A DNA stretch of 64,000 nucleotides from Verrucomicrobiia bacterium DG1235 (GTDB lineage: Bacteria; Verrucomicrobiota; Verrucomicrobiia; Opitutales; Opitutaceae), in the NCBI GenBank assembly GCA_000155695.1, contig DS990592.1, positions 1-64,000 on the forward strand, written 5' to 3'. The notes below the pieces were generated by a model that had not been told where the DNA came from, searched no databases, and saw nothing but the letters and a program-made list of their open reading frames with translations. Position 1 is the first letter of the stretch. Each line of letters begins with the position of its first letter. A program made the position numbers and the translations under genes. Of the stretch, positions 1 to 64,000 are shown one piece after another.

Positions 1-1712
1 TTGTCGACCCCTATGAAAACGGGTATTACAATTATCGATACCAGCCCTTTGATGCCGTTGAACCAGCGACGGGTGGCTACTTTTTGGATCGGAAGCAGGA
101 GGACAAGACAGTCTTGCTAGAGTATGATTTTGATCGTTCGCCTGTTTTGAACGTGCCTGGCGACTGGAATTCTCAGGACGACAAGCTCTTCTATTATGAA
201 GGTTCGGTTTGGTATCGGAAAACTTTTTCTTTTAGTGAGGATGAGGCGAGTGGCCGACAGTTTTTGCATTTTGGGGCGGCCAACTACGAGGCGCATGTTT
301 ACTTAAACGGTAGTAAGCTGGGCGTACATGTTGGGGGCTTCACTCCTTTTCAATTCGAGGTGACGGATCGGCTCAAGGATGGTGAGAATTCGGTGGTAGT
401 GATGGTGAACAACAATCGGCACAAGGATGCGGTGCCTACCTTGAACACTGACTGGTGGAACTACGGCGGAATCACTCGGGATGTGTTGCTGCTAGAAGCG
501 CCGGAGGCTTTTGTAACCGATTATTACTTATCGCTGGAAGACAATCGCGAGTACATCAGCTTTTCCGGATTGCTGGATGGAGTGTCGGAATCGACTGAGG
601 TCCTAGTGCGGTTGCCCGAGCTCGGGGCGGAAGCGATTTTCGAATCGGATGAGGAAGGAAGAGTGTCGGGTCGAATGCCCGTTCCGGTGGAGATGGTGCT
701 TTGGAGTCCGGAATCGCCGAAGCTTTATGAGGTGATTGTGTCCGCTGCGGGAGATGAGACGCGGGATCGGATTGGTTTTCGCACAATCGAAACACGTGGG
801 CGTGATATTTTGCTAAATGGCAAGCGGGTGTTCCTTCGCGGGATCAGTATTCATGAGGAGAATCCGTTGCGTGGAGGACGAGCCAACTCCAAGGAGGACG
901 CTCGTCTTTTGCTCGGTTGGGCGAAGGAGCTGGGCTGCAATTTCGCTCGGCTGGCCCACTATCCGCACAATGAGCACATGGCTCGCGTGGCGGACGAGAT
1001 GGGGATCATGCTTTGGGAGGAAGTGCCTGTCTACTGGACCATTTCATGGGAAAACGAAGAGACGCTGGCGAACGCCCGCTCGCAGTTGCGAGAGCTTGTT
1101 TTGCGCGACCGGAATCGCTCGAGCGTGGTGGTTTGGTCGATGGCGAACGAGACGCCGGTCAGCGAGCCGCGGACAGTTTTTTTGAAAAAGCTGGTCGACG
1201 ACGCTCGGGCGCTTGATCCGTCTCGTCTCATTTCCGCGGCCATGGAGTTGCATAGTCCCGCCGGGAACAACGCCCATAAGATCGTGGACGATCCCTTTGG
1301 GCAGTATACGGATATTCTTAGCTTCAACCAGTACGTAGGCTGGTATGACGGATTACCGGAGAAGCTTGACCGGACGACATGGGAAATTGGATACGACAAG
1401 CCGGTTGTGATCAGCGAATTCGGGGCCGGGGCTTTGCAGGGCAAGCATGGCGATGCGCTGACGCGGTTTAGCGAGGAATATCAGGCCGATCTTTATGGGC
1501 GTACTGTTAGGATGCTGGAGCGGATTCCCGGCTTTAGTGGAACGACTCCTTGGATTTTGGTTGATTTCAGATCGCCGCGTCGTCCTTTGCCGGTGGTTCA
1601 GGACGGCTGGAATCGTAAAGGCTTGATAGGGGATAACGGAGTCCGAAAGCAGGCCTTTTTCGTGCTTCAGGAGTACTATCGAAAAAAGGCGGCGGAAGAA
1701 GAGAGCTGGTAG
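1..1712 (+). CDS. Glycoside hydrolase family 2 (beta-glucuronidase/beta-galactosidase-like), 5' end outside window
   Basis: The reading frame is open to the left edge (codons in phase from base 3), so the N-terminus is missing; the first in-window start (a TTG at 84) is not the real one. The visible protein has the GH2 sugar-binding (jelly-roll) domain, the immunoglobulin-like middle domain and the TIM barrel. The family signature GCNFARLAHYPHNEH is present. The acid/base glutamate is in MANETP (codon at 1149) and the nucleophile in VISEFGAGA (codon at 1416). The DFRSPRRPLP stretch near the C-terminus is typical of the beta-glucuronidase-like branch, which favours that over LacZ activity, but the substrate cannot be fixed from sequence. 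The remaining N-terminus is outside the window, so export cannot be judged. No partner gene follows on the same strand within 190 bp. Confidence 0.9.
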   Translation, partial: VDPYENGYYNYRYQPFDAVEPATGGYFLDRKQEDKTVLLEYDFDRSPVLNVPGDWNSQDDKLFYYEGSVWYRKTFSFSEDEASGRQFLHFGAANYEAHVYLNGSKLGVHVGGFTPFQFEVTDRLKDGENSVVVMVNNNRHKDAVPTLNTDWWNYGGITRDVLLLEAPEAFVTDYYLSLEDNREYISFSGLLDGVSESTEVLVRLPELGAEAIFESDEEGRVSGRMPVPVEMVLWSPESPKLYEVIVSAAGDETRDRIGFRTIETRGRDILLNGKRVFLRGISIHEENPLRGGRANSKEDARLLLGWAKELGCNFARLAHYPHNEHMARVADEMGIMLWEEVPVYWTISWENEETLANARSQLRELVLRDRNRSSVVVWSMANETPVSEPRTVFLKKLVDDARALDPSRLISAAMELHSPAGNNAHKIVDDPFGQYTDILSFNQYVGWYDGLPEKLDRTTWEIGYDKPVVISEFGAGALQGKHGDALTRFSEEYQADLYGRTVRMLERIPGFSGTTPWILVDFRSPRRPLPVVQDGWNRKGLIGDNGVRKQAFFVLQEYYRKKAAEEESW

Positions 1713-1906
1713 TCGGCTTGGCCCAGGCGGGTTTGCGCCGTTCCCGGGTCTAAGATTGCTCTGCAAATTCGGTAACCAAAGAGCGAGCGTCGCGTATACC
1801 TACTCATTCGGAAGGTTTTTCGTTGAGCGCGCTTCTTGAATTATGGGATTGAAGCTGCGCTGTGGGCTTGCAGCCTTTCCGTCGCGACTGATCTACATTT
1901 CTTACA

Positions 1907-3253
1907 ATGCAACTCTTGAGCATATTCCGTCATTCCTTCGCAGTTGGCTCGCTGGCCATAGCCGCAATCGCGAGCTCTCAAACTGTGTCCTACGAGATTC
2001 CCGACGAGCTCGATATCGAAACGGCTCTCGGGTTCGCCTTGGAGCATAACTTCGACATTCTCAGGGCTAAGCAGCGTATAGAGGAGCAAAATGGTTTGGT
2101 AATCGAGGTGAGGGCTCAAGCGCTACCTGATTTGTCGGTACAGGGCCAATACACGGAGATTGACGAGGGTTTGAGCGATCCGGACAATTTTGGTCCGGCA
2201 GTTACGACTCAGTGGTCGCTTGCTGTGCAGGCTAGACAGACGCTTTATGCGGGGGGTGGAGTTCGAGCGGCGCTTAACGTGCAGGACTTGATCGAGCAGT
2301 CGGCCCTGCTTGAGCTTGAGGCGGTGGTCAATGATACGCTGCTGAGCACGCGCGTTGGCTATTACTCAGCCCTTCTGGCTCGGGCTCGGATTGGGGTGCA
2401 GGAGGAGAATGTGAATTTGCTCGAGGAGTTGCTTGAGAGCGCGAAGGATCGGTTTGAGGTCGGTATCGATTCTCGCTTCGAGGTGTTGCGGGCGGAGGTT
2501 TCGCTAGCGAACGCCCGTCCGGCTTTGATCCAAGCTCAGAATGATTATCGGATAGCGATCGAGGAGCTTCGGGAGCTGCTCGGTTTTTTCTCTATCGAAG
2601 GCGGGGATCAACGCAAGGCGCCGGTCTTGCATGGCGAGCTTGAGTATTCGCCGGTTAACTACGATTTAGATTCTTCCTTGAGCTCAGCTCGCGCAAAACG
2701 TCCGGAACTGCAGCGATTGGCGAAAGTGGCGGAGGCTCGCGAAGAAGGCGTAATCATCGCCAAATCTGGTTACCGTCCAGAGGTGGCTTTGGTTGGTTTC
2801 TATCAGTTTAACAAGGCGAGCGCTTCGTCCAGTTTCGATGATTCGCTTGAAGGATGGACGGCAGGGCTGCAGGTGAGCGTGCCGATTTTCGACGGTCGCA
2901 GGACGCGTGGCCAGGTGGTGCAGGCGAAGTCTCAGCTCGAGCAATCCAAGCTAGAGGTGCAGCAGTTTACCTTGGCCGTCGAGGTGGACGTTCGCCGGGC
3001 TCTTTCGGATTTGCAGGCGGCGGCGGAGCTCGCCGAAGCGAGCATCCAGGTGGTGGGGCAGGCGGAGGAGGCCTTGAATTTGGCGGATGTTCGCTACGAG
3101 GCGGGTGATGCGAGTCAGCTCGACGTATTGCAAGCTCGAGTGTCATTGACTGAGGCTCGCCTGAATCAGGCTGAGGCATTTTATCGCTACAATGTATCCG
3201 CCGCTCAGGTACGCCGGTCAATCGGATTGCCGGATGTGGTAATTGTTCAATAA
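1907..3253 (+). CDS. TolC-family outer-membrane efflux protein
   Basis: A 448-residue protein with an N-terminal signal peptide (MQLLSIFRHSFAVGSLAIAA, cleavage probably near SSQ). Two repeats of the outer-membrane efflux protein fold follow, each rich in long amphipathic Ala/Glu/Leu/Arg helices, for example LSTRVGYYSALLARARIG and LNLADVRYEAGDASQLDVLQ. TolC-type trimers form the exit duct of RND, ABC and MFS pumps or type I secretion systems. No adaptor or pump gene is adjacent, so the partner must be encoded elsewhere and the substrate is unknown. The start at 1907 gives the signal peptide; no strong Shine-Dalgarno sequence precedes it. A hairpin terminator follows 30 bp after the stop. Confidence 0.88.
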   Translation: MQLLSIFRHSFAVGSLAIAAIASSQTVSYEIPDELDIETALGFALEHNFDILRAKQRIEEQNGLVIEVRAQALPDLSVQGQYTEIDEGLSDPDNFGPAVTTQWSLAVQARQTLYAGGGVRAALNVQDLIEQSALLELEAVVNDTLLSTRVGYYSALLARARIGVQEENVNLLEELLESAKDRFEVGIDSRFEVLRAEVSLANARPALIQAQNDYRIAIEELRELLGFFSIEGGDQRKAPVLHGELEYSPVNYDLDSSLSSARAKRPELQRLAKVAEAREEGVIIAKSGYRPEVALVGFYQFNKASASSSFDDSLEGWTAGLQVSVPIFDGRRTRGQVVQAKSQLEQSKLEVQQFTLAVEVDVRRALSDLQAAAELAEASIQVVGQAEEALNLADVRYEAGDASQLDVLQARVSLTEARLNQAEAFYRYNVSAAQVRRSIGLPDVVIVQ

Positions 3254-3284
3254 GGCCTTGGCCAGTGCGCTGATTCGAAAAGCA

Positions 3285-3320
3285 AAAAGGTCGCTCCTTG
3301 CGGAACGACCTTTTGTTGTT
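3285..3320. terminator. Bidirectional rho-independent terminator
   Basis: A 9-bp perfect stem (AAAAGGTCG at 3285-3293 with CGACCTTTT at 3306-3314), extended by an inner TCC/GGA pairing, is flanked by an A-run on the left and a T-run on the right. It lies between the convergent TolC-family gene (plus) and the thuA-like gene (minus) and can end both transcripts. Confidence 0.8.
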
Positions 3321-3339
3321 TTAAAATCTGGATACGCGA

Positions 3340-4119
3340 CTACTCGCCGGCTTCGAAGCCGTTTCCGGTAGCTGCCCAGTAGATGCCGCCGTAGACGTGG
3401 TGCATGAAGTCCGCGTCGCCGTAGGTGGCTGGCAAGTGGCCGAGAGCGGTGTAGAAGGCGCGGCCGCCGTCGTACTCTTTATACCAGCTGACGGGGTGGA
3501 AGTCGCCCATGCCATCACCTTGCTTGATTCCCCAGTTGGCTTCGGGCTTGTAGGTTTTTTCGTCAACGGAGAGAAGGTATTTGAGATCGTCCGTCCGAGG
3601 AGCGTCGAACTCATACCATTCTTCGGTGAAGATGAACTTCGGGGCGAAGCGGTCCATGCCGGGGAAGTTTGGCTCTTCGACCTTCATGACTCCGGTCTGC
3701 ACGGCGGGATGAATGTGGAACATGTGACCGACCATGCTGGTGTACCAATCCCAGTCGTATTCGGTGTCAGAAGCGCTGTGGATTCCGACGAAGCCGCCGC
3801 CGTTGTTGATGTATTTGGTGAAGGCGGCTTGCTGCTCCTCATTGAGGACGTCGCCAGTGGTGAGGAGGAATATGACGGCGTCGTACTTCTCGAGCCATTC
3901 GTCGTTGAAGACGCGGCCGGCGTCCTCTGTCCAGAAGAGGTCGAAGTCGTGCAGTTTGGAGAGCTCCTGTACGGCGGTGACGCCTGCGTTGATGGAGTCG
4001 TGGTGCCAACCGTCCGTCTTGGTGAAGAGCAGGACGTTGAATTGCCCTGCGAAGGCGGAGGCGGCTGCGAAGGTCGCGGCTGCGAATGAGAGGGGTTTAA
4101 CGAGTTTTCCTAATTTCAT
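3340..4119 (-). CDS. ThuA-like domain protein, exported
   Basis: The protein has a signal peptide (MKLGKLVKPLSFAAATFAAA...AFA) followed by a ThuA-like (class I glutamine amidotransferase-fold) domain of about 235 residues. Typical motifs are TKTDGWHHDSINAG, HSASDTEYDWDWY, HPVSWYKEYDGGRAFYTALG and a terminal MHHVYGGIYWA block. The start at 4119 is chosen because it opens directly on the signal peptide; the frame also has an upstream ATG at 4170 that would add 17 non-signal residues. ThuA-like proteins are common in Verrucomicrobia, Planctomycetes and Bacteroidetes beside sugar transport and degradation genes, but their reaction is not well defined. It lies 98 bp behind xylH on the same strand and is probably the last gene of the xyl operon, suggesting a role in sugar (keto-sugar or glycoside) metabolism. 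Confidence 0.85.
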   Translation of the reverse strand: MKLGKLVKPLSFAAATFAAASAFAGQFNVLLFTKTDGWHHDSINAGVTAVQELSKLHDFDLFWTEDAGRVFNDEWLEKYDAVIFLLTTGDVLNEEQQAAFTKYINNGGGFVGIHSASDTEYDWDWYTSMVGHMFHIHPAVQTGVMKVEEPNFPGMDRFAPKFIFTEEWYEFDAPRTDDLKYLLSVDEKTYKPEANWGIKQGDGMGDFHPVSWYKEYDGGRAFYTALGHLPATYGDADFMHHVYGGIYWAATGNGFEAGE

Positions 4120-4217
4120 GATGGATGATGTTTTGGGGTGAAAGAGTGTTTGGGTGAAGTGAAATGGCAATGACTGCGTTCTTACAAATTTGTCCCGTGA
4201 AAAGGTAGAAGCGAAGC

Positions 4218-5348
4218 TTACTTTTTGCGGGAGAGATAGACGTCTAGCCAGACGGCGACGGCAAGAACGAGGCCGCGGGCGATGAATTTGTCGGAGGGAT
4301 CGACGGACATGAGGGTCATACCGTTGAGGAGGGAGGCCATAATGAGGGCTCCGACGAGGACGCCGAGCACGTTTCCTCGGCCGCCGGCTAGGCTGGTGCC
4401 GCCGATGACGCAGGCCGCGATGGCATCGAGCTCCATGAGGTTGCCAATCGTGGTGGTGGAATTTCCGGAGTAGGCGGTTTGCATAAAGCCGGAGAGGGCG
4501 ACGATGCCGCCTAGAATTGCGTAGGCGGTGATGACGACTTTGTCGACTGGGATGCCGGAGAGCACGGCGGCTTCCTTGTTTCCGCCGATGGCGTAGAGGT
4601 AGCGGCCGAAGCGAGTGTGGCGAGTGAGCAGGAAGACCCCGAAGGCGACCGCGCCGAGTATGACGACGGAGAGCGGGATGCCGCGGTACTGATTCATGAT
4701 CAGGGTGCAGAGCAGCATGACCTGGAAGGCGACGAAGACTTTTAGGAAGGAGTGGCGCTTAGGCTCGACTTCGAAGCCGTATGCGGCTCGTTGGGCGCGT
4801 TCGCGGAGCTTGCCGCGGATAAGGAAGGCGGTGACGATGGCGAGGAGAATGAAGCCTGCAGTTTCCGGCAGGTAGTAGGTGGTGGTGAGCGACATGGCGT
4901 TGGCGCTGTCGCCGGCGGTGACGGGTACGGTTTCGCTTTGGATGACTTTCCAGAAAAGCCCTTTGAAGACGAGCAGACCTCCGAGGGTGATGATGAAGGC
5001 GGGGACGCGCTGCTTGGTGATAATGGAGCCCATGAGGCACCAGAGGCCGACTGCTACGGCGAGACCGGTGAGCATGGCAGCGACGGCATTCCATTCGTAG
5101 TGGAAAATCAATACGGTGGCGATGCCGCCGATGAGTCCAACGCCGCTGCCGACTGAGAGGTCGATGTATCCAGGGAGCAATACGAGCAGCATGCCAAGGG
5201 CCAGGGTGGCGGTGATGGCTAGCTCGATGGATAGGAGAGAGAGGTTTCGCGAGGAGAGAAAGTTGTCGGTCGCGAAGGAGAAGAAGAGCCAGATCAGGAT
5301 AAGCCCGATGGCCATGGAGTAATTGCGGAGAGAAACGGTGGAGTTCAT
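4218..5348 (-). CDS. xylH: Xylose-type ABC transporter permease
   Basis: A 376-residue polytopic membrane protein of the carbohydrate uptake transporter-2 (CUT2) permease family. It shows about ten hydrophobic segments and the family motif region LPGYIDLSVGSGVGLIGG near residue 60. A long cytoplasmic loop (IRGKLRERAQRAAYGFEVEP) in the middle is characteristic of XylH rather than RbsC. The EAA-like loop is in the C-terminal half (YAIGGNKEAAVLSGIPVDKV), followed by GGTSLAGGRGNVLGVLVGAL. It would form the membrane channel for the XylG ATPase and the XylF binding protein encoded immediately upstream. The spacer to xylG (5349-5444) is mostly filled by a large palindromic repeat. Confidence 0.9.
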   Translation of the reverse strand: MNSTVSLRNYSMAIGLILIWLFFSFATDNFLSSRNLSLLSIELAITATLALGMLLVLLPGYIDLSVGSGVGLIGGIATVLIFHYEWNAVAAMLTGLAVAVGLWCLMGSIITKQRVPAFIITLGGLLVFKGLFWKVIQSETVPVTAGDSANAMSLTTTYYLPETAGFILLAIVTAFLIRGKLRERAQRAAYGFEVEPKRHSFLKVFVAFQVMLLCTLIMNQYRGIPLSVVILGAVAFGVFLLTRHTRFGRYLYAIGGNKEAAVLSGIPVDKVVITAYAILGGIVALSGFMQTAYSGNSTTTIGNLMELDAIAACVIGGTSLAGGRGNVLGVLVGALIMASLLNGMTLMSVDPSDKFIARGLVLAVAVWLDVYLSRKK

Positions 5349-5364
5349 GAGATGAAAACATTTG

Positions 5365-5436
5365 GCCCACGAATCTCGCGAATGTTCACGAATGGGAATA
5401 TAGTACTATTCGTGAAGACTGGTGAGATTCGTGGGC
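5365..5436. repeat. 72-bp palindromic element between xylG and xylH
   Basis: The outer arms form a perfect 13-bp stem (GCCCACGAATCTC at 5365-5377 with GAGATTCGTGGGC at 5424-5436). Inside it is a second perfect 9-bp stem (TTCACGAAT at 5385-5393 with ATTCGTGAA at 5408-5416) around a 14-base loop. It belongs to the dispersed 'CCCACGAATttCACGAAT' family also seen at 47290, 60580 and 60726. In mRNA it would form a long hairpin between the ATPase and permease genes and could lower or stabilise downstream expression. Confidence 0.75.
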
Positions 5437-5444
5437 TAGAAAAA

Positions 5445-6959
5445 TTAGCTGTTGGTCATGGCGGCTTCTAGGATTTGGCTTTGGGTGGCGGTGGTGGCGG
5501 GGAATTCGCCGCCGCGTTTGCCTTCGCTGAGGACGATGATGCGGTCGCTCATGCCGAGGAGTTCGGGGAGCTCGCTGGAGACGAGGATGACGGCTTTGCC
5601 TTGCTCGGTGAGTTGGTTGATGAGTTCGTAGACTTCGAGCTTGGCTCCGACGTCGATGCCGCGAGTGGGCTCGTCGAGAAGGATGATGCTGGGTTCGGTC
5701 ATGAGCGCTTTGGCGAGCACGATTTTCTGCTGGTTGCCTCCGGAGAGTCCGCCGCTGATGTATTCGAGTCCGGGGGCTTTGACGCGGAGGGATTTGAAGA
5801 GTTTCCAATTGGCTTGGACTTCGGCGAGCTCATTGACGAAGAGGCCTTTGGTGAATTGATCAAGCGAGGCGAGGGACTGGTTGAAGCCGATGTCTTTTTC
5901 CAGAACGAGTCCGTAGCGTTTACGGTCTTCGGAGACGAGCATCATGCCGCGATGGATGGCATCGCTGGGAGTATGGTTCTCGAGGGGTTTGCCGTGTAGT
6001 AATACGTTTCCGGATACGCGTTTCCCGAGGGCTCCGAAGAGGTGCATGACGAGCTCGGTTCGTCCCGCGCCCATGAGCCCGCCGAAGCCGAGGACTTCGC
6101 CAGCCCGGATGGAGAAGCTGAGGTTTTCGATAAGGGGCTTGCCGTCGGTTTCGTCGAGTACGGTGAGGTTTTCGACGGAGAAGATGGTTTCGCCCGGGTG
6201 GCTGACTCGTTTGGGGAAGAGGTCTTTGATTTCGCGGCCGACCATTTCTTCGATGATGGCGGATTTGCTGGTTTCGGCGGCGAGGTGAGTGGCGATGGAG
6301 CAGCCGTCGCGCAGGACGGTGATGCGGTCGGAGATGGCGAAGACTTCGTCGAGCTTGTGGGAAATGTAAACGCAGGTGACGCCGCGTTTGCGGAGGCTGC
6401 GGATGATGTCTAGGAGGATTTCTACTTCAGTCTCGGTGAGGGCGGCGGTGGGCTCGTCGAGGAGGAGGATTTTGGTATCCTTGGAGAGGGCCTTGACGAT
6501 TTCGACGAGCTGCTGGTGTCCGATTCCGAGGTCGCCGATGCGAGCGGCGGGATCCAGGTCGAGGGCGTACTCTTGGAGGAGCGCTCGGGTTTTTGAATAC
6601 ATTTGGTTCCAGTCGATGAGACCGGTGGCGGTGGTCGGCTCCGAGCCGAGGAAGATGTTTTCCGCTACGGTCATTTCGGACACAAGGGCGAGCTCTTGGT
6701 AGATGACGCCGATGCCGAGCGTCTCCGCGTTGCGGATACCGCGCATGCGGGCTTCGATGCCGTTTACGTGGATACTGCCTTCGTAGGTGCCGTGCTGCCA
6801 GATGCCGGAGAGGCATTTGATGAGGGTGGACTTGCCGGCCCCATTCTCTCCGCAGAGGGCGTGGACTTCGCCCGGCTCGAGGTCGAAGGAGACGCGGTCG
6901 AGGGCGAGGACGCCGGGAAAGCGTTTAGTGAGGGCTTGGACTTGGAGAGCTTTTTTCAA
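5445..6959 (-). CDS. xylG: Xylose-type ABC transporter, dual ATP-binding protein
   Basis: A 504-residue CUT2-family ATPase with two fused ABC domains. Domain 1 has Walker A GENGAGKST near residue 38, a signature region LGIGHQQLVEIVKAL and Walker B ILLLDEPTAAL. Domain 2 has the degenerate Walker A GGLMGAGRTE that is usual for this family, signature LSGGNQQKIVLAKAL and Walker B IILLDEPTRGIDVG. Length and layout match XylG/MglA/RbsA. The neighbours (xylF upstream, xylH downstream) favour a xylose-type importer. The gene starts 51 bp after xylF; that spacer holds an A+T-rich repeat of the 'AATTCGTAATT' type. Confidence 0.92.
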   Translation of the reverse strand: MKKALQVQALTKRFPGVLALDRVSFDLEPGEVHALCGENGAGKSTLIKCLSGIWQHGTYEGSIHVNGIEARMRGIRNAETLGIGVIYQELALVSEMTVAENIFLGSEPTTATGLIDWNQMYSKTRALLQEYALDLDPAARIGDLGIGHQQLVEIVKALSKDTKILLLDEPTAALTETEVEILLDIIRSLRKRGVTCVYISHKLDEVFAISDRITVLRDGCSIATHLAAETSKSAIIEEMVGREIKDLFPKRVSHPGETIFSVENLTVLDETDGKPLIENLSFSIRAGEVLGFGGLMGAGRTELVMHLFGALGKRVSGNVLLHGKPLENHTPSDAIHRGMMLVSEDRKRYGLVLEKDIGFNQSLASLDQFTKGLFVNELAEVQANWKLFKSLRVKAPGLEYISGGLSGGNQQKIVLAKALMTEPSIILLDEPTRGIDVGAKLEVYELINQLTEQGKAVILVSSELPELLGMSDRIIVLSEGKRGGEFPATTATQSQILEAAMTNS

Positions 6960-6982
6960 TTAGGAATGTTGGTTGGGCAGTG

Positions 6983-7016
6983 GGGATTCTTAATTGATAG
7001 TTCGTAATTCCTAATT
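6983..7016. repeat. Degenerate A+T-rich 'taattcgtaattcctaattgg' repeat
   Basis: The xylF-xylG spacer and the last bases of xylF carry TTAATTGATAGTTCGTAATT followed by a TCCTAATTGG tail. The same wording, ending in AATTCGTAATTGGAGCG, recurs in the rsmA-trpC spacer at 40211-40288, which points to a dispersed intergenic repeat rather than a chance A+T-rich spacer. Confidence 0.45.
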
Positions 7017-8090
7017 GGAACGAGGTCTCTCGGCTTCGGGGACGTTGCGGTAGACTTCTTCGAAGGAGTGGAAGCCGTCGGCGATGACGGTTTGCATCAT
7101 GTTGCTTTTGTCGACGGAGGTGATGGGGAGGAAAATGGAGGGGACGGTCTTGAAGCCGTTGTCGATTTCTCCGCGGGCGATGATGGGCTGTCCTGTCGCC
7201 ATGGATACGGCGAGTTCGGCAGCGGTGGAGGCGAGGGCTTTGATGGGCTTGTAGATGGTCATGATCTGGGAACCGTCGACGATGCGTTGGCAGGCGGCCA
7301 TCTCGGCGTCCTGGCCGGTGACGATGATCTTGCTGACGAGGCCTTCTTCCTTGAGGGCTTGGATGGCGCCTCCGGCGGTGCCGTCGTTTGAGGCGAGGAT
7401 GCCGTGGAAGTCGGAGCCGTTGTTGGTGATGGCGGCGTTGGTGATTTTCTTGGCGTTGGCGGGCTCCCAGTTTTCGGCCCAGTCTTCGTGGATGACTTCG
7501 ATGTCTCCGCGGTCGATGTAGGGCTGGAGGATGTTGTCCTGTCCTTGTTTGAACATCTTTGCGTTATTGTCTGTAGGTGCTCCGTAGATACGGACGATGC
7601 GGCCCTTGCCGGGGGACGGGAGGTGGTCGATGAGGTATTGGGCTTGGGCTTCTCCGACTTTGACGTTGTCGAAAGTGATATAGAGATCGAGGTCGCTGTC
7701 TTGTATGGAGCGGTCGTAGGCGATGACGGGGATGCCGGCTTGATGGGCTTGGCGGACGCCTTCGCTCATGGCTTGGCCGTCATGCGGGATGATGACGATG
7801 ACGTCGACGCCGGCGGAGATCATGGAGTTGACGTCGCGGATCTGGGTGGAGTCGTCGGAGTTCGCGGAGGCGACGGAGACTTCTGCCCCGAGCTCTTTGG
7901 CGCGGGCGAGGAAGACGTCTCGGTCGACTTGCCAGCGGGCTTCCTGAAGGGTGTCCATTGATAGTCCGATGAGGAGTTTGTGGTCCGGCGAGGAGGAATC
8001 GGTTCCGGTGTGACTGCGTGAGATGACGATGCCGATGAGCACGCTGAGGATAAGGGATAGGGTGGTCAGCAGGACGCTAAGATTCTTCAT
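7011..8090 (-). CDS. xylF: Xylose-type ABC transporter substrate-binding protein
   Basis: A type I periplasmic binding protein (Peripla_BP_4 fold) of 359 residues. It starts with a signal segment, MKNLSVLLTTLSLILSVLIG, followed by KLLIGLSMDTLQEARWQVDR, the canonical opening of XylF. Sugar-contact motifs include SANSDDSTQIRDVNSMIS, VIAYDRSI, TFDNVKVGEAQAQYL, GAPTDNNAKMF, ASNDGTAGGAIQAL and VTGQDAE. The start at 8090 is preferred because an in-frame ATG at 8171 would add 27 Pro/Ser-rich residues before the signal peptide. It is the first transporter gene after xylR, 94 bp downstream, and would deliver a pentose (by homology D-xylose) to XylGH. No xylose isomerase or kinase gene lies in the window. 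Confidence 0.9.
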   Translation of the reverse strand: MKNLSVLLTTLSLILSVLIGIVISRSHTGTDSSSPDHKLLIGLSMDTLQEARWQVDRDVFLARAKELGAEVSVASANSDDSTQIRDVNSMISAGVDVIVIIPHDGQAMSEGVRQAHQAGIPVIAYDRSIQDSDLDLYITFDNVKVGEAQAQYLIDHLPSPGKGRIVRIYGAPTDNNAKMFKQGQDNILQPYIDRGDIEVIHEDWAENWEPANAKKITNAAITNNGSDFHGILASNDGTAGGAIQALKEEGLVSKIIVTGQDAEMAACQRIVDGSQIMTIYKPIKALASTAAELAVSMATGQPIIARGEIDNGFKTVPSIFLPITSVDKSNMMQTVIADGFHSFEEVYRNVPEAERPRSN

Positions 8091-8184
8091 GGGCGATGGG
8101 AAGGACGGGTTGGGGCGCAGGGGGTCGCTTGGGTTAGGGGTGGGTTCTAGATGAGGGGAGCTTAAGTTCAATTAGAAAGAAGGT

Positions 8185-9348
8185 CTATCTGTGGAGCGGA
8201 GTGGCTGCTATGGCGCGGTTTCTCGTTCTAAAGACTCCGGGGGGCGTACCGACGCTTTTTGTGAAAATGGCGTGCAGGCGTTGGGCGCTGTTGAAGCCTA
8301 CTCGGTCGGCGATGTTTTCCAGCGTGAGGTCGCTGGTGGCGAGGAGGTGCTTGGCTTGGGATATGCGTGCTCGGTGGATCTCCTCGAGGAGGCTGCGACC
8401 GACGGCTGCGCGGAAACGGGTTTGCAGACCGGAGCGGGAGACGCCAGAAATTGCGATAAGATCGGACGCTTGGCAGGTGATGTCGTCTCGAAGGTATCGC
8501 ATGACTTTTGTGACGACTGGATCTTCGAATTGGAGGGCATCGGTCGAGTGTCGCTCGGAAATGCCGTGTACGGGTAGGCGAATGGAATCGACGTTGCGTG
8601 TGTCTTTTTCGATCATTTCGTCGAGTAGGGCTGCGGCTTGGTATCCAATTTCTCTAGCGGGCAGTCGGATGCTTGACAGGGGAACGCTTTCTATCTCTAC
8701 GAGGAAATCGTCGTCGCCTGCTCCAAGCACTGCGATGTCATCGGGTACAGAGCGTCCTAGCTCTCGAGCAGCGCGCAGGAAGTAGAGCGCGGAATCGTCT
8801 AGGGTGGCGAAGAGTCCGGTTTTTGGTGGAAGCGTTTTCATGAACGCTTTCATAGATTTGAAAACCGGATGGGGGCGGACTCGGTTGCGGCCGCCTAGTT
8901 TTACCTGAAGCGGCCGGCTTCCGAGGGTTTGGCGGAAGCCTTGCAAGCGTTCGTCCGAATAGCTTTTTCCCTTGTCGCCCCAAAAGGCGAAGTTGCGGCA
9001 GCCGCGATCAATGAGGTGCTCGGCAGCGAGGCGTCCCACCGATACGTCGTCTTGCGTGACGACCGGTATGCGGGGCGCTGACATGGAATTGGAAATGTTG
9101 ACTACGGGGATTTCGAGGTCGGCGAAGCGTGCCTCTTCCGCCGCGTCGTGCGCGGCGACGATCAGGCCATGAATGTCGTCGCGCTTAACGAGAGGGCTGA
9201 TGTCGCCGTACCTTTCATGGTCAAGCCAGCGACCAGGAAATTCCATTCGACCGGTGTTGAAAGCGTAGCGTAGAGCTCCAACTGTCGCTTGTCGGAAATA
9301 CTCAAGGGACATGTCTGGGACTACTTGTATGCGTTTTGCTTTCGTCAT
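8185..9348 (-). CDS. xylR: XylR-type AraC-family regulator with LacI-like sensor domain
   Basis: A 387-residue protein. Residues about 5-280 form a LacI/GalR-like ligand-binding domain (VVPDMSLEYFRQATVGALRY; VTQDDVSVGRLAAEHLIDRG; VLGAGDDDFLVEIESVPLSS). The last about 100 residues are an AraC-type double helix-turn-helix (ITCQASDLIAISGVSRSGLQ; LTLENIADRVGFNSAQRLHA; FTKSVGTPPGVFRTRNR). This domain order is that of XylR, the xylose-responsive activator. It lies directly upstream of xylFGH on the same strand, so it probably controls its own operon in response to the imported pentose. Operator sites would lie at 8091-8184 or upstream of 9348; none could be defined by eye. Confidence 0.9.
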   Translation of the reverse strand: MTKAKRIQVVPDMSLEYFRQATVGALRYAFNTGRMEFPGRWLDHERYGDISPLVKRDDIHGLIVAAHDAAEEARFADLEIPVVNISNSMSAPRIPVVTQDDVSVGRLAAEHLIDRGCRNFAFWGDKGKSYSDERLQGFRQTLGSRPLQVKLGGRNRVRPHPVFKSMKAFMKTLPPKTGLFATLDDSALYFLRAARELGRSVPDDIAVLGAGDDDFLVEIESVPLSSIRLPAREIGYQAAALLDEMIEKDTRNVDSIRLPVHGISERHSTDALQFEDPVVTKVMRYLRDDITCQASDLIAISGVSRSGLQTRFRAAVGRSLLEEIHRARISQAKHLLATSDLTLENIADRVGFNSAQRLHAIFTKSVGTPPGVFRTRNRAIAATPLHR

Positions 9349-9647
9349 CAGTTTTGGCTAAAACGTTATGAACTTTGCCGAAATGAACAATGACAAAAAG
9401 AGGGTGATCCGTTAGTGTACACTCCCCGTCCGTAATGGGCCTTCCTTTGGTCGAACAGCGCTAGAAGTCCGGCCATCACTCCTGTAATGATTCAAATTAT
9501 ATATATGTAGTTCTATTCTGGGCGACTGAAGGTGGCGTTCTTTGTATTCGAAAAGTCATCACGTAGCCGTATTTCGCGCCTATCGGCTAGGGTGTTTAAT
9601 CAGTTTCGCCTCAACCCTGTCATAGCGGGGTAGACTTCAATTTTTTG

Positions 9648-9731
9648 GGTATAGGTTGGTGTTTCCTGGGCGGCAATCCTGAAGCACCAACTAACTTGAC
9701 CACTCCGTGGGCCGGAGTGGTCTCTTTTTTT
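9648..9731 (+). ncRNA. Candidate structured RNA 3' end (two hairpins plus T-run)
   Basis: A first hairpin pairs GGTTGGTGTTTC with GAAGCACCAACT (with G-U pairs) around 9655-9693. It is followed directly by the perfect 10-bp stem of the terminator at 9698-9722 and a run of seven T. No plus-strand gene ends here: xylR and hypE both run on the minus strand. A short plus-strand transcript starting somewhere in 9420-9640 is the simplest explanation, but no promoter is convincing and no known RNA family was recognised. It may instead be a terminator working for hypE in the other direction. Confidence 0.3.
9698..9731 (+). terminator. Rho-independent terminator-like hairpin
   Basis: Perfect stem GACCACTCCG (9698-9707) with CGGAGTGGTC (9713-9722), a five-base loop and T-run 9725-9731. 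The T-run favours plus-strand termination. On the minus strand an A-run precedes the stem, but the sequence after it is not T-rich, so its use by the hyp operon is less certain. Confidence 0.65.
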
Positions 9732-9743
9732 AGGGAGAAGGAA

Positions 9744-10796
9744 TCAGCAGATTCTGGGCAGTTGTTCTCCGCTAAAGAGTGAAAGGAGGCGGTGTGTCCC
9801 TATGGCTGTGCGTAAGGTTGCTTGGGGGGATCCGCTCGTTTTTTCTATGACGCCTATACGGCAGGCTCCGCGTCCGCATGCAAAGCGTTTCATGGTGTTG
9901 ATTGTGAGGTCGTAGGCCTTTTCTGGGACAATGGCGATGCATCGGCCTTCGTTCGCTACGAACAGGGGATCTAAGCCTAATAATTCGCAGGCTGACTCGA
10001 CTTCGGGTTTTACGGGAATGGTTGTTTCCAAGACTTCGATACTCTGTTTGGAGGAGCTGGCTATTTCAACGAGAGCGGTTGCGAGACCGCCTCGGGTGAG
10101 GTCGCGTAAGCAGCGTACCTCGATGTTTTCGTCAAAGAGAGCTTCAATCATTCTGTTAAGGGGGGCGCAGTCGCTTTGAATATGGCTTTCGAATTGAAGG
10201 CCTTCGCGGGCGGCCATGACGGCTACTCCGTGCCTGCCGATATCGCCGCTAAGTATTATGGCATCGCCCGTTTGGATACTGGCGGGGCTGATGGGGGTCG
10301 GGCTAATGATTTGGCCGATACCGCTGGTATTGATGTAGATTCCGTCTCCTTTTCCATGTTCGACGACTTTGGTATCCCCGGTGACGATACGGACTCCAGC
10401 GGACTTCGCCGCTTCTTTCATGGAGAGCACGACTTGCCAAAGGGTCTCCATTGGGAGGCCTTCCTCGAGAATGAAGCCGACGCTGAGAAACTCCGGCTTA
10501 GCTCCGCACATGGCGATGTCATTGACCGTACCGCAGACTGCGAGTTTTCCAATATCTCCTCCGGGAAAGAATAGCGGCTTGACCACATGGGAATCTGTGG
10601 AGAAGGCGATTTCGCCAGTCTTGACATTTGTTCGAGCTCCGTCGTGGCGTTCGTAGAGTAGTGGGTCGTTGAATACGGGAGCAAAAATCTTGTCGACCAG
10701 TTCATTGCTGAGAAGTCCGCCGCCACCGTGTGCGAGGGTTATCTTCGGGTAGTCCGACTGAGGAATCGGGCAGGTGAGCTGTTTTTTGGTAGGCAT
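9744..10796 (-). CDS. hypE: Hydrogenase maturation protein HypE
   Basis: A 350-residue member of the HypE/PurM-AIRS family. It shows ITLAHGGGG near residue 20, FSTDSHVVKPLFFPGGDIGKL, CGTVNDIAMCGA, VTGDTKVVEHGKGDGIYINT, LSGDIGRHG and RDLTRGGLATALVEIA. The protein ends in PRIC: the C-terminal cysteine is carbamoylated by HypF and dehydrated to the thiocyanate that supplies cyanide ligands for the [NiFe] centre. It is the last gene of the hydrogenase operon; its start overlaps the final base of hypD. Confidence 0.95.
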   Translation of the reverse strand: MPTKKQLTCPIPQSDYPKITLAHGGGGLLSNELVDKIFAPVFNDPLLYERHDGARTNVKTGEIAFSTDSHVVKPLFFPGGDIGKLAVCGTVNDIAMCGAKPEFLSVGFILEEGLPMETLWQVVLSMKEAAKSAGVRIVTGDTKVVEHGKGDGIYINTSGIGQIISPTPISPASIQTGDAIILSGDIGRHGVAVMAAREGLQFESHIQSDCAPLNRMIEALFDENIEVRCLRDLTRGGLATALVEIASSSKQSIEVLETTIPVKPEVESACELLGLDPLFVANEGRCIAIVPEKAYDLTINTMKRFACGRGACRIGVIEKTSGSPQATLRTAIGTHRLLSLFSGEQLPRIC

Positions 10797-11893
10797 CAGC
10801 TAGCTGTCTGAACGCGTCTGTATCGGTAGTAGGCGGCGCAGGCTCCTTCGGACGATACCATGGGAGCTCCTTGTGGGCGTGTCGGCGTGCATTTGGTTTC
10901 GAAAAGGGGGCATTGCATGGGGGTGCTGATGCCGCGCAGGACTTTGCCGGCGATGCAGTCGGGGGATTCTCTGGATGGAATATCGGGAATAGAGAATCGT
11001 CTCGTGGCGTCGAATTCTTGATAGGATTTTCTCAGCGTGAATCCGCTTTGCGGGATAGTTCCTAGGCCTCGCCATTCCCTGTCGGAGACTTCGAAGATTT
11101 CGCGTATTAGTCGGAGAGCGGGCGCGTTTCCATCTGGTGGAACGATCCGTGCGTATTGATTTTCGACTACGGCGCGGCCTTCTTCGAGCAAGGTGATGCA
11201 GCGTTGGAGACCGAGCATGATATCAACCGGTTCGAAGCCAGTGACGACGATGGGGATACCGTACTTTTTGGCGATGGGCCAGTATTCCGATTCGCCGGTG
11301 ATGGCGCACACGTGGCCTGCGGCGAGGAATCCTTGTACGCGGTTTTCAGGATCCGAGAGTAGAGCGTGAATAGCAGGCGGAACGAGAACGTGACTGACGA
11401 GGATCGAAAAGTTGGATACGCGTTTTTCGGCGGCCTGGAAAACGGCCATGGCGTTTGCCGGGGCGGTAGTCTCGAAGCCGACAGCGAAGAATACGACTTG
11501 TTTGTCTGGGTTTCGCTTGGCGAGGGCGAGGGCGTCGAGGGGGGAGTAGACGATGCGCACGTCAGCCCCGTCTGCCCGCGCCGCGAACAAATCCTGTCGA
11601 GATCCCGGCACCCGAAGCATGTCTCCGAAAGAACAGAGAATAACGTCGGGTTGGCGGGCAATGGCGATTGACTTGTCAATGAGCGAAACGGGGGTAACGC
11701 AGACGGGGCATCCCGGGCCGTGAGCTAAGGAGATTGATTTTGGTAGAAGTTCTTCGAGTCCGAATCGGGCGATGTTGTGCGTTTGTCCGCCGCAAATCTC
11801 CATGATTGTCCAGGGACGCGTCACGGTTTCGGCGATCGCTTGCGCTATTTTGCGCACGCGGTCCGGGTTTCGGTATTCGCTTAGATGTTTCAT
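10796..11893 (-). CDS. hypD: Hydrogenase maturation protein HypD
   Basis: A 365-residue HypD with the conserved [12 protein letters not shown] near residue 34, [10 protein letters not shown] with the paired catalytic cysteines near residue 62, [17 protein letters not shown] and [12 protein letters not shown]-terminal cysteine cluster ([29 protein letters not shown]) holds the [4Fe-4S] cluster. HypD is the scaffold, with HypC, on which Fe(CN)2CO is assembled using cyanide from HypE. ATG overlaps the hypC stop in an ATGA arrangement, indicating translational coupling. Confidence 0.95.
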
Positions 11894-12114
11894 TGAGAAA
11901 CGTCATTGATGAGTTGATACACTGATTCGGCTTGTTGCTGGTTGATAAGCGATATGGCGAAGCCGACGTGAACGAGCACATAGTCATCGGATTTCGCTTC
12001 TGGAGTGAAAGCGAGATTCACCTCTCTACGAGCGCCGTCGAAATCGACTTGGGCGATTTTATCGAAACCTTCGCCTTCGATGCTGAGAACTTTTCCGGGA
12101 ATAGCTAAACACAT
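11890..12114 (-). CDS. hypC: Hydrogenase maturation chaperone HypC/HybG
   Basis: A 74-residue HypC starting MCLAIPGKV. Cys2 (exposed after removal of Met) and the nearby histidine-free loop are the site that carries the Fe(CN)2CO unit with HypD and hands it to the large-subunit precursor. The later [12 protein letters not shown] and [15 protein letters not shown] blocks match the family, and the length is typical. The start at 12114 is fixed by the obligatory MC N-terminus and overlaps the end of hypF by 10 bp; the stop overlaps hypD by 4 bp. Confidence 0.95.
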
Positions 12115-14429
12115 GGTGTTTCGTGTTGAAGGCTTGGTGACGTTTGGTGGGTTCGTCCAACTGCGTAGGCTTGACCCACGCAAATTCCGCCGTCGTTGGG
12201 AGGAACGCGTCTGTGGATGAAGGGATTGAATCCGTTTTCTTTTAGGGTTTCGGCAATGAGCTCGCAGAGCAGGCGGTTTTGCATGCATCCGCCGGTGAGA
12301 GCAATGCTGGGGACTCCATGGCGGCTAGCGATATCGACGGCGTAAGCGGCAAGGGTTTGGTGGAAACGCGCGGCGATGATTGGCGGATTCACTCCGTTTG
12401 TATATTCTTCCACGATTGCGCGAATCATGGGTTTCCAGTCGAAGGTGGTGAACCCGCCTTGGTCGTGGAGAATGTAGGGATAGGGAAGCTGGTTTTTTGG
12501 AGCGGTTGCGGCGAGGAACTCGAGTAAGGCTGCCGCTTGTCCCTCGAAGCGATTCGTTTGGCAGATTCCCAGAATACTGGATACGCCATCGAAAAGTCGT
12601 CCGATGCTGCTTGTCAGTGGATTGCGGTGCTTGAGCGTTATTTGCTCTAGTATTCTGTATTCAGAGGCTGTGAATGCTCTAAGAGCCGGGAGCTTAGCGT
12701 AGTCGCCTAGACTTTTAGGAAAGGAAGCTTGCAGCAAGGCGAGGGCGACGCGTCTAGGTTGGAGGGCGGCGATATCTCCTCCGAGCAGGGGAAACTGAGT
12801 GATGCTGGAAACGCGTCGTTCGGCGGAGTCTTCGATCAGAAAGGACTCTCCTCCCCAGACGGATTTGTCGTCTCCGTAGCCGGTGCCGTCCCAACTGATC
12901 CCTAGGACGGGAGCCTGCAATTGGTTGTCGGCCATGCAGGAATATACATGGGCTAAGTGGTGCTGCACGGAGATTCTCTCTAGAGGTGTGCCTCGCGCGT
13001 AAAAAGTGGATACGTAGTCCGGGTGCTTGTCGTGAGCGACGAAAGTGGGTTGGCAATCATAGAGGATGGGTAGATCTCGGGCGGTTGTTTCGAAGGCTCG
13101 GTAAGATTCGGCGGTTTCAAGATTGCCGATATGCTGACTGATGAAGATTTTGTTCTGGGCGACGATTGCGACGGAGTTTTTGAGGTGAGCCCCGAGGGCG
13201 ATACAGCTGGGTATTTCCAAGTCGACATTAATGGGAAGTGGAGCGTAGCCACGGGCTCTTCTTAGGATCTGCACATCACCGAGAATGACGCGCGCGATGG
13301 AGTCGTCGACATGACGTGCGATCGGGCGGTCGTGCATGAGGAAGGCGTCGGCAATGTCTGAGAGGCGTTCGATGGCTTCTTCGTTTTCTATGCAAATGGG
13401 CTCTTCGGATCGATTGCCGCTGGTGGCGACTATTGGGTAGCCCAAGTCTCGCATGAGAAGGTGGTGAAGGGGCGAGCAGGGAAGCATGACGCCGTAGTCT
13501 CTCATGCCCGGAGCGACTGCATCGAAGGCTCTGCTTCTTTTTTTCAGGAGTACGATGGGGGAGGCCGGAGAAAGCAGGAGTTTTCGCTCAAGGGCGCTAA
13601 GGTGGCAAATGGATCTCGTGTATCCTAAGTCTGGACACATTATGGCGAGAGGCTTCGGTCCACGGCCCTTGCACTTACGAAGTCGAGCAATGGCGTCGGC
13701 ATTTCGGGCGTCGACGATCAGTTGAAAACCGCCGACTCCCTTTAAAGCGAGAACGTGACCGCTGGAGACAAGGTGTTCCGCCATTTTCAGGGCTTCGTCA
13801 CCATGGGCGCAGGGACCGGTGGCTTTATTCCAGAATTCGAGTGTTGGGCCGCATGTCGAGCAGGCGATCGGTTGAGCGTGGAATCTGCGATGCTCTGGCG
13901 CGTCGTATTCCTTTTGGCAAAGGGGGCAAAGGGGGAATCGCTTCATAGTCGTGTTTGGCCGATCGTAAGGCAAGGTTTCGACGATGCTGAAGCGGGGGCC
14001 ACAGTTAGTGCAATTGATAAATGGATACCGATAACGGCGGTCTTTAGGATCGAAGAGCTCGGCTTGGCATTCAGGGCATGTCGCGATGTCCGGCAGTATG
14101 AGAGCGGTTTTCTCGCCGTTTGAATCGCTGTGACGCACGCGGAAGTCGGAGAATCCGACCGGTTTGACGTATCGAGATTCGATGCTAGTGACTTGGGCGA
14201 GGGGAGGCTTTTCCGATTTGAGCCGATCAAGGAATTGTTCTAGGTCGAAAGCGAGGCCTTCGACTTCGATGCGCACGCCTTGGGAGTTGTTGATGACCCA
14301 CCCCACTAGATTGAGGTCACGGGCAAGGCGGTAGACATGGGGACGAAAGCCGACACCCTGCACTGCTCCGTGAATGAATACCTGGAGGCGTTTGTGCTTT
14401 GCTTGACGGTTATTCGTGAAGACCGGCAT
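12105..14429 (-). CDS. hypF: Carbamoyltransferase HypF
   Basis: A 774-residue protein with the complete HypF layout. The acylphosphatase domain is at about 15-100 (IHGAVQGVGFRPHVYRLA). Two zinc-finger pairs are at about 118-205 (CPECQ...CTNCGPRFS and CPLCQ...CSTCGP). A YrdC-like domain is at about 215-400 (LALKGVGGFQLIVDA; ATSGNRSEEPI). The Kae1/carbamoyltransferase domain fills the rest (VQHHLAHVYSC; GISWDGTGYGDD; LTGGCMQNRLL). It uses carbamoyl phosphate and ATP to carbamoylate the C-terminal cysteine of HypE. All motifs are intact. It begins 15 bp after hypA. Confidence 0.96.
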   Translation of the reverse strand: MPVFTNNRQAKHKRLQVFIHGAVQGVGFRPHVYRLARDLNLVGWVINNSQGVRIEVEGLAFDLEQFLDRLKSEKPPLAQVTSIESRYVKPVGFSDFRVRHSDSNGEKTALILPDIATCPECQAELFDPKDRRYRYPFINCTNCGPRFSIVETLPYDRPNTTMKRFPLCPLCQKEYDAPEHRRFHAQPIACSTCGPTLEFWNKATGPCAHGDEALKMAEHLVSSGHVLALKGVGGFQLIVDARNADAIARLRKCKGRGPKPLAIMCPDLGYTRSICHLSALERKLLLSPASPIVLLKKRSRAFDAVAPGMRDYGVMLPCSPLHHLLMRDLGYPIVATSGNRSEEPICIENEEAIERLSDIADAFLMHDRPIARHVDDSIARVILGDVQILRRARGYAPLPINVDLEIPSCIALGAHLKNSVAIVAQNKIFISQHIGNLETAESYRAFETTARDLPILYDCQPTFVAHDKHPDYVSTFYARGTPLERISVQHHLAHVYSCMADNQLQAPVLGISWDGTGYGDDKSVWGGESFLIEDSAERRVSSITQFPLLGGDIAALQPRRVALALLQASFPKSLGDYAKLPALRAFTASEYRILEQITLKHRNPLTSSIGRLFDGVSSILGICQTNRFEGQAAALLEFLAATAPKNQLPYPYILHDQGGFTTFDWKPMIRAIVEEYTNGVNPPIIAARFHQTLAAYAVDIASRHGVPSIALTGGCMQNRLLCELIAETLKENGFNPFIHRRVPPNDGGICVGQAYAVGRTHQTSPSLQHETPCV

Positions 14430-14444
14430 GGTTTGGTTTTCCTC

Positions 14445-14702
14445 TTATTCGACTTCTATGCTTTCCAGCATGATATCTTGTGCTTGCGGATGGTTTTGCT
14501 CGGTAAGATGCACTTCGAGATCCGCGTTTTCAGCTGAGGTGCCCGGTTTCGCTTGATCGAAGTGCTCGCGAAGGTGGTTGGGTGAAATGTGAGCAAGGGC
14601 TCCGAGTTGAACCGTAACATGAGTCGCGCGTTCGGCGTTGTTGTCCATAACGACGGTTTCTATTTTTTTGAACAGATCGTTAAGCAGTGATAGTTCGTGC
14701 AT
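14445..14702 (-). CDS. hypA: HypA-like nickel metallochaperone lacking the zinc-binding domain
   Basis: An 85-residue protein beginning MHELSLLNDLF, the HypA N-terminus whose His2 is a nickel ligand, and ending in the family's closing IMLESIEVE strand. Usual HypA proteins have about 113-115 residues with a two-CxxC zinc loop between these parts. Here ADLEVHLTEQ runs through a short NHPQAQD linker into the last strand, and the protein has no cysteine at all. The frame is clean, so this is a compact protein rather than a frameshift. The start at 14702 gives the required MHE; an upstream ATG at 14729 would bury it. Whether it still passes nickel to HydA is open. Confidence 0.85.
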   Translation of the reverse strand: MHELSLLNDLFKKIETVVMDNNAERATHVTVQLGALAHISPNHLREHFDQAKPGTSAENADLEVHLTEQNHPQAQDIMLESIEVE

Positions 14703-14715
14703 AGTTCTTTTGGGG

Positions 14716-15196
14716 TTAATCGTTTCCAATAATTGAATACGCGTCTGAGCGTTCGAGCACCCAGCGGGTGGCTTCGGTAACCGCTTCCTTGACTCGTGGG
14801 CTCATGCCGTCTCCCGGCTCGAATTTTTCGCCTTCGATGCCTAGCACCACCAATTTTTTAGGGAGCTCGCCGAGGGCTCTGGCCATCTCGATCGCGTTTG
14901 CGAGTCCGAAGCCATGGGTGGATACGTTGCCGAATAGGTCGACGGGCAGGGCGACCTTGGTGGCGTCCAGCACGTGCAAGGCTCCCATCGCGTTTTGGCT
15001 GAGAATTGCGTCGACGAGGACGACGAAAGAGCGCCCTTTCATGGCGCCGATGAGATGTGAGGGATCTCCTGCTATGATTTGCGTTTGAATATCGTCGGGG
15101 TGCGAGTGTTCGATGCGTTTGACTACGGCAGGTCCAGCTCCGTCGTCCCCGCATTCGGGGTTTCCGATGCCGATGACAAGGAGCTTGTGGCGTGGA

Positions 15197-15204
<8 letters not shown>
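14716..15204 (-). CDS. Hydrogenase maturation endopeptidase (HyaD/HoxW/HycI type)
   Basis: A 162-residue peptidase M52-type protein with the opening motif [17 protein letters not shown], in which the Glu/Asp ligands read nickel insertion. Central features are [14 protein letters not shown] and [17 protein letters not shown]. It clips the C-terminal extension of the large subunit after nickel insertion. Its start overlaps the end of hydA by 8 bp. The substrate HydA carries a 10-residue tail after the last cysteine-motif histidine, consistent with a dedicated protease. Confidence 0.93.
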
Positions 15205-16508
<1,304 letters not shown>

Positions 16509-16519
<11 letters not shown>

Positions 16520-17297
16520 GGCGTTCGCTCTCCTTGCGGAATGGGTCGGCTGCGGAGTTGTAGGTTCGGTAGACTCTGACGAGGTCGGACGTATCGACTC
16601 CGAGGTGTTCAGACATGCGGGCGCTGAGAGCGGCGATGTTGGGAGCTTCGCCGGGGCCGAAGCAACCGTAGCATCCTCGGCGGAAAGAAGGGCAAATGGC
16701 GTCGCACCCGCCTTGGGTTACAGGACCGAGACAAGGCTTGCCTTCGGCGACCATAACGCAGGTGTTTCCGCGAAGCTTGCACTCTGCGCAAACGTTGCGA
16801 TTGGGTAGGTTTGGGGGGCGCTTGTTGAGGAAGGAGTTTACGAGCTCGAGGAGCTGGGGCTTGCTGATGGGGCAGCCTCGTAATTCAAAGTCGACGTAGA
16901 CGTGATCGGCGATAGGGGTGGATTTGGCGAGGGTTTGAATGTATTCGGGCCTCGCATACACGACAGATACGAATTCTTGGACGTCCTGGAAGTTTCGCAG
17001 GGCTTGGATGCCACCTCCAGTGGCGCAGGCACCGATGGAGACGAGGTACTTCGAAGCGCGGCGGATGCGGTGGATGCGTTCTGCGTCGTGTGGCGTGGTG
17101 ATGGAGCCTTCGACGAGTGAGAGGTCGTAGGGTCCGTCGACGCGGGCTCGGGAGGCCTCGGGGAAATTGGCGATGGTGATGTGTTCGCAGACTGCGAGAA
17201 GTTCGTCCTCGCAGTCGAGTAGACTGAGCTGGCAACCGTCGCAGGACGCGAATTTCCATACGGCGAGTTTTGGTTTGGTGGGGCGGGCGAATGGCAT
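16509..17297 (-). CDS. hydD: [NiFe]-hydrogenase small (delta) subunit
   Basis: A 262-residue NuoB/20-kDa-like subunit with 4Fe-4S cluster ligands in [13 protein letters not shown] near residue 20, [10 protein letters not shown] and GCPISKPQ. The cysteine-rich C-terminal part ([36 protein letters not shown]) can hold two more clusters. It relays electrons between the HydA active site and the diaphorase part. The start at 17297 ([16 protein letters not shown]) is 2 bp after the hydG stop; a longer in-frame start at 17414 lies wholly inside hydG and is rejected. The end overlaps hydA by 11 bp. Confidence 0.92.
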
Positions 17298-17299
17298 GT

Positions 17300-18136
17300 T
17301 TAGGCCTCTCTGACTTGAAGAAGTTTCTCGACTCTCGAATAGGGGAATACGGGACCATCTCGGCAAACGAAGTACGGACCGAATTGGCAATGGCCGCAGA
17401 GGCCGATGCCGCATTTCATGTTTCTTTCCATGGAGACGAAGATTTTTTCGTCCGGGAGTCCTCGGCGGTGCAGTTCTTTGGTCGCGTAGTGGATCATGAT
17501 TTCTGGACCGCAGATCATGGCGACTGCGTTTTGGGCGTCGAAGGGAGCTCGGCGTATCATGTTAGGGACTACGCCGATACTGCCTCGCCAATTGGCGGTG
17601 CCGCGGTCGACGGTGACGAAGACTTGAATATCGAGCTGGGCGCTGAGCTTTTCGAGATCCTTGCGGTATAGGATGTCGTCCGGAGTGCGAGCTCCGTAGA
17701 GCAGGACGATGTTTTGGTACTTGTCTCGATTCGCCACGATGCTGAGAAGCGCGGGACGAAGGGGGGCGAGTCCAATACCGCCTGCGACGATGACGATGTC
17801 TTTGTTTTCGGCCTGGTCGAGCGGCCAAGGCTCGCCGTAGGGTCCGCGCAAGCCGAGGCTGTGGCCCTTGCGCAGTTGGCCCATGGCGTCGGTGACGACT
17901 CCGACCCGTCGCACGGTGTGTAGAATAGCGTCGGTCTGGCCGGGATCGCCGCTGATGGAGATGGGGACCTCTCCTGTTCCAAAGAGGTAGAGCATGTTGA
18001 ACTGCCCTGGCAGGAAGCTGAAGGGGTCCCCGTTTTCCGGCTCAAGTTCCAAGGAGAAGGTGTCGCGCGTGTCTTTGTGAACGCGTTTCACTCGCCACGG
18101 TTCGGGCCGCATAGGGCTTGTTTCAAATGAAATCAT
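17300..18136 (-). CDS. hydG: FAD/NAD(P)-binding (gamma) subunit of group 3b hydrogenase
   Basis: A 278-residue ferredoxin-reductase-type protein related to dihydroorotate dehydrogenase electron-transfer subunits. It has an FAD domain ([23 protein letters not shown]), an NAD(P) domain ([30 protein letters not shown]) and a C-terminal [2Fe-2S] motif ([20 protein letters not shown]). It exchanges electrons between NAD(P)H and the hydrogenase module, or polysulfide in archaeal relatives. The start overlaps the preceding cyclic-nucleotide-domain gene by 14 bp; a second Met at 18112 is a possible alternative. Confidence 0.92.
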
Positions 18137-18611
18137 AGTTGCTGCCGGTGAGGTGTCCCTTTGCGTAGACGTCGATGAGCCTCATTCGGGTGGCGGCAAG
18201 TCTGTCCAGCATGATGCAATTGAAGCGTTTCATGAGCTCGTAGCCGAGCTCGTGGTCATCGGCGCACTTACCCAGAATGCAACGCCCGTCGAGCACGAGG
18301 GCATGGCAGGGTGATTCCGCTTTGGCGTCGAGGTGCCATTTGTAGGGCGGGAAGAGCCATGACCAGCCGATGATGTCTCCGTTGCCCAGTTTCTCGATGG
18401 CGACTGGACCCTTTTCGGGGGTGTAGGCTTGGAGAGAGACGGTTCCGTCTCTAATGATATAGAGGAACTTGGCTTCCTGGCCGGTCCAGAATAGATATTG
18501 GTCGGCTAGGAATTCCTGTTCCCACGCGCATTCGTTGATCGCTTCGATGTATTTCTCTGGGAAGTCATGAAAGATCGGATGCGTGAGTAGTAGATCTCGT
18601 AGTTGTCTCAT
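18123..18611 (-). CDS. Stand-alone cyclic-nucleotide-binding (CRP-like) domain protein without HTH
   Basis: A 162-residue protein consisting of one cNMP-binding beta-roll (LYIIRDGTVSLQAYTPEKGP; LGNGDIIGWSWLFPP) and a C-terminal helix. It has no DNA-binding domain, ending in LTGSNYDFI. The phosphate-cassette region (SWLFPPYKWHLDAKAES) departs from the cAMP-binding RxS pattern, so the ligand is uncertain. It sits inside the hydrogenase operon between hydB and hydG, starting in an ATGA overlap with hydB, so it is co-translated and more likely a sensory or assembly partner of the enzyme than a transcription factor. The start at 18611 is chosen for this overlap; a longer frame start at 18788 lies inside hydB. 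Confidence 0.85.
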   Translation of the reverse strand: MRQLRDLLLTHPIFHDFPEKYIEAINECAWEQEFLADQYLFWTGQEAKFLYIIRDGTVSLQAYTPEKGPVAIEKLGNGDIIGWSWLFPPYKWHLDAKAESPCHALVLDGRCILGKCADDHELGYELMKRFNCIMLDRLAATRMRLIDVYAKGHLTGSNYDFI

Positions 18612-19777
18612 GGTGACACTCCTATTGTTGTTTTGGTTGGATTTTGGCTTTGGCGCTCTGTGCAGATCGCATTGGCCTCTGCGACGAGGTCGATGCCGAC
18701 GGGGCACCAGGTGATGCAGCGGCCGCATCCGACGCAGCCGAGCGTTCCAAATTGGTCTGACCAGCTTGAAAGCTTGTGCGTAAGCCACTGGCGGTAACGG
18801 CCTTTAATGGTGGAGCGCACGGGACCGCCGGCGACATATGAGAAGCTTTGCTGGAAGCAGGAGTCCCAGACGCGGTCGCGGGTGGCGATCTCTCCTGCGA
18901 GATCGGTATGGTCCTCTACGGTGGAGCAGAAGCAGGTCGGGCAGGCGAGGGTGCAATTTCCGCAGGCAAGGCAGCGATTTTCGAGTTCGTCCCATGCAGG
19001 TGAGTCGAGGCGTTCCTTCAGGGCGGGACCGATGCCTGTAGGGTCTAGCTTTCGTTCTATCTTTTTCGTCGCTTGTTTTAGTTCGGTGGCGGCTTTGCGT
19101 TTTTTGGAATCCGCGGCGGGCTTGAGTTTGAGTGTATTCAAAATTTCGAGACCTTCGTCGGTGCCCGTTTGGACGAGGTAGTAGAGTTCTTCGCTTTCGA
19201 TCTGTTCGGTGAGCAGGATATCGAAGCCGGACTTGGCGCTAGGGCCGCTATTCATTGAAGAGCAAAAGCAGGATTCGCTTGGGTGCAGGCAATTGACCGC
19301 TACGAAGAGGGCGTTTTCGCGGCGTCGTCGGTAGTCGTTGTCTGGATGCGCGGACCTTAGAAAGACGCGGTCCTGGATGGCGACTGCTTGTAGATCGCAG
19401 GGGCGCGGACCGATGAAGGCGTAGCGAGGCGGAGGGTCTGCGGGTTCCTCGAAGACCATGGCGTTGGCTTTGCGCTGGGTTTGCCAGAGCTTGAGGCGCG
19501 GCGGGTAGAGGAAGCGTTTTAGCGAAGTGGGACCGCTTGCGTGGGCGAAGCGTTCTGGGCTTGCGGTTTGTTTGATGCGGTAGCTGCCGGGGCTCTGGGC
19601 GTCGCGCAGGCCTTGAGGCAGTTCGCTGGCTCCGTCGATTTCGGAGAAGCACAGCGCTGCGTCTCGAAGTATGGGCGCGATGAGTTGGTAGCCGCGTTCT
19701 TTGATCGCGGAGAGCAGTTCCGCCAGCTTTTCGTCTGGCAGAAGGAATATGGCCTCGCCTTGCTGGTCGGGCCTCAT
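18608..19777 (-). CDS. hydB: Iron-sulfur (beta) subunit of group 3b hydrogenase
   Basis: A 389-residue protein of the 4Fe-4S dicluster family shared by sulfhydrogenase beta and anaerobic sulfite reductase subunit A. The N-terminal two thirds include FIGPRPCDLQAVAIQDRVFL and VAVNCLHPSESCFCSSM. The C-terminal third has two cluster motifs, CLACGNCTLACPTCFC near residue 285 and CVGCGRCITWCPVGID near 355. It wires electrons between hydG and the small subunit. A strong Shine-Dalgarno sequence (AGGAGGTT) sits 5 bases before the ATG. It is the first gene of an eleven-gene operon. Confidence 0.92.
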   Translation of the reverse strand: MRPDQQGEAIFLLPDEKLAELLSAIKERGYQLIAPILRDAALCFSEIDGASELPQGLRDAQSPGSYRIKQTASPERFAHASGPTSLKRFLYPPRLKLWQTQRKANAMVFEEPADPPPRYAFIGPRPCDLQAVAIQDRVFLRSAHPDNDYRRRRENALFVAVNCLHPSESCFCSSMNSGPSAKSGFDILLTEQIESEELYYLVQTGTDEGLEILNTLKLKPAADSKKRKAATELKQATKKIERKLDPTGIGPALKERLDSPAWDELENRCLACGNCTLACPTCFCSTVEDHTDLAGEIATRDRVWDSCFQQSFSYVAGGPVRSTIKGRYRQWLTHKLSSWSDQFGTLGCVGCGRCITWCPVGIDLVAEANAICTERQSQNPTKTTIGVSP

Positions 19778-19931
19778 GGGAACCTCCTGAGTTTATTAAA
19801 CTTCGATCTGGTGGTTAGGGCGCTTCGTTGTCCGAGTGACTCGGCGAGGGCCTGTCCAGCGCCTGAGAGCGGCAGGTCCCAAGAAGAATCTCAATAAGTA
19901 AGACTCATGCAGAAACAACGTGACATTAGTT

Positions 19932-19959
19932 TAAATAACACACAGAAGCCTTAAGTCAA
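19932..19959 (-). promoter_or_regulatory. Candidate promoter of the hydrogenase operon
   Basis: On the minus strand a TTGACT box (19959-19954) is followed after about 16 bases by an A+T-rich TATTTAAACT segment. Spacing is plausible for a sigma-70-type promoter, but the -10 match is weak. It would give a leader of about 150 bases before hydB. No FNR-like or CRP-like palindrome was found nearby. Confidence 0.3.
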
Positions 19960-20227
19960 CCTACGACGAACTCTGAACGCCAGTGTCGAGATCTTTGAAG
20001 AGAAGCTAACGAATTGTGTTAGAGCATCTTTTGTATGGTTGTGGTGAGTGAAAAGAGGGCTGACTGAGCTTTCCGTCTCGATCTTAAGCGTTTGGAGAAT
20101 AGTGTGTGGGTCTTTCTATATGGTTTCTCCAATATCATCACCGAGCCGTCGATTTTGTCCGGCACTAGGGACATCAATCACGGTGCAGCACTGCGTTGCC
20201 GAGCGCGTTTTGAAGTTGGAGTGTCCG

Positions 20228-21277
20228 ATGACGTGTCGCTTCAACCCGTTCAACCCGGATGCGCCGAAGGCGTTTGACGCGATCGTGGGGCGTGGTTTGG
20301 CTGCGGCTTCGCGCTGGTTGGAGAAGGCGGTGGGCACGGCGGAGTGGGCTCGGCGTTTTGACGCGATGGATCGACGCTTCATGCCGGAGCGTGACTTGCC
20401 GTTGATCTCATTCGAGACGCAATGGTCTCTGCTCGATATGGCGGTAAAAGGTCGGGCGTATCCGAATGTGGCGGAGGTTTTGAACGATGAAGCGAAGGCT
20501 AGCCTGAAGAATGATGCTCGTCTTGTATTCGAAAAGTTGGCACGCAGTCGAGTGCTTTTTGTGCAGGTGACGGAGCCGAACGAAGGGCTGCCGTACTACA
20601 CGATGCAGAATGTTTTCAATCCGGAGGAGGAATTTCTCTACGTCGACTTTGGCGACCAGGAACCGCTTGATCGTGGGGCGCTGATGGTCGGTCGGTTTCT
20701 GGCGCATGAGAATTGCATCTATGTGATCCCGGGCGTTTTCGTGGGAACGGCTGCGGTGCTGGGTTTGATCATGGACGCGATTGTGGAGTTTTTGGACGAG
20801 GAGTCGGATCAAGTGGAGGAGGCGATGCAAGGGGCGCTTCCGGAGATTTGGAATCTGTGCGCGGCGATCCAGGACGAGTATGACGGAGTTGGTTTAGGAG
20901 GTGGAGGGGCTGAAGGGGATTCACTGCTGGAAGATCCGTGTCGGGTGAGTTTCATGTTGGACGCAGATAAGGAGGAAGCTGTAGTGGCTTTGCGGAGACA
21001 TCCGTTTTTCTCGGAAGTGGATCCGCTTGAGTTTGGTTTTGATCCTATGGGCGAAAGCTTGTTCGACGTGTATGTTTTGCCGATGTCGGGGCCTCCGATG
21101 GCGAGTTTCGAGGATGAAGAGGATGAGGACGAGGCTCTTGGTGGAGAAGAGGCTCCGGTGCGTGTTGGCTCGGTGTCGGTGACGGCCGATAAGCTCAGCA
21201 TCTCGGCTCTTAATCCTGTGGAGATGGAGCTGCTAAAGGCGCTGGTTCTCCAGCTAGTCGCTTGCTCGGAGGCTTAG
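20228..21277 (+). CDS. Conserved-looking protein of unknown function
   Basis: A 349-residue soluble protein that I do not recognise. It has no signal peptide or clear membrane anchor; one hydrophobic patch is CIYVIPGVFVGTAAVLGLIM. Near the C-terminus is a very acidic linker (EDEEDEDEALGGEEA) followed by a conserved-looking tail (LNPVEMELLKALVLQLV). The start at 20228 is chosen for MTCRFNPFNPDAP with a weak GGAG upstream; the frame is open to an ATG at 20048, which would add 60 residues of atypical composition. It is divergent from the hydrogenase operon and convergent with the antiporter gene, so the context gives no clear clue. Confidence 0.65.
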   Translation: MTCRFNPFNPDAPKAFDAIVGRGLAAASRWLEKAVGTAEWARRFDAMDRRFMPERDLPLISFETQWSLLDMAVKGRAYPNVAEVLNDEAKASLKNDARLVFEKLARSRVLFVQVTEPNEGLPYYTMQNVFNPEEEFLYVDFGDQEPLDRGALMVGRFLAHENCIYVIPGVFVGTAAVLGLIMDAIVEFLDEESDQVEEAMQGALPEIWNLCAAIQDEYDGVGLGGGGAEGDSLLEDPCRVSFMLDADKEEAVVALRRHPFFSEVDPLEFGFDPMGESLFDVYVLPMSGPPMASFEDEEDEDEALGGEEAPVRVGSVSVTADKLSISALNPVEMELLKALVLQLVACSEA

Positions 21278-21311
21278 CGAAGGCGCTTCTTTTTCGGGCG
21301 ATGCTATTGTT

Positions 21312-23675
21312 CTAAACGGTCGCGGGACTTTCCTGAACTGTTGTCTCGGTGGCGAGGAGTTTGCTAACTTTCGCGAGTCGGTCCTCGCAGGCCATAAGGA
21401 GGAGAAGATCGCCTTCGTGCAGGACTTCATCGGGGCTGGGGCTTACGATGCGCTGGCCGGAACGTTGTATCCCTACAATGGTGACGCCGTGGTCGGAGCG
21501 AAGTCGAGTATCCTTGATCGAGAGGTTATTCCAAGGACTCATGGGAGGGATGACTTCCTTGGAGAAACGGAATGGAGAGGATATGGTTTCTTCGCTTGAT
21601 TTCGCTTGGTTTAGGTAGGTGCGCGCGGCGGCGATTTGCTCGGGCTCGCCAAGGAGGAAGAGCTTGTCGTGCGGGAAGATGCGGGAGTACGGCTGGATGT
21701 CGGTGAGGTCGAATCCGCCGCGTTCGATGCCGGCGATGGTAGTGCCGGTTTGGCGCCGAAGATCGATTTCCCGAATCTCCTTTCCGGTCCAGCGGGAAGT
21801 TTTATGGATGTCGACAGCTTCGACGAGCACCTGCCATGGATCCTTTTTTTGCAGGTTCGCCAAGTTATCCTCGATACGTTTTTCGATTTGGCTGCGGGAC
21901 TCGTTCTCCATCGATTCGACGAATGCCATTTCCCAGTTGTTATGCATGTGCACGAGACGTTTCCAGAAAGTGAAGCCGAGGATGAGGGCGACTCCGATAA
22001 AGGCGAAGAAGATGGCCCCGGTAGGGAAGAAGGGAGCTGCCACGATGAGGAACACGGTGCCGTAGACGAAGAGGAGAATGAGGAGTATCAGTCCGTTGAA
22101 TACGTTGCGGAAGGCGCCTTTTGAAAATTGTTGGAACAGTTTTTTGCTTAGAGCCGCGTCGGAGAAGAGCAGGACGAGCACATTGAAGTTCCGTACTGTA
22201 TCCACGAAGAAAGGAAGACTGAAAATGAGGGAGGTAAGAAAGAGGACTTGGCTGAAGTGCTCTTGGCTGATGGGGATGAACTCCGGCTTGGCGACGTGGG
22301 TGGATACGATGGCGGCGCCGATAATGATAGCGTTGATGACGAGAAAGTAGAGTACGATGCGAAGGAGTGGGCCGCGGGCGAGGTTGAGGACGCTGCGGTT
22401 GAAGGAGAGCTCTAGGTTGTCCTGCCATTGGGCGTAGAGCTGGGTGAACTCTTTGAGGGCTTTGGGTGCGGCGCGTTCGATGGTTTTGAGGATGGGACCT
22501 TCGCCCTTTATGAGAACGGGAGTGAGCAGGATGGTGACGAAGGCGACGCCGGAGGCGATGGACTGGAGCTCCGGACTGGTGGCGCCGTATTTGGCCCCGA
22601 TGGCGGTGATGACGAAGCTGAATTCGCCGATTTGGGATTTGATCAATGCGGCGCGTCCGGCGACTCCGGCGTGTTGACCCGCTACGAAGAGTCCAAGCCA
22701 GCAAGCGCCGAACTTGCCGATGATGACGACGGCGGAGAGGATGAGGATGGCGGGGGCGTTGGCCCAGAGGGCGGCAGGCTCGAGGAGCATGCCGACGGTG
22801 ACGAAGAAGAGGGCGCAGAAGAGGTCGCGCAGGGGTTCGGTGAGGCTTTCGATACGGTGGCCGAGTCCGGCGCTGGGGAGGATGGCTCCGGCTAGGAAGC
22901 CGCCGAGCGCCCAGGAGAATTGGAATTGTTCGGCGATAAGGCTGACGCCGAAGATGAGGCCGAGGGTGGCCATGGTGATCATCTCGGCAGTGCCGCGGGT
23001 TTCGAGGACGCGTACCAGTCGCTTGGAGCCGAGGGTGCCGATGAGGAATACGGCGACGATGAAGAGGCCGATGAAGAAGGCGGTTTGACCGAGTTTTGCG
23101 TAGTCGAAGGAGCCGGAGGTGGCCATACCGTTGAGCAGGACCAGGAGGAGGATGGCGAGGATGTCTTCGAAGACGAGAATGCCGACCGCTTGTTGGCCGT
23201 GCTGACGGTTGAAGGAGCCGTTTTCGCGCATCAGCTTTACGGATACCATGGAGGAGCTGATGGAGAGCAGTCCTCCGAGGAACCAGCCATCCATGGTGGA
23301 GAGTCCGAGCCATTTGGACGCTTGCAGGCCGATAAAGACCATGAGGAGGGTTTGCAGGACGAGGGCGGCGCTGGCGGGGGCGAATACTTTGCGGACCTTC
23401 TCGAGATTGAACTCGAGGCCGATGTAGAACATGAGGAAGACGACGCCCAGCTCGCTGAGGTCTTGCACGTTCGAGAGGGTGACGATGGGAGGCCAGAGCC
23501 CGAGGTTGGGGCCGAGGAAGAAGCCCGCGAAGAGGTAGCCTAGGAGCGATGGCAGTTTGATGCGGCTGCTGATCAAGGCGGCCACGGAAGCTGCGAGCAT
23601 GATCCAGGCAAGGTCGGCTAGGATAGGAGAGGAGTGAGCGGAGGCGGCGATTGGGAGAAGGCTAGTCAGGTACAT
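21312..23675 (-). CDS. CPA2-type cation/proton antiporter with TrkA-C domains (KefB/YbaL-like)
   Basis: A 787-residue membrane protein. An N-terminal antiporter domain of about 12 helices covers residues 15-400 (KLPSLLGYLFAGFFLGPNLG; VVFLMFYIGLEFNLEKV; VGILVFEDILAILLLVLL). It is followed by an unusual second set of hydrophobic segments (about 430-580), then two C-terminal regulatory TrkA-C-like domains (IREIDLRRQTGTTIAGIERG; LRSDHGVTIVGIQRSGQRI). It probably exchanges K+ or Na+ for protons across the inner membrane. No TrkA-N nucleotide-binding domain is evident. The start at 23675 is preferred over 23729 because it opens directly on the first membrane segment. Confidence 0.85.
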   Translation of the reverse strand: MYLTSLLPIAASAHSSPILADLAWIMLAASVAALISSRIKLPSLLGYLFAGFFLGPNLGLWPPIVTLSNVQDLSELGVVFLMFYIGLEFNLEKVRKVFAPASAALVLQTLLMVFIGLQASKWLGLSTMDGWFLGGLLSISSSMVSVKLMRENGSFNRQHGQQAVGILVFEDILAILLLVLLNGMATSGSFDYAKLGQTAFFIGLFIVAVFLIGTLGSKRLVRVLETRGTAEMITMATLGLIFGVSLIAEQFQFSWALGGFLAGAILPSAGLGHRIESLTEPLRDLFCALFFVTVGMLLEPAALWANAPAILILSAVVIIGKFGACWLGLFVAGQHAGVAGRAALIKSQIGEFSFVITAIGAKYGATSPELQSIASGVAFVTILLTPVLIKGEGPILKTIERAAPKALKEFTQLYAQWQDNLELSFNRSVLNLARGPLLRIVLYFLVINAIIIGAAIVSTHVAKPEFIPISQEHFSQVLFLTSLIFSLPFFVDTVRNFNVLVLLFSDAALSKKLFQQFSKGAFRNVFNGLILLILLFVYGTVFLIVAAPFFPTGAIFFAFIGVALILGFTFWKRLVHMHNNWEMAFVESMENESRSQIEKRIEDNLANLQKKDPWQVLVEAVDIHKTSRWTGKEIREIDLRRQTGTTIAGIERGGFDLTDIQPYSRIFPHDKLFLLGEPEQIAAARTYLNQAKSSEETISSPFRFSKEVIPPMSPWNNLSIKDTRLRSDHGVTIVGIQRSGQRIVSPSPDEVLHEGDLLLLMACEDRLAKVSKLLATETTVQESPATV

Positions 23676-23751
23676 GGATGGCTCAGGCGAAGCTGTGCGG
23701 TAATGTAGGTATGACGCTTCGGTTTGCAATGTTGGTATTGAGCTGGGGGCG

Positions 23752-23781
23752 CAAAAAAAGCGCGACTCTTGCGAGTCGCGC
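23752..23781 (-). terminator. Rho-independent terminator of the Na+/H+ antiporter gene
   Basis: A 9-bp G+C-rich stem (GCGCGACTC at 23760-23768 with GAGTCGCGC at 23773-23781) is followed on the minus strand by a seven-T run (23759-23753). It lies 29 bp past the stop at 23810. Confidence 0.85.
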
Positions 23782-23809
23782 CTTTTCGAAAATGTGCCTG
23801 TTGATCGTA

Positions 23810-25390
23810 CTACGGAAGCAGCATGAAGCAGAGGGCGAGGATGAAGGTCGGTAGCAGAGCGCCCGCGAGTAGCTTGATGGGAGCGATCCCGCCGTCGAAG
23901 TACTTGGAGAGGAGCGATTGGCCGGCCGGGTTCGGGGCGTTGGCGATGACGGTGAGACCGCCGCCGGTAACCGCTCCCGCTACCACTGCGTAGCGTAGGG
24001 CTGCAGCTTCGGGCTCGCTAAAGGCCGGCACTTGCGAGGCGAGGTAGGTGATGGCGGCGTTGTCGTTGAAGGCGGTGAGAACGGTGGAACCGATGAAGAG
24101 GGGGAGTTCTGTGAGGGAGCTTAGCACCGGGGAGATCCACCAGCCTTGGAGGCCGCCGTGAGTGACGAGGCCGGCGAGGAAGAAGCCGACGAGCATGGGG
24201 CCTTTGAGCTGGATTTGGTACTGGTGGTGGTCGGTGGCCATGGTGAAGGCCAGGAAGAAGAGGAAGCCGCCGATGAAGAGAGCGGGGTGATGCAGGACGA
24301 TAATCGTCCACGCCAGGAAGATTGCGTGCACCGCGGCGACCCAGACTGGGGCGTATTGTTCTTTAACCTCTCCTGAAGTGTCTACCGCGGCGACTTTGGT
24401 CTTCAGGTCGGCGAAGGACTTGCGGAAGATGGCGTAGTAGACGAAGTTTGAGATGAGTATGCCGATGACAGCTTTCCAGCCGTAGTTGCTGAACATGAAG
24501 GGCATGTCCCAGCCCCAAGTGCCTGCGACCATGAGTACGGGAGGAGCGGCGAAGTGGGTGAGGGTGCCGCCCACGGAAATATTGACGAAGAGGATGCCGA
24601 GAGTGGCGTACTTGTGGGTCGGGGAAGGGTTGTACTTGTAGAACTGCTGACCGAGTAGGATGGCAGCGATAGTCATGGCGGCGGGCTCGGTGATGAAGGA
24701 CCCTAGCAGAGGGGCGATCGTGAGAATGGAGAACCAGTAGGCGCCCGGGCTGCGACCGCCGAGTCCGGCGATGAGGGTGACGTTTCGTTCGGCCGATTGC
24801 ACGATGGGTCGGGACGAGGCGATGGCCATGAGCACGACGACGACCATGGGTTCGACGTAGTTGCGGGTGTCGATATAGTTGGTGGCGATGCCCCAGCCTT
24901 CAGCCAAGCCTCCTTTCATGAAGATGATGGCGCCCATGAGAGGGAGGAGCCAGAGGCCGAATACGGCTTCAACTTCTCCGAGGAAGTGAAATAGAGTGGC
25001 CTTGAAGGAGACGGGTCGCTTGTCGCCGACGTGGGGAATTTCGCCAGTCGCTACCTTGTGGTCGTGGTCGTGCTCGTACTTGTGGGCGAGCTTCATCAGG
25101 TTTCCTGCGACGAAGGTGTGGGCGATGGCGAGGAAGAAGATGAGAGTGGCGACGACATTGAAGGGATCCGCGGCTGCTCGCATTTTAAGCGTTTCGACGA
25201 GGGAGAGTTCGCGTCCGAGTTCGGCGATCTTCTGTGCCTCGGCTACTTCGTAGTGATCGTCGCTGAGCGGGAAGTTAGTGTCGACCGGGGCTCCGTGCCC
25301 GCCGCCGGCTGCGAGTAGGTCCGCTCCGCCAAGGGCGATTGAAGCGAAAAGAGCGAGGAAGATTGAGGTAAGGTGTCGTTTTAAACGCAT
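23810..25390 (-). CDS. Putative Na+/H+ antiporter
   Basis: A 526-residue protein with an N-terminal signal-like segment (LTSIFLALFASIALGGADLL), a hydrophilic stretch of about 60 residues, then about 12 membrane helices. It resembles the 'putative Na+/H+ antiporter' family (PF07399, named from memory) and more distantly NhaD. Polar residues within helices that could act in ion transport are in GSFITEPAAMTIAAILLG and FNDNAAITYLASQVPAF, and NAPNPAG is typical. A marine organism would use it for sodium extrusion. An in-frame ATG at 25408 is an equally possible start; neither has a clear ribosome-binding site. Confidence 0.82.
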   Translation of the reverse strand: MRLKRHLTSIFLALFASIALGGADLLAAGGGHGAPVDTNFPLSDDHYEVAEAQKIAELGRELSLVETLKMRAAADPFNVVATLIFFLAIAHTFVAGNLMKLAHKYEHDHDHKVATGEIPHVGDKRPVSFKATLFHFLGEVEAVFGLWLLPLMGAIIFMKGGLAEGWGIATNYIDTRNYVEPMVVVVLMAIASSRPIVQSAERNVTLIAGLGGRSPGAYWFSILTIAPLLGSFITEPAAMTIAAILLGQQFYKYNPSPTHKYATLGILFVNISVGGTLTHFAAPPVLMVAGTWGWDMPFMFSNYGWKAVIGILISNFVYYAIFRKSFADLKTKVAAVDTSGEVKEQYAPVWVAAVHAIFLAWTIIVLHHPALFIGGFLFFLAFTMATDHHQYQIQLKGPMLVGFFLAGLVTHGGLQGWWISPVLSSLTELPLFIGSTVLTAFNDNAAITYLASQVPAFSEPEAAALRYAVVAGAVTGGGLTVIANAPNPAGQSLLSKYFDGGIAPIKLLAGALLPTFILALCFMLLP

Positions 25391-25408
25391 CTTGTGTCGG
25401 GATCTCAT

Positions 25409-26192
25409 ATTAAGGTTAGTAGCCTAGCTTCTCGGTAGGCTGTACTTCTCAAGAATGAAGGGGAGGCTGCGGCAAGAAGAATCGGCCTTGGAGGGCGTTT
25501 GTACGGACGTTTTGGGCAGAGTTGCCACGAGGGAGATTTGAAGTAGTTCAAAAAATGTGTGAGTTTCAACAGGCGCGGGAAGAGCGGCCACTGGAGGGAA
25601 GGTCGCCAGAGCGAATTGGGCGCATGATTCCCGTGAGCATTCGCGCATGCTAATTCCGATAAACTGAGGGTATGGGGCTGGGTATGCAGACGTTTCGGCT
25701 CTTGTTAGGTTTTGGAGCGATCTTTTCGGTTGCCTAGGAAAGTGCGGAAAGTGGCGAGGCGGGAGGGTTGCTGAAGAGGACTGAGCCGTTAGTGGGAGCA
25801 TCGCTTGGCCGGCTATGGGGAGTGCATTCGTTTTGCGCACTTCAGGCGTGAGTCAGGAGCGTCTTGGATTTGCCGAGTTGAATGAGCAGGAGTGAGATGG
25901 GAGTTGGGGTTGTGGTGGGGCGCGGTTGTTGTCGTGCAATTGCGTCGCGCCTGGGGCTTGAGGTGTTGCCGGCGGACATCGATTTTTGTGAAGGTGTGGA
26001 TGCTCTGTTTTGTATCCAACTTGTGGATAGCGTGTTGTTATGTTTCTATGTGATAGGTGGAAATCTGGGTAGCGATGAGGTTCGCTCGCGCATTTCATTT
26101 TGAAGGACTTGGAGTCTTTGTCTGGCAGAGAGGTGCGAATCGCGGCACGGGGCTGGTATTGATTTGAGTTGGTGTGGAGTGGGGGCTGAATA
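25409..26192. other. Long spacer upstream of the antiporter gene, no credible gene
   Basis: About 780 bp without a frame of gene-like composition. Frames open on both strands (for example 25424-25840 minus and 25882-26103 plus) lack ribosome-binding sites and recognisable domains. A small hairpin (GTAGCCTA with TAGGCTGT near 25412-25436) sits in what would be the antiporter leader. Function unknown. Confidence 0.4.
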
Positions 26193-26230
26193 CGAAAAAG
26201 CGGCTCAGGACCATGGGTCCCGAGCCGCTT
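26193..26230 (-). terminator. Rho-independent terminator of the DUF3347 gene and cus operon
   Basis: A 14-bp stem with one mismatch (AAGCGGCTC at 26198-26206 with GAGCCGCTT at 26222-26230; inner GGACC with GGTCC) is followed by TTTTTCG on the minus strand. It lies 18 bp beyond the stop codon at 26248. Confidence 0.85.
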
Positions 26231-26247
26231 GAATTGGAAAATATATT

Positions 26248-26823
26248 TTAGTGGCTGTGATGTTCGTGGCCGTCGTGGGAATGCTTTTCGGCGGCTGGGC
26301 CGTAAGCGGTTTTTTGCATGCCACAGGTGAGCATCATGGAGCCGTAGTAGGGGTTTCGTAGGTCGGAGGAATCTTGGAGCCACGCGCCGCCTTTGTTGTT
26401 GAAGGCCATGGGGCAGTACATTTGGTAGGCGGCGGTTTCGCTGCCGTGCGACTCCATTTGAGCGATCATGGCTTTGGAGAAGCCGAGGAAGGCGGAGCGG
26501 GCGGCGGCGATGTCGGCGGCTTGGGCGATGGCGTCGGAGGCTCCGCCTACTTCTGCGCAGCAGTCTGCTCCGTCGGTGGCGCACTCGGATTTTGACATGC
26601 CTTCTTGCAGGGCTGCCGCTGCGGATTTGGCGGCGGGTAGGTCGTCGCCGGCGAGGGCTTTTTGGATGGCGAAGTAGCTGGATAGGGTGCCGTCGTAGCA
26701 GGAGGCGTGGGCTTCGCCGTGGTGTGCGTCGGCGCCTTCGCTGACGCTGCAGGTACCGCAGTGCGCTTGAAGTGTGGATACGGCGGCGGTGGCCGCGATG
26801 AGTGATGCGATTAGTGTTTTCAT
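26248..26823 (-). CDS. Exported DUF3347-domain, metal-binding-like protein
   Basis: A 191-residue periplasmic protein: signal peptide (MKTLIASLIAATAAVSTLQA), a short Cys/His segment (HCGTCSVSEGADAHH), then a DUF3347 domain ending in the diagnostic YQMYCPMAFNNKGGAW and RNPYYGSMMLTCG motifs, and a His-rich tail (EKHSHDGHEHHSH). The same domain closes the CusB adaptor encoded in this operon. Free copies probably bind Cu or another soft metal in the periplasm. It is the last gene of the cus cluster; the 268-bp spacer to cusA contains two repeats. Confidence 0.85.
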   Translation of the reverse strand: MKTLIASLIAATAAVSTLQAHCGTCSVSEGADAHHGEAHASCYDGTLSSYFAIQKALAGDDLPAAKSAAAALQEGMSKSECATDGADCCAEVGGASDAIAQAADIAAARSAFLGFSKAMIAQMESHGSETAAYQMYCPMAFNNKGGAWLQDSSDLRNPYYGSMMLTCGMQKTAYGPAAEKHSHDGHEHHSH

Positions 26824-26884
26824 AATTATCGTTGGTTGTTGGTTTTAGTAAAACGGTTTTTGTTTTTGGAAAGGGGTTGTTTTT

Positions 26885-26914
26885 TTAACCACAAGAAGCA
26901 CAGAAAGCACAAAA
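26885..26914 (+). repeat. Solo copy of the family A repeat (TTAACCACA...)
   Basis: Thirty bases starting TTAACCACAAGAAGCACAGA and ending GCACAAAA match the terminal repeat that brackets the GxxExxY gene (30665-30694) with a few differences. It sits between the DUF3347 gene and cusA. Confidence 0.65.
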
Positions 26915-26965
26915 AATAGGCTTGTGTAGGTTGTGTGTTTTTTTGGCCACCAATCCAGCCGTCGC

Positions 26966-27018
26966 CGGTTAGGCTTTGGCGGACTTGCGGAGGCACGAAG
27001 ATTCACAAAGAGATTAGG
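26966..27018. repeat. Composite repeat: GCTTTGGCGGACTTGC block plus 'aggcacgaagattcac' unit
   Basis: The 16-mer GCTTTGGCGGACTTGC recurs exactly at 47456-47471. It is followed here by a family B-like unit (GAGGCACGAAGATTCACAAA). Both are dispersed intergenic elements. Confidence 0.5.
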
Positions 27019-27091
27019 TCATGTGCAGTTTGTTTTAACTGTAAAAAGCGCAGTAGGTGGTTGGGTTGACTGGGTTCTGGCTTTGTTGGGT

Positions 27092-30000
27092 TTAGTTTTT
27101 GGTTTTGAATTTTAGTTCCTCGAGGGAGCAGTAGAGGGCGGGGACGACGAAGATGGTGATGATGGCGAGGAGCATACCACCGAATGTGGGAATTGCCATG
27201 GGGACCATGACATCTGATCCGCGGCCGCTGGAGGTGATGACGGGCAGGAGGGCGAGGATGGTGGTGGCGATGGTCATCATGGCGGGGCGAACGCGGCGGC
27301 TGGCGGCTTCGATGATGCGCTCGTGGATCTCGGCGCGGGTTTGGGGTGGGGCTTCTTTGAAGCGTTGCTCGATGTAGGTGGCCATGATGACGCCGTCGTC
27401 GGTGGCGATGCCGAAAAGGGCGAGGAAGCCGACCCAGACGGCGACGCTGAGGTTGATGGTATGGATTTGGAAGAGGTCGCGCAGATCGGTTCCGAATATT
27501 GATAGGTTGAGGAACCAGTCTTGTCCGTAGAGCCAGATGAGGATGAAGCCGCCCGACCAGGCAACGGCGATGCCGGAGAAGACGAGCAGGGTGACGGGGA
27601 TTTTTTTGAATTGGAAATAGAGTACGAGGAAGATGGCGAAGAGGGCGATGGGAAGGACGAGCTGGAGCTTCTTCTCGGCGCGGACTTGGTTTTCGTAGCT
27701 GCCGATGGCTTTGGGGAAGGCGACGCCGGCGGGGAGTTGCCAGGAGCCGTCGTCCAGTTTGCCTTGGAGGTAGGCTTGGGCTTGCTCTACGACGTCGACT
27801 TCGGCGAAGTCCGGCTGCTTGTCGAAGATGACGTATCCGGCGAGGAAGGTGTTTTCGCTTTTGATGACTTGCGGGCCGCGTAGGTAGTTTATGGATGCAA
27901 GTTCCTTGAGGGGGATTTGGGTACCGTCGGGGGCGGCGACGAGGATAGACTCGATGGCTTCGATGGAGTCGCGCAGTTCGCGTTGGTAGCGCACGCGCAC
28001 GGGGTAGCGCTCGCGGCCTTCGACGGTCATGGTGATGGGCTTGCCGCCGACGGCGACTTCGATGACGTCTTGCACGGTTGTTATCTTGATGCCGTAGCGG
28101 GCGATGGCGTCGCGGTTGATCTCGATCTCGAGGTAGGGCTTTCCGACGATGCGGTCGGCGAAAACGGTTTTGGGGTTGATGGCGGGCACTTGTTTGAGAA
28201 GGGCTTCCAGCTCGAGAGAGACGCGTTCGATGGTGAGCAGGTCGGGGCCGGTGACTTTGAAGGCCATGGGGGCGCGGACGCCGCTTTGCAGCATGACGAG
28301 GCGGGCGGCGATGGGCTGAAGCTTGGGGGCGGAGGTGGTGCCTGGGATGGTGGCGGCGGCGACGATTTCGGCCCAGATGTCGTCGGGCGTCTTGATGTGG
28401 TCTCGCCATTGGCGGATAAGGTTGCCGTCTTCGTCCTTTGTGTATTCGGATTTATAGGACACGACAGTTTCGATCATGGAGATCGGGGCTGGGTCGAGCG
28501 GGCTGTCGACTCTGCCCAGTTTGCCGACGGCGATTTCGACTTCCGGGATGGCGTTAATGGCCATGTCTTGTTTTTTCAATACGTCCATGACTTCGCCGAT
28601 GGAGGCGTGCGGCATAGTAGTGGGCATGTAGAGGAATGAGCCTTCGTCGAGGTTTGGCATGAACTCCTTGCCGAAGCCCGGGAGGGCGTGGGCGGCGGCG
28701 CTGTAGGGGCTGGATTGCTGGACGAAAGCTGGCATCCAGGCGGTGAGGCGCGGCAGGCCGAGCCAGGTGGTGAAGCCGAAGAGGACGACGAGGAGAACGC
28801 CGCCGAGGAAGAGGGCTTTAGTTCTGAGGACCCATGGGAGGATGCGAGGGTAGAACCAAATGAATGCCAGCATGGGCAGGAGAAGTCCCCCGATGGCGAT
28901 GATGACGAAGAGGATGTTCAGGATGGTGTGTTCCGGGCCGAGTGGTTTCCAGACGGATGCGAGGTAGAGAGCGGTGAGGATGGCCACAAAGAGGCACGAA
29001 GAAGCGCGAAGATTTTTGGATGTTGCGCGGAGGTTTTTGGAAGGAAGGGCGGGTTTCTTTTTTTTGCCGGCGATGAGCCAGTGGGCGAGAGGTGGGATGA
29101 TGGTGAGGGCTACGATGATGGAGCCGATGAGAGCGAAGGTCTTGGTGTAGGCGAGTGGGCGGAAGAGGCGGCCTTCGGCGGCGACCATGGTGAAGACTGG
29201 GAGGAAGCTGATGACGGTGGTGGTGACGGCGGTGAGGACGGCTCCGCCGACTTCGGAGGAGGCGCGGTAAACGACTTCGAGGCGGCTTTCTTCGGGGTCG
29301 GCGGCGTCGAGGTGTTTGAGGATGTTTTCGACGACGACGATGCCCATATCCACGATGGTGCCGATGGCGATGGCGATGCCGGAGAGGGCGACGATGTTGG
29401 CGTCGACTTTGAAGAGTTTCATGCCGATGAAGGCAAAGAGGACTGCGAGGGGCAGGACGCCGGAAATGAGGAGGGCGCTGCGCAGGTGCATGACCATCAG
29501 GATGACGACGATGATGGTGACGAGAATTTCCAGAGTGACCGCTTCTTCGAGGGTGCCGAGCGTTTCGTAGATGAGGTTGCTGCGGTCGTAGAAGGGGACG
29601 ATTTGGACTTGGCTAAGGGTGCCGTCTGCGAGGGTTTTGCTGGGGAGGCCGGGGGAGATTTCGGCGATCTTGGCTTTGACGCGCTTGATGACTTCGAGCG
29701 GGTTTTCGCCGTAGCGGGTGACGACTACGCCGCCGACTGCTTCGGCTCCGGCTTTGTCGAGAGCGCCGCGGCGGAGGGCGGGACCGTACTCGATGGTGGC
29801 GACTTGGGCTAGCGTGATGGGGACGTTGTCGCGTTGGGCGATGACGGTTTTGCGGAGGTCGTCGAGGTTCTTGATGAAGCCGAGTCCGCGGATGACGTAT
29901 TCGGCGGAGTTGATCTCGATGGTGCGGGCTCCGACGTCGAGGTTGGAAGCGCGTACGGCATTGAAGACGTCTTGTAGTGGGATATCGTATACGCGTAGGG

Positions 30001-30637
30001 CATCGGGATCGACATCGACTTGGTACTCTTTGACGTAGCCGCCGATGGAGGCGACCTCGGCGACGCCGTCGACGCCTTGGAGGGCGTAGCGTACATACCA
30101 GTCTTGGGTGGAGCGGAGTTCTTGCAGGTCCCAGCCGCCGGAGGGGTTTCCGTCTGGGGCGTGGCCTTCGAGGGTGTACCAGAAGACTTGGCCGAGGGCG
30201 GTGGCGTCGGGGCCGAGCTGTGGGGATACGTTTTGAGGAAGGGTGCTGGAGGGGAGGCTGTTGAGTTTTTCGAGGATGCGGCTGCGGGTCCAATAGAACT
30301 CGGCGTCTTCTTTGAAGATGATGTAAATGGAGGAGAATCCGAACATGGAGTAGCTTCGGATGGTTTTGACTTCGGGCAGGCCGAGCAGGGCGGTGGTGAG
30401 CGGGTAGGTGATCTGGTCTTCGATGTCTTGCGGGGAGCGGCCCATCCATTCTGTGAATACGATTTGCTGGTTCTCGCCGATGTCGGGTATGGCGTCGACG
30501 GGCACGGGGTCGCGAGGAAGGGAGTTGATTTGCCAGTCGAAGGGGGCGACGATGACGCCCCAGAGTATCATGGCGGCGGTGAAGAGGATGACCACGAGTT
30601 TGTTCTCGAGGCAGAAGCGTATGAGGTGGTTGGTCAT
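27092..30637 (-). CDS. cusA: Heavy-metal efflux RND transporter, CusA/CzcA family
   Basis: A 1181-residue HME-RND pump, against about 1040-1050 in most relatives. Residues 1-40 hold TM1; family blocks include DPVPVDAIPDIGENQQIVFT, MGRSPQDIEDQITYPL and the proton-relay helix GTIVDMGIVVVENIL. RLVMLQSGVRAPMAFKV and LPGFGKEFMPNLDEGSFLYM are typical of the Cu/Ag-type branch. The extra length is mainly between TM6 and the second periplasmic part, where added hydrophobic segments occur together with a repeat-encoded peptide (KNLRATSKNLRASS). It would take Cu(I)/Ag(I) from the periplasm and drive it through CusC using the proton gradient. Neighbours cusB and cusC support this; specificity is by homology. 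Confidence 0.92.
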   Translation of the reverse strand: MTNHLIRFCLENKLVVILFTAAMILWGVIVAPFDWQINSLPRDPVPVDAIPDIGENQQIVFTEWMGRSPQDIEDQITYPLTTALLGLPEVKTIRSYSMFGFSSIYIIFKEDAEFYWTRSRILEKLNSLPSSTLPQNVSPQLGPDATALGQVFWYTLEGHAPDGNPSGGWDLQELRSTQDWYVRYALQGVDGVAEVASIGGYVKEYQVDVDPDALRVYDIPLQDVFNAVRASNLDVGARTIEINSAEYVIRGLGFIKNLDDLRKTVIAQRDNVPITLAQVATIEYGPALRRGALDKAGAEAVGGVVVTRYGENPLEVIKRVKAKIAEISPGLPSKTLADGTLSQVQIVPFYDRSNLIYETLGTLEEAVTLEILVTIIVVILMVMHLRSALLISGVLPLAVLFAFIGMKLFKVDANIVALSGIAIAIGTIVDMGIVVVENILKHLDAADPEESRLEVVYRASSEVGGAVLTAVTTTVISFLPVFTMVAAEGRLFRPLAYTKTFALIGSIIVALTIIPPLAHWLIAGKKKKPALPSKNLRATSKNLRASSCLFVAILTALYLASVWKPLGPEHTILNILFVIIAIGGLLLPMLAFIWFYPRILPWVLRTKALFLGGVLLVVLFGFTTWLGLPRLTAWMPAFVQQSSPYSAAAHALPGFGKEFMPNLDEGSFLYMPTTMPHASIGEVMDVLKKQDMAINAIPEVEIAVGKLGRVDSPLDPAPISMIETVVSYKSEYTKDEDGNLIRQWRDHIKTPDDIWAEIVAAATIPGTTSAPKLQPIAARLVMLQSGVRAPMAFKVTGPDLLTIERVSLELEALLKQVPAINPKTVFADRIVGKPYLEIEINRDAIARYGIKITTVQDVIEVAVGGKPITMTVEGRERYPVRVRYQRELRDSIEAIESILVAAPDGTQIPLKELASINYLRGPQVIKSENTFLAGYVIFDKQPDFAEVDVVEQAQAYLQGKLDDGSWQLPAGVAFPKAIGSYENQVRAEKKLQLVLPIALFAIFLVLYFQFKKIPVTLLVFSGIAVAWSGGFILIWLYGQDWFLNLSIFGTDLRDLFQIHTINLSVAVWVGFLALFGIATDDGVIMATYIEQRFKEAPPQTRAEIHERIIEAASRRVRPAMMTIATTILALLPVITSSGRGSDVMVPMAIPTFGGMLLAIITIFVVPALYCSLEELKFKTKN
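28982..29043 (-). repeat. Family B repeat inserted in frame inside cusA
   Basis: GGCCACAAAGAGGCACGAAG (28982-29001) and the following AAGCGCGAAG match the intergenic units at 32977 and 61738. The next bases repeat the GCGCGAAGATTTTTGG wording once more as GCGCGGAGGTTTTTGG. On the coding strand this reads as the tandem peptide SKNLRATSKNLRASS followed by CLFVAIL, with no stop or frameshift. Confidence 0.7.
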
Positions 30638-30664
30638 TTGATGGTGGGCACAGCTATTTTTTAA

Positions 30665-31115
30665 TTAACCACAGAAAGCACAAGAGGCACAAAAGAGGAT
30701 AGGCTTCGTTATTATTGAGCTAGTTTTTTGATCTGGAGTTTCGGATTACCGAAATTGATGAGGATTCCGTGTTTCAGGTTTGTGGCTCGTAGGTAGGCTA
30801 GCACTTGGGCGGTGTGTTCGTCAGCGAGCGTTTTAACTGCTTTGAGCTCGATGATGAGAGTGTCGTTTACGAGTAGGTCTGCGAAGTATTCGCCGAGCAG
30901 CGTTCCGTCTTCGTCTGTGACGGGGATAGGATGTTGTTGTTTGATGTTGAGTCCGATTTTGCGGAGACGATGGGCTAGGCCGTTTTCATATACTTTTTCG
31001 AGAAGGCCGTTTTTTAAGTAGCAATGTAGGGCGTAGGAGGTTTCGCGTATAGTGTCAGTGAGGTTTTGGATATCTGTATTCATTATTTTGTGACTTATGT
31101 GCTTTTTGTGGTTAA
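30665..31115 (-). mobile_element. Candidate small mobile unit: GxxExxY gene bounded by 30-bp inverted repeats
   Basis: Positions 30665-30694 (TTAACCACAGAAAGCACAAG then AGGCACAAAA) and the reverse complement of 31086-31115 agree at 26 of 30 positions by eye. Between them lies only the 123-residue GxxExxY gene. The outer TTAA of the right end supplies the TAA stop codon of cusB. No transposase is encoded, and target duplications beyond a possible TTAA could not be shown. The unit interrupts an otherwise compact cusC-cusB-cusA operon. Confidence 0.5.
30712..31083 (-). CDS. GxxExxY family protein (PD-(D/E)XK-like)
   Basis: A 123-residue protein with the defining motif in NGLLEKVYENGLAHRL (G..E..Y near residues 25-31). 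Later blocks are VTDEDGTLLGEYFADLLVND, LIIELKAVKTLADEHTAQVL and YLRATNLKHGILINFGNPKL. The D...E-x-K arrangement (ADLLVND...IIELKAV) fits a PD-(D/E)XK nuclease-like core. The family is widespread in Verrucomicrobia, Bacteroidetes and Planctomycetes, usually as stray single genes, and its role is not established. Here it is placed between cusB and cusA and flanked by inverted copies of a dispersed repeat, so it is unlikely to serve metal efflux. Confidence 0.85.
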   Translation of the reverse strand: MNTDIQNLTDTIRETSYALHCYLKNGLLEKVYENGLAHRLRKIGLNIKQQHPIPVTDEDGTLLGEYFADLLVNDTLIIELKAVKTLADEHTAQVLAYLRATNLKHGILINFGNPKLQIKKLAQ

Positions 31116-32881
31116 AACTCTTTTTCTAGGGTGCCGCAGGTTAGCATCATGGAGCCGTAGTAGGGGTTGCGGAGCTCTGGGGTGGACTGGAGCCAGCTGG
31201 CGCCTTTGTTGTCGAAGGCCATGGGGCAATGCATTTGGTAGATGCTGGTGTCGATGACGTCCGGGTTTTTGGATACGGTCTCTATGAGGGCGTTGGAGAG
31301 GGTTTCGAATCCGGCGCGAATGGTGGCGAGGGTGTCGCTTGCATGGAGTTCGTGGATGTGGGAGTCGGAGGCTTGAATGGCGGCGATGGCGGCTTGGGCG
31401 GCTGTGAGGTCGTCGGCTGCGAGGGCGGCTTGAAGGTCGAGGTAGTGTGGAAGGATTTTTTGAGGGGAAGTGAGCTGGATTGTGGATTGGGTGGGTGGAT
31501 TCATCATGCTGGGCTTGGCTTGAATTTGGAGGGCGGAGTCGATTTTGAAGGCTCCGCGGGTGACGACGCGGTCGCCTTCTGATAGGCCGGAGGTGACGAG
31601 GTAGACGTCGCCGGCTCGGGGGCCGAGGTCGATCTCGCGTCCTTCGTAGGTGGGACGGTCTGTATTTGGTGTTTGGATATAAACGACGGCTCGTTTGCCG
31701 GTGCGAAGCACGGCGGAGGCGGGGATGACGAGGGGGGCTTGGGCGTTGGGGTCTTGCACGTAGCCGAGTTGTTCGGCGGGGACGAGGTCCATGCCGCAGA
31801 TGTCGCACTGGCCGGCGTGGTCTTTGACGATTTCCGGGTGCATGGGGCTGATCCACTTGCCGGCGTATTCGGGGGCGTAGACGGTGCCGGACTGGGCGAG
31901 GCGGGAGTGGGCTGTGGCGCGGGCGAACATGCCGGGCTTGAGTTTTCGGTCTGTATTGGGAACGTTGATACGGACTGCGACTGTACGGGTCTTGCGGTCA
32001 AGCTCGGGATCTATGAAGGCGATGATGCCTTGGAAGGTTTGGCCGGGGATGGCTTCGACGGAGAAGGTTACGGTTTGGCCGAATTTGAGCCAGGGGAGAT
32101 CGGACTCGAAGGCGTCGAGGCGGAGCCAGAGTTGGTCGAGGTCGACGATTTTGAAGAGGGGTTGGCCGGTTTTGAGGTAGTCGCCTTCGTTGACGTTTTT
32201 GGATACGACGATGCCGTTGATGGGGGCTTTGAGCTCGAAGTGGTCTTGGGCGACGCCGTTTTTGATAAGGGAGTCGATTTGTTCGGGGAGGAGGTCCCAG
32301 AGGCGGAGCTTTTCGCGGGCGGCTCGGGTGGCGGAGCTTTGGGGATCGTAGCGGTGGGCGGTGAGGAGCTCGGATTGGGCGGCGAGGAGTACAGGGCTGT
32401 AGACGCGGGCGAGGTGGTCGCCTTTGGCGACGGGAACTCCGGCGAAGTTGACGAAGAGTTTGTCGATGCGTGCGGGGAAGCGGGCGGTGAGGGATTTAAC
32501 TTTCGTCTCGTCGTAGTCGAGCTTGCCGACGAGGCGGATTTCGGCTTCGGGGAAGCGGCGTTCTATGAGGGAGGTTTCGATGTCGGCGAGGGCGCGGGAG
32601 CTTTCGCTCATGCTCATGGAGCGGGGGCCGAGATCGGCTGTGGATTCGTTTGAGAGCGGGATGAGGTCCATGCCGCAGATGGGGCAGTCGCCGGGCTCGG
32701 GCTGCTGGACTTGGGGGTGCATGGAGCAGGTCCAGGTGGAGGGCTCGTCGTGTTGGTGGGTGGCGCTGGGTGTGGGGTCAGCGGACGAAGAGGGTGATGA
32801 CGGTGCGGTGCAGCGACCGAGGAGAAAGGTGATGGCTAGGAGGGCGATGACTCCGATTATTGGATACGTTTTTGTTTTCAT
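31112..32881 (-). CDS. cusB: RND efflux periplasmic adaptor, CusB type, with C-terminal DUF3347
   Basis: A 589-residue membrane-fusion protein starting MKTKTYPIIGVIALLAITFL (membrane anchor or uncleaved signal; the Cys after LLGR has no good lipobox). It contains two heavy-metal-binding modules (CSMHPQVQQPEPGDCPICG near residue 55 and MHPEIVKDHAGQCDICGMDL near 305), the barrel-sandwich and helical hairpin domains (FPARIDKLFVNFAGVPVAKG; LKAPINGIVVSKNVNEGDYL), a beta-barrel part and a C-terminal DUF3347 domain (MHCPMAFDNKGASW; NPYYGSMMLTCG). It links CusA to CusC and passes metal. The start at 32881 is preferred over 32947. The stop codon lies within the inverted repeat of the GxxExxY unit. Confidence 0.92.
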   Translation of the reverse strand: MKTKTYPIIGVIALLAITFLLGRCTAPSSPSSSADPTPSATHQHDEPSTWTCSMHPQVQQPEPGDCPICGMDLIPLSNESTADLGPRSMSMSESSRALADIETSLIERRFPEAEIRLVGKLDYDETKVKSLTARFPARIDKLFVNFAGVPVAKGDHLARVYSPVLLAAQSELLTAHRYDPQSSATRAAREKLRLWDLLPEQIDSLIKNGVAQDHFELKAPINGIVVSKNVNEGDYLKTGQPLFKIVDLDQLWLRLDAFESDLPWLKFGQTVTFSVEAIPGQTFQGIIAFIDPELDRKTRTVAVRINVPNTDRKLKPGMFARATAHSRLAQSGTVYAPEYAGKWISPMHPEIVKDHAGQCDICGMDLVPAEQLGYVQDPNAQAPLVIPASAVLRTGKRAVVYIQTPNTDRPTYEGREIDLGPRAGDVYLVTSGLSEGDRVVTRGAFKIDSALQIQAKPSMMNPPTQSTIQLTSPQKILPHYLDLQAALAADDLTAAQAAIAAIQASDSHIHELHASDTLATIRAGFETLSNALIETVSKNPDVIDTSIYQMHCPMAFDNKGASWLQSTPELRNPYYGSMMLTCGTLEKEF

Positions 32882-32921
32882 TTGGAAAGTGGGTTGTTGG
32901 CTGGATGGGTTGTGTTTTGTT

Positions 32922-32951
32922 TTAACCACAGAAAGCACAAGAGGCACAGAA
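32922..32951 (+). repeat. Solo copy of the family A repeat in the cusB-cusC spacer
   Basis: TTAACCACAGAAAGCACAAG followed by AGGCACAGAA is nearly identical over 30 bp to the left end of the GxxExxY unit at 30665-30694. Confidence 0.75.
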
Positions 32952-32976
32952 GATGTTGGGATTTGGTTGTTTTTAT

Positions 32977-33010
32977 GGCCACGAAGAGGCGCGAAAAGTC
33001 ACGAAGAGAT
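32977..33010 (+). repeat. Family B repeat (GGCCACGAAGAGGCGCGAA...)
   Basis: GGCCACGAAGAGGCGCGAAA plus AGTCACGAAGAG, a unit shared with 28982 (inside cusA) and 61738. It lies 26 bp beyond the family A copy in the same spacer. Confidence 0.65.
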
Positions 33011-33051
33011 CGGGTTGTGTGGTTGTATTTGGGTGATGGGGGTATTGGGAG

Positions 33052-34347
33052 TTATTCGAGCCAGGTGCCTCCGGAGAGGGTGGCGAGTTTCCAGCGGGCT
33101 TGCCAGGTGTCGGCGGCGGCGCGCCAGTATTCGGTTTCGAGGTCGAGGAGGGTGCGTTCGTTGTCAATTACATCGAGGATGGTGGCGTTGCCGGATTGAT
33201 AGCTGGAATTGAGGATTTCGCGGGACTGGCGGGCGAGGGGGAGGAGTTGCGTGTCGAAACGTTGGATACGGGCTTGGGAGTCTTGGAGCTGGGCTATGGT
33301 GGCTCGGGCGGTGGCGAGGAGCTGTAGCTCGGTTTCGGCTATTTGGGCGGCGATGGCGTCTTTTTCGAGAGAGGCTTGGCGAGCGAGGCCGTTGTTGGCT
33401 TTGGCCCAGACGGGAAGAGAGATGCCGACCATGATGGCCCAGGGGTCGTCGCCGCTGCCGGGGGTGGCGGAATTCATGGCTGGGCCGGTGCGGATGTAGT
33501 TTAGGCCGACGGAGAAGTCGGGGCGGTTGGCGAGTCGGGCGAGTCGCGAGCGGGCGTCTTGGCTTTGGTCGAGGGCGCGGAGGAGGGCGAGCTGGGGGGA
33601 GCGGGTGGGGATGGCGTCGAGCCATTGCGTGGGCGATGAGGAAAGGGGGGCGGGGACGTGCCAGTCGATGGTGGGAATTGGGGGTGAGCTGGATCTGCCG
33701 AGGGAGGCTTCGAGTTTAGCGGCGGTGGTGGTGCGGAGGGTTCGTTGGCGGGCGAGCTGGTCTTCGAAGCGTCCGATTTCGACTTGGAGGCGGAGGAGGT
33801 CGGTGAGGGGACTTCCGGCACGGACGCGGTCTTGGATTATGGGCTCGAGTTGGCGGAGCAGGGTGAGGTTTTGCTTTTGGATGGCGATGGCTTTGTCGAG
33901 GTAGGCGAGTTCGAAGACTTGGTTGGAAACGGTGTCGACGAGGGCGAGCTGAGTCTGGGCGTAGGCGTGCCAAAGGGATTCGGCTTGGGCGCGGGCGGTT
34001 TCCTTGCGGCTGTCGAGCTTGCCGAGCCAGGGGATGGGCTGCTGGAGCATGATGGCTTGGCGTTGGGGGCCGGTGCGGGTCTGGATGGACTCGACGAAGT
34101 GGGTGATTTGGGCGGAGGGATTGGGGAGGGCTCCGGCGAAGTCGATGGCGGCTCGGGCGGCTTGGTAGCGGTGTTCGCTGGCGTCGAGGGATGGGCTGGA
34201 GCGCAGGGCTTCTGTGATGAAGGGGCCGGCGATGGCTCCGCTGGAAATGGCGGGGTCGACGGTCGGGAGCGTGGTGTCCTGAGCGTGTGCGTGGAGGCCG
34301 AGCGCGAGGGCTGCGGCGAGAGAGAGGGCGCGGATGTAAGTCTTCAT
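33052..34347 (-). CDS. cusC: TolC-family outer-membrane protein of the cus efflux operon
   Basis: A 431-residue outer-membrane efflux protein with signal peptide MKTYIRALSLAAALALGLHA. Two OEP repeats follow with long helices (YRAEAA-type segments such as QSLEASEHRY are replaced here by SPSLDASEHRYQAARAAIDF; later NSSYQSGNATILDVIDNERT). It lacks the lipobox of Escherichia coli CusC. Neighbouring cusB and cusA make it the exit duct of a heavy-metal pump. It is the second gene of the cluster, 161 bp behind the Cys/His-rich gene. Confidence 0.88.
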   Translation of the reverse strand: MKTYIRALSLAAALALGLHAHAQDTTLPTVDPAISSGAIAGPFITEALRSSPSLDASEHRYQAARAAIDFAGALPNPSAQITHFVESIQTRTGPQRQAIMLQQPIPWLGKLDSRKETARAQAESLWHAYAQTQLALVDTVSNQVFELAYLDKAIAIQKQNLTLLRQLEPIIQDRVRAGSPLTDLLRLQVEIGRFEDQLARQRTLRTTTAAKLEASLGRSSSPPIPTIDWHVPAPLSSSPTQWLDAIPTRSPQLALLRALDQSQDARSRLARLANRPDFSVGLNYIRTGPAMNSATPGSGDDPWAIMVGISLPVWAKANNGLARQASLEKDAIAAQIAETELQLLATARATIAQLQDSQARIQRFDTQLLPLARQSREILNSSYQSGNATILDVIDNERTLLDLETEYWRAAADTWQARWKLATLSGGTWLE

Positions 34348-34508
34348 TTTGATGCGATTGGGTTCGGCCTTTTTCTGGTGCCGAGTGGGTGAACCGTTTT
34401 GGCGTGAGCAATTTGGGTTCTAGAAAGGCGGACCGCTCGGAGCGGTTGCCTGGGGGAGCTTTTTTGCTGCTTAGCTAGCCCTGGGGGCTGCGCAGCGGGC
34501 TCGTCGCA

Positions 34509-34901
34509 TCAAAGGATGTAGACGCAGTACGACTCTGAGAGTGGGCTGCTGGGCGGAATAGGGGGGGAGTCGGCGAGGGTCGCGAGAGTGGTTTCGACGG
34601 TGGTTTCGCTGACTTGAAAATCGAGGACGTAGAGGACGCTGAGGAGGGACGCCTGGGTTTTGGCGATGGTCGAGTGGGCGTCTGGGGTTTCGCTGATTTG
34701 CGAGTGCTTTTCCGAATCGTGCGGGCAGTCGGCCTTGGCGTGCTTGGGGGTGGCTTGTGTGTCGGTCGCGGTGGTTGAGCAGCAGCTGTGCATTTCTGCT
34801 GTCGCTGTGGCGGCTTCGTTCGCGAAGAGGTCAAGGCAGCAGCACAGCGGGTTGAAAATCGCTGTGATCAGAAGGATCGCTGTTGCTTTGACGCTGAGCA
34901 T
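34509..34901 (-). CDS. Small exported Cys/His-rich protein at the head of the cus operon
   Basis: A 130-residue protein with an N-terminal hydrophobic segment (VKATAILLITAIFNP) running into LCCCLDLFA, then MHSCCSTTATD and ADCPHDSEKH, a second hydrophobic strip (ASLLSVLYVLDFQV) and a Pro/Ser-rich end. I do not recognise a named family. Similar short CCC- and H-rich proteins often lead CusCBA-type operons in this phylum (recalled, not checked). Metal sensing, binding or chaperoning in the envelope is an inference from composition and place. Start codon at 34901 gives the hydrophobic N-terminus. Confidence 0.7.
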   Translation of the reverse strand: MLSVKATAILLITAIFNPLCCCLDLFANEAATATAEMHSCCSTTATDTQATPKHAKADCPHDSEKHSQISETPDAHSTIAKTQASLLSVLYVLDFQVSETTVETTLATLADSPPIPPSSPLSESYCVYIL

Positions 34902-35126
34902 TGTGGGGAGTTGTGATAGAATTCGGAGTGTTTGTGAAGTCTATTTACGGTTGGGAGTTCATCTGTGTCTAACGGCGCGAATGGGGATTTGATTGAGGAA
35001 GAGGGGAAGTCGTGAGTAAGAGTAAGAGTGGGAGTGGGGTGATTTGAGGGGAGGGGCGACGGGGGTTGAATGTCGCTGGACATGGTGAGGGGCGAAGGAG
35101 TAGGTTGTTGAGAGTCTCTCTCTTTT

Positions 35127-36815
35127 ATGTACGAAACCCACAATCAAGCGGTCTATGACTTATGTCAGATTCACAGTCTGTTGGATCGAGCGACCCTGGA
35201 CGGTCTGCAGGCGAAGGTGGTGGATGGTAGCAAGTCGCTGGCTGAGTTTGTGGTGGACGAGGGAAAGGTGAGCCGGTCTGTATTTTTGGATACGGTGGCG
35301 AGCTATCTGGGTGTTGGGCGCTTGAAGGATGCTCCGTATGACATACCTGCTGAACTGATCGAGTTGATCGATCCGGCTTTGGCTCGGATGCATGGAGTGG
35401 TGCCGATCGAGGGCGGGGACAGACAGGTAACGATCGTGACGACTGATCCGTTTAACACGGGGGTGGTGGATGACGTGGCGTTTGCGGTGAATCGGGACGT
35501 GCGCTTGTTGTTGCTCGATCCGCGGGTGGTGGACGAGTTGCTCGACGTCTACTATCGTCCGAAGAACGTCGACTACACGGGGATTTTGGAAGAGATCGAC
35601 TTGTCTGAGGTGGGTACTGAGGACGAGATGAGTCCGGACGATCTTTTGGGCATGGCGGGGGAGACGCCGATTATTCGTTTCGTCAATTTGGTTTTGGCTC
35701 AGGCGATTAAGGATAAGGCGTCCGATATTCACTTCGAGCCCTTTGAGAAGGAGTTCAAGATCCGCTATCGAATTGACGGGGCGCTCTATGAGATGTCGCC
35801 GCCTCCGCGGGAGTTGGCGGTGCCGATCATTTCTCGTGTGAAGGTTCTGGGTAATCTGAATATTGCGGAGCGTCGCGTGCCGCAGGACGGCAAGGTGCGT
35901 CTGGTGGTGGCCGGGAGGCATGTGGATTTGCGTGTATCCACTTTGCCGACACAGTTTGGCGAGAGCGTGGTGCTTCGCGTGCTTGACCAGGGGGCGACGC
36001 AGTTGGAGCTTGCTTCGCTCGGTATGCCGGACGACGTGTTGCAGTCGGTGGAGAAGGCGATCGCCCGTCCGAATGGGATTTTCATATCTATGGGTCCGAC
36101 GGGGTCGGGCAAGACGACGACTTTGTATAGTTGTCTGAAGCGTTTGAACCAGGTGGATTCGAAGTTGATGACTGCGGAGGATCCGATCGAGTACGAGATC
36201 GACGGGATCATGCAGGTGGGGATCAACTCACACATCGGGCTGACCTTTGCGAGCGCCTTGAAGTCTTTTTTGCGTCAGGATCCGGACATCATAATGGTGG
36301 GGGAAATCCGTGATTTGGAGACGGCTCAGATAGCGATTCAGGCTTCTTTGACGGGTCATTTGGTGTTGAGCACTTTGCACACGAACGATGCGGCGGGGGC
36401 TGTGACGCGCTTGATGGATATGGGTGTGGAGCCGTTTTTGATTTCGTCGTCTTTGGAGGCGGTGCTGGCGCAGCGGCTTTTGCGGAAGATTTGCGGGAAT
36501 TGTCGGCGGGCCTATTTGCCGGATACGGCTTTGCTGCAGCAACTGAATTTGGACGGGGATATATTAAGGCAGAAGGAGTTCTTCCAGGGCTCTGGCTGCG
36601 GCGCGTGCGCGAATACGGGCTACGCGGGGAGGCTGGGGATATTTGAGATGCTGGCGGTTTCTGAGTCGGTGAGGGAGTTGATAAGCGAGGGTCGTCCCGC
36701 GATGGCGATTCGCGAACAGGCCTTGAACGAGGGCATGCGTACTTTGCGCGAGGACGGGTTGCGCAACATTTTCACCGGTGTCACTTCGGTGGAAGAGGTG
36801 ATACGTTACTCGTGA
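35127..36815 (+). CDS. pilB: Type IV pilus assembly / type II secretion ATPase (PilB/GspE)
   Basis: A 562-residue secretion ATPase. The N-terminal MshEN-type domain covers about 5-150 (KSLAEFVVDEGKVSRSVFLD; LARMHGVVPIEGGDRQVTI). The ATPase core has ASDIHFEPFEKEFKIRYRID, Walker A GPTGSGKTTTL near residue 330, the Asp box and Walker B region (QDPDIIMVGEIRDLETAQIA), His box HLVLSTLHTNDA, and a four-cysteine zinc motif (CGNCRRAY...CGACANTGYAG). It powers pilin or pseudopilin assembly at the inner membrane. The next gene is the platform protein; no pilin, secretin or PilT gene is in the window, so pilus against secretion is undecided. Confidence 0.92.
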   Translation: MYETHNQAVYDLCQIHSLLDRATLDGLQAKVVDGSKSLAEFVVDEGKVSRSVFLDTVASYLGVGRLKDAPYDIPAELIELIDPALARMHGVVPIEGGDRQVTIVTTDPFNTGVVDDVAFAVNRDVRLLLLDPRVVDELLDVYYRPKNVDYTGILEEIDLSEVGTEDEMSPDDLLGMAGETPIIRFVNLVLAQAIKDKASDIHFEPFEKEFKIRYRIDGALYEMSPPPRELAVPIISRVKVLGNLNIAERRVPQDGKVRLVVAGRHVDLRVSTLPTQFGESVVLRVLDQGATQLELASLGMPDDVLQSVEKAIARPNGIFISMGPTGSGKTTTLYSCLKRLNQVDSKLMTAEDPIEYEIDGIMQVGINSHIGLTFASALKSFLRQDPDIIMVGEIRDLETAQIAIQASLTGHLVLSTLHTNDAAGAVTRLMDMGVEPFLISSSLEAVLAQRLLRKICGNCRRAYLPDTALLQQLNLDGDILRQKEFFQGSGCGACANTGYAGRLGIFEMLAVSESVRELISEGRPAMAIREQALNEGMRTLREDGLRNIFTGVTSVEEVIRYS

Positions 36816-36843
36816 TCTCTTTGTTTAGGAGGTCCGAGCAGTT

Positions 36844-38112
36844 ATGTCGAAATTCAGATTCATCGCGATAGACGGAGAAGGGAAGGAGCGCAAAGGTGTG
36901 GTCGAGGCACCGTCGCGTCAGCAGGCGGTCAAGCAGATCCGTAGCTATGGTTTGACGCCTGCTAGGGTGACGGTGGTGCGTCCGGCCGGGGCGAATGATA
37001 CGTCTGCCAGCGCGAAGGGAGGGGTATCGCCTCAAGCTGCGAAGAAGCCGATGTATATTGGGTCTGCGGTCAAGAAGAAGGTTTTGTCGGAGTTTACTCG
37101 AAAGCTAGCGACCTTGCTGCAGGCGGGGCTTACTTTGATACGATCTTTGGAGGTGCTTAAGGATCAGGAGAAGAACGTCGTGTTTCGTTGGATACAGAAC
37201 AGTTTGGTTGAGAGTATCCAGTCTGGAAGTACGTTTTCCGATGCCTTGGCGAATTTTCCGAAGGAGTTTGATTTTCTCTACGTGAATATGGCTCGGGCCG
37301 GGGAGGCGAGCGGCATGCTTGAGGTGTCGCTGGCTCGATTGGCGACTTATCTGGAGAAGACCGAGCGCATGAAGTCGCGTCTGGCGTCGGCTATGACTTA
37401 TCCTACTGTGGTGATGATTCTATCTAGCATCATCGTGATGGGGCTTCTCGTTTTTGTGGTGCCGAGTTTTAAGCAGATCTTCATCGACGAAATCGGCGAG
37501 GACAAGATGCCAATGCTTACGGTTTACGTTTTGATGGTGAGCGAGTTTCTGGTGGCCTATTGGTACGTGGTGATTGGCGCGGTGATCGGGCTGTTTGTTT
37601 TTAAGAAGTTGGTGGGGGCGACGAGTCCGGGGCGCAGCTTCTATGATTGGCTGAAGATCAAGCTTCCCGGCCTGGGCGATCTGTGCACGAAGATCTACGT
37701 GATACGGTTTTCGCGAACTCTGGGGACTTTGATTGAGAGCAGCGTGCCGATTTTGGAGGCTTTGCGGATTACGAGGGACGCTTGCGGCAACAAGCATGTG
37801 ATGCTGGCGGTGGACAAGGTTCGCAATCGAGTTAAGGACGGCGAGGGGATCGCTTCGACTCTGACGGAGACGAAAATTTTCCCCACGATGGTGACGAGTA
37901 TGGTCGAGGTGGGAGAGGAGACGGGCGACTTGCCGGAGATGCTGGGGCAGATCGCCGATGTCTACGACGAGGAGGTGGATAATTCGATATCCAGCCTGAC
38001 TGCGATGATTCAGCCGCTGATGATCGTCTTTCTGGCGGCGGCCGTGGTGCTGATCGTGTTGGCGCTGTTTTTGCCGTTTCTTTCGATTATGCAGAGCTTC
38101 GGAAACGGGTAG
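36844..38112 (+). CDS. pilC: Type IV pilus / type II secretion inner-membrane platform protein (PilC/GspF)
   Basis: A 422-residue protein with a short N-terminal soluble part (FIAIDGEGKERKGVVEAPSR) and two GspF domains, each ending in membrane helices (MTYPTVVMILSSIIVMGLLV near residue 185; VDNSISSLTAMIQPLMIVFL near 385). Family motifs include FTRKLATLLQAGLTLIRSLE and MVEVGEETGDLPEMLGQIAD. It forms the membrane platform on which the PilB ATPase acts. A clear AGGAGG lies upstream of the ATG, 28 bp after pilB, so the two are co-transcribed. Confidence 0.92.
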   Translation: MSKFRFIAIDGEGKERKGVVEAPSRQQAVKQIRSYGLTPARVTVVRPAGANDTSASAKGGVSPQAAKKPMYIGSAVKKKVLSEFTRKLATLLQAGLTLIRSLEVLKDQEKNVVFRWIQNSLVESIQSGSTFSDALANFPKEFDFLYVNMARAGEASGMLEVSLARLATYLEKTERMKSRLASAMTYPTVVMILSSIIVMGLLVFVVPSFKQIFIDEIGEDKMPMLTVYVLMVSEFLVAYWYVVIGAVIGLFVFKKLVGATSPGRSFYDWLKIKLPGLGDLCTKIYVIRFSRTLGTLIESSVPILEALRITRDACGNKHVMLAVDKVRNRVKDGEGIASTLTETKIFPTMVTSMVEVGEETGDLPEMLGQIADVYDEEVDNSISSLTAMIQPLMIVFLAAAVVLIVLALFLPFLSIMQSFGNG

Positions 38113-38197
38113 TTGGGGGCGTGTCTTTCACCTCAGATTTCAGAAGAAAAGAATAGGGGCGGTCTTGCTATTGCCGATGGGGTCTAGACCTACGGGC

Positions 38198-38680
38198 TTA
38201 ATTGTTTCGGGAGGCGACGGCTTTTTTAACGGCTTCGACGTCGAGTTTTGCGCCGGGGCGAATTTTGTTTTCGCTGAACCATTGGTAGCGGGTCTCGAGG
38301 GCGTAGAGCATGTCGTCGCGGATGGATTTCCGGGCGAGGGTGTCTTGGGGGTACATGGGATAGACTTCGCGCAGGACGCCGTCGGCGGTGAAGAATCCGA
38401 TATCGATGGGGAAGTCTACGTTTTTCATCCAGTAGGACATTCTCTGGGGGGAAGTGTAGACGAAGAGCATGCCGTGGTCGTCGGCGATGCCTTCGCGCCC
38501 CATGAGGCCTTTGCGTTGCTCGCTTTGAGTGAGGGCGAGCTCGATGGTGAGGGTCTTGTCTCCGAGGCTTAGCTGAAAGGGACCTGCCTCGTTTTTGGCT
38601 GGGGTGTCCTTGCAGGAGGAGAGGAGGGCTGCGAGGCCGCAGAAAAGGAGGTAAAGGAAGGGAGTAAGTTTCGCTTTCAT
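38198..38680 (-). CDS. DUF192 family lipoprotein
   Basis: A 160-residue protein with a lipoprotein signal (MKAKLTPFLYLLFCGLAALL, lipobox LSSC) and a DUF192 domain (RKGLMGREGIADDHGMLFVY; MSYWMKNVDFPIDIGFFTAD; ALETRYQWFSENKIRPGAKL). DUF192 proteins are small envelope proteins of unclear function. The start at 38680 opens on the signal; an ATG at 38719 would add 13 residues before it. It converges with pilC and is probably monocistronic. Confidence 0.88.
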   Translation of the reverse strand: MKAKLTPFLYLLFCGLAALLSSCKDTPAKNEAGPFQLSLGDKTLTIELALTQSEQRKGLMGREGIADDHGMLFVYTSPQRMSYWMKNVDFPIDIGFFTADGVLREVYPMYPQDTLARKSIRDDMLYALETRYQWFSENKIRPGAKLDVEAVKKAVASRNN

Positions 38681-38751
38681 GCTGTTGGCGAAGTCTTTGG
38701 CTAGCTGCGGATGGAGCAAGCGAGAAGCGTATCGCTTCGATGTCCTAGCCC

Positions 38752-38787
38752 AAAAAGTTGCCAGGCCGTCGAGGGGGACGGCCTGGC
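38752..38787 (-). terminator. Strong minus-strand hairpin with T-run upstream of the DUF192 gene
   Basis: A perfect 11-bp stem (GCCAGGCCGTC at 38760-38770 with GACGGCCTGGC at 38777-38787) is followed on the minus strand by AACTTTTTGGG. It is about 75 bp before the DUF192 start codon, so it either stops readthrough from rsmA/trpC or acts as a leader attenuator of the DUF192 gene. Confidence 0.6.
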
Positions 38788-38939
38788 AGGGTGGTGTGTG
38801 TGGGTGGGAGGGAAAAATTACTGAAGAAGAAGCTATTCATAGAAACCGTTGAGTTCAAGCGCTCATTTAGTCGTAAATATTGCCTAGAAAGAAAAGGGTA
38901 GGACAGTTAATGTCCTAGGTCGTGAGGTAAATTAGCCTC

Positions 38940-39206
38940 ATGAACTCAATTAATCGACTCGAAGATACTTGGACCCCGCAGTGGGACCTTGGACTGCAGG
39001 ATGAATTCGGCTTTTCGGAAATCGAAGAGCTTAGTGGGGATACTGAGCTTGTGACTGAGCGGCCGAATCCCTGGAAGATGGCCACTCGGGAGGTGTTGAA
39101 TCGCCAGAGCTCGGTAGATCGCCGAATCGCGAGCGAGACGTCTAGTCTTGGCGATGTAATCAGCTTTTTCGAAAATCTTAGCTTGGAGGTCGCGAGCGAT
39201 GAGTAG
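38940..39206 (+). CDS. Small protein of unknown function (88 aa)
   Basis: An acidic 88-residue protein (MNSINRLEDTWTPQWDLGLQ at the start; SLGDVISFFENLSLEVASDE at the end) with no signal peptide or known motif. A GAGGT lies about 13 bases before the ATG. Its stop overlaps the ATG of a second tiny frame by 8 bp, which suggests a two-gene unit. Codon use looks normal for the region. Not recognised. Confidence 0.5.
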   Translation: MNSINRLEDTWTPQWDLGLQDEFGFSEIEELSGDTELVTERPNPWKMATREVLNRQSSVDRRIASETSSLGDVISFFENLSLEVASDE

Positions 39207-39360
39207 TCAGGAGAAGATGATTCTGTCGGCAGATAGCCGCAGCGAGAATATGATTCGTCGCTTGCTTGTCATTCCACAGTGGATACGGGATCGTCGCCAG
39301 CGTCGGATGCTGCTTGGATCAAGCGGTTGTTTGGTGAAGGCGACGGATTGGGTGTCGTGA
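39199..39360 (+). CDS. Very small basic protein overlapping the preceding gene (53 aa)
   Basis: A 53-codon frame starting at the ATG of GCGATGAGTAG, overlapping the 88-residue gene by 8 bp. The product begins MSSQEKMILSADSRSENMIR and contains RDRRQRRMLLGSS, so it is strongly basic whereas its neighbour is acidic. No homologue is recognised. The overlap argues for translational coupling, but the frame is short enough to occur by chance. Confidence 0.35.
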   Translation: MSSQEKMILSADSRSENMIRRLLVIPQWIRDRRQRRMLLGSSGCLVKATDWVS

Positions 39361-39394
39361 GGAGACTCTTGGCTGGTCGTGGTGGCGAACCTTG

Positions 39395-40210
39395 TTAGGC
39401 TTTATCGAGTTGTATCCATTTTTCGGCGTCGATCTGTTCGGGACGGGCGGTAGGGTCGATGCCGATGTTGGTGAGTGAGTTGAGCCAGCGAGTGGCGGCA
39501 TCCGTTTTTGCCTTACGGAGGAGGGAGGAAATTTGCTTGCGCCGCTGCTGGAAGACTTCGCGGATGAGCTGGATGCTTTCGGGGTGGAAGCGGTGGGGTG
39601 TGGTTTTTCTGCGGAGGTGGAGAAGGGTGGAGCCGACGTCGGGCTTGGGGTAGAAGCAGGAGCCGGAGACGTCGTGGCCAGGGAGAATGTCGAAGGCGGC
39701 GTGGAGGAAGATGCTGATGGCTCCGAATTGCTTGGTGCCGGCTTTGGCAGCGTAGCGTTGGGCGGCCTCTTTTTGCAGCATGAGAGTCATGACGCTGGGG
39801 AGTTGACTTTCGAGAACGGCAGCCATCCAAGGGGTGGAGATGGCGTAGGGGAGGTTGGCGACGATTTTGTATTCGGTATCTGGAGGCAGGTCGCCGAGAG
39901 GATGGTCGAGGGCGTCGCCTTTTATGAGGTGAAGATTGGGGGAGTCGGCGGCGAGGCGTGCGACGTGGGCGCCTAGTGTGGGGTCGAACTCGACGGCGTG
40001 CACGATGGCTCCGGCGTCGAGCAGGGCGCGGGTGAGGGTGCCGAGTCCGGGGCCTATTTCGACGACGTGGTCGCCGGGGGTGACTTGGGCGAGCTCGAGG
40101 GACTTGCGAACGATGTTTCCGTCGATGAGGAAGTTTTGCCCGAGTTGTTTTTTCGGGCGGTGTCCTAGCTGCTCGAGGAGTTCGCGGGTCTGTGAGGGAG
40201 AGAGTGGCAC
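39395..40210 (-). CDS. rsmA: 16S rRNA (adenine1518-N6/adenine1519-N6)-dimethyltransferase
   Basis: A 271-residue KsgA/RsmA enzyme. The KKQLGQNFLIDGNIVRKSLE opening, SAM motif VVEIGPGLGTLTRALLDAGA near residue 47, the acidic loop AVEFDP, GDALDHPL, and the catalytic motif NLPYAISTPWM near residue 121 are all present; the C-terminal helical domain contains FFQQRRKQISS-like VFQQRRKQISSLLRKAKT. It dimethylates two adjacent adenines at the 3' end of 16S rRNA during ribosome assembly. It follows trpC on the same strand, separated by a repeat-rich spacer. Confidence 0.96.
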   Translation of the reverse strand: MPLSPSQTRELLEQLGHRPKKQLGQNFLIDGNIVRKSLELAQVTPGDHVVEIGPGLGTLTRALLDAGAIVHAVEFDPTLGAHVARLAADSPNLHLIKGDALDHPLGDLPPDTEYKIVANLPYAISTPWMAAVLESQLPSVMTLMLQKEAAQRYAAKAGTKQFGAISIFLHAAFDILPGHDVSGSCFYPKPDVGSTLLHLRRKTTPHRFHPESIQLIREVFQQRRKQISSLLRKAKTDAATRWLNSLTNIGIDPTARPEQIDAEKWIQLDKA

Positions 40211-40288
40211 TGGAAAATAATTATGAATTATGAATTATGAATTAGGAATGGGGGAGTCGTGAGTTCTAAATTTTAATTCGTAATTGGA
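40211..40288. repeat. A+T-rich tandem 'aattatgaattatgaattaggaatg' spacer repeat
   Basis: TTATGAATTATGAATTATGA is a tandem of ATTATGA units, followed by GAATTAGGAATGGGGGAGTC and, further on, TTTTAATTCGTAATTGGAGC. A degenerate relative sits between xylF and xylG (6983-7016). Confidence 0.6.
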
Positions 40289-40297
40289 GCGTAGCGA

Positions 40298-41092
40298 TTA
40301 GGCGGTGTGGAAGTCGGCGAGGAGTTGGGCGGTGTCGGGGGACTTCATGAGGGCTTCGCCGACGAGGATGGCTTTGGCTCCGCAGGCGCGGACGCGGGCG
40401 GCGTCTTCTTGGGTCCAGATGCCGGACTCTGAGATGGGGAGAACGTCGGCGGGAAATTGGGGTATGAGGCGTTCGGAGTAGGCGAGGTCGGTGGTGAATT
40501 TAGCGAGGTCGCGATTGTTGACGCCGATGATCTTGGCGTTTTGGGCGACGGCGCGTTCGAGCTCGGGCTCGGAGTGGATTTCGTAGAGGGAGTCGAGTCC
40601 GGCGAGGTCGGCGGCGCGACGGAGGGCGGTCATCTGATTGTCGGTGAGGGCGCGGACGATGATGAGGATGGCGGAGGCGCCGGCTTGGGCGGCTTCGAGG
40701 ACTTGGATCGGGTGGATCATGAAGTCTTTGCGCAGGCAGGGGATGCCGTGGTTTTGAGAGCGGAATTTTTGGGTGACGGAGGAGAGGTCGGGCAGTTCTC
40801 CGCCGAAGTATTTGGTGTCGGTGAGGATGGAGAGGCAGTCGGCTCCAGCGGCGAGGTAGGTGTCGGCTTGCTCGATGGAGGGGCCGAGGTCTTTGATCTG
40901 GCCGGCGGAGGGGGAGCGGCGCTTGATCTCGGCGATGACGGCGAGTCCGGCGGGTGACTTGAGGGCGTTTAGGAAGGAGCCGCGTGCTGGGGCGTCTGCG
41001 ACGAAGGCGGCGAGCTCGGAGTCGGCGACGGGGCGGATGCGGTCGGCGATTTCCTGGGCCTTCCAGTTCATGATTTCGGTGAGTTTGTCCAT
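40298..41092 (-). CDS. trpC: Indole-3-glycerol phosphate synthase
   Basis: A 264-residue TIM-barrel enzyme of tryptophan synthesis converting carboxyphenylaminodeoxyribulose phosphate to indole-3-glycerol phosphate. It shows VIAEIKRRSPSAGQIKD near residue 50 (catalytic Lys), ADCLSILTDTKYFGGELPDL, CLRKDFMIHPIQVLEAAQAG, IHSEPELERAV, IIGVNNRDLAKFTTDL and SESGIWTQEDA. It is a single-function protein of usual length. Other trp genes are not in the window. Confidence 0.95.
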   Translation of the reverse strand: MDKLTEIMNWKAQEIADRIRPVADSELAAFVADAPARGSFLNALKSPAGLAVIAEIKRRSPSAGQIKDLGPSIEQADTYLAAGADCLSILTDTKYFGGELPDLSSVTQKFRSQNHGIPCLRKDFMIHPIQVLEAAQAGASAILIIVRALTDNQMTALRRAADLAGLDSLYEIHSEPELERAVAQNAKIIGVNNRDLAKFTTDLAYSERLIPQFPADVLPISESGIWTQEDAARVRACGAKAILVGEALMKSPDTAQLLADFHTA

Positions 41093-41336
41093 TTGTCTCG
41101 GGCGTTTTTGTGTGGGGAAGGTGTGGGGTTTGGGGGTGAATGCGAATGTATTTTTTGGGTGAGGATTGGCTAGGTAGTTGTTTTTTGAACCACCGATGAC
41201 ACTGAGATTGTGGAATCAGGCGAATAGGCTCGTTGAGGAGATTGGGTTGACTATCGTGGCGCGAGGCCGTTTGCCGCGGAGGGGAGTTTTTATTCGGGAA
41301 TTGCTTTGGTGTGGTTGGGGCGGCTTGATTGGAGGG

Positions 41337-42011
41337 GTGAACGGTATTAAGAATTTGTTGGAAACGATGGCTCGTTTGCGGGGGCCGGGTGGGTGTCCTT
41401 GGGACATTGAACAGGATCATCAATCGCTTGCTCAGTGCTTGGTGGACGAGTGTAGCGAATTGTTGGAGACGATCGACAAACTGGACATGGACCACATGCG
41501 TGAGGAGTTGGGGGACGTGCTTTTGCAGGTGGTTTTCCATGCTCAGTTGGCGATGGAAGCGGGACATTTCGATTTCGACGCGGTGGCGGCGGAGATCAAT
41601 GAGAAGCTGGTGCGGCGTCATCCGCATGTTTTCGGGGATGTCGACTTGAGTGATTCCGAAGCGGTTCTGAAGCAGTGGGACGAGATCAAGGCGACGGAGA
41701 AGGCGGGCAAGCCGGAGAGTGTCTCGCAATTTAAGGATCTGCCGCCTGCGTTACCTGCTTTGTTGTTTGCCTACGATGTCTTCAAGCAGATCAAGAAGAA
41801 GGCTTTGCCGGTTGGCGATTCTGTGGATATGGGGGCGATCGAGGCGATGGCTGCAGAGTTGGACGAGGAAGCTGCGGGGCATATTTTGTTCGAGATCGCG
41901 GCGGCTTGCAGGTTGAAGGGGATCGATCCGGAGAGCGCGTTGCGTAGGTTTGCGCGGCGGGTGATGGAGGAGACGGATGAAAGGGTGAAAGTAGTGAGTA
42001 GTGAGGAGTGA
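41337..42011 (+). CDS. mazG: Nucleoside triphosphate pyrophosphohydrolase MazG
   Basis: A 224-residue MazG. The opening aligns with Escherichia coli MazG from its first residue (LLETMARLRGPGGCPWDIEQ), so the GTG at 41337, preceded by GGAGGG, is the start; the frame is open further upstream but that part is not MazG-like. The first domain has the metal-binding EELGDVLLQVVFHAQL and RRHPHVFGDV blocks, the second AALPALLFAYDVFKQIKKKA-type and MEETDERVK. It hydrolyses non-canonical and excess NTPs. The last residues (VVSSEE) and the stop codon are encoded by a 'tagtgagtagtgagg' intergenic repeat, so the C-terminus has been captured from a repeat. Confidence 0.92.
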   Translation: MNGIKNLLETMARLRGPGGCPWDIEQDHQSLAQCLVDECSELLETIDKLDMDHMREELGDVLLQVVFHAQLAMEAGHFDFDAVAAEINEKLVRRHPHVFGDVDLSDSEAVLKQWDEIKATEKAGKPESVSQFKDLPPALPALLFAYDVFKQIKKKALPVGDSVDMGAIEAMAAELDEEAAGHILFEIAAACRLKGIDPESALRRFARRVMEETDERVKVVSSEE

Positions 42012-42020
42012 GTGGTGAAA
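41988..42020. repeat. 'GTAGTGAGTAGTGAGGAGTGAG' repeat at the mazG 3' end
   Basis: AGTAGTGAGTAGTGAGGAGT followed by GAGTGGTGAAA. Related strings occur at 44158-44196 (after the LacI gene) and 50175-50205 (after the SDR pseudogene). It overlaps the final codons of mazG. Confidence 0.65.
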
Positions 42021-42023
42021 TGA

Positions 42024-42049
42024 GGAATCGCGTGACAAGCACGCTCCCA
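42024..42049. repeat. REP-like palindrome (GAATCGCGTGACAAGCACGC)
   Basis: GCGTG and CACGC pair around a five-base ACAAG loop, with flanking GGA/TCC-type pairing. Copies at 44218-44246 (diverged) and 44297-44323 (nearly exact). Confidence 0.65.
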
Positions 42050-42071
42050 CGGATTGGGTTGATGGAGTTTT

Positions 42072-42995
42072 ATGAGTGAAGCGGAGAAATGGCGTGTTGT
42101 TTGGGTGGAGCCTTTTGTGAGGCATCTTTCCGGGGAGCGGCGTCTGTCGGCGTATACGGTTCGCAACTACGAGGCGGCTTTGGAGACGTTTTTCCAGTTT
42201 TTGGATACGGATTCGAAGTGGGGCGGAAATTTGGGCAAGGTATCGCTGCGCGAGGCTCGGGATTTCGTGATCGAGCAGCAGCGGCGGGTGTCGCGACGCA
42301 CGCTGCACAACTATGTATCGGGGCTGCGGACGTTTTTTAAGTATTGGATTCGGCAGGGCAAGCTGGAGGCGAATCCGCTGGTGGGGCTAGTGTTGCCGAA
42401 GCTGCCGAAGAAGTTGCCGGCGTTTATGACGCAGAAGCAGGTGAAGCTGTTGCTGGACGGGCCGATGCTGTTGCTGGAGAACGAATCGATCACGGCGTTT
42501 CAGGCTTGGCGGGATCGGCTGGTTCTGGAGTTGCTTTACGGGGCGGGCTTTCGGGTGAGCGAGTTGTGCGGCTTGACGTATGGGCAGGTGAGTTTTGACG
42601 AGGGAGTGGCGCGCATCGTGGGGAAGGGCGGGAAGTCGCGGATTTGTCCGCTGGGTCGAGTTGCGATGGCGGTGCTGGACAAGTGGCGGCGGGAGTTCGC
42701 GGTGGGGACGGCCTTTGCGGATCCGGTGGTTTTGAGCAATCGGCGGGTGAAGTGGACGCCGCGCGGGGTGCAGCTGCTTTTGAAGAAGTATTTGGCCTTG
42801 GCGGATTTGCCGATGGATTTGACGCCTCACAAGATTCGCCATTCGTATGCGACGCACTTGCTGGACAATGGGGCGGACTTGCGGCTGGTGCAGGAGCTTC
42901 TGGGACATGCGAAGCTCTCGACGACGCAGATCTACACGCATGTGAATATCGGGCGTCTGAAGGAGGCGTTTGACCAGGCTCACCCTCGGGCGTGA
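42072..42995 (+). CDS. xerC: Tyrosine recombinase, XerC/XerD type
   Basis: A 307-residue tyrosine recombinase. The N-terminal SAM-like domain covers about 10-110 (LSAYTVRNYEAALETFFQFL). The catalytic domain has all five residues: Arg in GAGFRVSELCGL, Lys in IVGKGGKSR, His and Arg in LTPHKIRHSYATHLL, His in LLGHAKLSTTQ and the nucleophile Tyr in IYTHVNIGRL. Length and motifs match chromosome dimer-resolution recombinases rather than integrases. Whether this is XerC or XerD cannot be settled without its partner. It lies 61 bp after mazG. Confidence 0.88.
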   Translation: MSEAEKWRVVWVEPFVRHLSGERRLSAYTVRNYEAALETFFQFLDTDSKWGGNLGKVSLREARDFVIEQQRRVSRRTLHNYVSGLRTFFKYWIRQGKLEANPLVGLVLPKLPKKLPAFMTQKQVKLLLDGPMLLLENESITAFQAWRDRLVLELLYGAGFRVSELCGLTYGQVSFDEGVARIVGKGGKSRICPLGRVAMAVLDKWRREFAVGTAFADPVVLSNRRVKWTPRGVQLLLKKYLALADLPMDLTPHKIRHSYATHLLDNGADLRLVQELLGHAKLSTTQIYTHVNIGRLKEAFDQAHPRA

Positions 42996-43095
42996 GCGAT
43001 AAAGCGGGTTTAGGCGGACGAATTTGAGTTATTGCAATGTCTTTATGAGAAACGGATTGCCAGTTGGGGTTGGATTCGTGTCCTAGTGCGTACCC

Positions 43096-44163
43096 ATGCC
43101 TTCCTCTCCTAAAAATAAGGGCAAGCGCCCCCCCACGCTTGCTGACGTAGGTCGCGCCGCCGGAGTTTCCGCGATGGCGGTGTCGGCGGTTCTCAACGGT
43201 TCAAATTCTTCTGTCCGAATTTCGGAGGAGACTCAGCGACGGATCCGCAAGGCGGCTACGGAGCTGAACTATCGACCGAATATCGCGGCTCGGGCTTTGG
43301 TGAATCGTCGGATGAACACGATAGGCACTTTCATCGTAGTGGAGGGGAACGAGTTGAATCACTACTTTTTGGAGGTGTTTAACGGGATTATCGAGGGGAC
43401 GACTAAGTTTAAGCAGAACGTGACGGTTTTCACTTTGGAGACTTGGTCGGATGCGAAGGCTCAGCTTGAGCGTGCGTTTGACGGGCGTATCGATGGGATG
43501 ATTTTGATCGCGCCTGTGATTACGAACGAGTTTTCCAAGGGGCTGGATCCTAATATGCCGTGTGTGTCTTTGCATGCGAATGCGGACATCGATGGGCTGG
43601 TGAATCTCGAGTCGGATGAGGAGAAGGGCGCTTACGATATGGTGAAGCTTCTGACGGAGAAGGGGCATCGCCGCATCATGCATTTCAGCGGTCCGCGCGG
43701 ATTGATCGGGGTGGAGCGTCGTATCACTGGCTATCGTCGCGCTTTGAAGGAGGCGGGAGTGGAGCCGGACGAAGAATTGCTGAAGTCGATGGCGTACAGC
43801 GACATCGAAGCTCGTGATGTAATGAAAAACTGGTTACGTGATAATCCTAGGGATGCGTTGCCGGATGCGATTTTTTGCGCGAATGACTCGATGGCGCTGG
43901 GTTGTATCGAAGCTTTGGCGGCTAAGGATATTCGCGTACCGGAGGATATTTCGGTTTGCGGATTTGACGATACTTTGGTGGCTCGGGTTACGGTTCCGAC
44001 TTTGACGACGGTTCGCCAGCCGCTTCGCGAGATGGGCATGGAGGCGGTATCGATTTTGATGAGTCAGATCGATGAAAAGGATGATGACGAGCAGGGGAAG
44101 TCGCGGACGATCGTTTATCCGACCGAGATTGTTGAACGGAAGTCGGTGGGGGAGAGGGAGTAG
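43096..44163 (+). CDS. LacI-family transcriptional regulator
   Basis: A 355-residue regulator. The N-terminal HTH is at residues about 13-65 (TLADVGRAAGVSAMAVSAVL; hinge ELNYRPNIAARALVNRR). The rest is a periplasmic-binding-protein-like sensor (IDGMILIAPVI; VNLESDEEKGAYDMVKLLTE; HRRIMHFSGPRG; DAIFCANDSMALGCIEALAA; VCGFDDTLVARV). LacI members here usually answer to sugars. It converges with the exported GH2 gene, so regulation of that gene is possible but not shown by layout. The TAG stop is contributed by a repeat that follows. Confidence 0.92.
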   Translation: MPSSPKNKGKRPPTLADVGRAAGVSAMAVSAVLNGSNSSVRISEETQRRIRKAATELNYRPNIAARALVNRRMNTIGTFIVVEGNELNHYFLEVFNGIIEGTTKFKQNVTVFTLETWSDAKAQLERAFDGRIDGMILIAPVITNEFSKGLDPNMPCVSLHANADIDGLVNLESDEEKGAYDMVKLLTEKGHRRIMHFSGPRGLIGVERRITGYRRALKEAGVEPDEELLKSMAYSDIEARDVMKNWLRDNPRDALPDAIFCANDSMALGCIEALAAKDIRVPEDISVCGFDDTLVARVTVPTLTTVRQPLREMGMEAVSILMSQIDEKDDDEQGKSRTIVYPTEIVERKSVGERE

Positions 44164-44196
44164 TGAGTAGTGAGTAGTGAGTAGTGAGTGGTGAAT
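44158..44196. repeat. Tandem (TAGTGAG)n repeat
   Basis: Four to five direct copies of AGTAGTG-type units (GAGTAGTGAGTAGTGAGTAG), ending GTGGTGAATT. It begins within the stop codon of the LacI gene. Confidence 0.75.
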
Positions 44197-44217
44197 TGCT
44201 CGAGGGGGATCGGGTTG

Positions 44218-44246
44218 AGGATCGCGTGACATGCACGTATCTCGTC
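44218..44246. repeat. REP-like palindrome, diverged copy
   Basis: GGATCGCGTGACATGCACGT matches the 42024 element except in the right arm. Confidence 0.5.
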
Positions 44247-44296
44247 ACCTTGTTCTTCAAGTGTTGTTTAGCTCGGTATCCACAGGATCGGGCTAG

Positions 44297-44323
44297 TGGG
44301 AATCGCGTGACAAGCACGCTCCC
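44297..44323. repeat. REP-like palindrome, near-exact copy
   Basis: GGGAATCGCGTGACAAGCAC followed by GCTCCCA repeats the 42024 element with extended GGGA/TCCC pairing. Confidence 0.65.
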
Positions 44324-44356
44324 AATCCGAGCTAAACACCGCCCTACGGGGAAGGG

Positions 44357-47212
44357 TTAGTGGGTGGTGACTTTTGCGGTGGCGGTTTTTAGGCCGTTGG
44401 CTTTGGCGGTGATTGTAATGGTGCCGCCACTACCGTTCTTGGGACGAGCGATTAGCTGAGCCTTGCCGTAGAAGAGTTTTCTGGTGGGCGAGCTGAAGCT
44501 GACGAAGGAGCGTTGGTCTCCGTTTCCGGTGGCTTGGAAGGTGCCGGCTCCTTCGACGGTGAAGGTGATATCGTGGTCGGCGAGCGGGCAGGGGCGGCCT
44601 TGGGCGTCGATGGCTTCGGCGGTGACGTAGACGAGATCTTGTCCGTCGGCGGCGACTTGTTTGCGCTCGGGAGTCAGGCGGATGGCTATGGGATCTCCGG
44701 TGGTTTCTACGATGGATTCGCCGATTACAGCTCCGTCCTTGTAGGCGACTGCATTGAGCACGCCGGGCTGATAGGCGACTTGGTTCCAGCGGAGGCGATA
44801 GTCGTAGGTGACGTCGTAGTAGTCGTTGGTGGTTGGCTTAGAGAAGACGCGGAAATCTTTGAGTCCCGGGCGGGCGTCGCCTGTTTTTTCTGTGAAGGTC
44901 AGGCGGAGGTAGCGGGCTTGTATATCCACTGGGTGGAGAATGCGTTGGGTGCCTTGCCATGGCATGAGCTCGGTGGTGGGCTTTTGGACGATAGTGGTCC
45001 AGTTTTTGCCGTTGGTGGAGGCTTCTATGGTATAGGCGAAAAGGTGCTCCTTGTTGTTTGTATCCAATTGTAGGTGACGAATCGGCGAGGACTTGCCGAG
45101 GTCGAGAGTCCAGGAGGGGGTGGCGTCGGAGGAGTCGGCGGTCCAGGCGGAATCTAGGTTGTCGTCGAGGGCGGCGCTTGGGTTTTGGCCGGAGGATGCG
45201 GATGCGGTCGCTTCTAGGGCGAGGTTTTCTGGGTGGGTGGGGCGGTCGCCTTTGGAGCGCTTGCCGAGTGATTTTCCGTTGAGGAAGAGTTCGGCGGAGT
45301 CGCCGTTTGTGTAGACGAAGACGGGGACGTTTTTGCCTTCGCGTCCTTCCCAGTTCCAGTGTGGGAGGATGTGGATTGTATTCACATTTTCACGCCAATG
45401 GGCGCGGTAGAGGAAGAAGCGGTCTTTTAGGAATCCGCAGAGGTCGACGATGCCGAAGTAGGAGGAACGGGAATCGGCGTCGTGCGGAGTGGGCTCGCCG
45501 ATGTAGTCGAAGCCGGTCCAGACGAATTCTCCGGCGACATAGGAGTCGTTTTCCATGTATTCAAATTCTTGATCGGCGACGTCGGACCAGAAGGCGGCGT
45601 TGAGGTCGTAGGAGGAAATTTCGTAGGAGGGGCCGTAGTCGGCGGTGCGGGTGGGGAGCTCGGGGTCGTAATAGCCGCGGGTGCTGACAGCGGAGGCCGA
45701 CTCGGAGTAGATGATGGCTTTTTCAGGCCACACGGAGCGGTAGCGGGCGTAGCGGCGGGCGTAGTTCCAGCCCATGAGGTCGAGGGTGGCGAAGTTTTTG
45801 CCATCGACGAGGCGGGGAATGTGTCCGGCGGTGGTGATGGGGCGGTGGGCGTCGATGGAGCGGGCGAGGCCGGCCATCATGGCGACGCGTTCCGGGGTGA
45901 TGCCTTCTTGTTCGTCACCGCCGCCGACTTCGTTGCCGATGGACCAGACGACGACGGAGGGGTGGTTTCGGTCGCGCAGGAGGGTGTTGCGAATGTGGCG
46001 GTAGGCGAAGGGGGCGAGGGGCGGAGTGAGATCGTCGCGTCCGGCGGTCCAGGCCCACTTATCGAAGACTTCGTCCCAGACGACGAGTCCGAGCTCGTCG
46101 CAGAGCTCGAGCAGTTCTTCGGCGGGAGGGTTGTGCGAGGCGCGGATGGCGTTGACTCCCATTTCCATCATGATTTCGAGTTGGCGTTTTTGGGCGTAGC
46201 GATTGAAGGCCATGCCGAGTGGGCCGAGGTCGGAGTGGAGGTTGACGCCATTGAGCTGGATACGGCGGCCGTTTAGGTGGAAGCCGTCGTCGGCTGTGAA
46301 GGCGAAGGTGCGGAAACCGAAGCGGGTGGATTGCGTGTCGAGGAGTTTTCCGTCGGAGTCGAGAAGGCGCACTTGGGCGGTGTAGCGTTTGGGGGAGTTG
46401 ACGTCCCAGAGGTAGGGGGTGGATACGTGGAAGGAGAGTTCGCGTTGGGAGGTTGCTCCAGGTGTGGTTTCAGTTTCGAGTGTTTTAGTGGCGACGGTGT
46501 CGCCATCGGGGTCGAGGAGGCTTGCTTCGATGCTGATGGGCGAATTTGCCTCGGTGTGATTTTCGATGGCTAAGGAGAGCGTGGCGTTTTCGGGCGGAAG
46601 TCCGAGGAGTTCGTCGCCGTCGGTGGTGACTCCGAGACCCCAGTTGGCGATGTGGATGGGGTTTTCGAAGGAGAGGGTGACTTTTCGGTAGAGTCCGGCG
46701 CCGGGGTACCAGCGGGAGGACCATTTGCGTGTGTCGAGTTTGACGGCGAGGATGTTGGCTTGGCCGGGTTTGGCGTGTTCTGTGAGGTCGATGCGGAAGG
46801 GGGTGTATCCGTAATCCCATGACCCGACTTCTTGGCCGTTTAAGTAGATGGTGGGAAAGGCCATGGCTCCGTCGAAATCAAGGTAGACGCGTTGGCCGGC
46901 GGCGGTGGCGGGGATGTCGAGTTCGGCACGGTACCAGCCGATGCCTTGCCAGGGGAGTTTTCCGGTGCCGCCGTGGGCATCGGGGTCGAAGGGGCCTGCA
47001 GCTGCCCAGTCGTGGGGAACTTGGACGGGGGTGCCGGAGAAGGTTGCGGAGTCGAGGGTGTCGTCGGGGGTGGGGAGGTCGCCGAGGTGGAAGAGCCAGC
47101 CGTCGGTGAGAACTTGGGGAGAGGCTGGTTGAGTCCAACCTGTGGCGGCGTTGGTCGCCAGGAAGAAGGCGAGAGTGGCGAGGGGGGTGAATTTGCGAAG
47201 GGGGTTGCGCAT
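44357..47212 (-). CDS. Exported GH2 beta-galactosidase-like enzyme with discoidin-type domain
   Basis: A 951-residue protein with a signal peptide (KFTPLATLAFFLATNAATGW). Domain order: GH2 sugar-binding (VPHDWAAAGPFDPDAHG; WSSRWYPGAGLYRKVTL), Ig-like, TIM barrel with NAIRASHNPPAEELLELCDE, acid/base Glu in WSIGNEVGGG (about residue 428) and nucleophile in IIYSESASA (about 504). An F5/8 type C (CBM32-like) domain at about 660-800 (NPSAALDDNLDSAWTADSSD) and C-terminal Ig/big-like domains (LTPERKQVAADGQDLVYVTA) follow. It should act on beta-galactosides or related plant/algal glycans in the periplasm or outside the cell. A convergent LacI regulator is adjacent. Confidence 0.92.
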   Translation of the reverse strand: MRNPLRKFTPLATLAFFLATNAATGWTQPASPQVLTDGWLFHLGDLPTPDDTLDSATFSGTPVQVPHDWAAAGPFDPDAHGGTGKLPWQGIGWYRAELDIPATAAGQRVYLDFDGAMAFPTIYLNGQEVGSWDYGYTPFRIDLTEHAKPGQANILAVKLDTRKWSSRWYPGAGLYRKVTLSFENPIHIANWGLGVTTDGDELLGLPPENATLSLAIENHTEANSPISIEASLLDPDGDTVATKTLETETTPGATSQRELSFHVSTPYLWDVNSPKRYTAQVRLLDSDGKLLDTQSTRFGFRTFAFTADDGFHLNGRRIQLNGVNLHSDLGPLGMAFNRYAQKRQLEIMMEMGVNAIRASHNPPAEELLELCDELGLVVWDEVFDKWAWTAGRDDLTPPLAPFAYRHIRNTLLRDRNHPSVVVWSIGNEVGGGDEQEGITPERVAMMAGLARSIDAHRPITTAGHIPRLVDGKNFATLDLMGWNYARRYARYRSVWPEKAIIYSESASAVSTRGYYDPELPTRTADYGPSYEISSYDLNAAFWSDVADQEFEYMENDSYVAGEFVWTGFDYIGEPTPHDADSRSSYFGIVDLCGFLKDRFFLYRAHWRENVNTIHILPHWNWEGREGKNVPVFVYTNGDSAELFLNGKSLGKRSKGDRPTHPENLALEATASASSGQNPSAALDDNLDSAWTADSSDATPSWTLDLGKSSPIRHLQLDTNNKEHLFAYTIEASTNGKNWTTIVQKPTTELMPWQGTQRILHPVDIQARYLRLTFTEKTGDARPGLKDFRVFSKPTTNDYYDVTYDYRLRWNQVAYQPGVLNAVAYKDGAVIGESIVETTGDPIAIRLTPERKQVAADGQDLVYVTAEAIDAQGRPCPLADHDITFTVEGAGTFQATGNGDQRSFVSFSSPTRKLFYGKAQLIARPKNGSGGTITITAKANGLKTATAKVTTH

Positions 47213-47289
47213 GACGGTAAGGTTTAGTTTAGCGATAAATTGGGTGTCAAGTGTGGTTGAAGGAATGGGAGAGAGCTTGTGTTCTTTTG

Positions 47290-47311
47290 CCCACGAATTT
47301 CACGAATGATC
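47290..47311. repeat. Dispersed 'CCCACGAATTTCACGAATGATC' unit
   Basis: CCCACGAATTTCACGAATGA is nearly identical to 60726-60749 and shares the arms of the 5365-5436 palindrome. Confidence 0.6.
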
Positions 47312-47352
47312 TCGAATTGTTTTTAAGGGGTGAGTTTGGGGGTGGTTTTTTT

Positions 47353-47386
47353 TTTACCCACAGATAACTCAGATTGGCACAGATGG
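47353..47386. repeat. Family C repeat ('accacagat..cagat' type)
   Basis: TTTACCCACAGATAACTCAG followed by ATTGGCACAGATGG. Relatives at 50225, 60622 and 60787. Confidence 0.55.
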
Positions 47387-47426
47387 TTCTTCGGACAGTT
47401 GGGATTGGGGGATTTTGTGAGAATGA

Positions 47427-47471
47427 GGGAATCGCGTGCTCCTGCCTTCGCCAAAGCTTTGGCGGACTTGC
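47427..47471. repeat. Composite repeat: half REP-like element plus CGCCAAAGCTTTGGCG palindrome
   Basis: GGGAATCGCGTG (left arm of the 42024 REP-like element) is followed by the perfect 16-bp palindrome CGCCAAAGCTTTGGCG (47449-47464). The string GCTTTGGCGGACTTGC also occurs at 26973-26988. Confidence 0.5.
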
Positions 47472-47481
47472 ATGATTGCTC

Positions 47482-49065
47482 CTAGCTACTGGTGGAGGAG
47501 GGGTGCTGGAAGAGGTAGCCTTGGGCGAGGGTAGTGAAGGTTTGGATTTGGTTATCGGTCCAGGCTTGGTCTTGGTGGAGTTCGGTGGCGAGGAGTTGGG
47601 CTACGCGGGGGGCGGACTCGATGGCGGCTTGGGCGTCGAGGAGGAGGGCGCGGGTGCGGCGGGCGAGGACGTCTTCGACGGTGCGGGCCATTTCGTGGCG
47701 GGCGTGGTGGATGACTTCGGCTTCTTGGTAGGGAAGGCGCGGGTGGAGGGGGGCGGCGGATTCGGGTTGTTGTTGGATGATAGAGTGGATTTTTGCGGAT
47801 TCGGTGCCGTAGGGGGCGAGGTTGGGCTCCGGGATTTTTTCGGTGGTGGAGCCGAAAATGGGTAGGGTTTTGGTGGCGCAGGGATTCTCTTCGATGCCGG
47901 TGACGATTTCGATGTGGTCGACGACGTCTTCGGCCATCTTGCGGTAGGTAGTCCATTTGCCGCCGGTGACGGTGAGGAGTCCGGATTCGGAAATGAGGAT
48001 GGTGTGGTCGCGTGAGAGGGCGGCGGTGTTTGAGGCGTCGCCCGATTTTACGAGAGGGCGGAGTCCGGCGTAGATGGAGAGGACGTCTTCGGGTTTTGGG
48101 TCGTGGGCGAGGTATTTGGCGGCGTGCTCCATGATGAAGTCGCGCTCGGATTGGAGGGCGCGGGGTTCGAGGGACTTTTCGGGAAGGGGGGTGTCGGTGG
48201 TGCCGACGACGACGCGGTCGTGCCAGGGCACGGCGAAGAGGACGCGTCCGTCGTCGGTTTTTGGGACCATGATGGCGGCGTCGTTGGGGAGAAACTTTTT
48301 TGGCAGGACGATGTGGATGCCTTGGGAGGCGGAGATGATTTCGGGGGCTTGGGGTTCGTCTTGTCGGCGTAGTTGGTCTGCGAATACGCCAGTAGCGTTG
48401 ACGACGGCCTTGGCGAGGATTTCGAATTGGTCTCCGGTTTCGGTGTCTTCGGCGAGGATGCCTTGGACTTGGCCGTCGTCGGTTTTGAGGAGCCCGACGC
48501 ATTTGGTGTAGTTTGCGAGGGTGGCTCCGTGCTGGACGGCGGTTTGGGCGAGGTTGATGGCGAGTCGGGAGTCGTCGAACTGTCCGTCGTGGTAGACGAC
48601 GGCTCCGGTGAGGCCTTCGGTCTCGATGGTGGGAATGCGTTCGAGGGTTTCCTCGAGGTTGAGGATTTGGGAGGGGGCGAGTCCGAGGTTTCCGGCGAGG
48701 GCGTCGTAGACTTTCATGCCGACGCCGTAGAAGGGGCCTTCCCACCATTTGTAGTTGGGGATGACGAAGGCCATGTCGTGAACGAGGTGGGGGGCGTTGC
48801 GGTAGAGGAGGCCGCGTTCGCGGAGGGCTTCGAGGACGAGGGAGACGTTTCCTTGGCGGAGGTAGCGGACGCCGCCGTGGACGAGCTTGGTGGAGCGGGA
48901 GGAGGTGCCTTTGGCGAAGTCGGCCTGCTCGACGAGGGCGATGGAGTGTCCGCGCGAGGCGGCGTCGACTGCGGTGCCGAGACCGGTGGCTCCTCCGCCG
49001 ACGATGAGGATGTCGAAGGGAGCGGTTTGGGAGCGGAGGGTGGCGAGGGCGGTTTGGCGGTTCAT
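47482..49065 (-). CDS. glpD: Aerobic glycerol-3-phosphate dehydrogenase
   Basis: A 527-residue FAD enzyme oxidising sn-glycerol 3-phosphate to dihydroxyacetone phosphate at the inner face of the membrane. The N-terminal dinucleotide fold is FDILIVGGGATGLGTAVDAA, followed by GTSSRSTKLVHGGVRYLRQG, a GlpD hallmark. GAVVYHDGQFDDSRLAINLA, VVGTTDTPL and LTVTGGKWTTYRKMAED are further family blocks; the C-terminal alpha-helical DAO_C domain closes the protein. No glpK or glpF is in the window. The Crp/Fnr regulator gene directly upstream on the same strand (60 bp) may be cotranscribed. Confidence 0.94.
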   Translation of the reverse strand: MNRQTALATLRSQTAPFDILIVGGGATGLGTAVDAASRGHSIALVEQADFAKGTSSRSTKLVHGGVRYLRQGNVSLVLEALRERGLLYRNAPHLVHDMAFVIPNYKWWEGPFYGVGMKVYDALAGNLGLAPSQILNLEETLERIPTIETEGLTGAVVYHDGQFDDSRLAINLAQTAVQHGATLANYTKCVGLLKTDDGQVQGILAEDTETGDQFEILAKAVVNATGVFADQLRRQDEPQAPEIISASQGIHIVLPKKFLPNDAAIMVPKTDDGRVLFAVPWHDRVVVGTTDTPLPEKSLEPRALQSERDFIMEHAAKYLAHDPKPEDVLSIYAGLRPLVKSGDASNTAALSRDHTILISESGLLTVTGGKWTTYRKMAEDVVDHIEIVTGIEENPCATKTLPIFGSTTEKIPEPNLAPYGTESAKIHSIIQQQPESAAPLHPRLPYQEAEVIHHARHEMARTVEDVLARRTRALLLDAQAAIESAPRVAQLLATELHQDQAWTDNQIQTFTTLAQGYLFQHPSSTSS

Positions 49066-49125
49066 TATTAAGGATGAAGGGTGAGGGATGAAAGGGAGAC
49101 GTGAAGGGGAGAGAGGGAGTGGGGG

Positions 49126-49653
49126 TTAGGTTTTGGTAGTGATGCGGCGGCGGATGCGGGAGAGGGCGACGGGGGTGATGCCGAGGTAGAGGGCGATGTC
49201 GTTTTGGGTGACGCGGCCAAACCACTTGGGGGCTCGGCGTTGGAGGGAAAGGTAGCGTTGTTCGGGCTTGAGGCAAAGGAACTCGTACTCGCGGCGTTCC
49301 TTTTTAACGGCGAGTGAAATGAGCGTTTGGACGACGTCGGTGGAGAGTTGGAGGTCGGCGGCGTCTTGAAGGGTTTGGAATTCGAAGCGGAGGAGTTGAC
49401 AGTCTTCGAGGGCGATGAGGCTGAAGGGGCTTGGGGTGTCTCGGGCGGCGGATTGGAGGCTGCCGATGATGTCGGTTTCTGTAATGAAGGACTTGATACG
49501 CTCGGAGCCGTTTTCTTGAAGGTAGTAGGCTTTGAGAGTGCCGTGGACTACGTAGGCGAGGCGTTGCTCGGGCTCGCCTTGACGAAATAGGTGCTGGCCT
49601 TTGGCGAGGGCTGCGGGGGAAGCGTGTTGGGCTAGGAATTCCGGCAGGCGCAT
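49126..49653 (-). CDS. Crp/Fnr-family transcriptional regulator
   Basis: A 175-residue regulator with an N-terminal cyclic-nucleotide-like domain (GQHLFRQGEPEQRLAYVVHG; FITETDIIGSLQSAARDTP) and a short C-terminal HTH (VTQNDIALYLGITPVALSRI). It resembles the compact Crp/Fnr regulators frequent in Bacteroidetes and Verrucomicrobia, which lack an iron-sulfur cluster; there is only one cysteine in the sensor core (EDCQLLRF) and one near the HTH. Its effector is unknown. It precedes glpD on the same strand. Confidence 0.88.
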   Translation of the reverse strand: MRLPEFLAQHASPAALAKGQHLFRQGEPEQRLAYVVHGTLKAYYLQENGSERIKSFITETDIIGSLQSAARDTPSPFSLIALEDCQLLRFEFQTLQDAADLQLSTDVVQTLISLAVKKERREYEFLCLKPEQRYLSLQRRAPKWFGRVTQNDIALYLGITPVALSRIRRRITTKT

Positions 49654-49765
49654 ATGTGGGGTATTTTGTGGGCGATTTCTTAACTTGGGTTAAGGCGAAT
49701 TCTGGGCGGGCAGAGTAGGATGCCTGGATGAAGCAGACAGGTATCTTAGGCAAAGGAGGCGTATT

Positions 49766-50162
49766 GTGGAGTTAAAAGGGAAACGTATCGTAGTGACGGG
49801 CGGGACGTCAGGAGTGGGTAGGGCTTTGGTTGAGGAGTTGGCTCGGGAGAACGAGCTGCTGGTTATCGCGAGAGGAAGCGAACGGTTGGCGGAATTGGGA
49901 GCGTGTTATGGAAATGTGGATACGCTGGCTTGTGATTTGTCGGACATGGAGGACTCGCGCGAGATCGATCGGTCGGCTGGGCGATTTGGCGATGTCGGCG
50001 GGTCGAGGGAAGGGGAAGATCTTGGCGAAGGAGGCGGCTCGGGAGTTGATCGAGTGTTTGGTGGAGGAACGTCGGGAAATGAGTATCGGGAAGGCTCGAC
50101 TGCTGGGGGCGATTTTTCGGATTTGGCCGGGGCTGGCTTATCGGATTTTGCGGGATGCGTGA
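49766..50162 (+). pseudogene. Decayed short-chain dehydrogenase (DltE-like) with internal deletion
   Basis: A GTG start with a perfect AAAGGAGG six bases upstream opens a typical SDR Rossmann N-terminus (GKRIVVTGGTSGVGRALVEE; LACDLSDMED). After about 70 codons this frame turns into Gly/Glu-rich nonsense. The C-terminal end of an SDR continues in another frame at about 50010-50162 (KILAKEAARELIECLVEERR; FRIWPGLAYRILRDA). The middle of about 120-130 residues, including the catalytic YxxxK, is missing. So this is a gene remnant produced by a deletion with frame change. Confidence 0.7.
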
Positions 50163-50224
50163 GTGAGGTGAGGGTAGAATAGTGAGGAGTAAATGGGCGG
50201 TGAAATGGTCGGGTTGTATCTTTT

Positions 50225-50257
50225 TTTACCACAGATGGACGCAGATTAACGCTGATG
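50225..50257. repeat. Family C repeat ('ACCACAGATGGACGCAGATT')
   Basis: TTTACCACAGATGGACGCAG followed by ATTAACGCTGATG, related to 47353, 60622 and 60787. The surrounding spacer 50163-50460 shows no gene; a further degenerate 'gacgaatctcacgaa' string lies at 50377. Confidence 0.6.
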
Positions 50258-50460
50258 TAGACTCTTGTGTTTGGTGTCGGTCATGGGATTGCTCTGATGA
50301 GCGTGTTGGGGTGTTTTAGTGGGAGGTGATTGGTTTTAGTTTTTTGCCCACCTTTGGATGGAGCTCAGGATTCATTGACGAATCTCACGAAGGGGCCTGA
50401 ATGAGTTCGGGGAGGGACTGAGTGGGATGTTTGGTTAGGGGTGATGGAATTTGGGCATGA

Positions 50461-50490
50461 AAAAACGTTAGCGGGTGGGCTAGCGTTTTT
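50461..50490. terminator. Bidirectional rho-independent terminator
   Basis: AAAAACGTTAGC (50461-50472) pairs with GCTAGCGTTTTT (50479-50490) with one G-U. A- and T-runs on both sides allow use by the IMP-cyclohydrolase-like gene on the minus strand. Confidence 0.75.
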
Positions 50491-50546
50491 GTGGGGAGAA
50501 AGCTGTGGGTTGAGCCTGCAGTGGGGTCGCGGGCTAAAGCACCGCG

Positions 50547-51278
50547 CTACTTTTTATATTTGTTGCGGAGGATTGTGCGGGAGGAGGAGCCGTCTAGGGT
50601 GATTTCCTTAACTGCGAGGGAGATGCGGTTTTCGGGGTCGAGGGCGTTCCAGTAGAGCTCGAGGGTTTTCTCGGCGGTGGTGGCGAGGGGGAGGAGAATC
50701 GGGTCTACATTAAATGTAGGGAGAGGGTTGCCGTCGTCCATATAGGTGGTGAGGCCGTAGCCGATGCCGGTGGCTGGTTCCTGCGGATAGTAGTAGTGAC
50801 GGTCTGAGTAGGTGGGGTTGATCTTGTTGGCCTTGAGGATGGAGAGGGCGATTTCTGGGGAGTCGCCGCGGAGGTCGAGCATACCCGTGATGCGTGGTGT
50901 GTAGTTGGGGGCGTCGGGCTCGCGGTCGCGGACGGAGAGGGCCTGGCGCATGGACTTGCCGGCGGCGAGTCCGTCGCAGAGGGTGCGGGTTTGGTCGCCG
51001 TTCGAGACGAGGAACTGGCCGGGCAGCTCGAGCATGGCTTCGTAGATGATGAGGCTGGGGTCTTCGACTTTGGAGGGATCGAAGGGCTCGGTACTGAGGG
51101 TGGCGCCGTCGAGCGAGAACTGGCGGTTGCGGGAGTTGGGGCTGCGTCCCATGATCCAGTAGACTTGTTGCCAAGCGTCGCCTGAGGTGGACTTGCCGAT
51201 GACGAGTCCGCGGCCCGGGTAGGGGTTGGCGGCGACGTGCGATTGGAGGGTGGCGGATGCGGTTTCGATGGCGCTCAT
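50547..51278 (-). CDS. IMP cyclohydrolase-family protein (PurO-like)
   Basis: A 243-residue protein of the IMP cyclohydrolase-like family first known from archaeal PurO. Diagnostic stretches are NPYPGRGLVIGKSTSGDAWQ near residue 17, YWIMGRSPNSRNRQF, FDPSKVEDPSLIIYEAMLEL, VSNGDQTRTLCDGLAAGKS, EPDAPNYTPRITGMLDL and TTYMDDGNPLPTF. Such proteins close the inosine ring from FAICAR or have related purine functions; whether this one replaces or duplicates PurH cannot be told. A partial copy of its 5' end lies at 52050-52127. A terminator follows 57 bp after the stop. Confidence 0.82.
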   Translation of the reverse strand: MSAIETASATLQSHVAANPYPGRGLVIGKSTSGDAWQQVYWIMGRSPNSRNRQFSLDGATLSTEPFDPSKVEDPSLIIYEAMLELPGQFLVSNGDQTRTLCDGLAAGKSMRQALSVRDREPDAPNYTPRITGMLDLRGDSPEIALSILKANKINPTYSDRHYYYPQEPATGIGYGLTTYMDDGNPLPTFNVDPILLPLATTAEKTLELYWNALDPENRISLAVKEITLDGSSSRTILRNKYKK

Positions 51279-51503
51279 AGTAGGGGATTGAGGGATAGGA
51301 GTGGGGCGGTTTGAAGCAATGTTTTTGTAGGCTTAGGCGGATGGAGCGTGGCGCTTAGTGGTATGAGTAGAATTCGGCCTAGGATGAGTAGTAGATTGAG
51401 GGCGAATTGGGATTTTTCGTTTATCTCGAAGAATCTCTAAAGGGGGTGATCGCCCCTTCCGATAGAAAAGGTCCCTAGAGATGCTCTAAGGAGTGTCTTT
51501 GTT
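51279..51503. other. Divergent spacer
   Basis: 225 bp between the minus-strand cyclohydrolase-like gene and the plus-strand exported-protein gene; it should hold both promoters. A small hairpin AGGGG...CCCCTT occurs at 51441-51459. No clear -35/-10 pair was found. Confidence 0.35.
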
Positions 51504-52049
51504 ATGCAGTCAGTGAATCCAAAAAGGTATTTTCGTAGTGTTGTTTTGACTACTGTCGCCTGTATCTGCGCGATGGGAGTCGGATTCGGGCAGGAGTTGG
51601 CGACGCTGGAGGCGGAGTTGATACCGGGCGAGTTGTCGATCGATCCGGCGACGGTGGCGGGTCCGTTTTTGCCGATCACGGGCAATGGGGTAACGACGGG
51701 AAATATTCAGACGGACGGGGTGATATTTCAGTTGGAGGGAATTCGGGTGGTCGACTTGAACGCGGACGGGCTTGGCTTCACCTTGACGGCTGTTCCGACG
51801 AGCTTGACGACGCCTGGGCAGGGGCAGCCTCAGAAGCGGGAGCTTACTCTCGGAACTGTGCCGGGATTCTATAATTCGAGTGATCCGGTGAATACGGATA
51901 TTCCGGTGACGGATTCGAGCAGCTTAACCTATTTGATCGGGGATGGCGGCGAGTTTTTCGTCGATTACGAAGTGCGTTATGACATCCCGAAGTTTGTCGT
52001 GGAAGGTATGTATACTGGTACGATCGCCTTCAGCGTGGCGGCTCAGTAG
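51504..52049 (+). CDS. Exported protein of unknown function
   Basis: A 181-residue protein with a signal peptide (YFRSVVLTTVACICAMGVGF, cleavage near GFGQ). The mature part is acidic and beta-rich, low in Lys/Arg (ELIPGELSIDPATVAGPFLP; DGVIFQLEGIRVVDLNADGL; YLIGDGGEFFVDYEVRYDIP). It resembles small secreted beta-sandwich proteins but no family is recognised. It is flanked by the intact 5' end of the cyclohydrolase-like gene on one side and a degenerate copy of that 5' end on the other. A terminator follows at 52152. Confidence 0.7.
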   Translation: MQSVNPKRYFRSVVLTTVACICAMGVGFGQELATLEAELIPGELSIDPATVAGPFLPITGNGVTTGNIQTDGVIFQLEGIRVVDLNADGLGFTLTAVPTSLTTPGQGQPQKRELTLGTVPGFYNSSDPVNTDIPVTDSSSLTYLIGDGGEFFVDYEVRYDIPKFVVEGMYTGTIAFSVAAQ

Positions 52050-52127
52050 GTTACCGAGCCGCGGCTCGGGTAGGGATTGGTAGCGACGTGTGACTGTAGT
52101 GTGAAGGAAGCAATTTCTGAAGCGCTC
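52050..52127 (-). pseudogene. Remnant duplicate of the IMP cyclohydrolase-like gene 5' end
   Basis: The minus strand encodes FTLQSHVATNPYPSRGSV, closely matching ATLQSHVAANPYPGRGLV at the N-terminus of the intact gene (51278 downward). At nucleotide level about 44 of 61 aligned bases agree by eye, in the same orientation. The remnant lacks an ATG and stops after about 26 codons, abutting the stop codon of the exported-protein gene. Confidence 0.7.
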
Positions 52128-52151
52128 AGAGTTGTCTTGGAGGGATGGGTT

Positions 52152-52176
52152 GCTGCTAGAATGAAGCAGCTTTTTT
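52152..52176 (+). terminator. Rho-independent terminator of the exported-protein gene
   Basis: GCTGCT (52152-52157) pairs with AGCAGC (52165-52170), followed by six T. It lies about 100 bp after the stop at 52049. Confidence 0.6.
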
Positions 52177-52421
52177 CTTTTACGGGTGCGATGGGCACGC
52201 TTCGGAGTCGAAGCGAGAATAGGAGGGCATGTCTTATCGTTTGAACTTGAGGTCGCGAGAGCGGGCGGTCCAACCGTTTTCAGAATGGGGCTTCGGCAAA
52301 ATAGGATGTCTAGCGAAGTCGGAAGAATTTTCCGTTTCGAAGAATTTATCCCGCTGCGGGCTGGATCTGTCCCTCTTGGGGTGGAGCGGTGGGGTCGATT
52401 TGGGGCATGCTTTGCCCCGAA

Positions 52422-54611
52422 ATGAAGATCCTGACTTATCTTAACTATTTAGCGAACCACCGATTTGCTTTCCGCAGACTCGTATTTGGGGCAGCTGCTT
52501 TTGGAACCGTCTCAGTTGGCTGGACTCAAAAGGGTGAATCCGAGTTCGAGGACGACGCGTTCGAGCTGGATGCAGTCGTTGTAACAGCGGCCGGCTTCGA
52601 ACAGGGAATTGCGCAGGCTCCGGCCAGCATATCGGTCTTAACCTCTACGGACCTGGGAATGACTCGTATTAACAGCCTCGCTGACGCGTTGGCAACGATC
52701 GAGGGGATCGACGTAGGCGCCTCCTCTGGAAAGACCGGTGGTCTCAACATCAGCATGCGTGGGATGCCAAGTGATTACACCTTGGTGCTTGTCGACGGTC
52801 GCCGTCAAAATGCGGCTGGCAACATCACTCCGAATGGATTTGGCGATACTTCGAGCAGTTTCTTGCCTCCCGCTGCGGCGATCGATCGTATCGAGGTCAT
52901 CCGCGGACCGATGTCGACTCTCTATGGCTCGGACGCAATGGGCGGAGTGGTAAACATCATCACCCGCCGTGGCGAGAGCGCTTGGAGCGGGAGCGTGACG
53001 GCGGGCGGAACGCTGCAAGGGGATTCGGATTTCGGAAATGCGAGCGAGAGTAATTTTTACGCGACTGGTCCGTTGGTCGCGGATAAGCTAGGACTGACGC
53101 TACGGGGCAGCTTATTCAACCGTGAGGCGTCTGACTTAAGCTACCTCGACGAAGATGGTGAAGAGCTTGAAGTGAGCAAGCGCGGCCCCAGCCCTGTCGC
53201 GGCGGACATCTATACCGCAGGGGCTCGTTTGAACTTCCTTGGAAACCGCGACCACGATCTATGGTTTGATGCCGACTATTATTGGCAAACTTACGATAAC
53301 TCTCAATCCCAGCTCGGCACCTTGGGCGTGCGTGGGTATGCGGAGGAGCTGAAGTTTAACCGCAATCAATTCACGGTGGCTCATACTTGGAGGCTCGGTG
53401 ACGTACAGTTGGAATCCAGCTTGATGAAGAACGAAACCGAGACGATCGGCCGTATTACTCCTGCGGGTACACCAGGCAAGGAAACTGGCAGCCCTCGCGA
53501 TTTGACGAACGAGAATATCGTGTTTGATGTGAAGGCTCTGGTAAACACTTGGGAATCGCATTCGCTAGTGATCGGCGGCCAGTGGTGGGACGCTGAGATG
53601 GTGGATGGAGTTGCTCCCGAGGCTTACCAGCAGACACAGTGGGCGCTCTTTCTGGAGGACGAGTGGAAGCTAACTGAATCGCTACGGTTGACATTGGGCG
53701 CCCGGCTTGACGACCACAGCCAGTTCGGCCAGCACGCCAGTCCACGTGCTTACGCCGTATGGAACGCTACGCCTCAGTGGTCCTTCAAAGGTGGCGTGAG
53801 CAAGGGTTTCAAAGTTCCACGTCTCGATCAGATCGCAGACGGCATCATTGGTTTCACGGGACAGGGGACGATTCCTAACATCGGTTCTCCGGACCTCAAG
53901 CCTGAGACAAGCGTGACAACTGAATTTGTTGCAATGTACGACAATCTTGAGGGCTTTCGGGCCGGTGTGACACTTTTTCACAATTCCTTTGACGACAAGA
54001 TCGCTCGCGGTCCCGGCTTGCCAAATGCGACGTGGGCCTCTGAACCAAATCGTCCCGGTTCGGTAGACTATGGATATTGGCCATTGGTGGACGAGTTTTC
54101 CCAGTCGATCAATGTAGACAAGGCTGAGACCCGAGGCATCGAAGCGACCACGCGTTTCGATTTCAATCGGGACTGGTCGTTGAATGCCAACTACACGTAC
54201 ACTGAAAGCGAGCAGAAGAGTGGCTCGAGCGCGGGGCAACCTTTGTATTCAACTCCTGAACACATGCTCAATGGCCGCTTGAAGTGGGTCGCTGGTGAAA
54301 ACTACTCCTTCTGGCTTAGCGGCGAATATCGTAGCGAACGCTATCGTTCGCCTGATCGCAGAGCTACTTCGACAGCGAAGGAGACTTGGGGCAACTACCG
54401 TGCTTACAGCTTGTTTCACTTAGGAGGAAACTGGGATATCAACGAGTCGCTGACTCTGAACGCCACTATCTACAACCTCTTCGACAAGAACTTCGTAGAC
54501 TACCGTCCTTACGTGAGCAATACGAGCACTGGAGCAATTAGCTATACGAATCTGTACGCCAACAACCAAGAACCGCGTCGACTCTGGTTGACCGCGACGT
54601 ACAGTTTCTAA
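52422..54611 (+). CDS. TonB-dependent outer-membrane receptor
   Basis: A 729-residue receptor with a signal region (HRFAFRRLVFGAAAFGTVSV), a TonB-box-like segment (DAVVVTAAG), the plug domain at about 45-170 (QAPASISVLTSTDLGMTRIN; MRGMPSDYTLVLVDGRRQN; IDRIEVIRGPMSTLYGSDAM; GGVVNIITRRG) and a 22-strand barrel ending NQEPRRLWLTATYSF. It resembles receptors for ferric siderophores or haem (FepA/ViuA-like) rather than SusC. The facing PepSY-DUF2271-DUF4198-apbE operon supports an iron or metal chelate as cargo. Start 52422 is chosen over 52389. Its base composition lacks the G excess of its neighbours, and a small GGGGCA/TGCCCC hairpin (52402-52418) lies just before the start. Confidence 0.9.
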   Translation: MKILTYLNYLANHRFAFRRLVFGAAAFGTVSVGWTQKGESEFEDDAFELDAVVVTAAGFEQGIAQAPASISVLTSTDLGMTRINSLADALATIEGIDVGASSGKTGGLNISMRGMPSDYTLVLVDGRRQNAAGNITPNGFGDTSSSFLPPAAAIDRIEVIRGPMSTLYGSDAMGGVVNIITRRGESAWSGSVTAGGTLQGDSDFGNASESNFYATGPLVADKLGLTLRGSLFNREASDLSYLDEDGEELEVSKRGPSPVAADIYTAGARLNFLGNRDHDLWFDADYYWQTYDNSQSQLGTLGVRGYAEELKFNRNQFTVAHTWRLGDVQLESSLMKNETETIGRITPAGTPGKETGSPRDLTNENIVFDVKALVNTWESHSLVIGGQWWDAEMVDGVAPEAYQQTQWALFLEDEWKLTESLRLTLGARLDDHSQFGQHASPRAYAVWNATPQWSFKGGVSKGFKVPRLDQIADGIIGFTGQGTIPNIGSPDLKPETSVTTEFVAMYDNLEGFRAGVTLFHNSFDDKIARGPGLPNATWASEPNRPGSVDYGYWPLVDEFSQSINVDKAETRGIEATTRFDFNRDWSLNANYTYTESEQKSGSSAGQPLYSTPEHMLNGRLKWVAGENYSFWLSGEYRSERYRSPDRRATSTAKETWGNYRAYSLFHLGGNWDINESLTLNATIYNLFDKNFVDYRPYVSNTSTGAISYTNLYANNQEPRRLWLTATYSF

Positions 54612-54649
54612 GGCGCTAGCCAGCGCTCTTGTCGCACTCATTTTTCGAA

Positions 54650-54681
54650 AGGCCAGCCTGTGAAGGTTGGCCTTTTTTTGT
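54650..54681 (+). terminator. Rho-independent terminator of the TonB receptor gene
   Basis: AGGCCAGCCT (54651-54660) pairs with AGGTTGGCCT (54665-54674) around GTGA, followed by a seven-T run. It is 40 bp after the stop. Confidence 0.85.
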
Positions 54682-54705
54682 TTTCCAGTCGGCTGGGGTC
54701 CTCGA

Positions 54706-55716
54706 TTAGGCTAGTAGTTGGCGGGCTTGGGAGCTTAGCAGGAATCCGTTCTTGGTTTGGAATAAGGCAGCGAGGGAGCGTTTTTCGGCGAAAGCGAGCC
54801 CTGTTTTAGCACCCTGTAAATAGAGGGCGGTGGCGTAAGCGTCGGCTTTCATACAATTGTCATGAAAAACGGATACGCTTAGGATTTTGTCCGCTTCGTC
54901 CTGCTGAATCGGGGAGACGATATGAGCGACCACTTGTGCCCCGCATTGGGCGTATCGAAGGTAGTTGGCCGAAGTCGCGACCGATAAGCCGCAGAGGGCG
55001 ACCTGGGCTTTCGGTAAGTCGACGTTTGAATCGGGTGGTAGCTCGATTTCGTAGAGCCAAGGGGTGCCATCCGGCTTGCAGCCAAGGCCTTTTGCTTCGC
55101 CTCCGATCTCGAAGAGGTAGTTTTTGAGCCCGAGTTCGCGAAGGCGTTGGCAGACTAGATCGACGGCGAAGCCTTTGGCTATGGAACACAGGTCGATCGT
55201 CAGGTCACCCGGCTGGTAGACGGAGAGCGTTTCAGTAGCAAGTTGAACGCTTTGGAATCCTGCTTGGGCAAAAGCGCTTTTCACCTCTTTCGAAGAGTAG
55301 GAGTATCCAGAGAAATGTGACGGACCAAATCCAAGCAGATCGATGGCTTGAGCGAAGGTCGGGTCGTAGGCCCCGGATGTTTCTTGAGCAATGGAGAGGG
55401 CGTTCTGGAGGACGTGAAAGGCTTCGGGGCGAAACGCGAGCCAAGAGTCGGACGGAGCGCGTTCGTAGCGTCGGAGATCGGAGTCGTTTTCCCATGGGCT
55501 CATTTGGGAAATGACGGTATCCAATGATTGGATAATCGACTGCTCGATGGCATGAAGATCGACCGGCTGCGAGGTGGAGAATTTGGCCGCCCAATGGGTT
55601 CCCATCGTCTTGCCGGAAAGGGCGTGCAACTGCCAGTCGCTACGAAAGGCTCCTTCGCGGGCAGAACTGATGTCTGTCGGGATGAATACGAACGGTTCTG
55701 GCGGGATGGGACTCAC
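54706..55716 (-). CDS. apbE: FAD:protein FMN transferase
   Basis: A 336-residue ApbE. Family blocks are LSGKTMGTHWAAKF near residue 35, SQMSPWENDSDLRRYE near 95, SGAYDPTFAQAIDLLGFGPS, TIDLCSIAKGFAVDLVCQRL near 180, YLFEIGGEAKGLGCKPDG and MKADAYATALYLQGA with the metal-binding Asp. ApbE covalently links FMN to a Thr/Ser in secreted or membrane redox proteins. No clear signal peptide is seen; the N-terminus is short and polar, so export may rely on a different start or the enzyme may act from the cytoplasm. It ends a four-gene operon whose DUF2271 product has a variant flavinylation motif and is the probable target. Confidence 0.9.
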   Translation of the reverse strand: MSPIPPEPFVFIPTDISSAREGAFRSDWQLHALSGKTMGTHWAAKFSTSQPVDLHAIEQSIIQSLDTVISQMSPWENDSDLRRYERAPSDSWLAFRPEAFHVLQNALSIAQETSGAYDPTFAQAIDLLGFGPSHFSGYSYSSKEVKSAFAQAGFQSVQLATETLSVYQPGDLTIDLCSIAKGFAVDLVCQRLRELGLKNYLFEIGGEAKGLGCKPDGTPWLYEIELPPDSNVDLPKAQVALCGLSVATSANYLRYAQCGAQVVAHIVSPIQQDEADKILSVSVFHDNCMKADAYATALYLQGAKTGLAFAEKRSLAALFQTKNGFLLSSQARQLLA

Positions 55717-55817
55717 GGCGGAGTTGAGTTGGATTTTATGGCTCGCCTTGGAAAGCGAGATCGCCCTCCCTGGCTGTTAGGGAAGGCGATTGCAAAGAGG
55801 TTCGTTTTCGAGGGAGC

Positions 55818-56624
55818 TTAATCGGGCAAGACTTCGACGGTGAGGGTGTAGCTGGCGCTGCGCTTTAGGGGAATGCCGTGGAAATCGGCTCCGGCGATGT
55901 TCGCGCTAGCGTTGATCCAGTAGCGGCCCGCTTGCGGCCATTCGATTTCGACGAGTCCGTCCTCGCCGCTTACGAAGGTTAAGTCTCCGGCTTCGTTGCG
56001 AAAGCGGTCGTTTCCTTGCACGACGGTGACTTCGACGCCGGCGGTGGGTTTTCCGTTCAGGAGAACGCGGAAGGACGCTGATTCGCCGGTGAACAAGTCG
56101 TTCGGGTGAGTTTTGAACTCGAATTCGAGGCCTTTTCCTGAAACGGCGATTTCGCTGGGGGCTCCGCTGGTGACGATGGTTTCGACGCGGCTGGCATTTT
56201 CGCGGAGTTGGAGCTTATCCATGGAGGCGAGGTCCATGGCGGCGAATTCCTCGGCCGTGCCACGCTTGCGCTTGCGCTCGCCGTCTTCTTCCCAGGAGGC
56301 GAACATGCCCGAGCGGCCGCTGAAGATGCGGTAGCTGCCGTTTGCTTCGAGTTGAAGTTCGAAGGTGCTGCGGATCTTGCCTTGGGCGGCGCTGTGCTTT
56401 TCTAGCGCTTGGCCCGATGGTCCCAGCACGGTGATATTGTCGAGGGCGATTGCGTGGTGGTTGGGGAAGTAGAGGTTGTTCGATATGGCTGCTTCCACGG
56501 AGATCCACTGGTCCTCGCCGGAGAGGATGGAGGTTGAGGGCAGGATCCATTGGCGATGGGCGAGGGCGCTGGTGGCGATTGCGGCGAGGGTTGTGGCGAG
56601 AGCGATTTTCTTGAGTGTTTTCAT
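55818..56624 (-). CDS. DUF4198-type periplasmic protein (NikM/CbiK-like)
   Basis: A 268-residue exported protein (signal MKTLKKIALATTLAAIATSA, then LAHRQWILPSTSILSGEDQW, the usual DUF4198 opening). It has an N-terminal Ig-like part and a C-terminal carboxypeptidase-regulatory-like strand pattern (LLNGKPTAGVEVTVVQGNDR; GLVEIEWPQAGRYWINASAN). Such proteins are found beside metal uptake and TonB systems and may bind metal; the exact role is not known. The start at 56624 opens the signal peptide; 56675 would add 17 residues. It lies 66 bp after the DUF2271 gene and 101 bp before apbE. Confidence 0.85.
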   Translation of the reverse strand: MKTLKKIALATTLAAIATSALAHRQWILPSTSILSGEDQWISVEAAISNNLYFPNHHAIALDNITVLGPSGQALEKHSAAQGKIRSTFELQLEANGSYRIFSGRSGMFASWEEDGERKRKRGTAEEFAAMDLASMDKLQLRENASRVETIVTSGAPSEIAVSGKGLEFEFKTHPNDLFTGESASFRVLLNGKPTAGVEVTVVQGNDRFRNEAGDLTFVSGEDGLVEIEWPQAGRYWINASANIAGADFHGIPLKRSASYTLTVEVLPD

Positions 56625-56690
56625 AATGGGTCGATGGATCGAAGGTGTATTAGGTGTGCTGGCGGTTGTATTCAAATTTCTAGGATTGGA

Positions 56691-57212
56691 TTATTCGGAT
56701 ATGTTTAGAGTAACCTTGCCGAGTTCCCGCTCTCCGTTGGCTTCTCCTTGGAGCGATGGATTTTCCGTCCATTGGAAGGGAATGCGCAGAAGCTCTCGGC
56801 CGCCGACTTCGCGGGAGGCTTCGACGACAAAGTAGTACTCTCCGGTGCGGCGCTCGGCCATCGCGGTTTGGTCGAGGTCGATGCTTAGCTCGTGCGTGCC
56901 GACGGGTTTGGTTGGGCCGGTGACACCGTCGACTGGCAGCTCTAAAGAGCGGCCGCCCTTGCGCCACCATTGGCGAAGGTCTTTGAGCCAAGTCTCGCCT
57001 TCGCGGTCGGCCATTTCAGTGTCGTACCAGACGGCTAGGTTGGCGACGAGTTGGCGTTCTTCCGATTCGATCCACGCTGCGACGTAGGGGCGGTGGTATT
57101 CGGCGACGTCGAGGCGAGGGATCTCGATGGAGGTGGTCAGTTGTCCTGCGTGGAGTCCGGCTACGCTGGGCAGGGACAGGGTGGCGAGAATCTTAAGGGT
57201 GCGGTCTTTCAT
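56691..57212 (-). CDS. DUF2271 periplasmic protein with flavinylation-like motif
   Basis: A 173-residue exported protein (signal LKILATLSLPSVAGLHAGQL) of the DUF2271 family: VAAWIESEERQLVANLAVWY near residue 45, WWRKGGRSLELPVDGVTGPT near 82-101, RTGEYYFVVEASREVGG. The DGVTGPT segment (D95-T101) has the layout of ApbE targets (D-x-x-[ST]-G-A-T) with Pro in place of Ala. With apbE in the operon, covalent FMN at T101 is likely. The PepSY membrane protein upstream would pass electrons to it, giving a flavin-based extracytoplasmic reductase, plausibly for ferric chelates delivered by the facing TonB receptor. Confidence 0.85.
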   Translation of the reverse strand: MKDRTLKILATLSLPSVAGLHAGQLTTSIEIPRLDVAEYHRPYVAAWIESEERQLVANLAVWYDTEMADREGETWLKDLRQWWRKGGRSLELPVDGVTGPTKPVGTHELSIDLDQTAMAERRTGEYYFVVEASREVGGRELLRIPFQWTENPSLQGEANGERELGKVTLNISE

Positions 57213-57242
57213 GGTTCGGTGTAAGTCTGTGGGGGGCTCCGT

Positions 57243-57905
57243 TCAGTGAACGAAGATGGCGATGACGATGAAGGGAATGAGGAATCCAGCGGCGACGATG
57301 GGCCATGTGCTGGGGCGGCGTTTGGCATGAACCCAGAGCAAGGCGAGGCCGGTGAGGCAGAAGATGACGCAAGCGACGGAGAAGATATCCATGTAGAGAA
57401 CCCACGCGGCCCCGGTGTTGCGTCCCTTGTGGAGGTCGTTGAGGTAGGCGATGAATCCGCGGGTGGTTTTTTCGTAGACGATTTCGCCGGTTTCGCGGTC
57501 GATACTCATCCATGCGTCACCGCCCGGACGTGGAAGGTCGAGATAGATATCGACGTCTGACCACTCGTAGGCACGACCACCCACGGCGACGTCGAGCTCC
57601 TGGTCTATCCAGAGACGCAGCTCGCGCGGGAGGGCTTTCTTCTGATCGAGCGTCTCGCCATCTTGGTAGCGAATTTGCTCGAGCAAGCCAGGGGGGAGCT
57701 CGACCGTGTTTTCGGATATGCTCGGGGTGGCTTTGATCTGCCCTGCGTGGTTGAGGGTAATGCCTGTGATCGCGAAAAGGATCATGGCGACGAGACAGAT
57801 GGCGCTGCTCACCCAGTGCCAAATATAGAACTGCTTGGTCCAGTAGGCTTTTCGGGACTTGGACTTTCCTTTTGGGCGCGGTGGAGCTGGTGTATCGGTC
57901 GGCAT
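57243..57905 (-). CDS. PepSY-associated membrane protein
   Basis: A 220-residue inner-membrane protein. A basic N-terminus is followed by TM1 (WVSSAICLVAMILFAITGIT) flanked by IWHW and NHAG histidines. A periplasmic PepSY-like part follows (DAWMSIDRETGEIVYEKTTR), then DLHKGRNTG with another His and two more membrane segments (IFSVACVIFCLTGLALLWVH; WPIVAAGFLIPFIVIAIFVH). Conserved histidines could bind haem b for electron transfer from the cytoplasm or quinones. It is the first gene of the operon and only a short, half-size version of typical PepSY_TM proteins (about 370-500 residues). Confidence 0.85.
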   Translation of the reverse strand: MPTDTPAPPRPKGKSKSRKAYWTKQFYIWHWVSSAICLVAMILFAITGITLNHAGQIKATPSISENTVELPPGLLEQIRYQDGETLDQKKALPRELRLWIDQELDVAVGGRAYEWSDVDIYLDLPRPGGDAWMSIDRETGEIVYEKTTRGFIAYLNDLHKGRNTGAAWVLYMDIFSVACVIFCLTGLALLWVHAKRRPSTWPIVAAGFLIPFIVIAIFVH

Positions 57906-58220
57906 CGAAGCAAGACAGGCGTGCGGGCGCGGGCTAGTCGGTGACTAGCGTTGCTTTTCCGTACGAGACAAGGCTTTCGCTCGCTCTAGGGGGCGAACAA
58001 CAGCGGAGCCAGTGTGTTTGCTTGGATGGTAGGTATTTGACATTTTACGGTGTGGAAAAGCGGGACGAGTTTCTGTTGTTTTGCCCGAGCGGAATGCAGG
58101 GGGTGTCGAGAGTAGAAAAAATGTGAGCGCTTGACCACTCCGAGACGGATTATTGGCGCCCGCAGAGGGATTTTCCGAAGGGAGTTGGTTTTTATAGGTT
58201 AGGTTTTGGAAGTGAGGTGG
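57906..58220. other. Spacer with the PepSY operon promoter region, no gene
   Basis: About 315 bp without a credible gene; a 61-codon GTG frame at 57941-58126 was judged chance. A Fur-box-like palindrome was looked for and not found. Confidence 0.4.
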
Positions 58221-58254
58221 CATAAAAAAACGCTCGCTGGGTGGGCGAGCGTTT
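58221..58254 (-). terminator. Rho-independent terminator of the PNPOx-like gene
   Basis: AAACGCTCGC (58228-58237) pairs with GCGAGCGTTT (58245-58254); the minus strand continues into a seven-T run (58230-58224). It lies about 40 bp after the stop at 58293. Confidence 0.85.
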
Positions 58255-58292
58255 ACGAGAAAAGTAGGATTGTTTGCGGTCTAGGTCGGCCT

Positions 58293-58952
58293 CTACCAAT
58301 CGCTTAAGCTTTGGATATGGTCGGGGATAGGTGTTTCAGGGGGTAGACCCGGGTCTGGGATAGGGGTGGCGAATCCGGTTTGGGTGGGGATGACGCCGGC
58401 CCAGTGGGGACCGGAGTGGTCTGACTCGATGTCGGAGGGCGGGCCGGAGCGGACCTTTAGGGTGGCTTCCTCGATGGTGAGGGCGGCGATGGCGGTGGCT
58501 TTTGATTCGGCTTCGTTTGGCTGGCGGCAGTTTTCCCAGCGGCCGGGGATGAGTTTTTCAACGGTGAGGCGGAAGGCCTCCCAGCGCTCCGCTTCGTCGG
58601 TGAGGAGGGTGCCGGTGCCGAAGGCGACGACGGAGCGATAGTTCATGGAGTGGTGCATGGCGGATCGGGCGGCGACGATGCCGTCGAGGAAGGTGAAGGT
58701 GCAGCAGATGGGGTTGCCGGAGGCGATGGCTTGGAGGAGTCGGCTTTGGGTGGAGCCGTGGAAGTAGAGGGTGTCGCCGACGCGGGCGTGGATGGTGGGG
58801 ATGACGAAGGGCTGGCCGTTGGGGAGGGTGAAGCCGACGTGGACGATGGGGGCGGCGTCGATGACGGCGTAGACGGGCTCGCGCTCGAAGGTGACGCGCT
58901 TTGGGGAGCGGTTGGGGGTGGTGCGGGAGGTTTTGGCGAAAGGGCAGGACAT
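58293..58952 (-). CDS. Pyridoxamine 5'-phosphate oxidase-related FMN-binding protein
   Basis: A 219-residue protein of the split-barrel flavin-binding fold, close to NimA-like/PNPOx-related proteins: VYAVIDAAPIVHVGFTLPNG near residue 30, VIPTIHARVGDTLYFHGSTQ, HHSMNYRSVVAFGTGTLLTD and ESKATAIAALTIEEATLKVR. The role of this subgroup is not defined (flavin reductase or antibiotic-modifying activities occur). It is divergent from a MocR-type regulator, a common pairing that suggests the regulator controls it. Confidence 0.85.
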   Translation of the reverse strand: MSCPFAKTSRTTPNRSPKRVTFEREPVYAVIDAAPIVHVGFTLPNGQPFVIPTIHARVGDTLYFHGSTQSRLLQAIASGNPICCTFTFLDGIVAARSAMHHSMNYRSVVAFGTGTLLTDEAERWEAFRLTVEKLIPGRWENCRQPNEAESKATAIAALTIEEATLKVRSGPPSDIESDHSGPHWAGVIPTQTGFATPIPDPGLPPETPIPDHIQSLSDW

Positions 58953-59110
58953 GAATGATTGGGTGCTGGGTGCTAGGTAGTGGGTTCTGGGTGATGGGTG
59001 ATGAGGGGAAGGTTTGTCAGGTCGGCCGTTGGCCGAGTAGGTGTCGCGGGGCGACGGGAGGTTTGGTTGATGGTGAAAATCGGGCTGGAGGATAGGGGGA
59101 TAGTGGGTTT

Positions 59111-60571
59111 ATGGATAGATCCACTTTTATGGAATTTGATAGAGCCAATTTTTTAGGGAAGGGGAAGCTGTTTGCGTATCGGAGGGTGTACGAGGCGTTT
59201 CGTGATGCGGTGCGGGCGGGGCAGCTGGCGGCGGGGCAAAAGGTGCCTTCGAGTCGGGAGCTGGCGGCGCGGTGGAGCGTGGCGCGGATCACGGTGACGC
59301 AGGCGTACGAGCAGCTGGTGGCGGAGGGGTATTTGGAGACGCGACGGGGGGCGGGGACTTTTGTGGCGGGGGAGTTACCGGATGGGTTCTTTCGGGCGGA
59401 GAGTGTCGGGGGGATAGGGAGTGATGGGGCTGAAGTGTGTCGGGTTGAGGGGCAGCGGTATTTGGAGCAGCCGGCGTTTTTGTCGGGGTGCGCGGATTTG
59501 GAGGCGTTTCCGATGGAGCTTTGGCTGAAGCTGTATGCGAAGCAGTTGAGGGGGTCGGCGTATTCGTTAAACAATTACGGCCATGGGGAGGGCGGATACT
59601 TGGGGTTGCGGGAGGCGATTGCGGGTCACTTGAGGACGCAGCGGGGAGTGTGTTGCGAGGCGGGGCAGATTTTGATTTTGAGCGGGAGCCAGCCGGGGAT
59701 CGAATTGGTGGCGCGGGCTTTGGTGAAGAGTGGGGATAGGGTGGCGGTGGAGAACCCGAGCTATCGGGGTATCGTGGATTCGTTTCGGTTGAATGGGGCG
59801 GAGGTTTGCGGGGTGTCGGTGGATGGCCAAGGGCTGGTGGTGGATGAGTTGCGCGGGATGCGCAAGGCGCCGCGGGTGGTGGTGGCGACGCCGGTGCGGC
59901 AGTTTCCGCTGGGGGTGGCGATGCCGGTGGGGCGGCAGGTGGAATTGCTGGAGTGGGCGAGGGAAACGGGCGCGTGGATCTTGGAGGACGACTACGATAG
60001 CGAATTTCGTTTTCGCGGGAAGCCGTTGCCGGCGATGCAGGGGCTGGCGTCGAGTGAGCGTATTTTGTATTTGGGTACGTTTACGCGTTCGCTATTTCCG
60101 GATTTGCGGATTGGATACTTGGTGGTGCCTAAGGCTGTGTATCCGGATTTTCTGACGCTTTGGAAAACGGGGGCAATGAATCCGCCGGTGGCGATGCAGG
60201 CGACGCTAGCGGAGTTTATGCGGGAGTGCCACTATCAAAGGCATGTGAGGAAGATGCGGAAGCTCTACGCGAAGCGTTGCAAGTGGTTGGCGGAACGGGT
60301 GGAAGCGGAGCTGGGAAAGTGGATCGAAGTGGGGTTGACGGATGGGGGGATGCACTTCGTGGGGTATTTTCGCAAGGCGGTGGATGTCGAGTGGCTGGCG
60401 GCGGAGGGGCGAAAACGGGGGTGTGTCTTTATGCCTATTTCGAGCTATGCGGTGCCGGGCGCGGGTGGGGTCGAGCGGGATGGGCTAATGTTTGGGTTTT
60501 CTTCGTTTGGGGAGGAGAAGATGTTGGAGGGGGTTAGGGTGTTGAAGGAGGTTTTGGAGGGGATGGGGTAG
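59111..60571 (+). CDS. MocR/PdxR-type GntR regulator with aminotransferase-like domain (Lys to Arg at PLP site)
   Basis: A 486-residue fusion. A GntR winged helix covers about 20-90 (YEAFRDAVRAGQLAAGQKVP; VARITVTQAYEQLVAEGYLE), then a type I aminotransferase-like domain (ILSGSQPGIELVARALVKSG; ENPSYRGIVDSFRLNGAEV; LEDDYDSEFRFRGKPLPAM). The expected PLP-lysine motif GTFSKxLFPxLR reads GTFTRSLFPDLR here, so residue 326 (codon 60086) is Arg and no internal aldimine can form. The TPxHQFP motif also reads TPVRQFP. The protein may have lost PLP dependence or sense another ligand. Start 59111 or 59129 are both possible. Confidence 0.9.
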   Translation: MDRSTFMEFDRANFLGKGKLFAYRRVYEAFRDAVRAGQLAAGQKVPSSRELAARWSVARITVTQAYEQLVAEGYLETRRGAGTFVAGELPDGFFRAESVGGIGSDGAEVCRVEGQRYLEQPAFLSGCADLEAFPMELWLKLYAKQLRGSAYSLNNYGHGEGGYLGLREAIAGHLRTQRGVCCEAGQILILSGSQPGIELVARALVKSGDRVAVENPSYRGIVDSFRLNGAEVCGVSVDGQGLVVDELRGMRKAPRVVVATPVRQFPLGVAMPVGRQVELLEWARETGAWILEDDYDSEFRFRGKPLPAMQGLASSERILYLGTFTRSLFPDLRIGYLVVPKAVYPDFLTLWKTGAMNPPVAMQATLAEFMRECHYQRHVRKMRKLYAKRCKWLAERVEAELGKWIEVGLTDGGMHFVGYFRKAVDVEWLAAEGRKRGCVFMPISSYAVPGAGGVERDGLMFGFSSFGEEKMLEGVRVLKEVLEGMG

Positions 60572-60579
60572 TGGGGGTG

Positions 60580-60818
60580 CCCACGAATATGAATTGAAAA
60601 ACGAGGATAAGGTTGGGCTGTTTTTACCGCAGATGAACGCGGATGAACGCAGATTTTGATTTGGGCTGTGGTGCGAGTCTGATGACTCGGGGAGGAGGTT
60701 GGTTGGGGGTGGCTGGGATGGGAGTGCCACGAATTTCACGAATGATCACTAATTAGGATGGAGAAATCAGAATTGGGTTGTGCTGCTTTTAACAGCAGAT
60801 GAACACAGATTTTGATGG
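60580..60818. repeat. Cluster of four dispersed repeats downstream of the MocR gene
   Basis: The spacer 60572-60856 contains CCCACGAATATGAATT (60580), ACCGCAGATGAACGCGGATG (60626), GCCACGAATTTCACGAATGA (60726) and AACAGCAGATGAACACAGAT (60790). The words TTTTGATGGGG and GGTCTGATGACT/GAGTCTGATGACT also occur twice, so a larger block may be duplicated. No gene is present. Confidence 0.6.
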
Positions 60819-60856
60819 GGATTTATGGTGCGGGTCTGATGACTGGAGTTTGTGGG

Positions 60857-61678
60857 CTATTCGATGGGCCAACCTAGGCGGGTGAATTCGGAGTGGGCGT
60901 GGGTGGTGAGGGCTTGGAAGGTGTCGATCCAGAAGCGGTCTTGGTTGGCTACAAGGTAGTCGAGGATTTGCTGGTGGAGCTCGGCGGAGGTGACGAGGTA
61001 GTCGCCGCCGACGCCGTGGTTAAGGAAGATGGCAGGGGTGCCTTTTTTGTAGCAGTCTTCTAGATACGCGATGCTGGCGGAGATGTCTTTGCCGGATGGG
61101 TCGAAGGCGGGGGTATTGGAGAATTTGAAGTCGCGCATGGTATCGAGATTTGGATACACGCCGCGGGAGGCGATGAAGAGTTCGCTGGTAATGGGGAGGA
61201 AGGAGTGCTCGCCGTGGTCGGCTGCGGTGTCGCCGCAGGGGTAGGCGAAGGTGCGAGTGGTTTTGCCGTCGATGGCGTGGAGGAGGGTGTTGGTGATTTC
61301 GAGCTCGGTTTTGACGCGGTCGAGGTCGTATTGATCGAGGTCGTGGACTTCGCTGACCCAATCGCGGCCGGGGAGTCCGCGGCGGCAGGGGTGGAAGAGG
61401 GAGTGGCTGGCGAGTTCGTGGCCGGCGGCGGCGACTTGGCGCCAGTCGTCGACGCGGTCGGTCATGGTGCCGCCGTTGCCTTGGAGGAAGAAGGTGCCTT
61501 TGAGTCCGGCGGCTTGGAGCTGCGGGTAGGCGATGTCGATTTGGGAGGCGAGGGAGTCGTCGTAAGTGAGGCAGACGGCGGCTTTCTTGCCGTCGGGCCA
61601 GGTGAAGGTGTCGGGGGCGGCGGTGAGGAGAGCGGTGGCTAGTGGAATGAGGGAGAGGATGAGGGGGAGTTTTTTCAT
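60857..61678 (-). CDS. Exported polysaccharide deacetylase family protein (CE4/NodB-like)
   Basis: A 273-residue protein with a signal peptide (MKKLPLILSLIPLATALLTA). NodB motifs: AAVCLTYDDSLASQ (metal Asp pair), GHELASHSLFHPCRRG (H-x3-H type metal site), FAYPCGDTAADHGEH and IFLNHGVGGD near the C-terminus. It probably deacetylates N- or O-acetylated polysaccharide or peptidoglycan in the periplasm. The start at 61678 gives the signal peptide; an upstream ATG at 61765 reads through a family B repeat and is rejected. Confidence 0.88.
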   Translation of the reverse strand: MKKLPLILSLIPLATALLTAAPDTFTWPDGKKAAVCLTYDDSLASQIDIAYPQLQAAGLKGTFFLQGNGGTMTDRVDDWRQVAAAGHELASHSLFHPCRRGLPGRDWVSEVHDLDQYDLDRVKTELEITNTLLHAIDGKTTRTFAYPCGDTAADHGEHSFLPITSELFIASRGVYPNLDTMRDFKFSNTPAFDPSGKDISASIAYLEDCYKKGTPAIFLNHGVGGDYLVTSAELHQQILDYLVANQDRFWIDTFQALTTHAHSEFTRLGWPIE

Positions 61679-61737
61679 GTTGCTGCTTGGGGTGGTGGAG
61701 ATTGGCGTGATGTTAGTATTTGGTATTGGCTTTATAG

Positions 61738-61770
61738 GGCCACGAAGAGGCGCGAAGAAGCACAAAAAGG
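61738..61770 (+). repeat. Family B repeat (GGCCACGAAGAGGCGCGAAG)
   Basis: GGCCACGAAGAGGCGCGAAG followed by AAGCACAAAAAGG, the same unit as at 32977 and inside cusA at 28982. Confidence 0.7.
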
Positions 61771-61800
61771 TTTAGGAATTGTGAATCGGAATTGGGCGTG

Positions 61801-61834
61801 AAAAAGGCGGTCCGCTTGTGCGGTCCGCCTTTTG
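61801..61834. terminator. Rho-independent terminator of cysI
   Basis: AAAAGGCGGTCCGC and GCGGTCCGCCTTTT form a 14-bp stem with one mismatch at 61802-61833 around a TTGT loop. It lies between the convergent-free end of cysI (61892, minus) and the deacetylase promoter region. Confidence 0.8.
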
Positions 61835-61891
61835 GGGGAAATGGTTGTTTGTTTGATCGGGTTTTGGGTTCGCGAGCAAGCTCTCTCCTGC

Positions 61892-63592
61892 TTAGTCTTG
61901 TCCGACGGTGTTTTTGCTGGGGGGGGTAACGATGCCGGTGCGGACGCAGTAGTCGCCGAAGCCTTCGCCGTCTTGGCGGTCTTTGGCGTAGGACTTGAGA
62001 TGCGGCTCCATGATGGGGACGATCTCTTCGGAGGTGATGGACTCTTTGTAGAGGGTGTTGAGGCGCATGCCGTTGTAGGCGGCGCCGAGGTAGAGGTTGT
62101 ACTTGCCGGGGGCTTTGCCGATGAGGCCTATCTCTGCGAGGTAGGGGCGGGCGCAGCCGTTGGGGCAACCGGTCATGCGGATGCTGATGGCGTCGTCGCG
62201 GAGGCCGGCTTCGTCGAGCACGGTTTCGAACTGGTCGAGTAGCTCGGGGATGAAGCGTTCGGATTCGGAGAGGGCGAGGCCGCAGGTGGGCAGGGCTGGG
62301 CAGGCCATGGCGTTTTTGCGCAGGCCGGAGAGCTTGGCAGGTCCAGCGACGCCGTTGTCGTCGAGGATCTTTTGGATGGCGGCTTTTTCGCTGTCCTTGA
62401 TGCCGCAGAACGCGAGGTTCTGGGTGGGGGTGAGGCGGATGTCGCCGTTGTGGATCTTGGCGATCTCGCGGAAGGCGGTGCGTAGGTTGACGCCGTCTTT
62501 GTCGACGATACGGCCGGAGGCGACGAATTGGACGTAGTACCAGTCGCCGTGAATGTCTTGGTTCCAGCCGTAGTCATCTTGGATGGTGGTGAACTGGAAG
62601 GGCTTGGCTTCGCCGAGGGCGAATCCGGTGCGTTTTTCCACTTCGGCCTTGAAGGCGGCGAGGCCCATGCGGGCGATGGTGTACTTGAGGCGGGCGTTTT
62701 TGCGGTCGGTGCGGGAGCCGTTGTCGCGCTGGGCGAGCACGACGGCTTCGGCGACTTGGTTGACTTGCTCGGTGGTGCAGAAGCCCATGACGTCGCCGAC
62801 GCGGGGGTAGGTCTTGTCGTTGCCGTGGGTGGTGCCGAGTCCGCCGCCTACGGAGACGTTGAAGCCGAGAAGCTTTTCGCCTTCGAAGATGGCGATGAAG
62901 CCGAGGTCTTGGGAGAAGACGTCGACGTCGTTGGTGGGCGGGATAGCTACGCCGATTTTGAATTTACGAGGCAGGTAGGTCTTGCCGTAGACGGGTTCTT
63001 CCTCGACTTCGCCGGAGAATTTTTCGCCGTCGATGAAGATTTCGCGGTAGGCCTTGCCTTTTGGGAGGAGATGGAGGGAGACGTTTTTGGCGACTTCGTA
63101 GACCTTGGCGTGGGCGTGGGTCTTCTGGAAGTCGGGCTGGCACATGACGTTGCGGTTGATGTCGCCGCAGGCTCCGATGGAGTCCATGAGGACTTTGTCC
63201 ATGCCGCGGATGACGTTGCGCAGGTTTCCTTTGAGGAGGCCGTGGAGCTGGTAGGTCTGGCGGGTGGTGAGTCGGATGGTGTGGTTGCCGTAGTCGCTGG
63301 AGAGCTGGTCCATCATGAGGTACTGCTCGGGGGTGCAGACGCCTCCCGGCAGGCGGACGCGGAGCATGAAGGAGTAGGCTTTCTCGAGCTTTTTGACGCG
63401 TCGCTCGCCGCGGATGTCGCGGTCGTCCTGCACGTACATGCCGTGGAACTTGGTGAGCTGGGAGGCGTCGGCGGTGATGCCGGCGGTGCTGGAGTCTGCC
63501 AGCTCCTCCATAAGGGTGCCGCGGAGATTGTTACTCTCCTCTTTGAGGTACTCGTTTTTCTCGAGCTTTGGTGTCGCGTCTGCGGAACTCAT
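61892..63592 (-). CDS. cysI: Assimilatory sulfite reductase, hemoprotein (beta) subunit
   Basis: A 566-residue siroheme protein with two ferrodoxin-like half-repeats. The N-terminal half has LSSDYGNHTIRLTTRQTYQL, with the siroheme-contact Arg residues, and GDINRNVMCQP. The C-terminal half has NGDIRLTPTQNLAFCGI and the four cysteine ligands of the [4Fe-4S]-siroheme centre in CPALPTCGLALSES and TGCPNGCARPYLAEIG. It reduces sulfite to sulfide with six electrons. The length and N-terminus (LKEESNNLRGTLMEELAD) match NADPH-type CysI; no flavoprotein CysJ or other cys gene is in the window. A terminator follows. Confidence 0.95.
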   Translation of the reverse strand: MSSADATPKLEKNEYLKEESNNLRGTLMEELADSSTAGITADASQLTKFHGMYVQDDRDIRGERRVKKLEKAYSFMLRVRLPGGVCTPEQYLMMDQLSSDYGNHTIRLTTRQTYQLHGLLKGNLRNVIRGMDKVLMDSIGACGDINRNVMCQPDFQKTHAHAKVYEVAKNVSLHLLPKGKAYREIFIDGEKFSGEVEEEPVYGKTYLPRKFKIGVAIPPTNDVDVFSQDLGFIAIFEGEKLLGFNVSVGGGLGTTHGNDKTYPRVGDVMGFCTTEQVNQVAEAVVLAQRDNGSRTDRKNARLKYTIARMGLAAFKAEVEKRTGFALGEAKPFQFTTIQDDYGWNQDIHGDWYYVQFVASGRIVDKDGVNLRTAFREIAKIHNGDIRLTPTQNLAFCGIKDSEKAAIQKILDDNGVAGPAKLSGLRKNAMACPALPTCGLALSESERFIPELLDQFETVLDEAGLRDDAISIRMTGCPNGCARPYLAEIGLIGKAPGKYNLYLGAAYNGMRLNTLYKESITSEEIVPIMEPHLKSYAKDRQDGEGFGDYCVRTGIVTPPSKNTVGQD

Positions 63593-63703
63593 GATTCGCG
63601 CGGTTCTAGGTTTGAGTGGTTAGATGGCAAGTTAATTGCCTTAGTTGCCTTAGATTGGATGCTTGGCGAAAGGGTGTCTGCCGTGGAGCGCTTCAGCGCA
63701 GGC

Positions 63704-64000
63704 CTAACGTTGGGCGAGGTTTTCTGGCTGGGCGAGGGTGAAGTCCTCGAGGCGGATGGAGGCGGTGCCAACGGAGGTTTTGACGTCGAAGCGGACGGGG
63801 ACGCGATCGTCGTCGGCCGTGTACCAGACAGCCATCTTTCCGCCTTCGCGTAGGGTTTTGCTTTCCGGGTAGACCTGGACGGGCTCGACGCGGATGCAGT
63901 CTATTTTTCCGAATTCGGTTTTGATGGTTTCGACTTCCATGGCTTGCATTTCGACGAAGTAGAATTTTCCGCGGGTGGAGACGCAGGAGGAGTAGCGTTC
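63704..64000 (-). CDS. DUF3108-like protein, C-terminal part (5' end outside window)
   Basis: The last 98 codons of a minus-strand gene that runs off the right edge. The visible part reads FGKIDCIRVEPVQVYPESKT, EGGKMAVWYTADDDRVPVRF and VGTASIRLEDFTLAQPENL, the closing strands of DUF3108-type periplasmic proteins, which have a lipoprotein-carrier-like beta fold. The codons before the first in-window Met (ERYSSCVSTRGKFYFVE) are also in frame and fit the family, so the start lies beyond base 64000. It is 111 bp upstream of cysI on the same strand. Function unknown. Confidence 0.7.
   Translation of the reverse strand, partial: ERYSSCVSTRGKFYFVEMQAMEVETIKTEFGKIDCIRVEPVQVYPESKTLREGGKMAVWYTADDDRVPVRFDVKTSVGTASIRLEDFTLAQPENLAQR

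Follow-up and report, generated by a model that had tools for sequence, protein, structure and literature searches.

REPIN-RAYT systems combine REP doublets with REP-associated tyrosine transposases (TnpA-REP) (PMC3116915, PMC8266576). We analysed a stretch of 64,000 nucleotides from Verrucomicrobiia bacterium DG1235, hereafter the window, in which a gene of the GxxExxY family lies between cusA and cusB in a comparable arrangement. As in REPIN-RAYT, a small gene of nuclease type, here a predicted nuclease, is accompanied by copies of a short extragenic sequence; this repeat also occurs elsewhere in the genome, as singlets and as facing doublets capable of forming hairpins, and the type of repeat goes with the lineage of the protein. 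The components differ. RAYTs are HUH (Y1) tyrosine enzymes, whereas GxxExxY proteins are of the PD-(D/E)XK type, and the window protein matched PDDEXK_3 and GxxExxY profiles alone, with no HUH tyrosine transposase among them. REP sequences are palindromic and carry GTAG, whereas the GxxExxY repeats, which we call arms, are direct heptamers repeated at 9–10 bp, with GTAG found in 1/84, 0/16 and 1/54 loci. The preliminary description of this locus had likened it to a RAYT. That analogy stands for the layout, since the gene is flanked by inverted repeat copies (100/125 and 54/75 loci) and gene-less singlets and facing doublets occur as well (the doublets as two hairpins in the window genome, in six species at one intergenic site, and in genome G005). 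It fails for both the protein and the repeat, so the GxxExxY unit is not a member of REPIN-RAYT and resembles it in layout alone.

Three further groups invite comparison. In predicted fold and catalytic residues the protein is like Cas4 and RecB-type PD-(D/E)XK nucleases (SSO0001, lambda exonuclease, MGME1), although it has only 123 residues and its neighbours here are cus rather than cas genes. Inverted ends, gene-less derivatives and one clear unit-sized duplication recall MITEs and insertion sequences; unlike these, gene-bearing units show no detected target-site duplication, and the copies are mostly old, syntenic and diverged. S23 proteins are known from rRNA intervening sequences. In the same genomes, S23 genes of the four-helix-bundle family (TIGR02436) share with GxxExxY the framing of a small gene by inverted arms of tandem units: such arms were found at 20 of 29 S23 loci (L067–L096, with L072 left out at a contig end) versus 1 of 522 shifted windows, with units of the AGTAGCG, GGCTGTA and GTTCTGG types. 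The two protein families are unrelated, however, and the S23 period is 7 bp (18/20) as opposed to 9–10 bp.

The GxxExxY family is named in the open PMC literature (PMC8934634, PMC12085832, PMC9756366). Our search of that literature, with subscription journals and preprints outside its scope, found no paper on GxxExxY and flanking repeats.

Results

A GxxExxY gene framed by inverted arms between cusA and cusB

The unit occupies positions 30665–31115 of the window (451 bp) and consists of an arm, the GxxExxY gene and a second arm. The outer arm, 3' of the gene (30665..30694, plus strand), opens with TTAACC followed by the heptamers CACAGAA, CACAAGA and CACAAAA, which point inward at a 9-bp spacing, a design shared by most other loci. 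The gene itself (30712..31083, minus strand) encodes a PD-(D/E)XK nuclease-like protein of 123 aa in which E29, D69, E79 and K81 are present. The arm 5' of the gene (31086..31115, minus strand) is an inverted copy of the first and stops 2 bp short of the start codon. When 30665–30694 was compared with the reverse complement of 31086–31115, 26 of 30 positions were identical, and both sequences begin with TTAACCACA. Chance does not account for the arms: a pattern derived from them, AACCACARAAARCACAARARRCACAAA, with 3 mismatches allowed, matched the window four times, twice at the arms of the unit itself, and matched none of 100 shuffles. The preliminary description had reported a 30-bp inverted repeat that encloses the GxxExxY gene alone and gives cusB its stop codon, and each part proved correct: the repeat is real, 30712–31083 is the only ORF inside it, and the cusB TAA (31112–31114, minus strand) lies within the right arm.

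The flanking genes are a cusA/czcA-type RND pump gene (27092..30637, minus strand) and a cusB-type adaptor gene (31112..32947, minus strand), and the GxxExxY gene is on the same strand as this cusA-cusB type operon. Two solo arms of the window type, for which no facing partner was found within ~600 bp, adjoin the operon: one in front of cusB (32924..32950, plus strand, 1 mismatch to the pattern) and one downstream of cusA (26887..26913, plus strand, 2 mismatches). An arm-like repeat of another type (CACGAAGAGGCGCGAAAAGTCAC) is found at 32980..33002 (plus strand), 56 bp past the start of the 32924 solo arm. The listed GTG start of cusB (32947) falls within the solo arm at 32924–32950, and translation more likely begins at the Met of MKTKTYPIIG, which lies further in. 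A further arm-like repeat, at 28985–29007, lies within the cusA reading frame and is possibly an in-frame insertion.

A predicted nuclease core

The window protein matched TIGR04256 over residues 8–121 (125.8 bits against a cut-off of 35, E = 1e-36) and PF13366, PDDEXK_3 (113.4 bits against a cut-off of 22, E = 1e-32). Its D69, E79 and K81 are the PD-(D/E)XK residues, and D..(D/E)xK occurs in 103 of 105 loci. An alignment of 42 rows, comprising the window protein and named loci (L232, L247, which has a stop codon, and L263 were omitted), gave an AlphaFold model with a mean pLDDT of 96. The nearest solved fold was that of Cas4 SSO0001 (Foldseek 3e-4, Z 9.8, rmsd 4.2 Å over 100 residues), and lambda exonuclease and MGME1 were also among the top Foldseek rows. 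A sequence search of the PDB with E up to 1 returned no relative. Weak Cas4 and PDC matches were all that a defence-gene library gave; phage families gave no match to the window protein and a weak CRISPR-associated match to one relative. Judging by the predicted fold, GxxExxY is likely a stripped-down Cas4/RecB-like nuclease core.

Inverted arms at GxxExxY loci across bacteria and archaea

Framing was scored as the best inverted match between the 220 bp on either side of the gene, with a score of 14 as a pass; the controls were equally sized windows shifted along these loci, and mismatched left-right pairs from different loci. The GxxExxY gene is present in 40 of 57 related genomes, with 165 matches. 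From these 40 genomes we took 105 loci, mostly those with the highest scores, and 20 added loci raised the coverage to 125 of the 165 matches. An inverted match was found at 84 of the 105 loci versus 12 of 1642 shifted windows, and mismatched pairs passed in 3.3% of cases (n = 2100). With 16 of the 20 added loci also passing, the total is 100 of 125, leaving 25 that fail. An outside set was formed from the best 80 of 578 confirmed relatives, of which 5 near contig ends were dropped to leave 75, drawn from Chloroflexota, Cyanobacteria, Acidobacteria, Bacteroidota, Planctomycetota, Proteobacteria, Methanosarcinales and others. Of these loci from bacterial phyla and archaea, 54 passed and 21 failed, compared with 24 passes among 3851 shifted windows. 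The preliminary description had asked whether GxxExxY loci carry inverted ends in general, and most of them do, in both sets, against fewer than 1% of shifted windows.

Main-type heptamers (at least three, C[AG]C.[AG]A[AGT]) pointed inward in 73 of the 100 passing loci and outward in 7; the 20 with neither orientation have other unit types (AAGCCAG, ACAGGAG) or some other inverted repeat. The corresponding numbers for the 54 passing outside loci were 43, 6 and 5. Some GxxExxY copies are without main-type arms, namely L032, L062, L123, L127 and L150; L032 has direct copies of a small-hairpin cluster (CCACGCGCAGCGTGGATC...) on its flanks, perhaps another repeat partnership.

Design of the arms

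The arms are mostly rows of heptamers, CRCRRAK in most, with relatives such as CGCTAAT also occurring, and the heptamers are spaced 9–10 bp apart, about one DNA turn. Arm types that differ from the window's include CGCGAAT at L128 and CACAGAG at L042. Identity within arms was 0.394 at a lag of 9 and 0.376 at a lag of 10, compared with ~0.275 after shuffling, and the best lag among the 6–12 tried was 8, 9 or 10 in 79 of 84 loci. Arm-to-arm mismatches were counted with the heptamers defined from one arm alone, at those loci where a heptamer could be defined (n = 77), and affected 119 of 1486 heptamer positions (8%) versus 102 of 303 spacer positions (34%; p = 3e-28). Between the two arms, it is the heptamers rather than the spacers that stay alike. 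The median unit length is 470 bp, with median gaps of 7 bp between the upstream arm and the start codon and 5.5 bp between the stop codon and the downstream arm.

Arms and protein change in step

Across genera, arm similarity tracks protein identity (Mantel r 0.38, 0 of 1000 permutations), and the correlation persists between different genomes once syntenic pairs are removed (r 0.27, 0 of 1000). The 105 loci make only 56 synteny groups by single linkage (the largest with 13, 12 and 9 members), so part of this co-variation reflects shared descent. Mapped on a protein tree of 70 loci, position 7 of the heptamer requires 8 changes versus a mean of 31 over 200 label shuffles, and positions 2, 4 and 5 likewise require fewer changes than shuffled labels. 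The two arms of one unit also resemble each other more than they resemble their counterparts in other species: over 136 syntenic unit pairs, a unit's own arms had a mean score of 21.8 versus 10.1 for same-side arms between species. The own-arm match was the better one in 130 of the 136 pairs, which indicates that the arms evolve together while the site stays put.

A scan of all alignment columns picked out residue 21 (window numbering), which is Asn in 25 of 28 loci with T at heptamer position 7 and Arg or Lys in 24 of 29 loci with G. The rule was kept in all 8 added loci with T at this position. In other phyla, 43 of 48 loci with G have Arg or Lys, and the sole T locus (L244) has Lys. As the supported independent contrasts number only two, residue 21 is a candidate rather than a proven specificity residue.

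Solo arms and gene-less hairpins

The 5.78-Mb window genome (G000) contains 22 sites for the arm pattern versus 2 for the reversed pattern. They comprise the arms of 2 units, the 4 arms of 2 gene-less hairpins of 75–77 bp, and otherwise solo arms, so that most window-type arms in this genome have no facing partner within ~600 bp. In the second unit with window-type arms, either side is itself a partial hairpin. The genome has 7 GxxExxY copies, 5 of them with inverted arms that follow one design and differ in sequence. One copy, L037, has an in-frame stop yet retains both arms. The motif GATCGGGTTGTG or near variants adjoins several solo arms in the genus and is also present within some hairpin loops (L011–L030, L285).

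Beyond this genome, a generic arm pattern occurred 1266 times in the 40 gene-bearing genomes (6.83 per Mb) versus 11 times in the 17 without the gene (0.26 per Mb); the reversed-pattern control gave 7 and 1. The ends of the 165 gene copies could account for at most 330 of the 1266 arms. The genome with the most pattern arms among the 57 was G043 (182). In a phylum sample of 115 genomes, 9 of which are in common with the 57-genome set, the GxxExxY gene was present in 52. Arms were found in 42 of these 52 versus 3 of the 63 without the gene (p = 3e-18), 10 gene-bearing genomes thus having no arm of the searched pattern, and in the 106 new genomes alone the counts were 35 of 45 versus 3 of 61 (p = 1e-15). 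The reversed-pattern control over the 115 genomes totalled 49, of which 42 were in G059. Within one family of 21 genomes (f28), the sole gene-bearer has 21 arms; no arm occurs in 18 of the remaining 20 genomes, and a single arm in each of the last 2.

Gene-less hairpins with inverted ends measure ~75–120 bp. We compared one intergenic site, that of the L036 unit, in ten species, with a left flank alignment that is weak in G015 and G019. A unit lies there in four of them (G000, G003, G005 and G019). Two facing arms form a hairpin with no gene in G001, G004, G006, G007 and G015, and G002 has a remnant together with a hairpin of a different type. In the five species with the gene-less hairpin, its arms resemble a unit elsewhere in their own genome (4 of 120 permutations as good, ties included, with G002 omitted for its differing hairpin and remnant), and in G001, G006 and G007 they are unlike the other unit types tested there. 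This suggests action in trans, though these species have a common history at either site. A genus-wide test of scattered arms against resident units, in which arm lists were shortened, repeats collapsed, recognised unit arms excluded, and G001 and G003 omitted, gave a weak signal (377 of 5000 permutations as good); after column correction it was positive in 5 of 6 genomes, most strongly in G005, and in the opposite direction in G007. Many scattered arms match none of the units found in their genome, which is frequent in G004, G006 and G007.

In G005, many facing doublets ~50 bp apart carry arms of the unit L128. Among the 20 CGCGAAT hairpins inspected in this genome (L309–L328), many are embedded in larger dispersed repeats, whose flanks are shared and occur on either side in varying combinations; the larger repeats, rather than the hairpins, may be what multiplied there. 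At L349 (776–1320) and L350 (537–808), facing arms surround other small ORFs, at intervals of 544 bp and 271 bp, and arm pairs may carry other cargo.

Inheritance and movement of the unit

The preliminary description had suggested a possible minimal mobile unit, to be checked for a TTAA target and for strains with an empty site between cusB and cusA. We found the unit missing from all nine other cusA/cusB junctions (two in G003, two in paralogous operons of G000, and one each in G001, G002, G005, G006 and G007): none had arms, and the best arm score was 8.5 versus 30 in the window. At no junction could the exact boundary be read, the intergenic sequence being too diverged. Gain in this lineage is the simplest reading, and the unit between cusA and cusB is probably such a gain, with loss elsewhere as the possible alternative. 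The nearest proteins found to the window copy are L035 in the same genome (76% identical) and L118 in G002 (75%), and the window copy is therefore not a recent duplicate.

One clear duplication was found in G043, where the units L065 and L137 (each 1441–1905) lie on one contig ~2.3 kb apart and are 95% identical over 465 bp. On either side the identity breaks off no more than ~11 bp from the arm end. The two units have different surroundings, and inspection of the pair revealed no target duplication. The two units fall into one synteny group by construction because the fetched stretches overlap. Across 84 units, a search for target duplications of 2–9 bp with offsets gave none clearly above permuted pairs; at k = 4 the count was 5 versus a permuted maximum of 4, located inside the arm ends. 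Neither a TTAA target nor any 2–9 bp target duplication thus finds support. A search with L042 as the query retrieved a GxxExxY gene from 8 of 72,556 plasmid records and from no phage record. We infer that the gene-bearing unit is mostly inherited vertically, with rare moves. The idea of a mobile unit accordingly stands in part: the 95% pair and the nine empty junctions speak for it, while the 56 synteny groups, the mere 75% identity of the most similar copy in the window genome and, with the L042 query, the scarcity in plasmids and absence from phage records speak against frequent recent movement.

Discussion

The window unit is probably a self-contained element, made of a predicted sequence-specific nuclease and its cognate dispersed repeat, with a build like that of REPIN-RAYT from unrelated parts. 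Under the mechanism that we propose, the GxxExxY protein would bind the arms, probably as an oligomer whose subunits each read one heptamer, all on one face of the DNA, and would then cut or nick at the arms. Repair of such cuts would copy arm pairs, and now and then whole units, to new sites, and the same repair would overwrite diverged arms, amounting to concerted evolution. In this way the gene's ends would continue to fit the protein it encodes, and solo arms and hairpins lacking the gene would be seeded. A template-switch process could also be what keeps the inverted arms alike.

If the arms were operators at which GxxExxY represses itself, with scattered arms regulating other genes and no cutting or spread involved, the position of the upstream arm just ahead of the start codon would be explained, as would the two solo arms adjoining the cus genes, and co-variation with the protein would require binding alone. 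A pure operator role is nevertheless unlikely in our view: a matched arm is kept right after the stop codon as well, gene-less facing hairpins recur that it leaves unexplained, nuclease residues are retained in nearly all loci, and G043 duplicates the unit from arm to arm. That last duplication, bounded by the arms, would suit a cut-and-paste DNA transposon with the arms as terminal inverted repeats, GxxExxY as the transposase and the hairpins as MITEs, as would the terminal inverted repeats with gene-less derivatives and the nine cus junctions that lack the unit. Yet target duplications did not rise clearly above permuted pairs and were not seen at the G043 pair, the most similar copy in the window genome is 75% identical, synteny is conserved across genera, plasmid records are few and phage records none with the L042 query, and window-type arms in the window genome are mostly solo; we hold this reading to be improbable.

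Another agent might multiply the arms, with GxxExxY targeting or policing them, and the frequent arm types that have no matching unit in G004, G006 and G007, along with the G005 hairpins inside larger repeats, fit such a role. It is quite improbable, however, given that most loci have the arms around the GxxExxY gene itself and that gene-free genomes are nearly armless, the opposite of what policing would produce. Lastly, as with the intervening sequences of 23S rRNA, the arms could pair in the transcript to form a stem that encloses the gene, with selection acting on this stem. The window transcript does fold with its arms paired (z -2.8), and S23 proteins share a like layout. Selection on a stem would favour G-U type differences between the arms, but in the sense RNA these transitions are rarer than those of the A-C type (53 versus 87; 30 versus 53 with one taken per synteny group). 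A stem has no need of a heptamer period or of position-specific conservation either, and positions 26000–34000 of the window had no Rfam match at gathering thresholds. We therefore consider the RNA-stem reading very unlikely.

The nuclease-and-repeat reading of the window unit can be extended into a broader proposal, which we offer tentatively and with some doubt. Bacteria and Archaea would contain a so far unrecognised class of nuclease-repeat elements, with GxxExxY proteins as its enzymes. In these elements a minimal PD-(D/E)XK nuclease would be one that recognises heptamers spaced by a helical turn according to a simple code (Asn at residue 21 for T at position 7, Arg or Lys for G), cuts the arms, and spreads and homogenises arm pairs in trans; S23, with arms of 7-bp period, would be a second, independently invented lineage.

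Overall, our results suggest a widespread and little-known partnership between a predicted nuclease and a DNA repeat dispersed through the genome. The GxxExxY family is common and has no known role, and a cognate DNA partner would make it part of a directly testable enzyme-substrate pair, for which natural variants of either partner are at hand, as is a candidate residue for specificity. If the proposed partnership is true, it would account for a large class of the short repeats scattered over these genomes (the CACAGAGGA, CGCAGATGA and CGCGAATGG types), and it would mean that the RAYT way of life also arose from unrelated parts.
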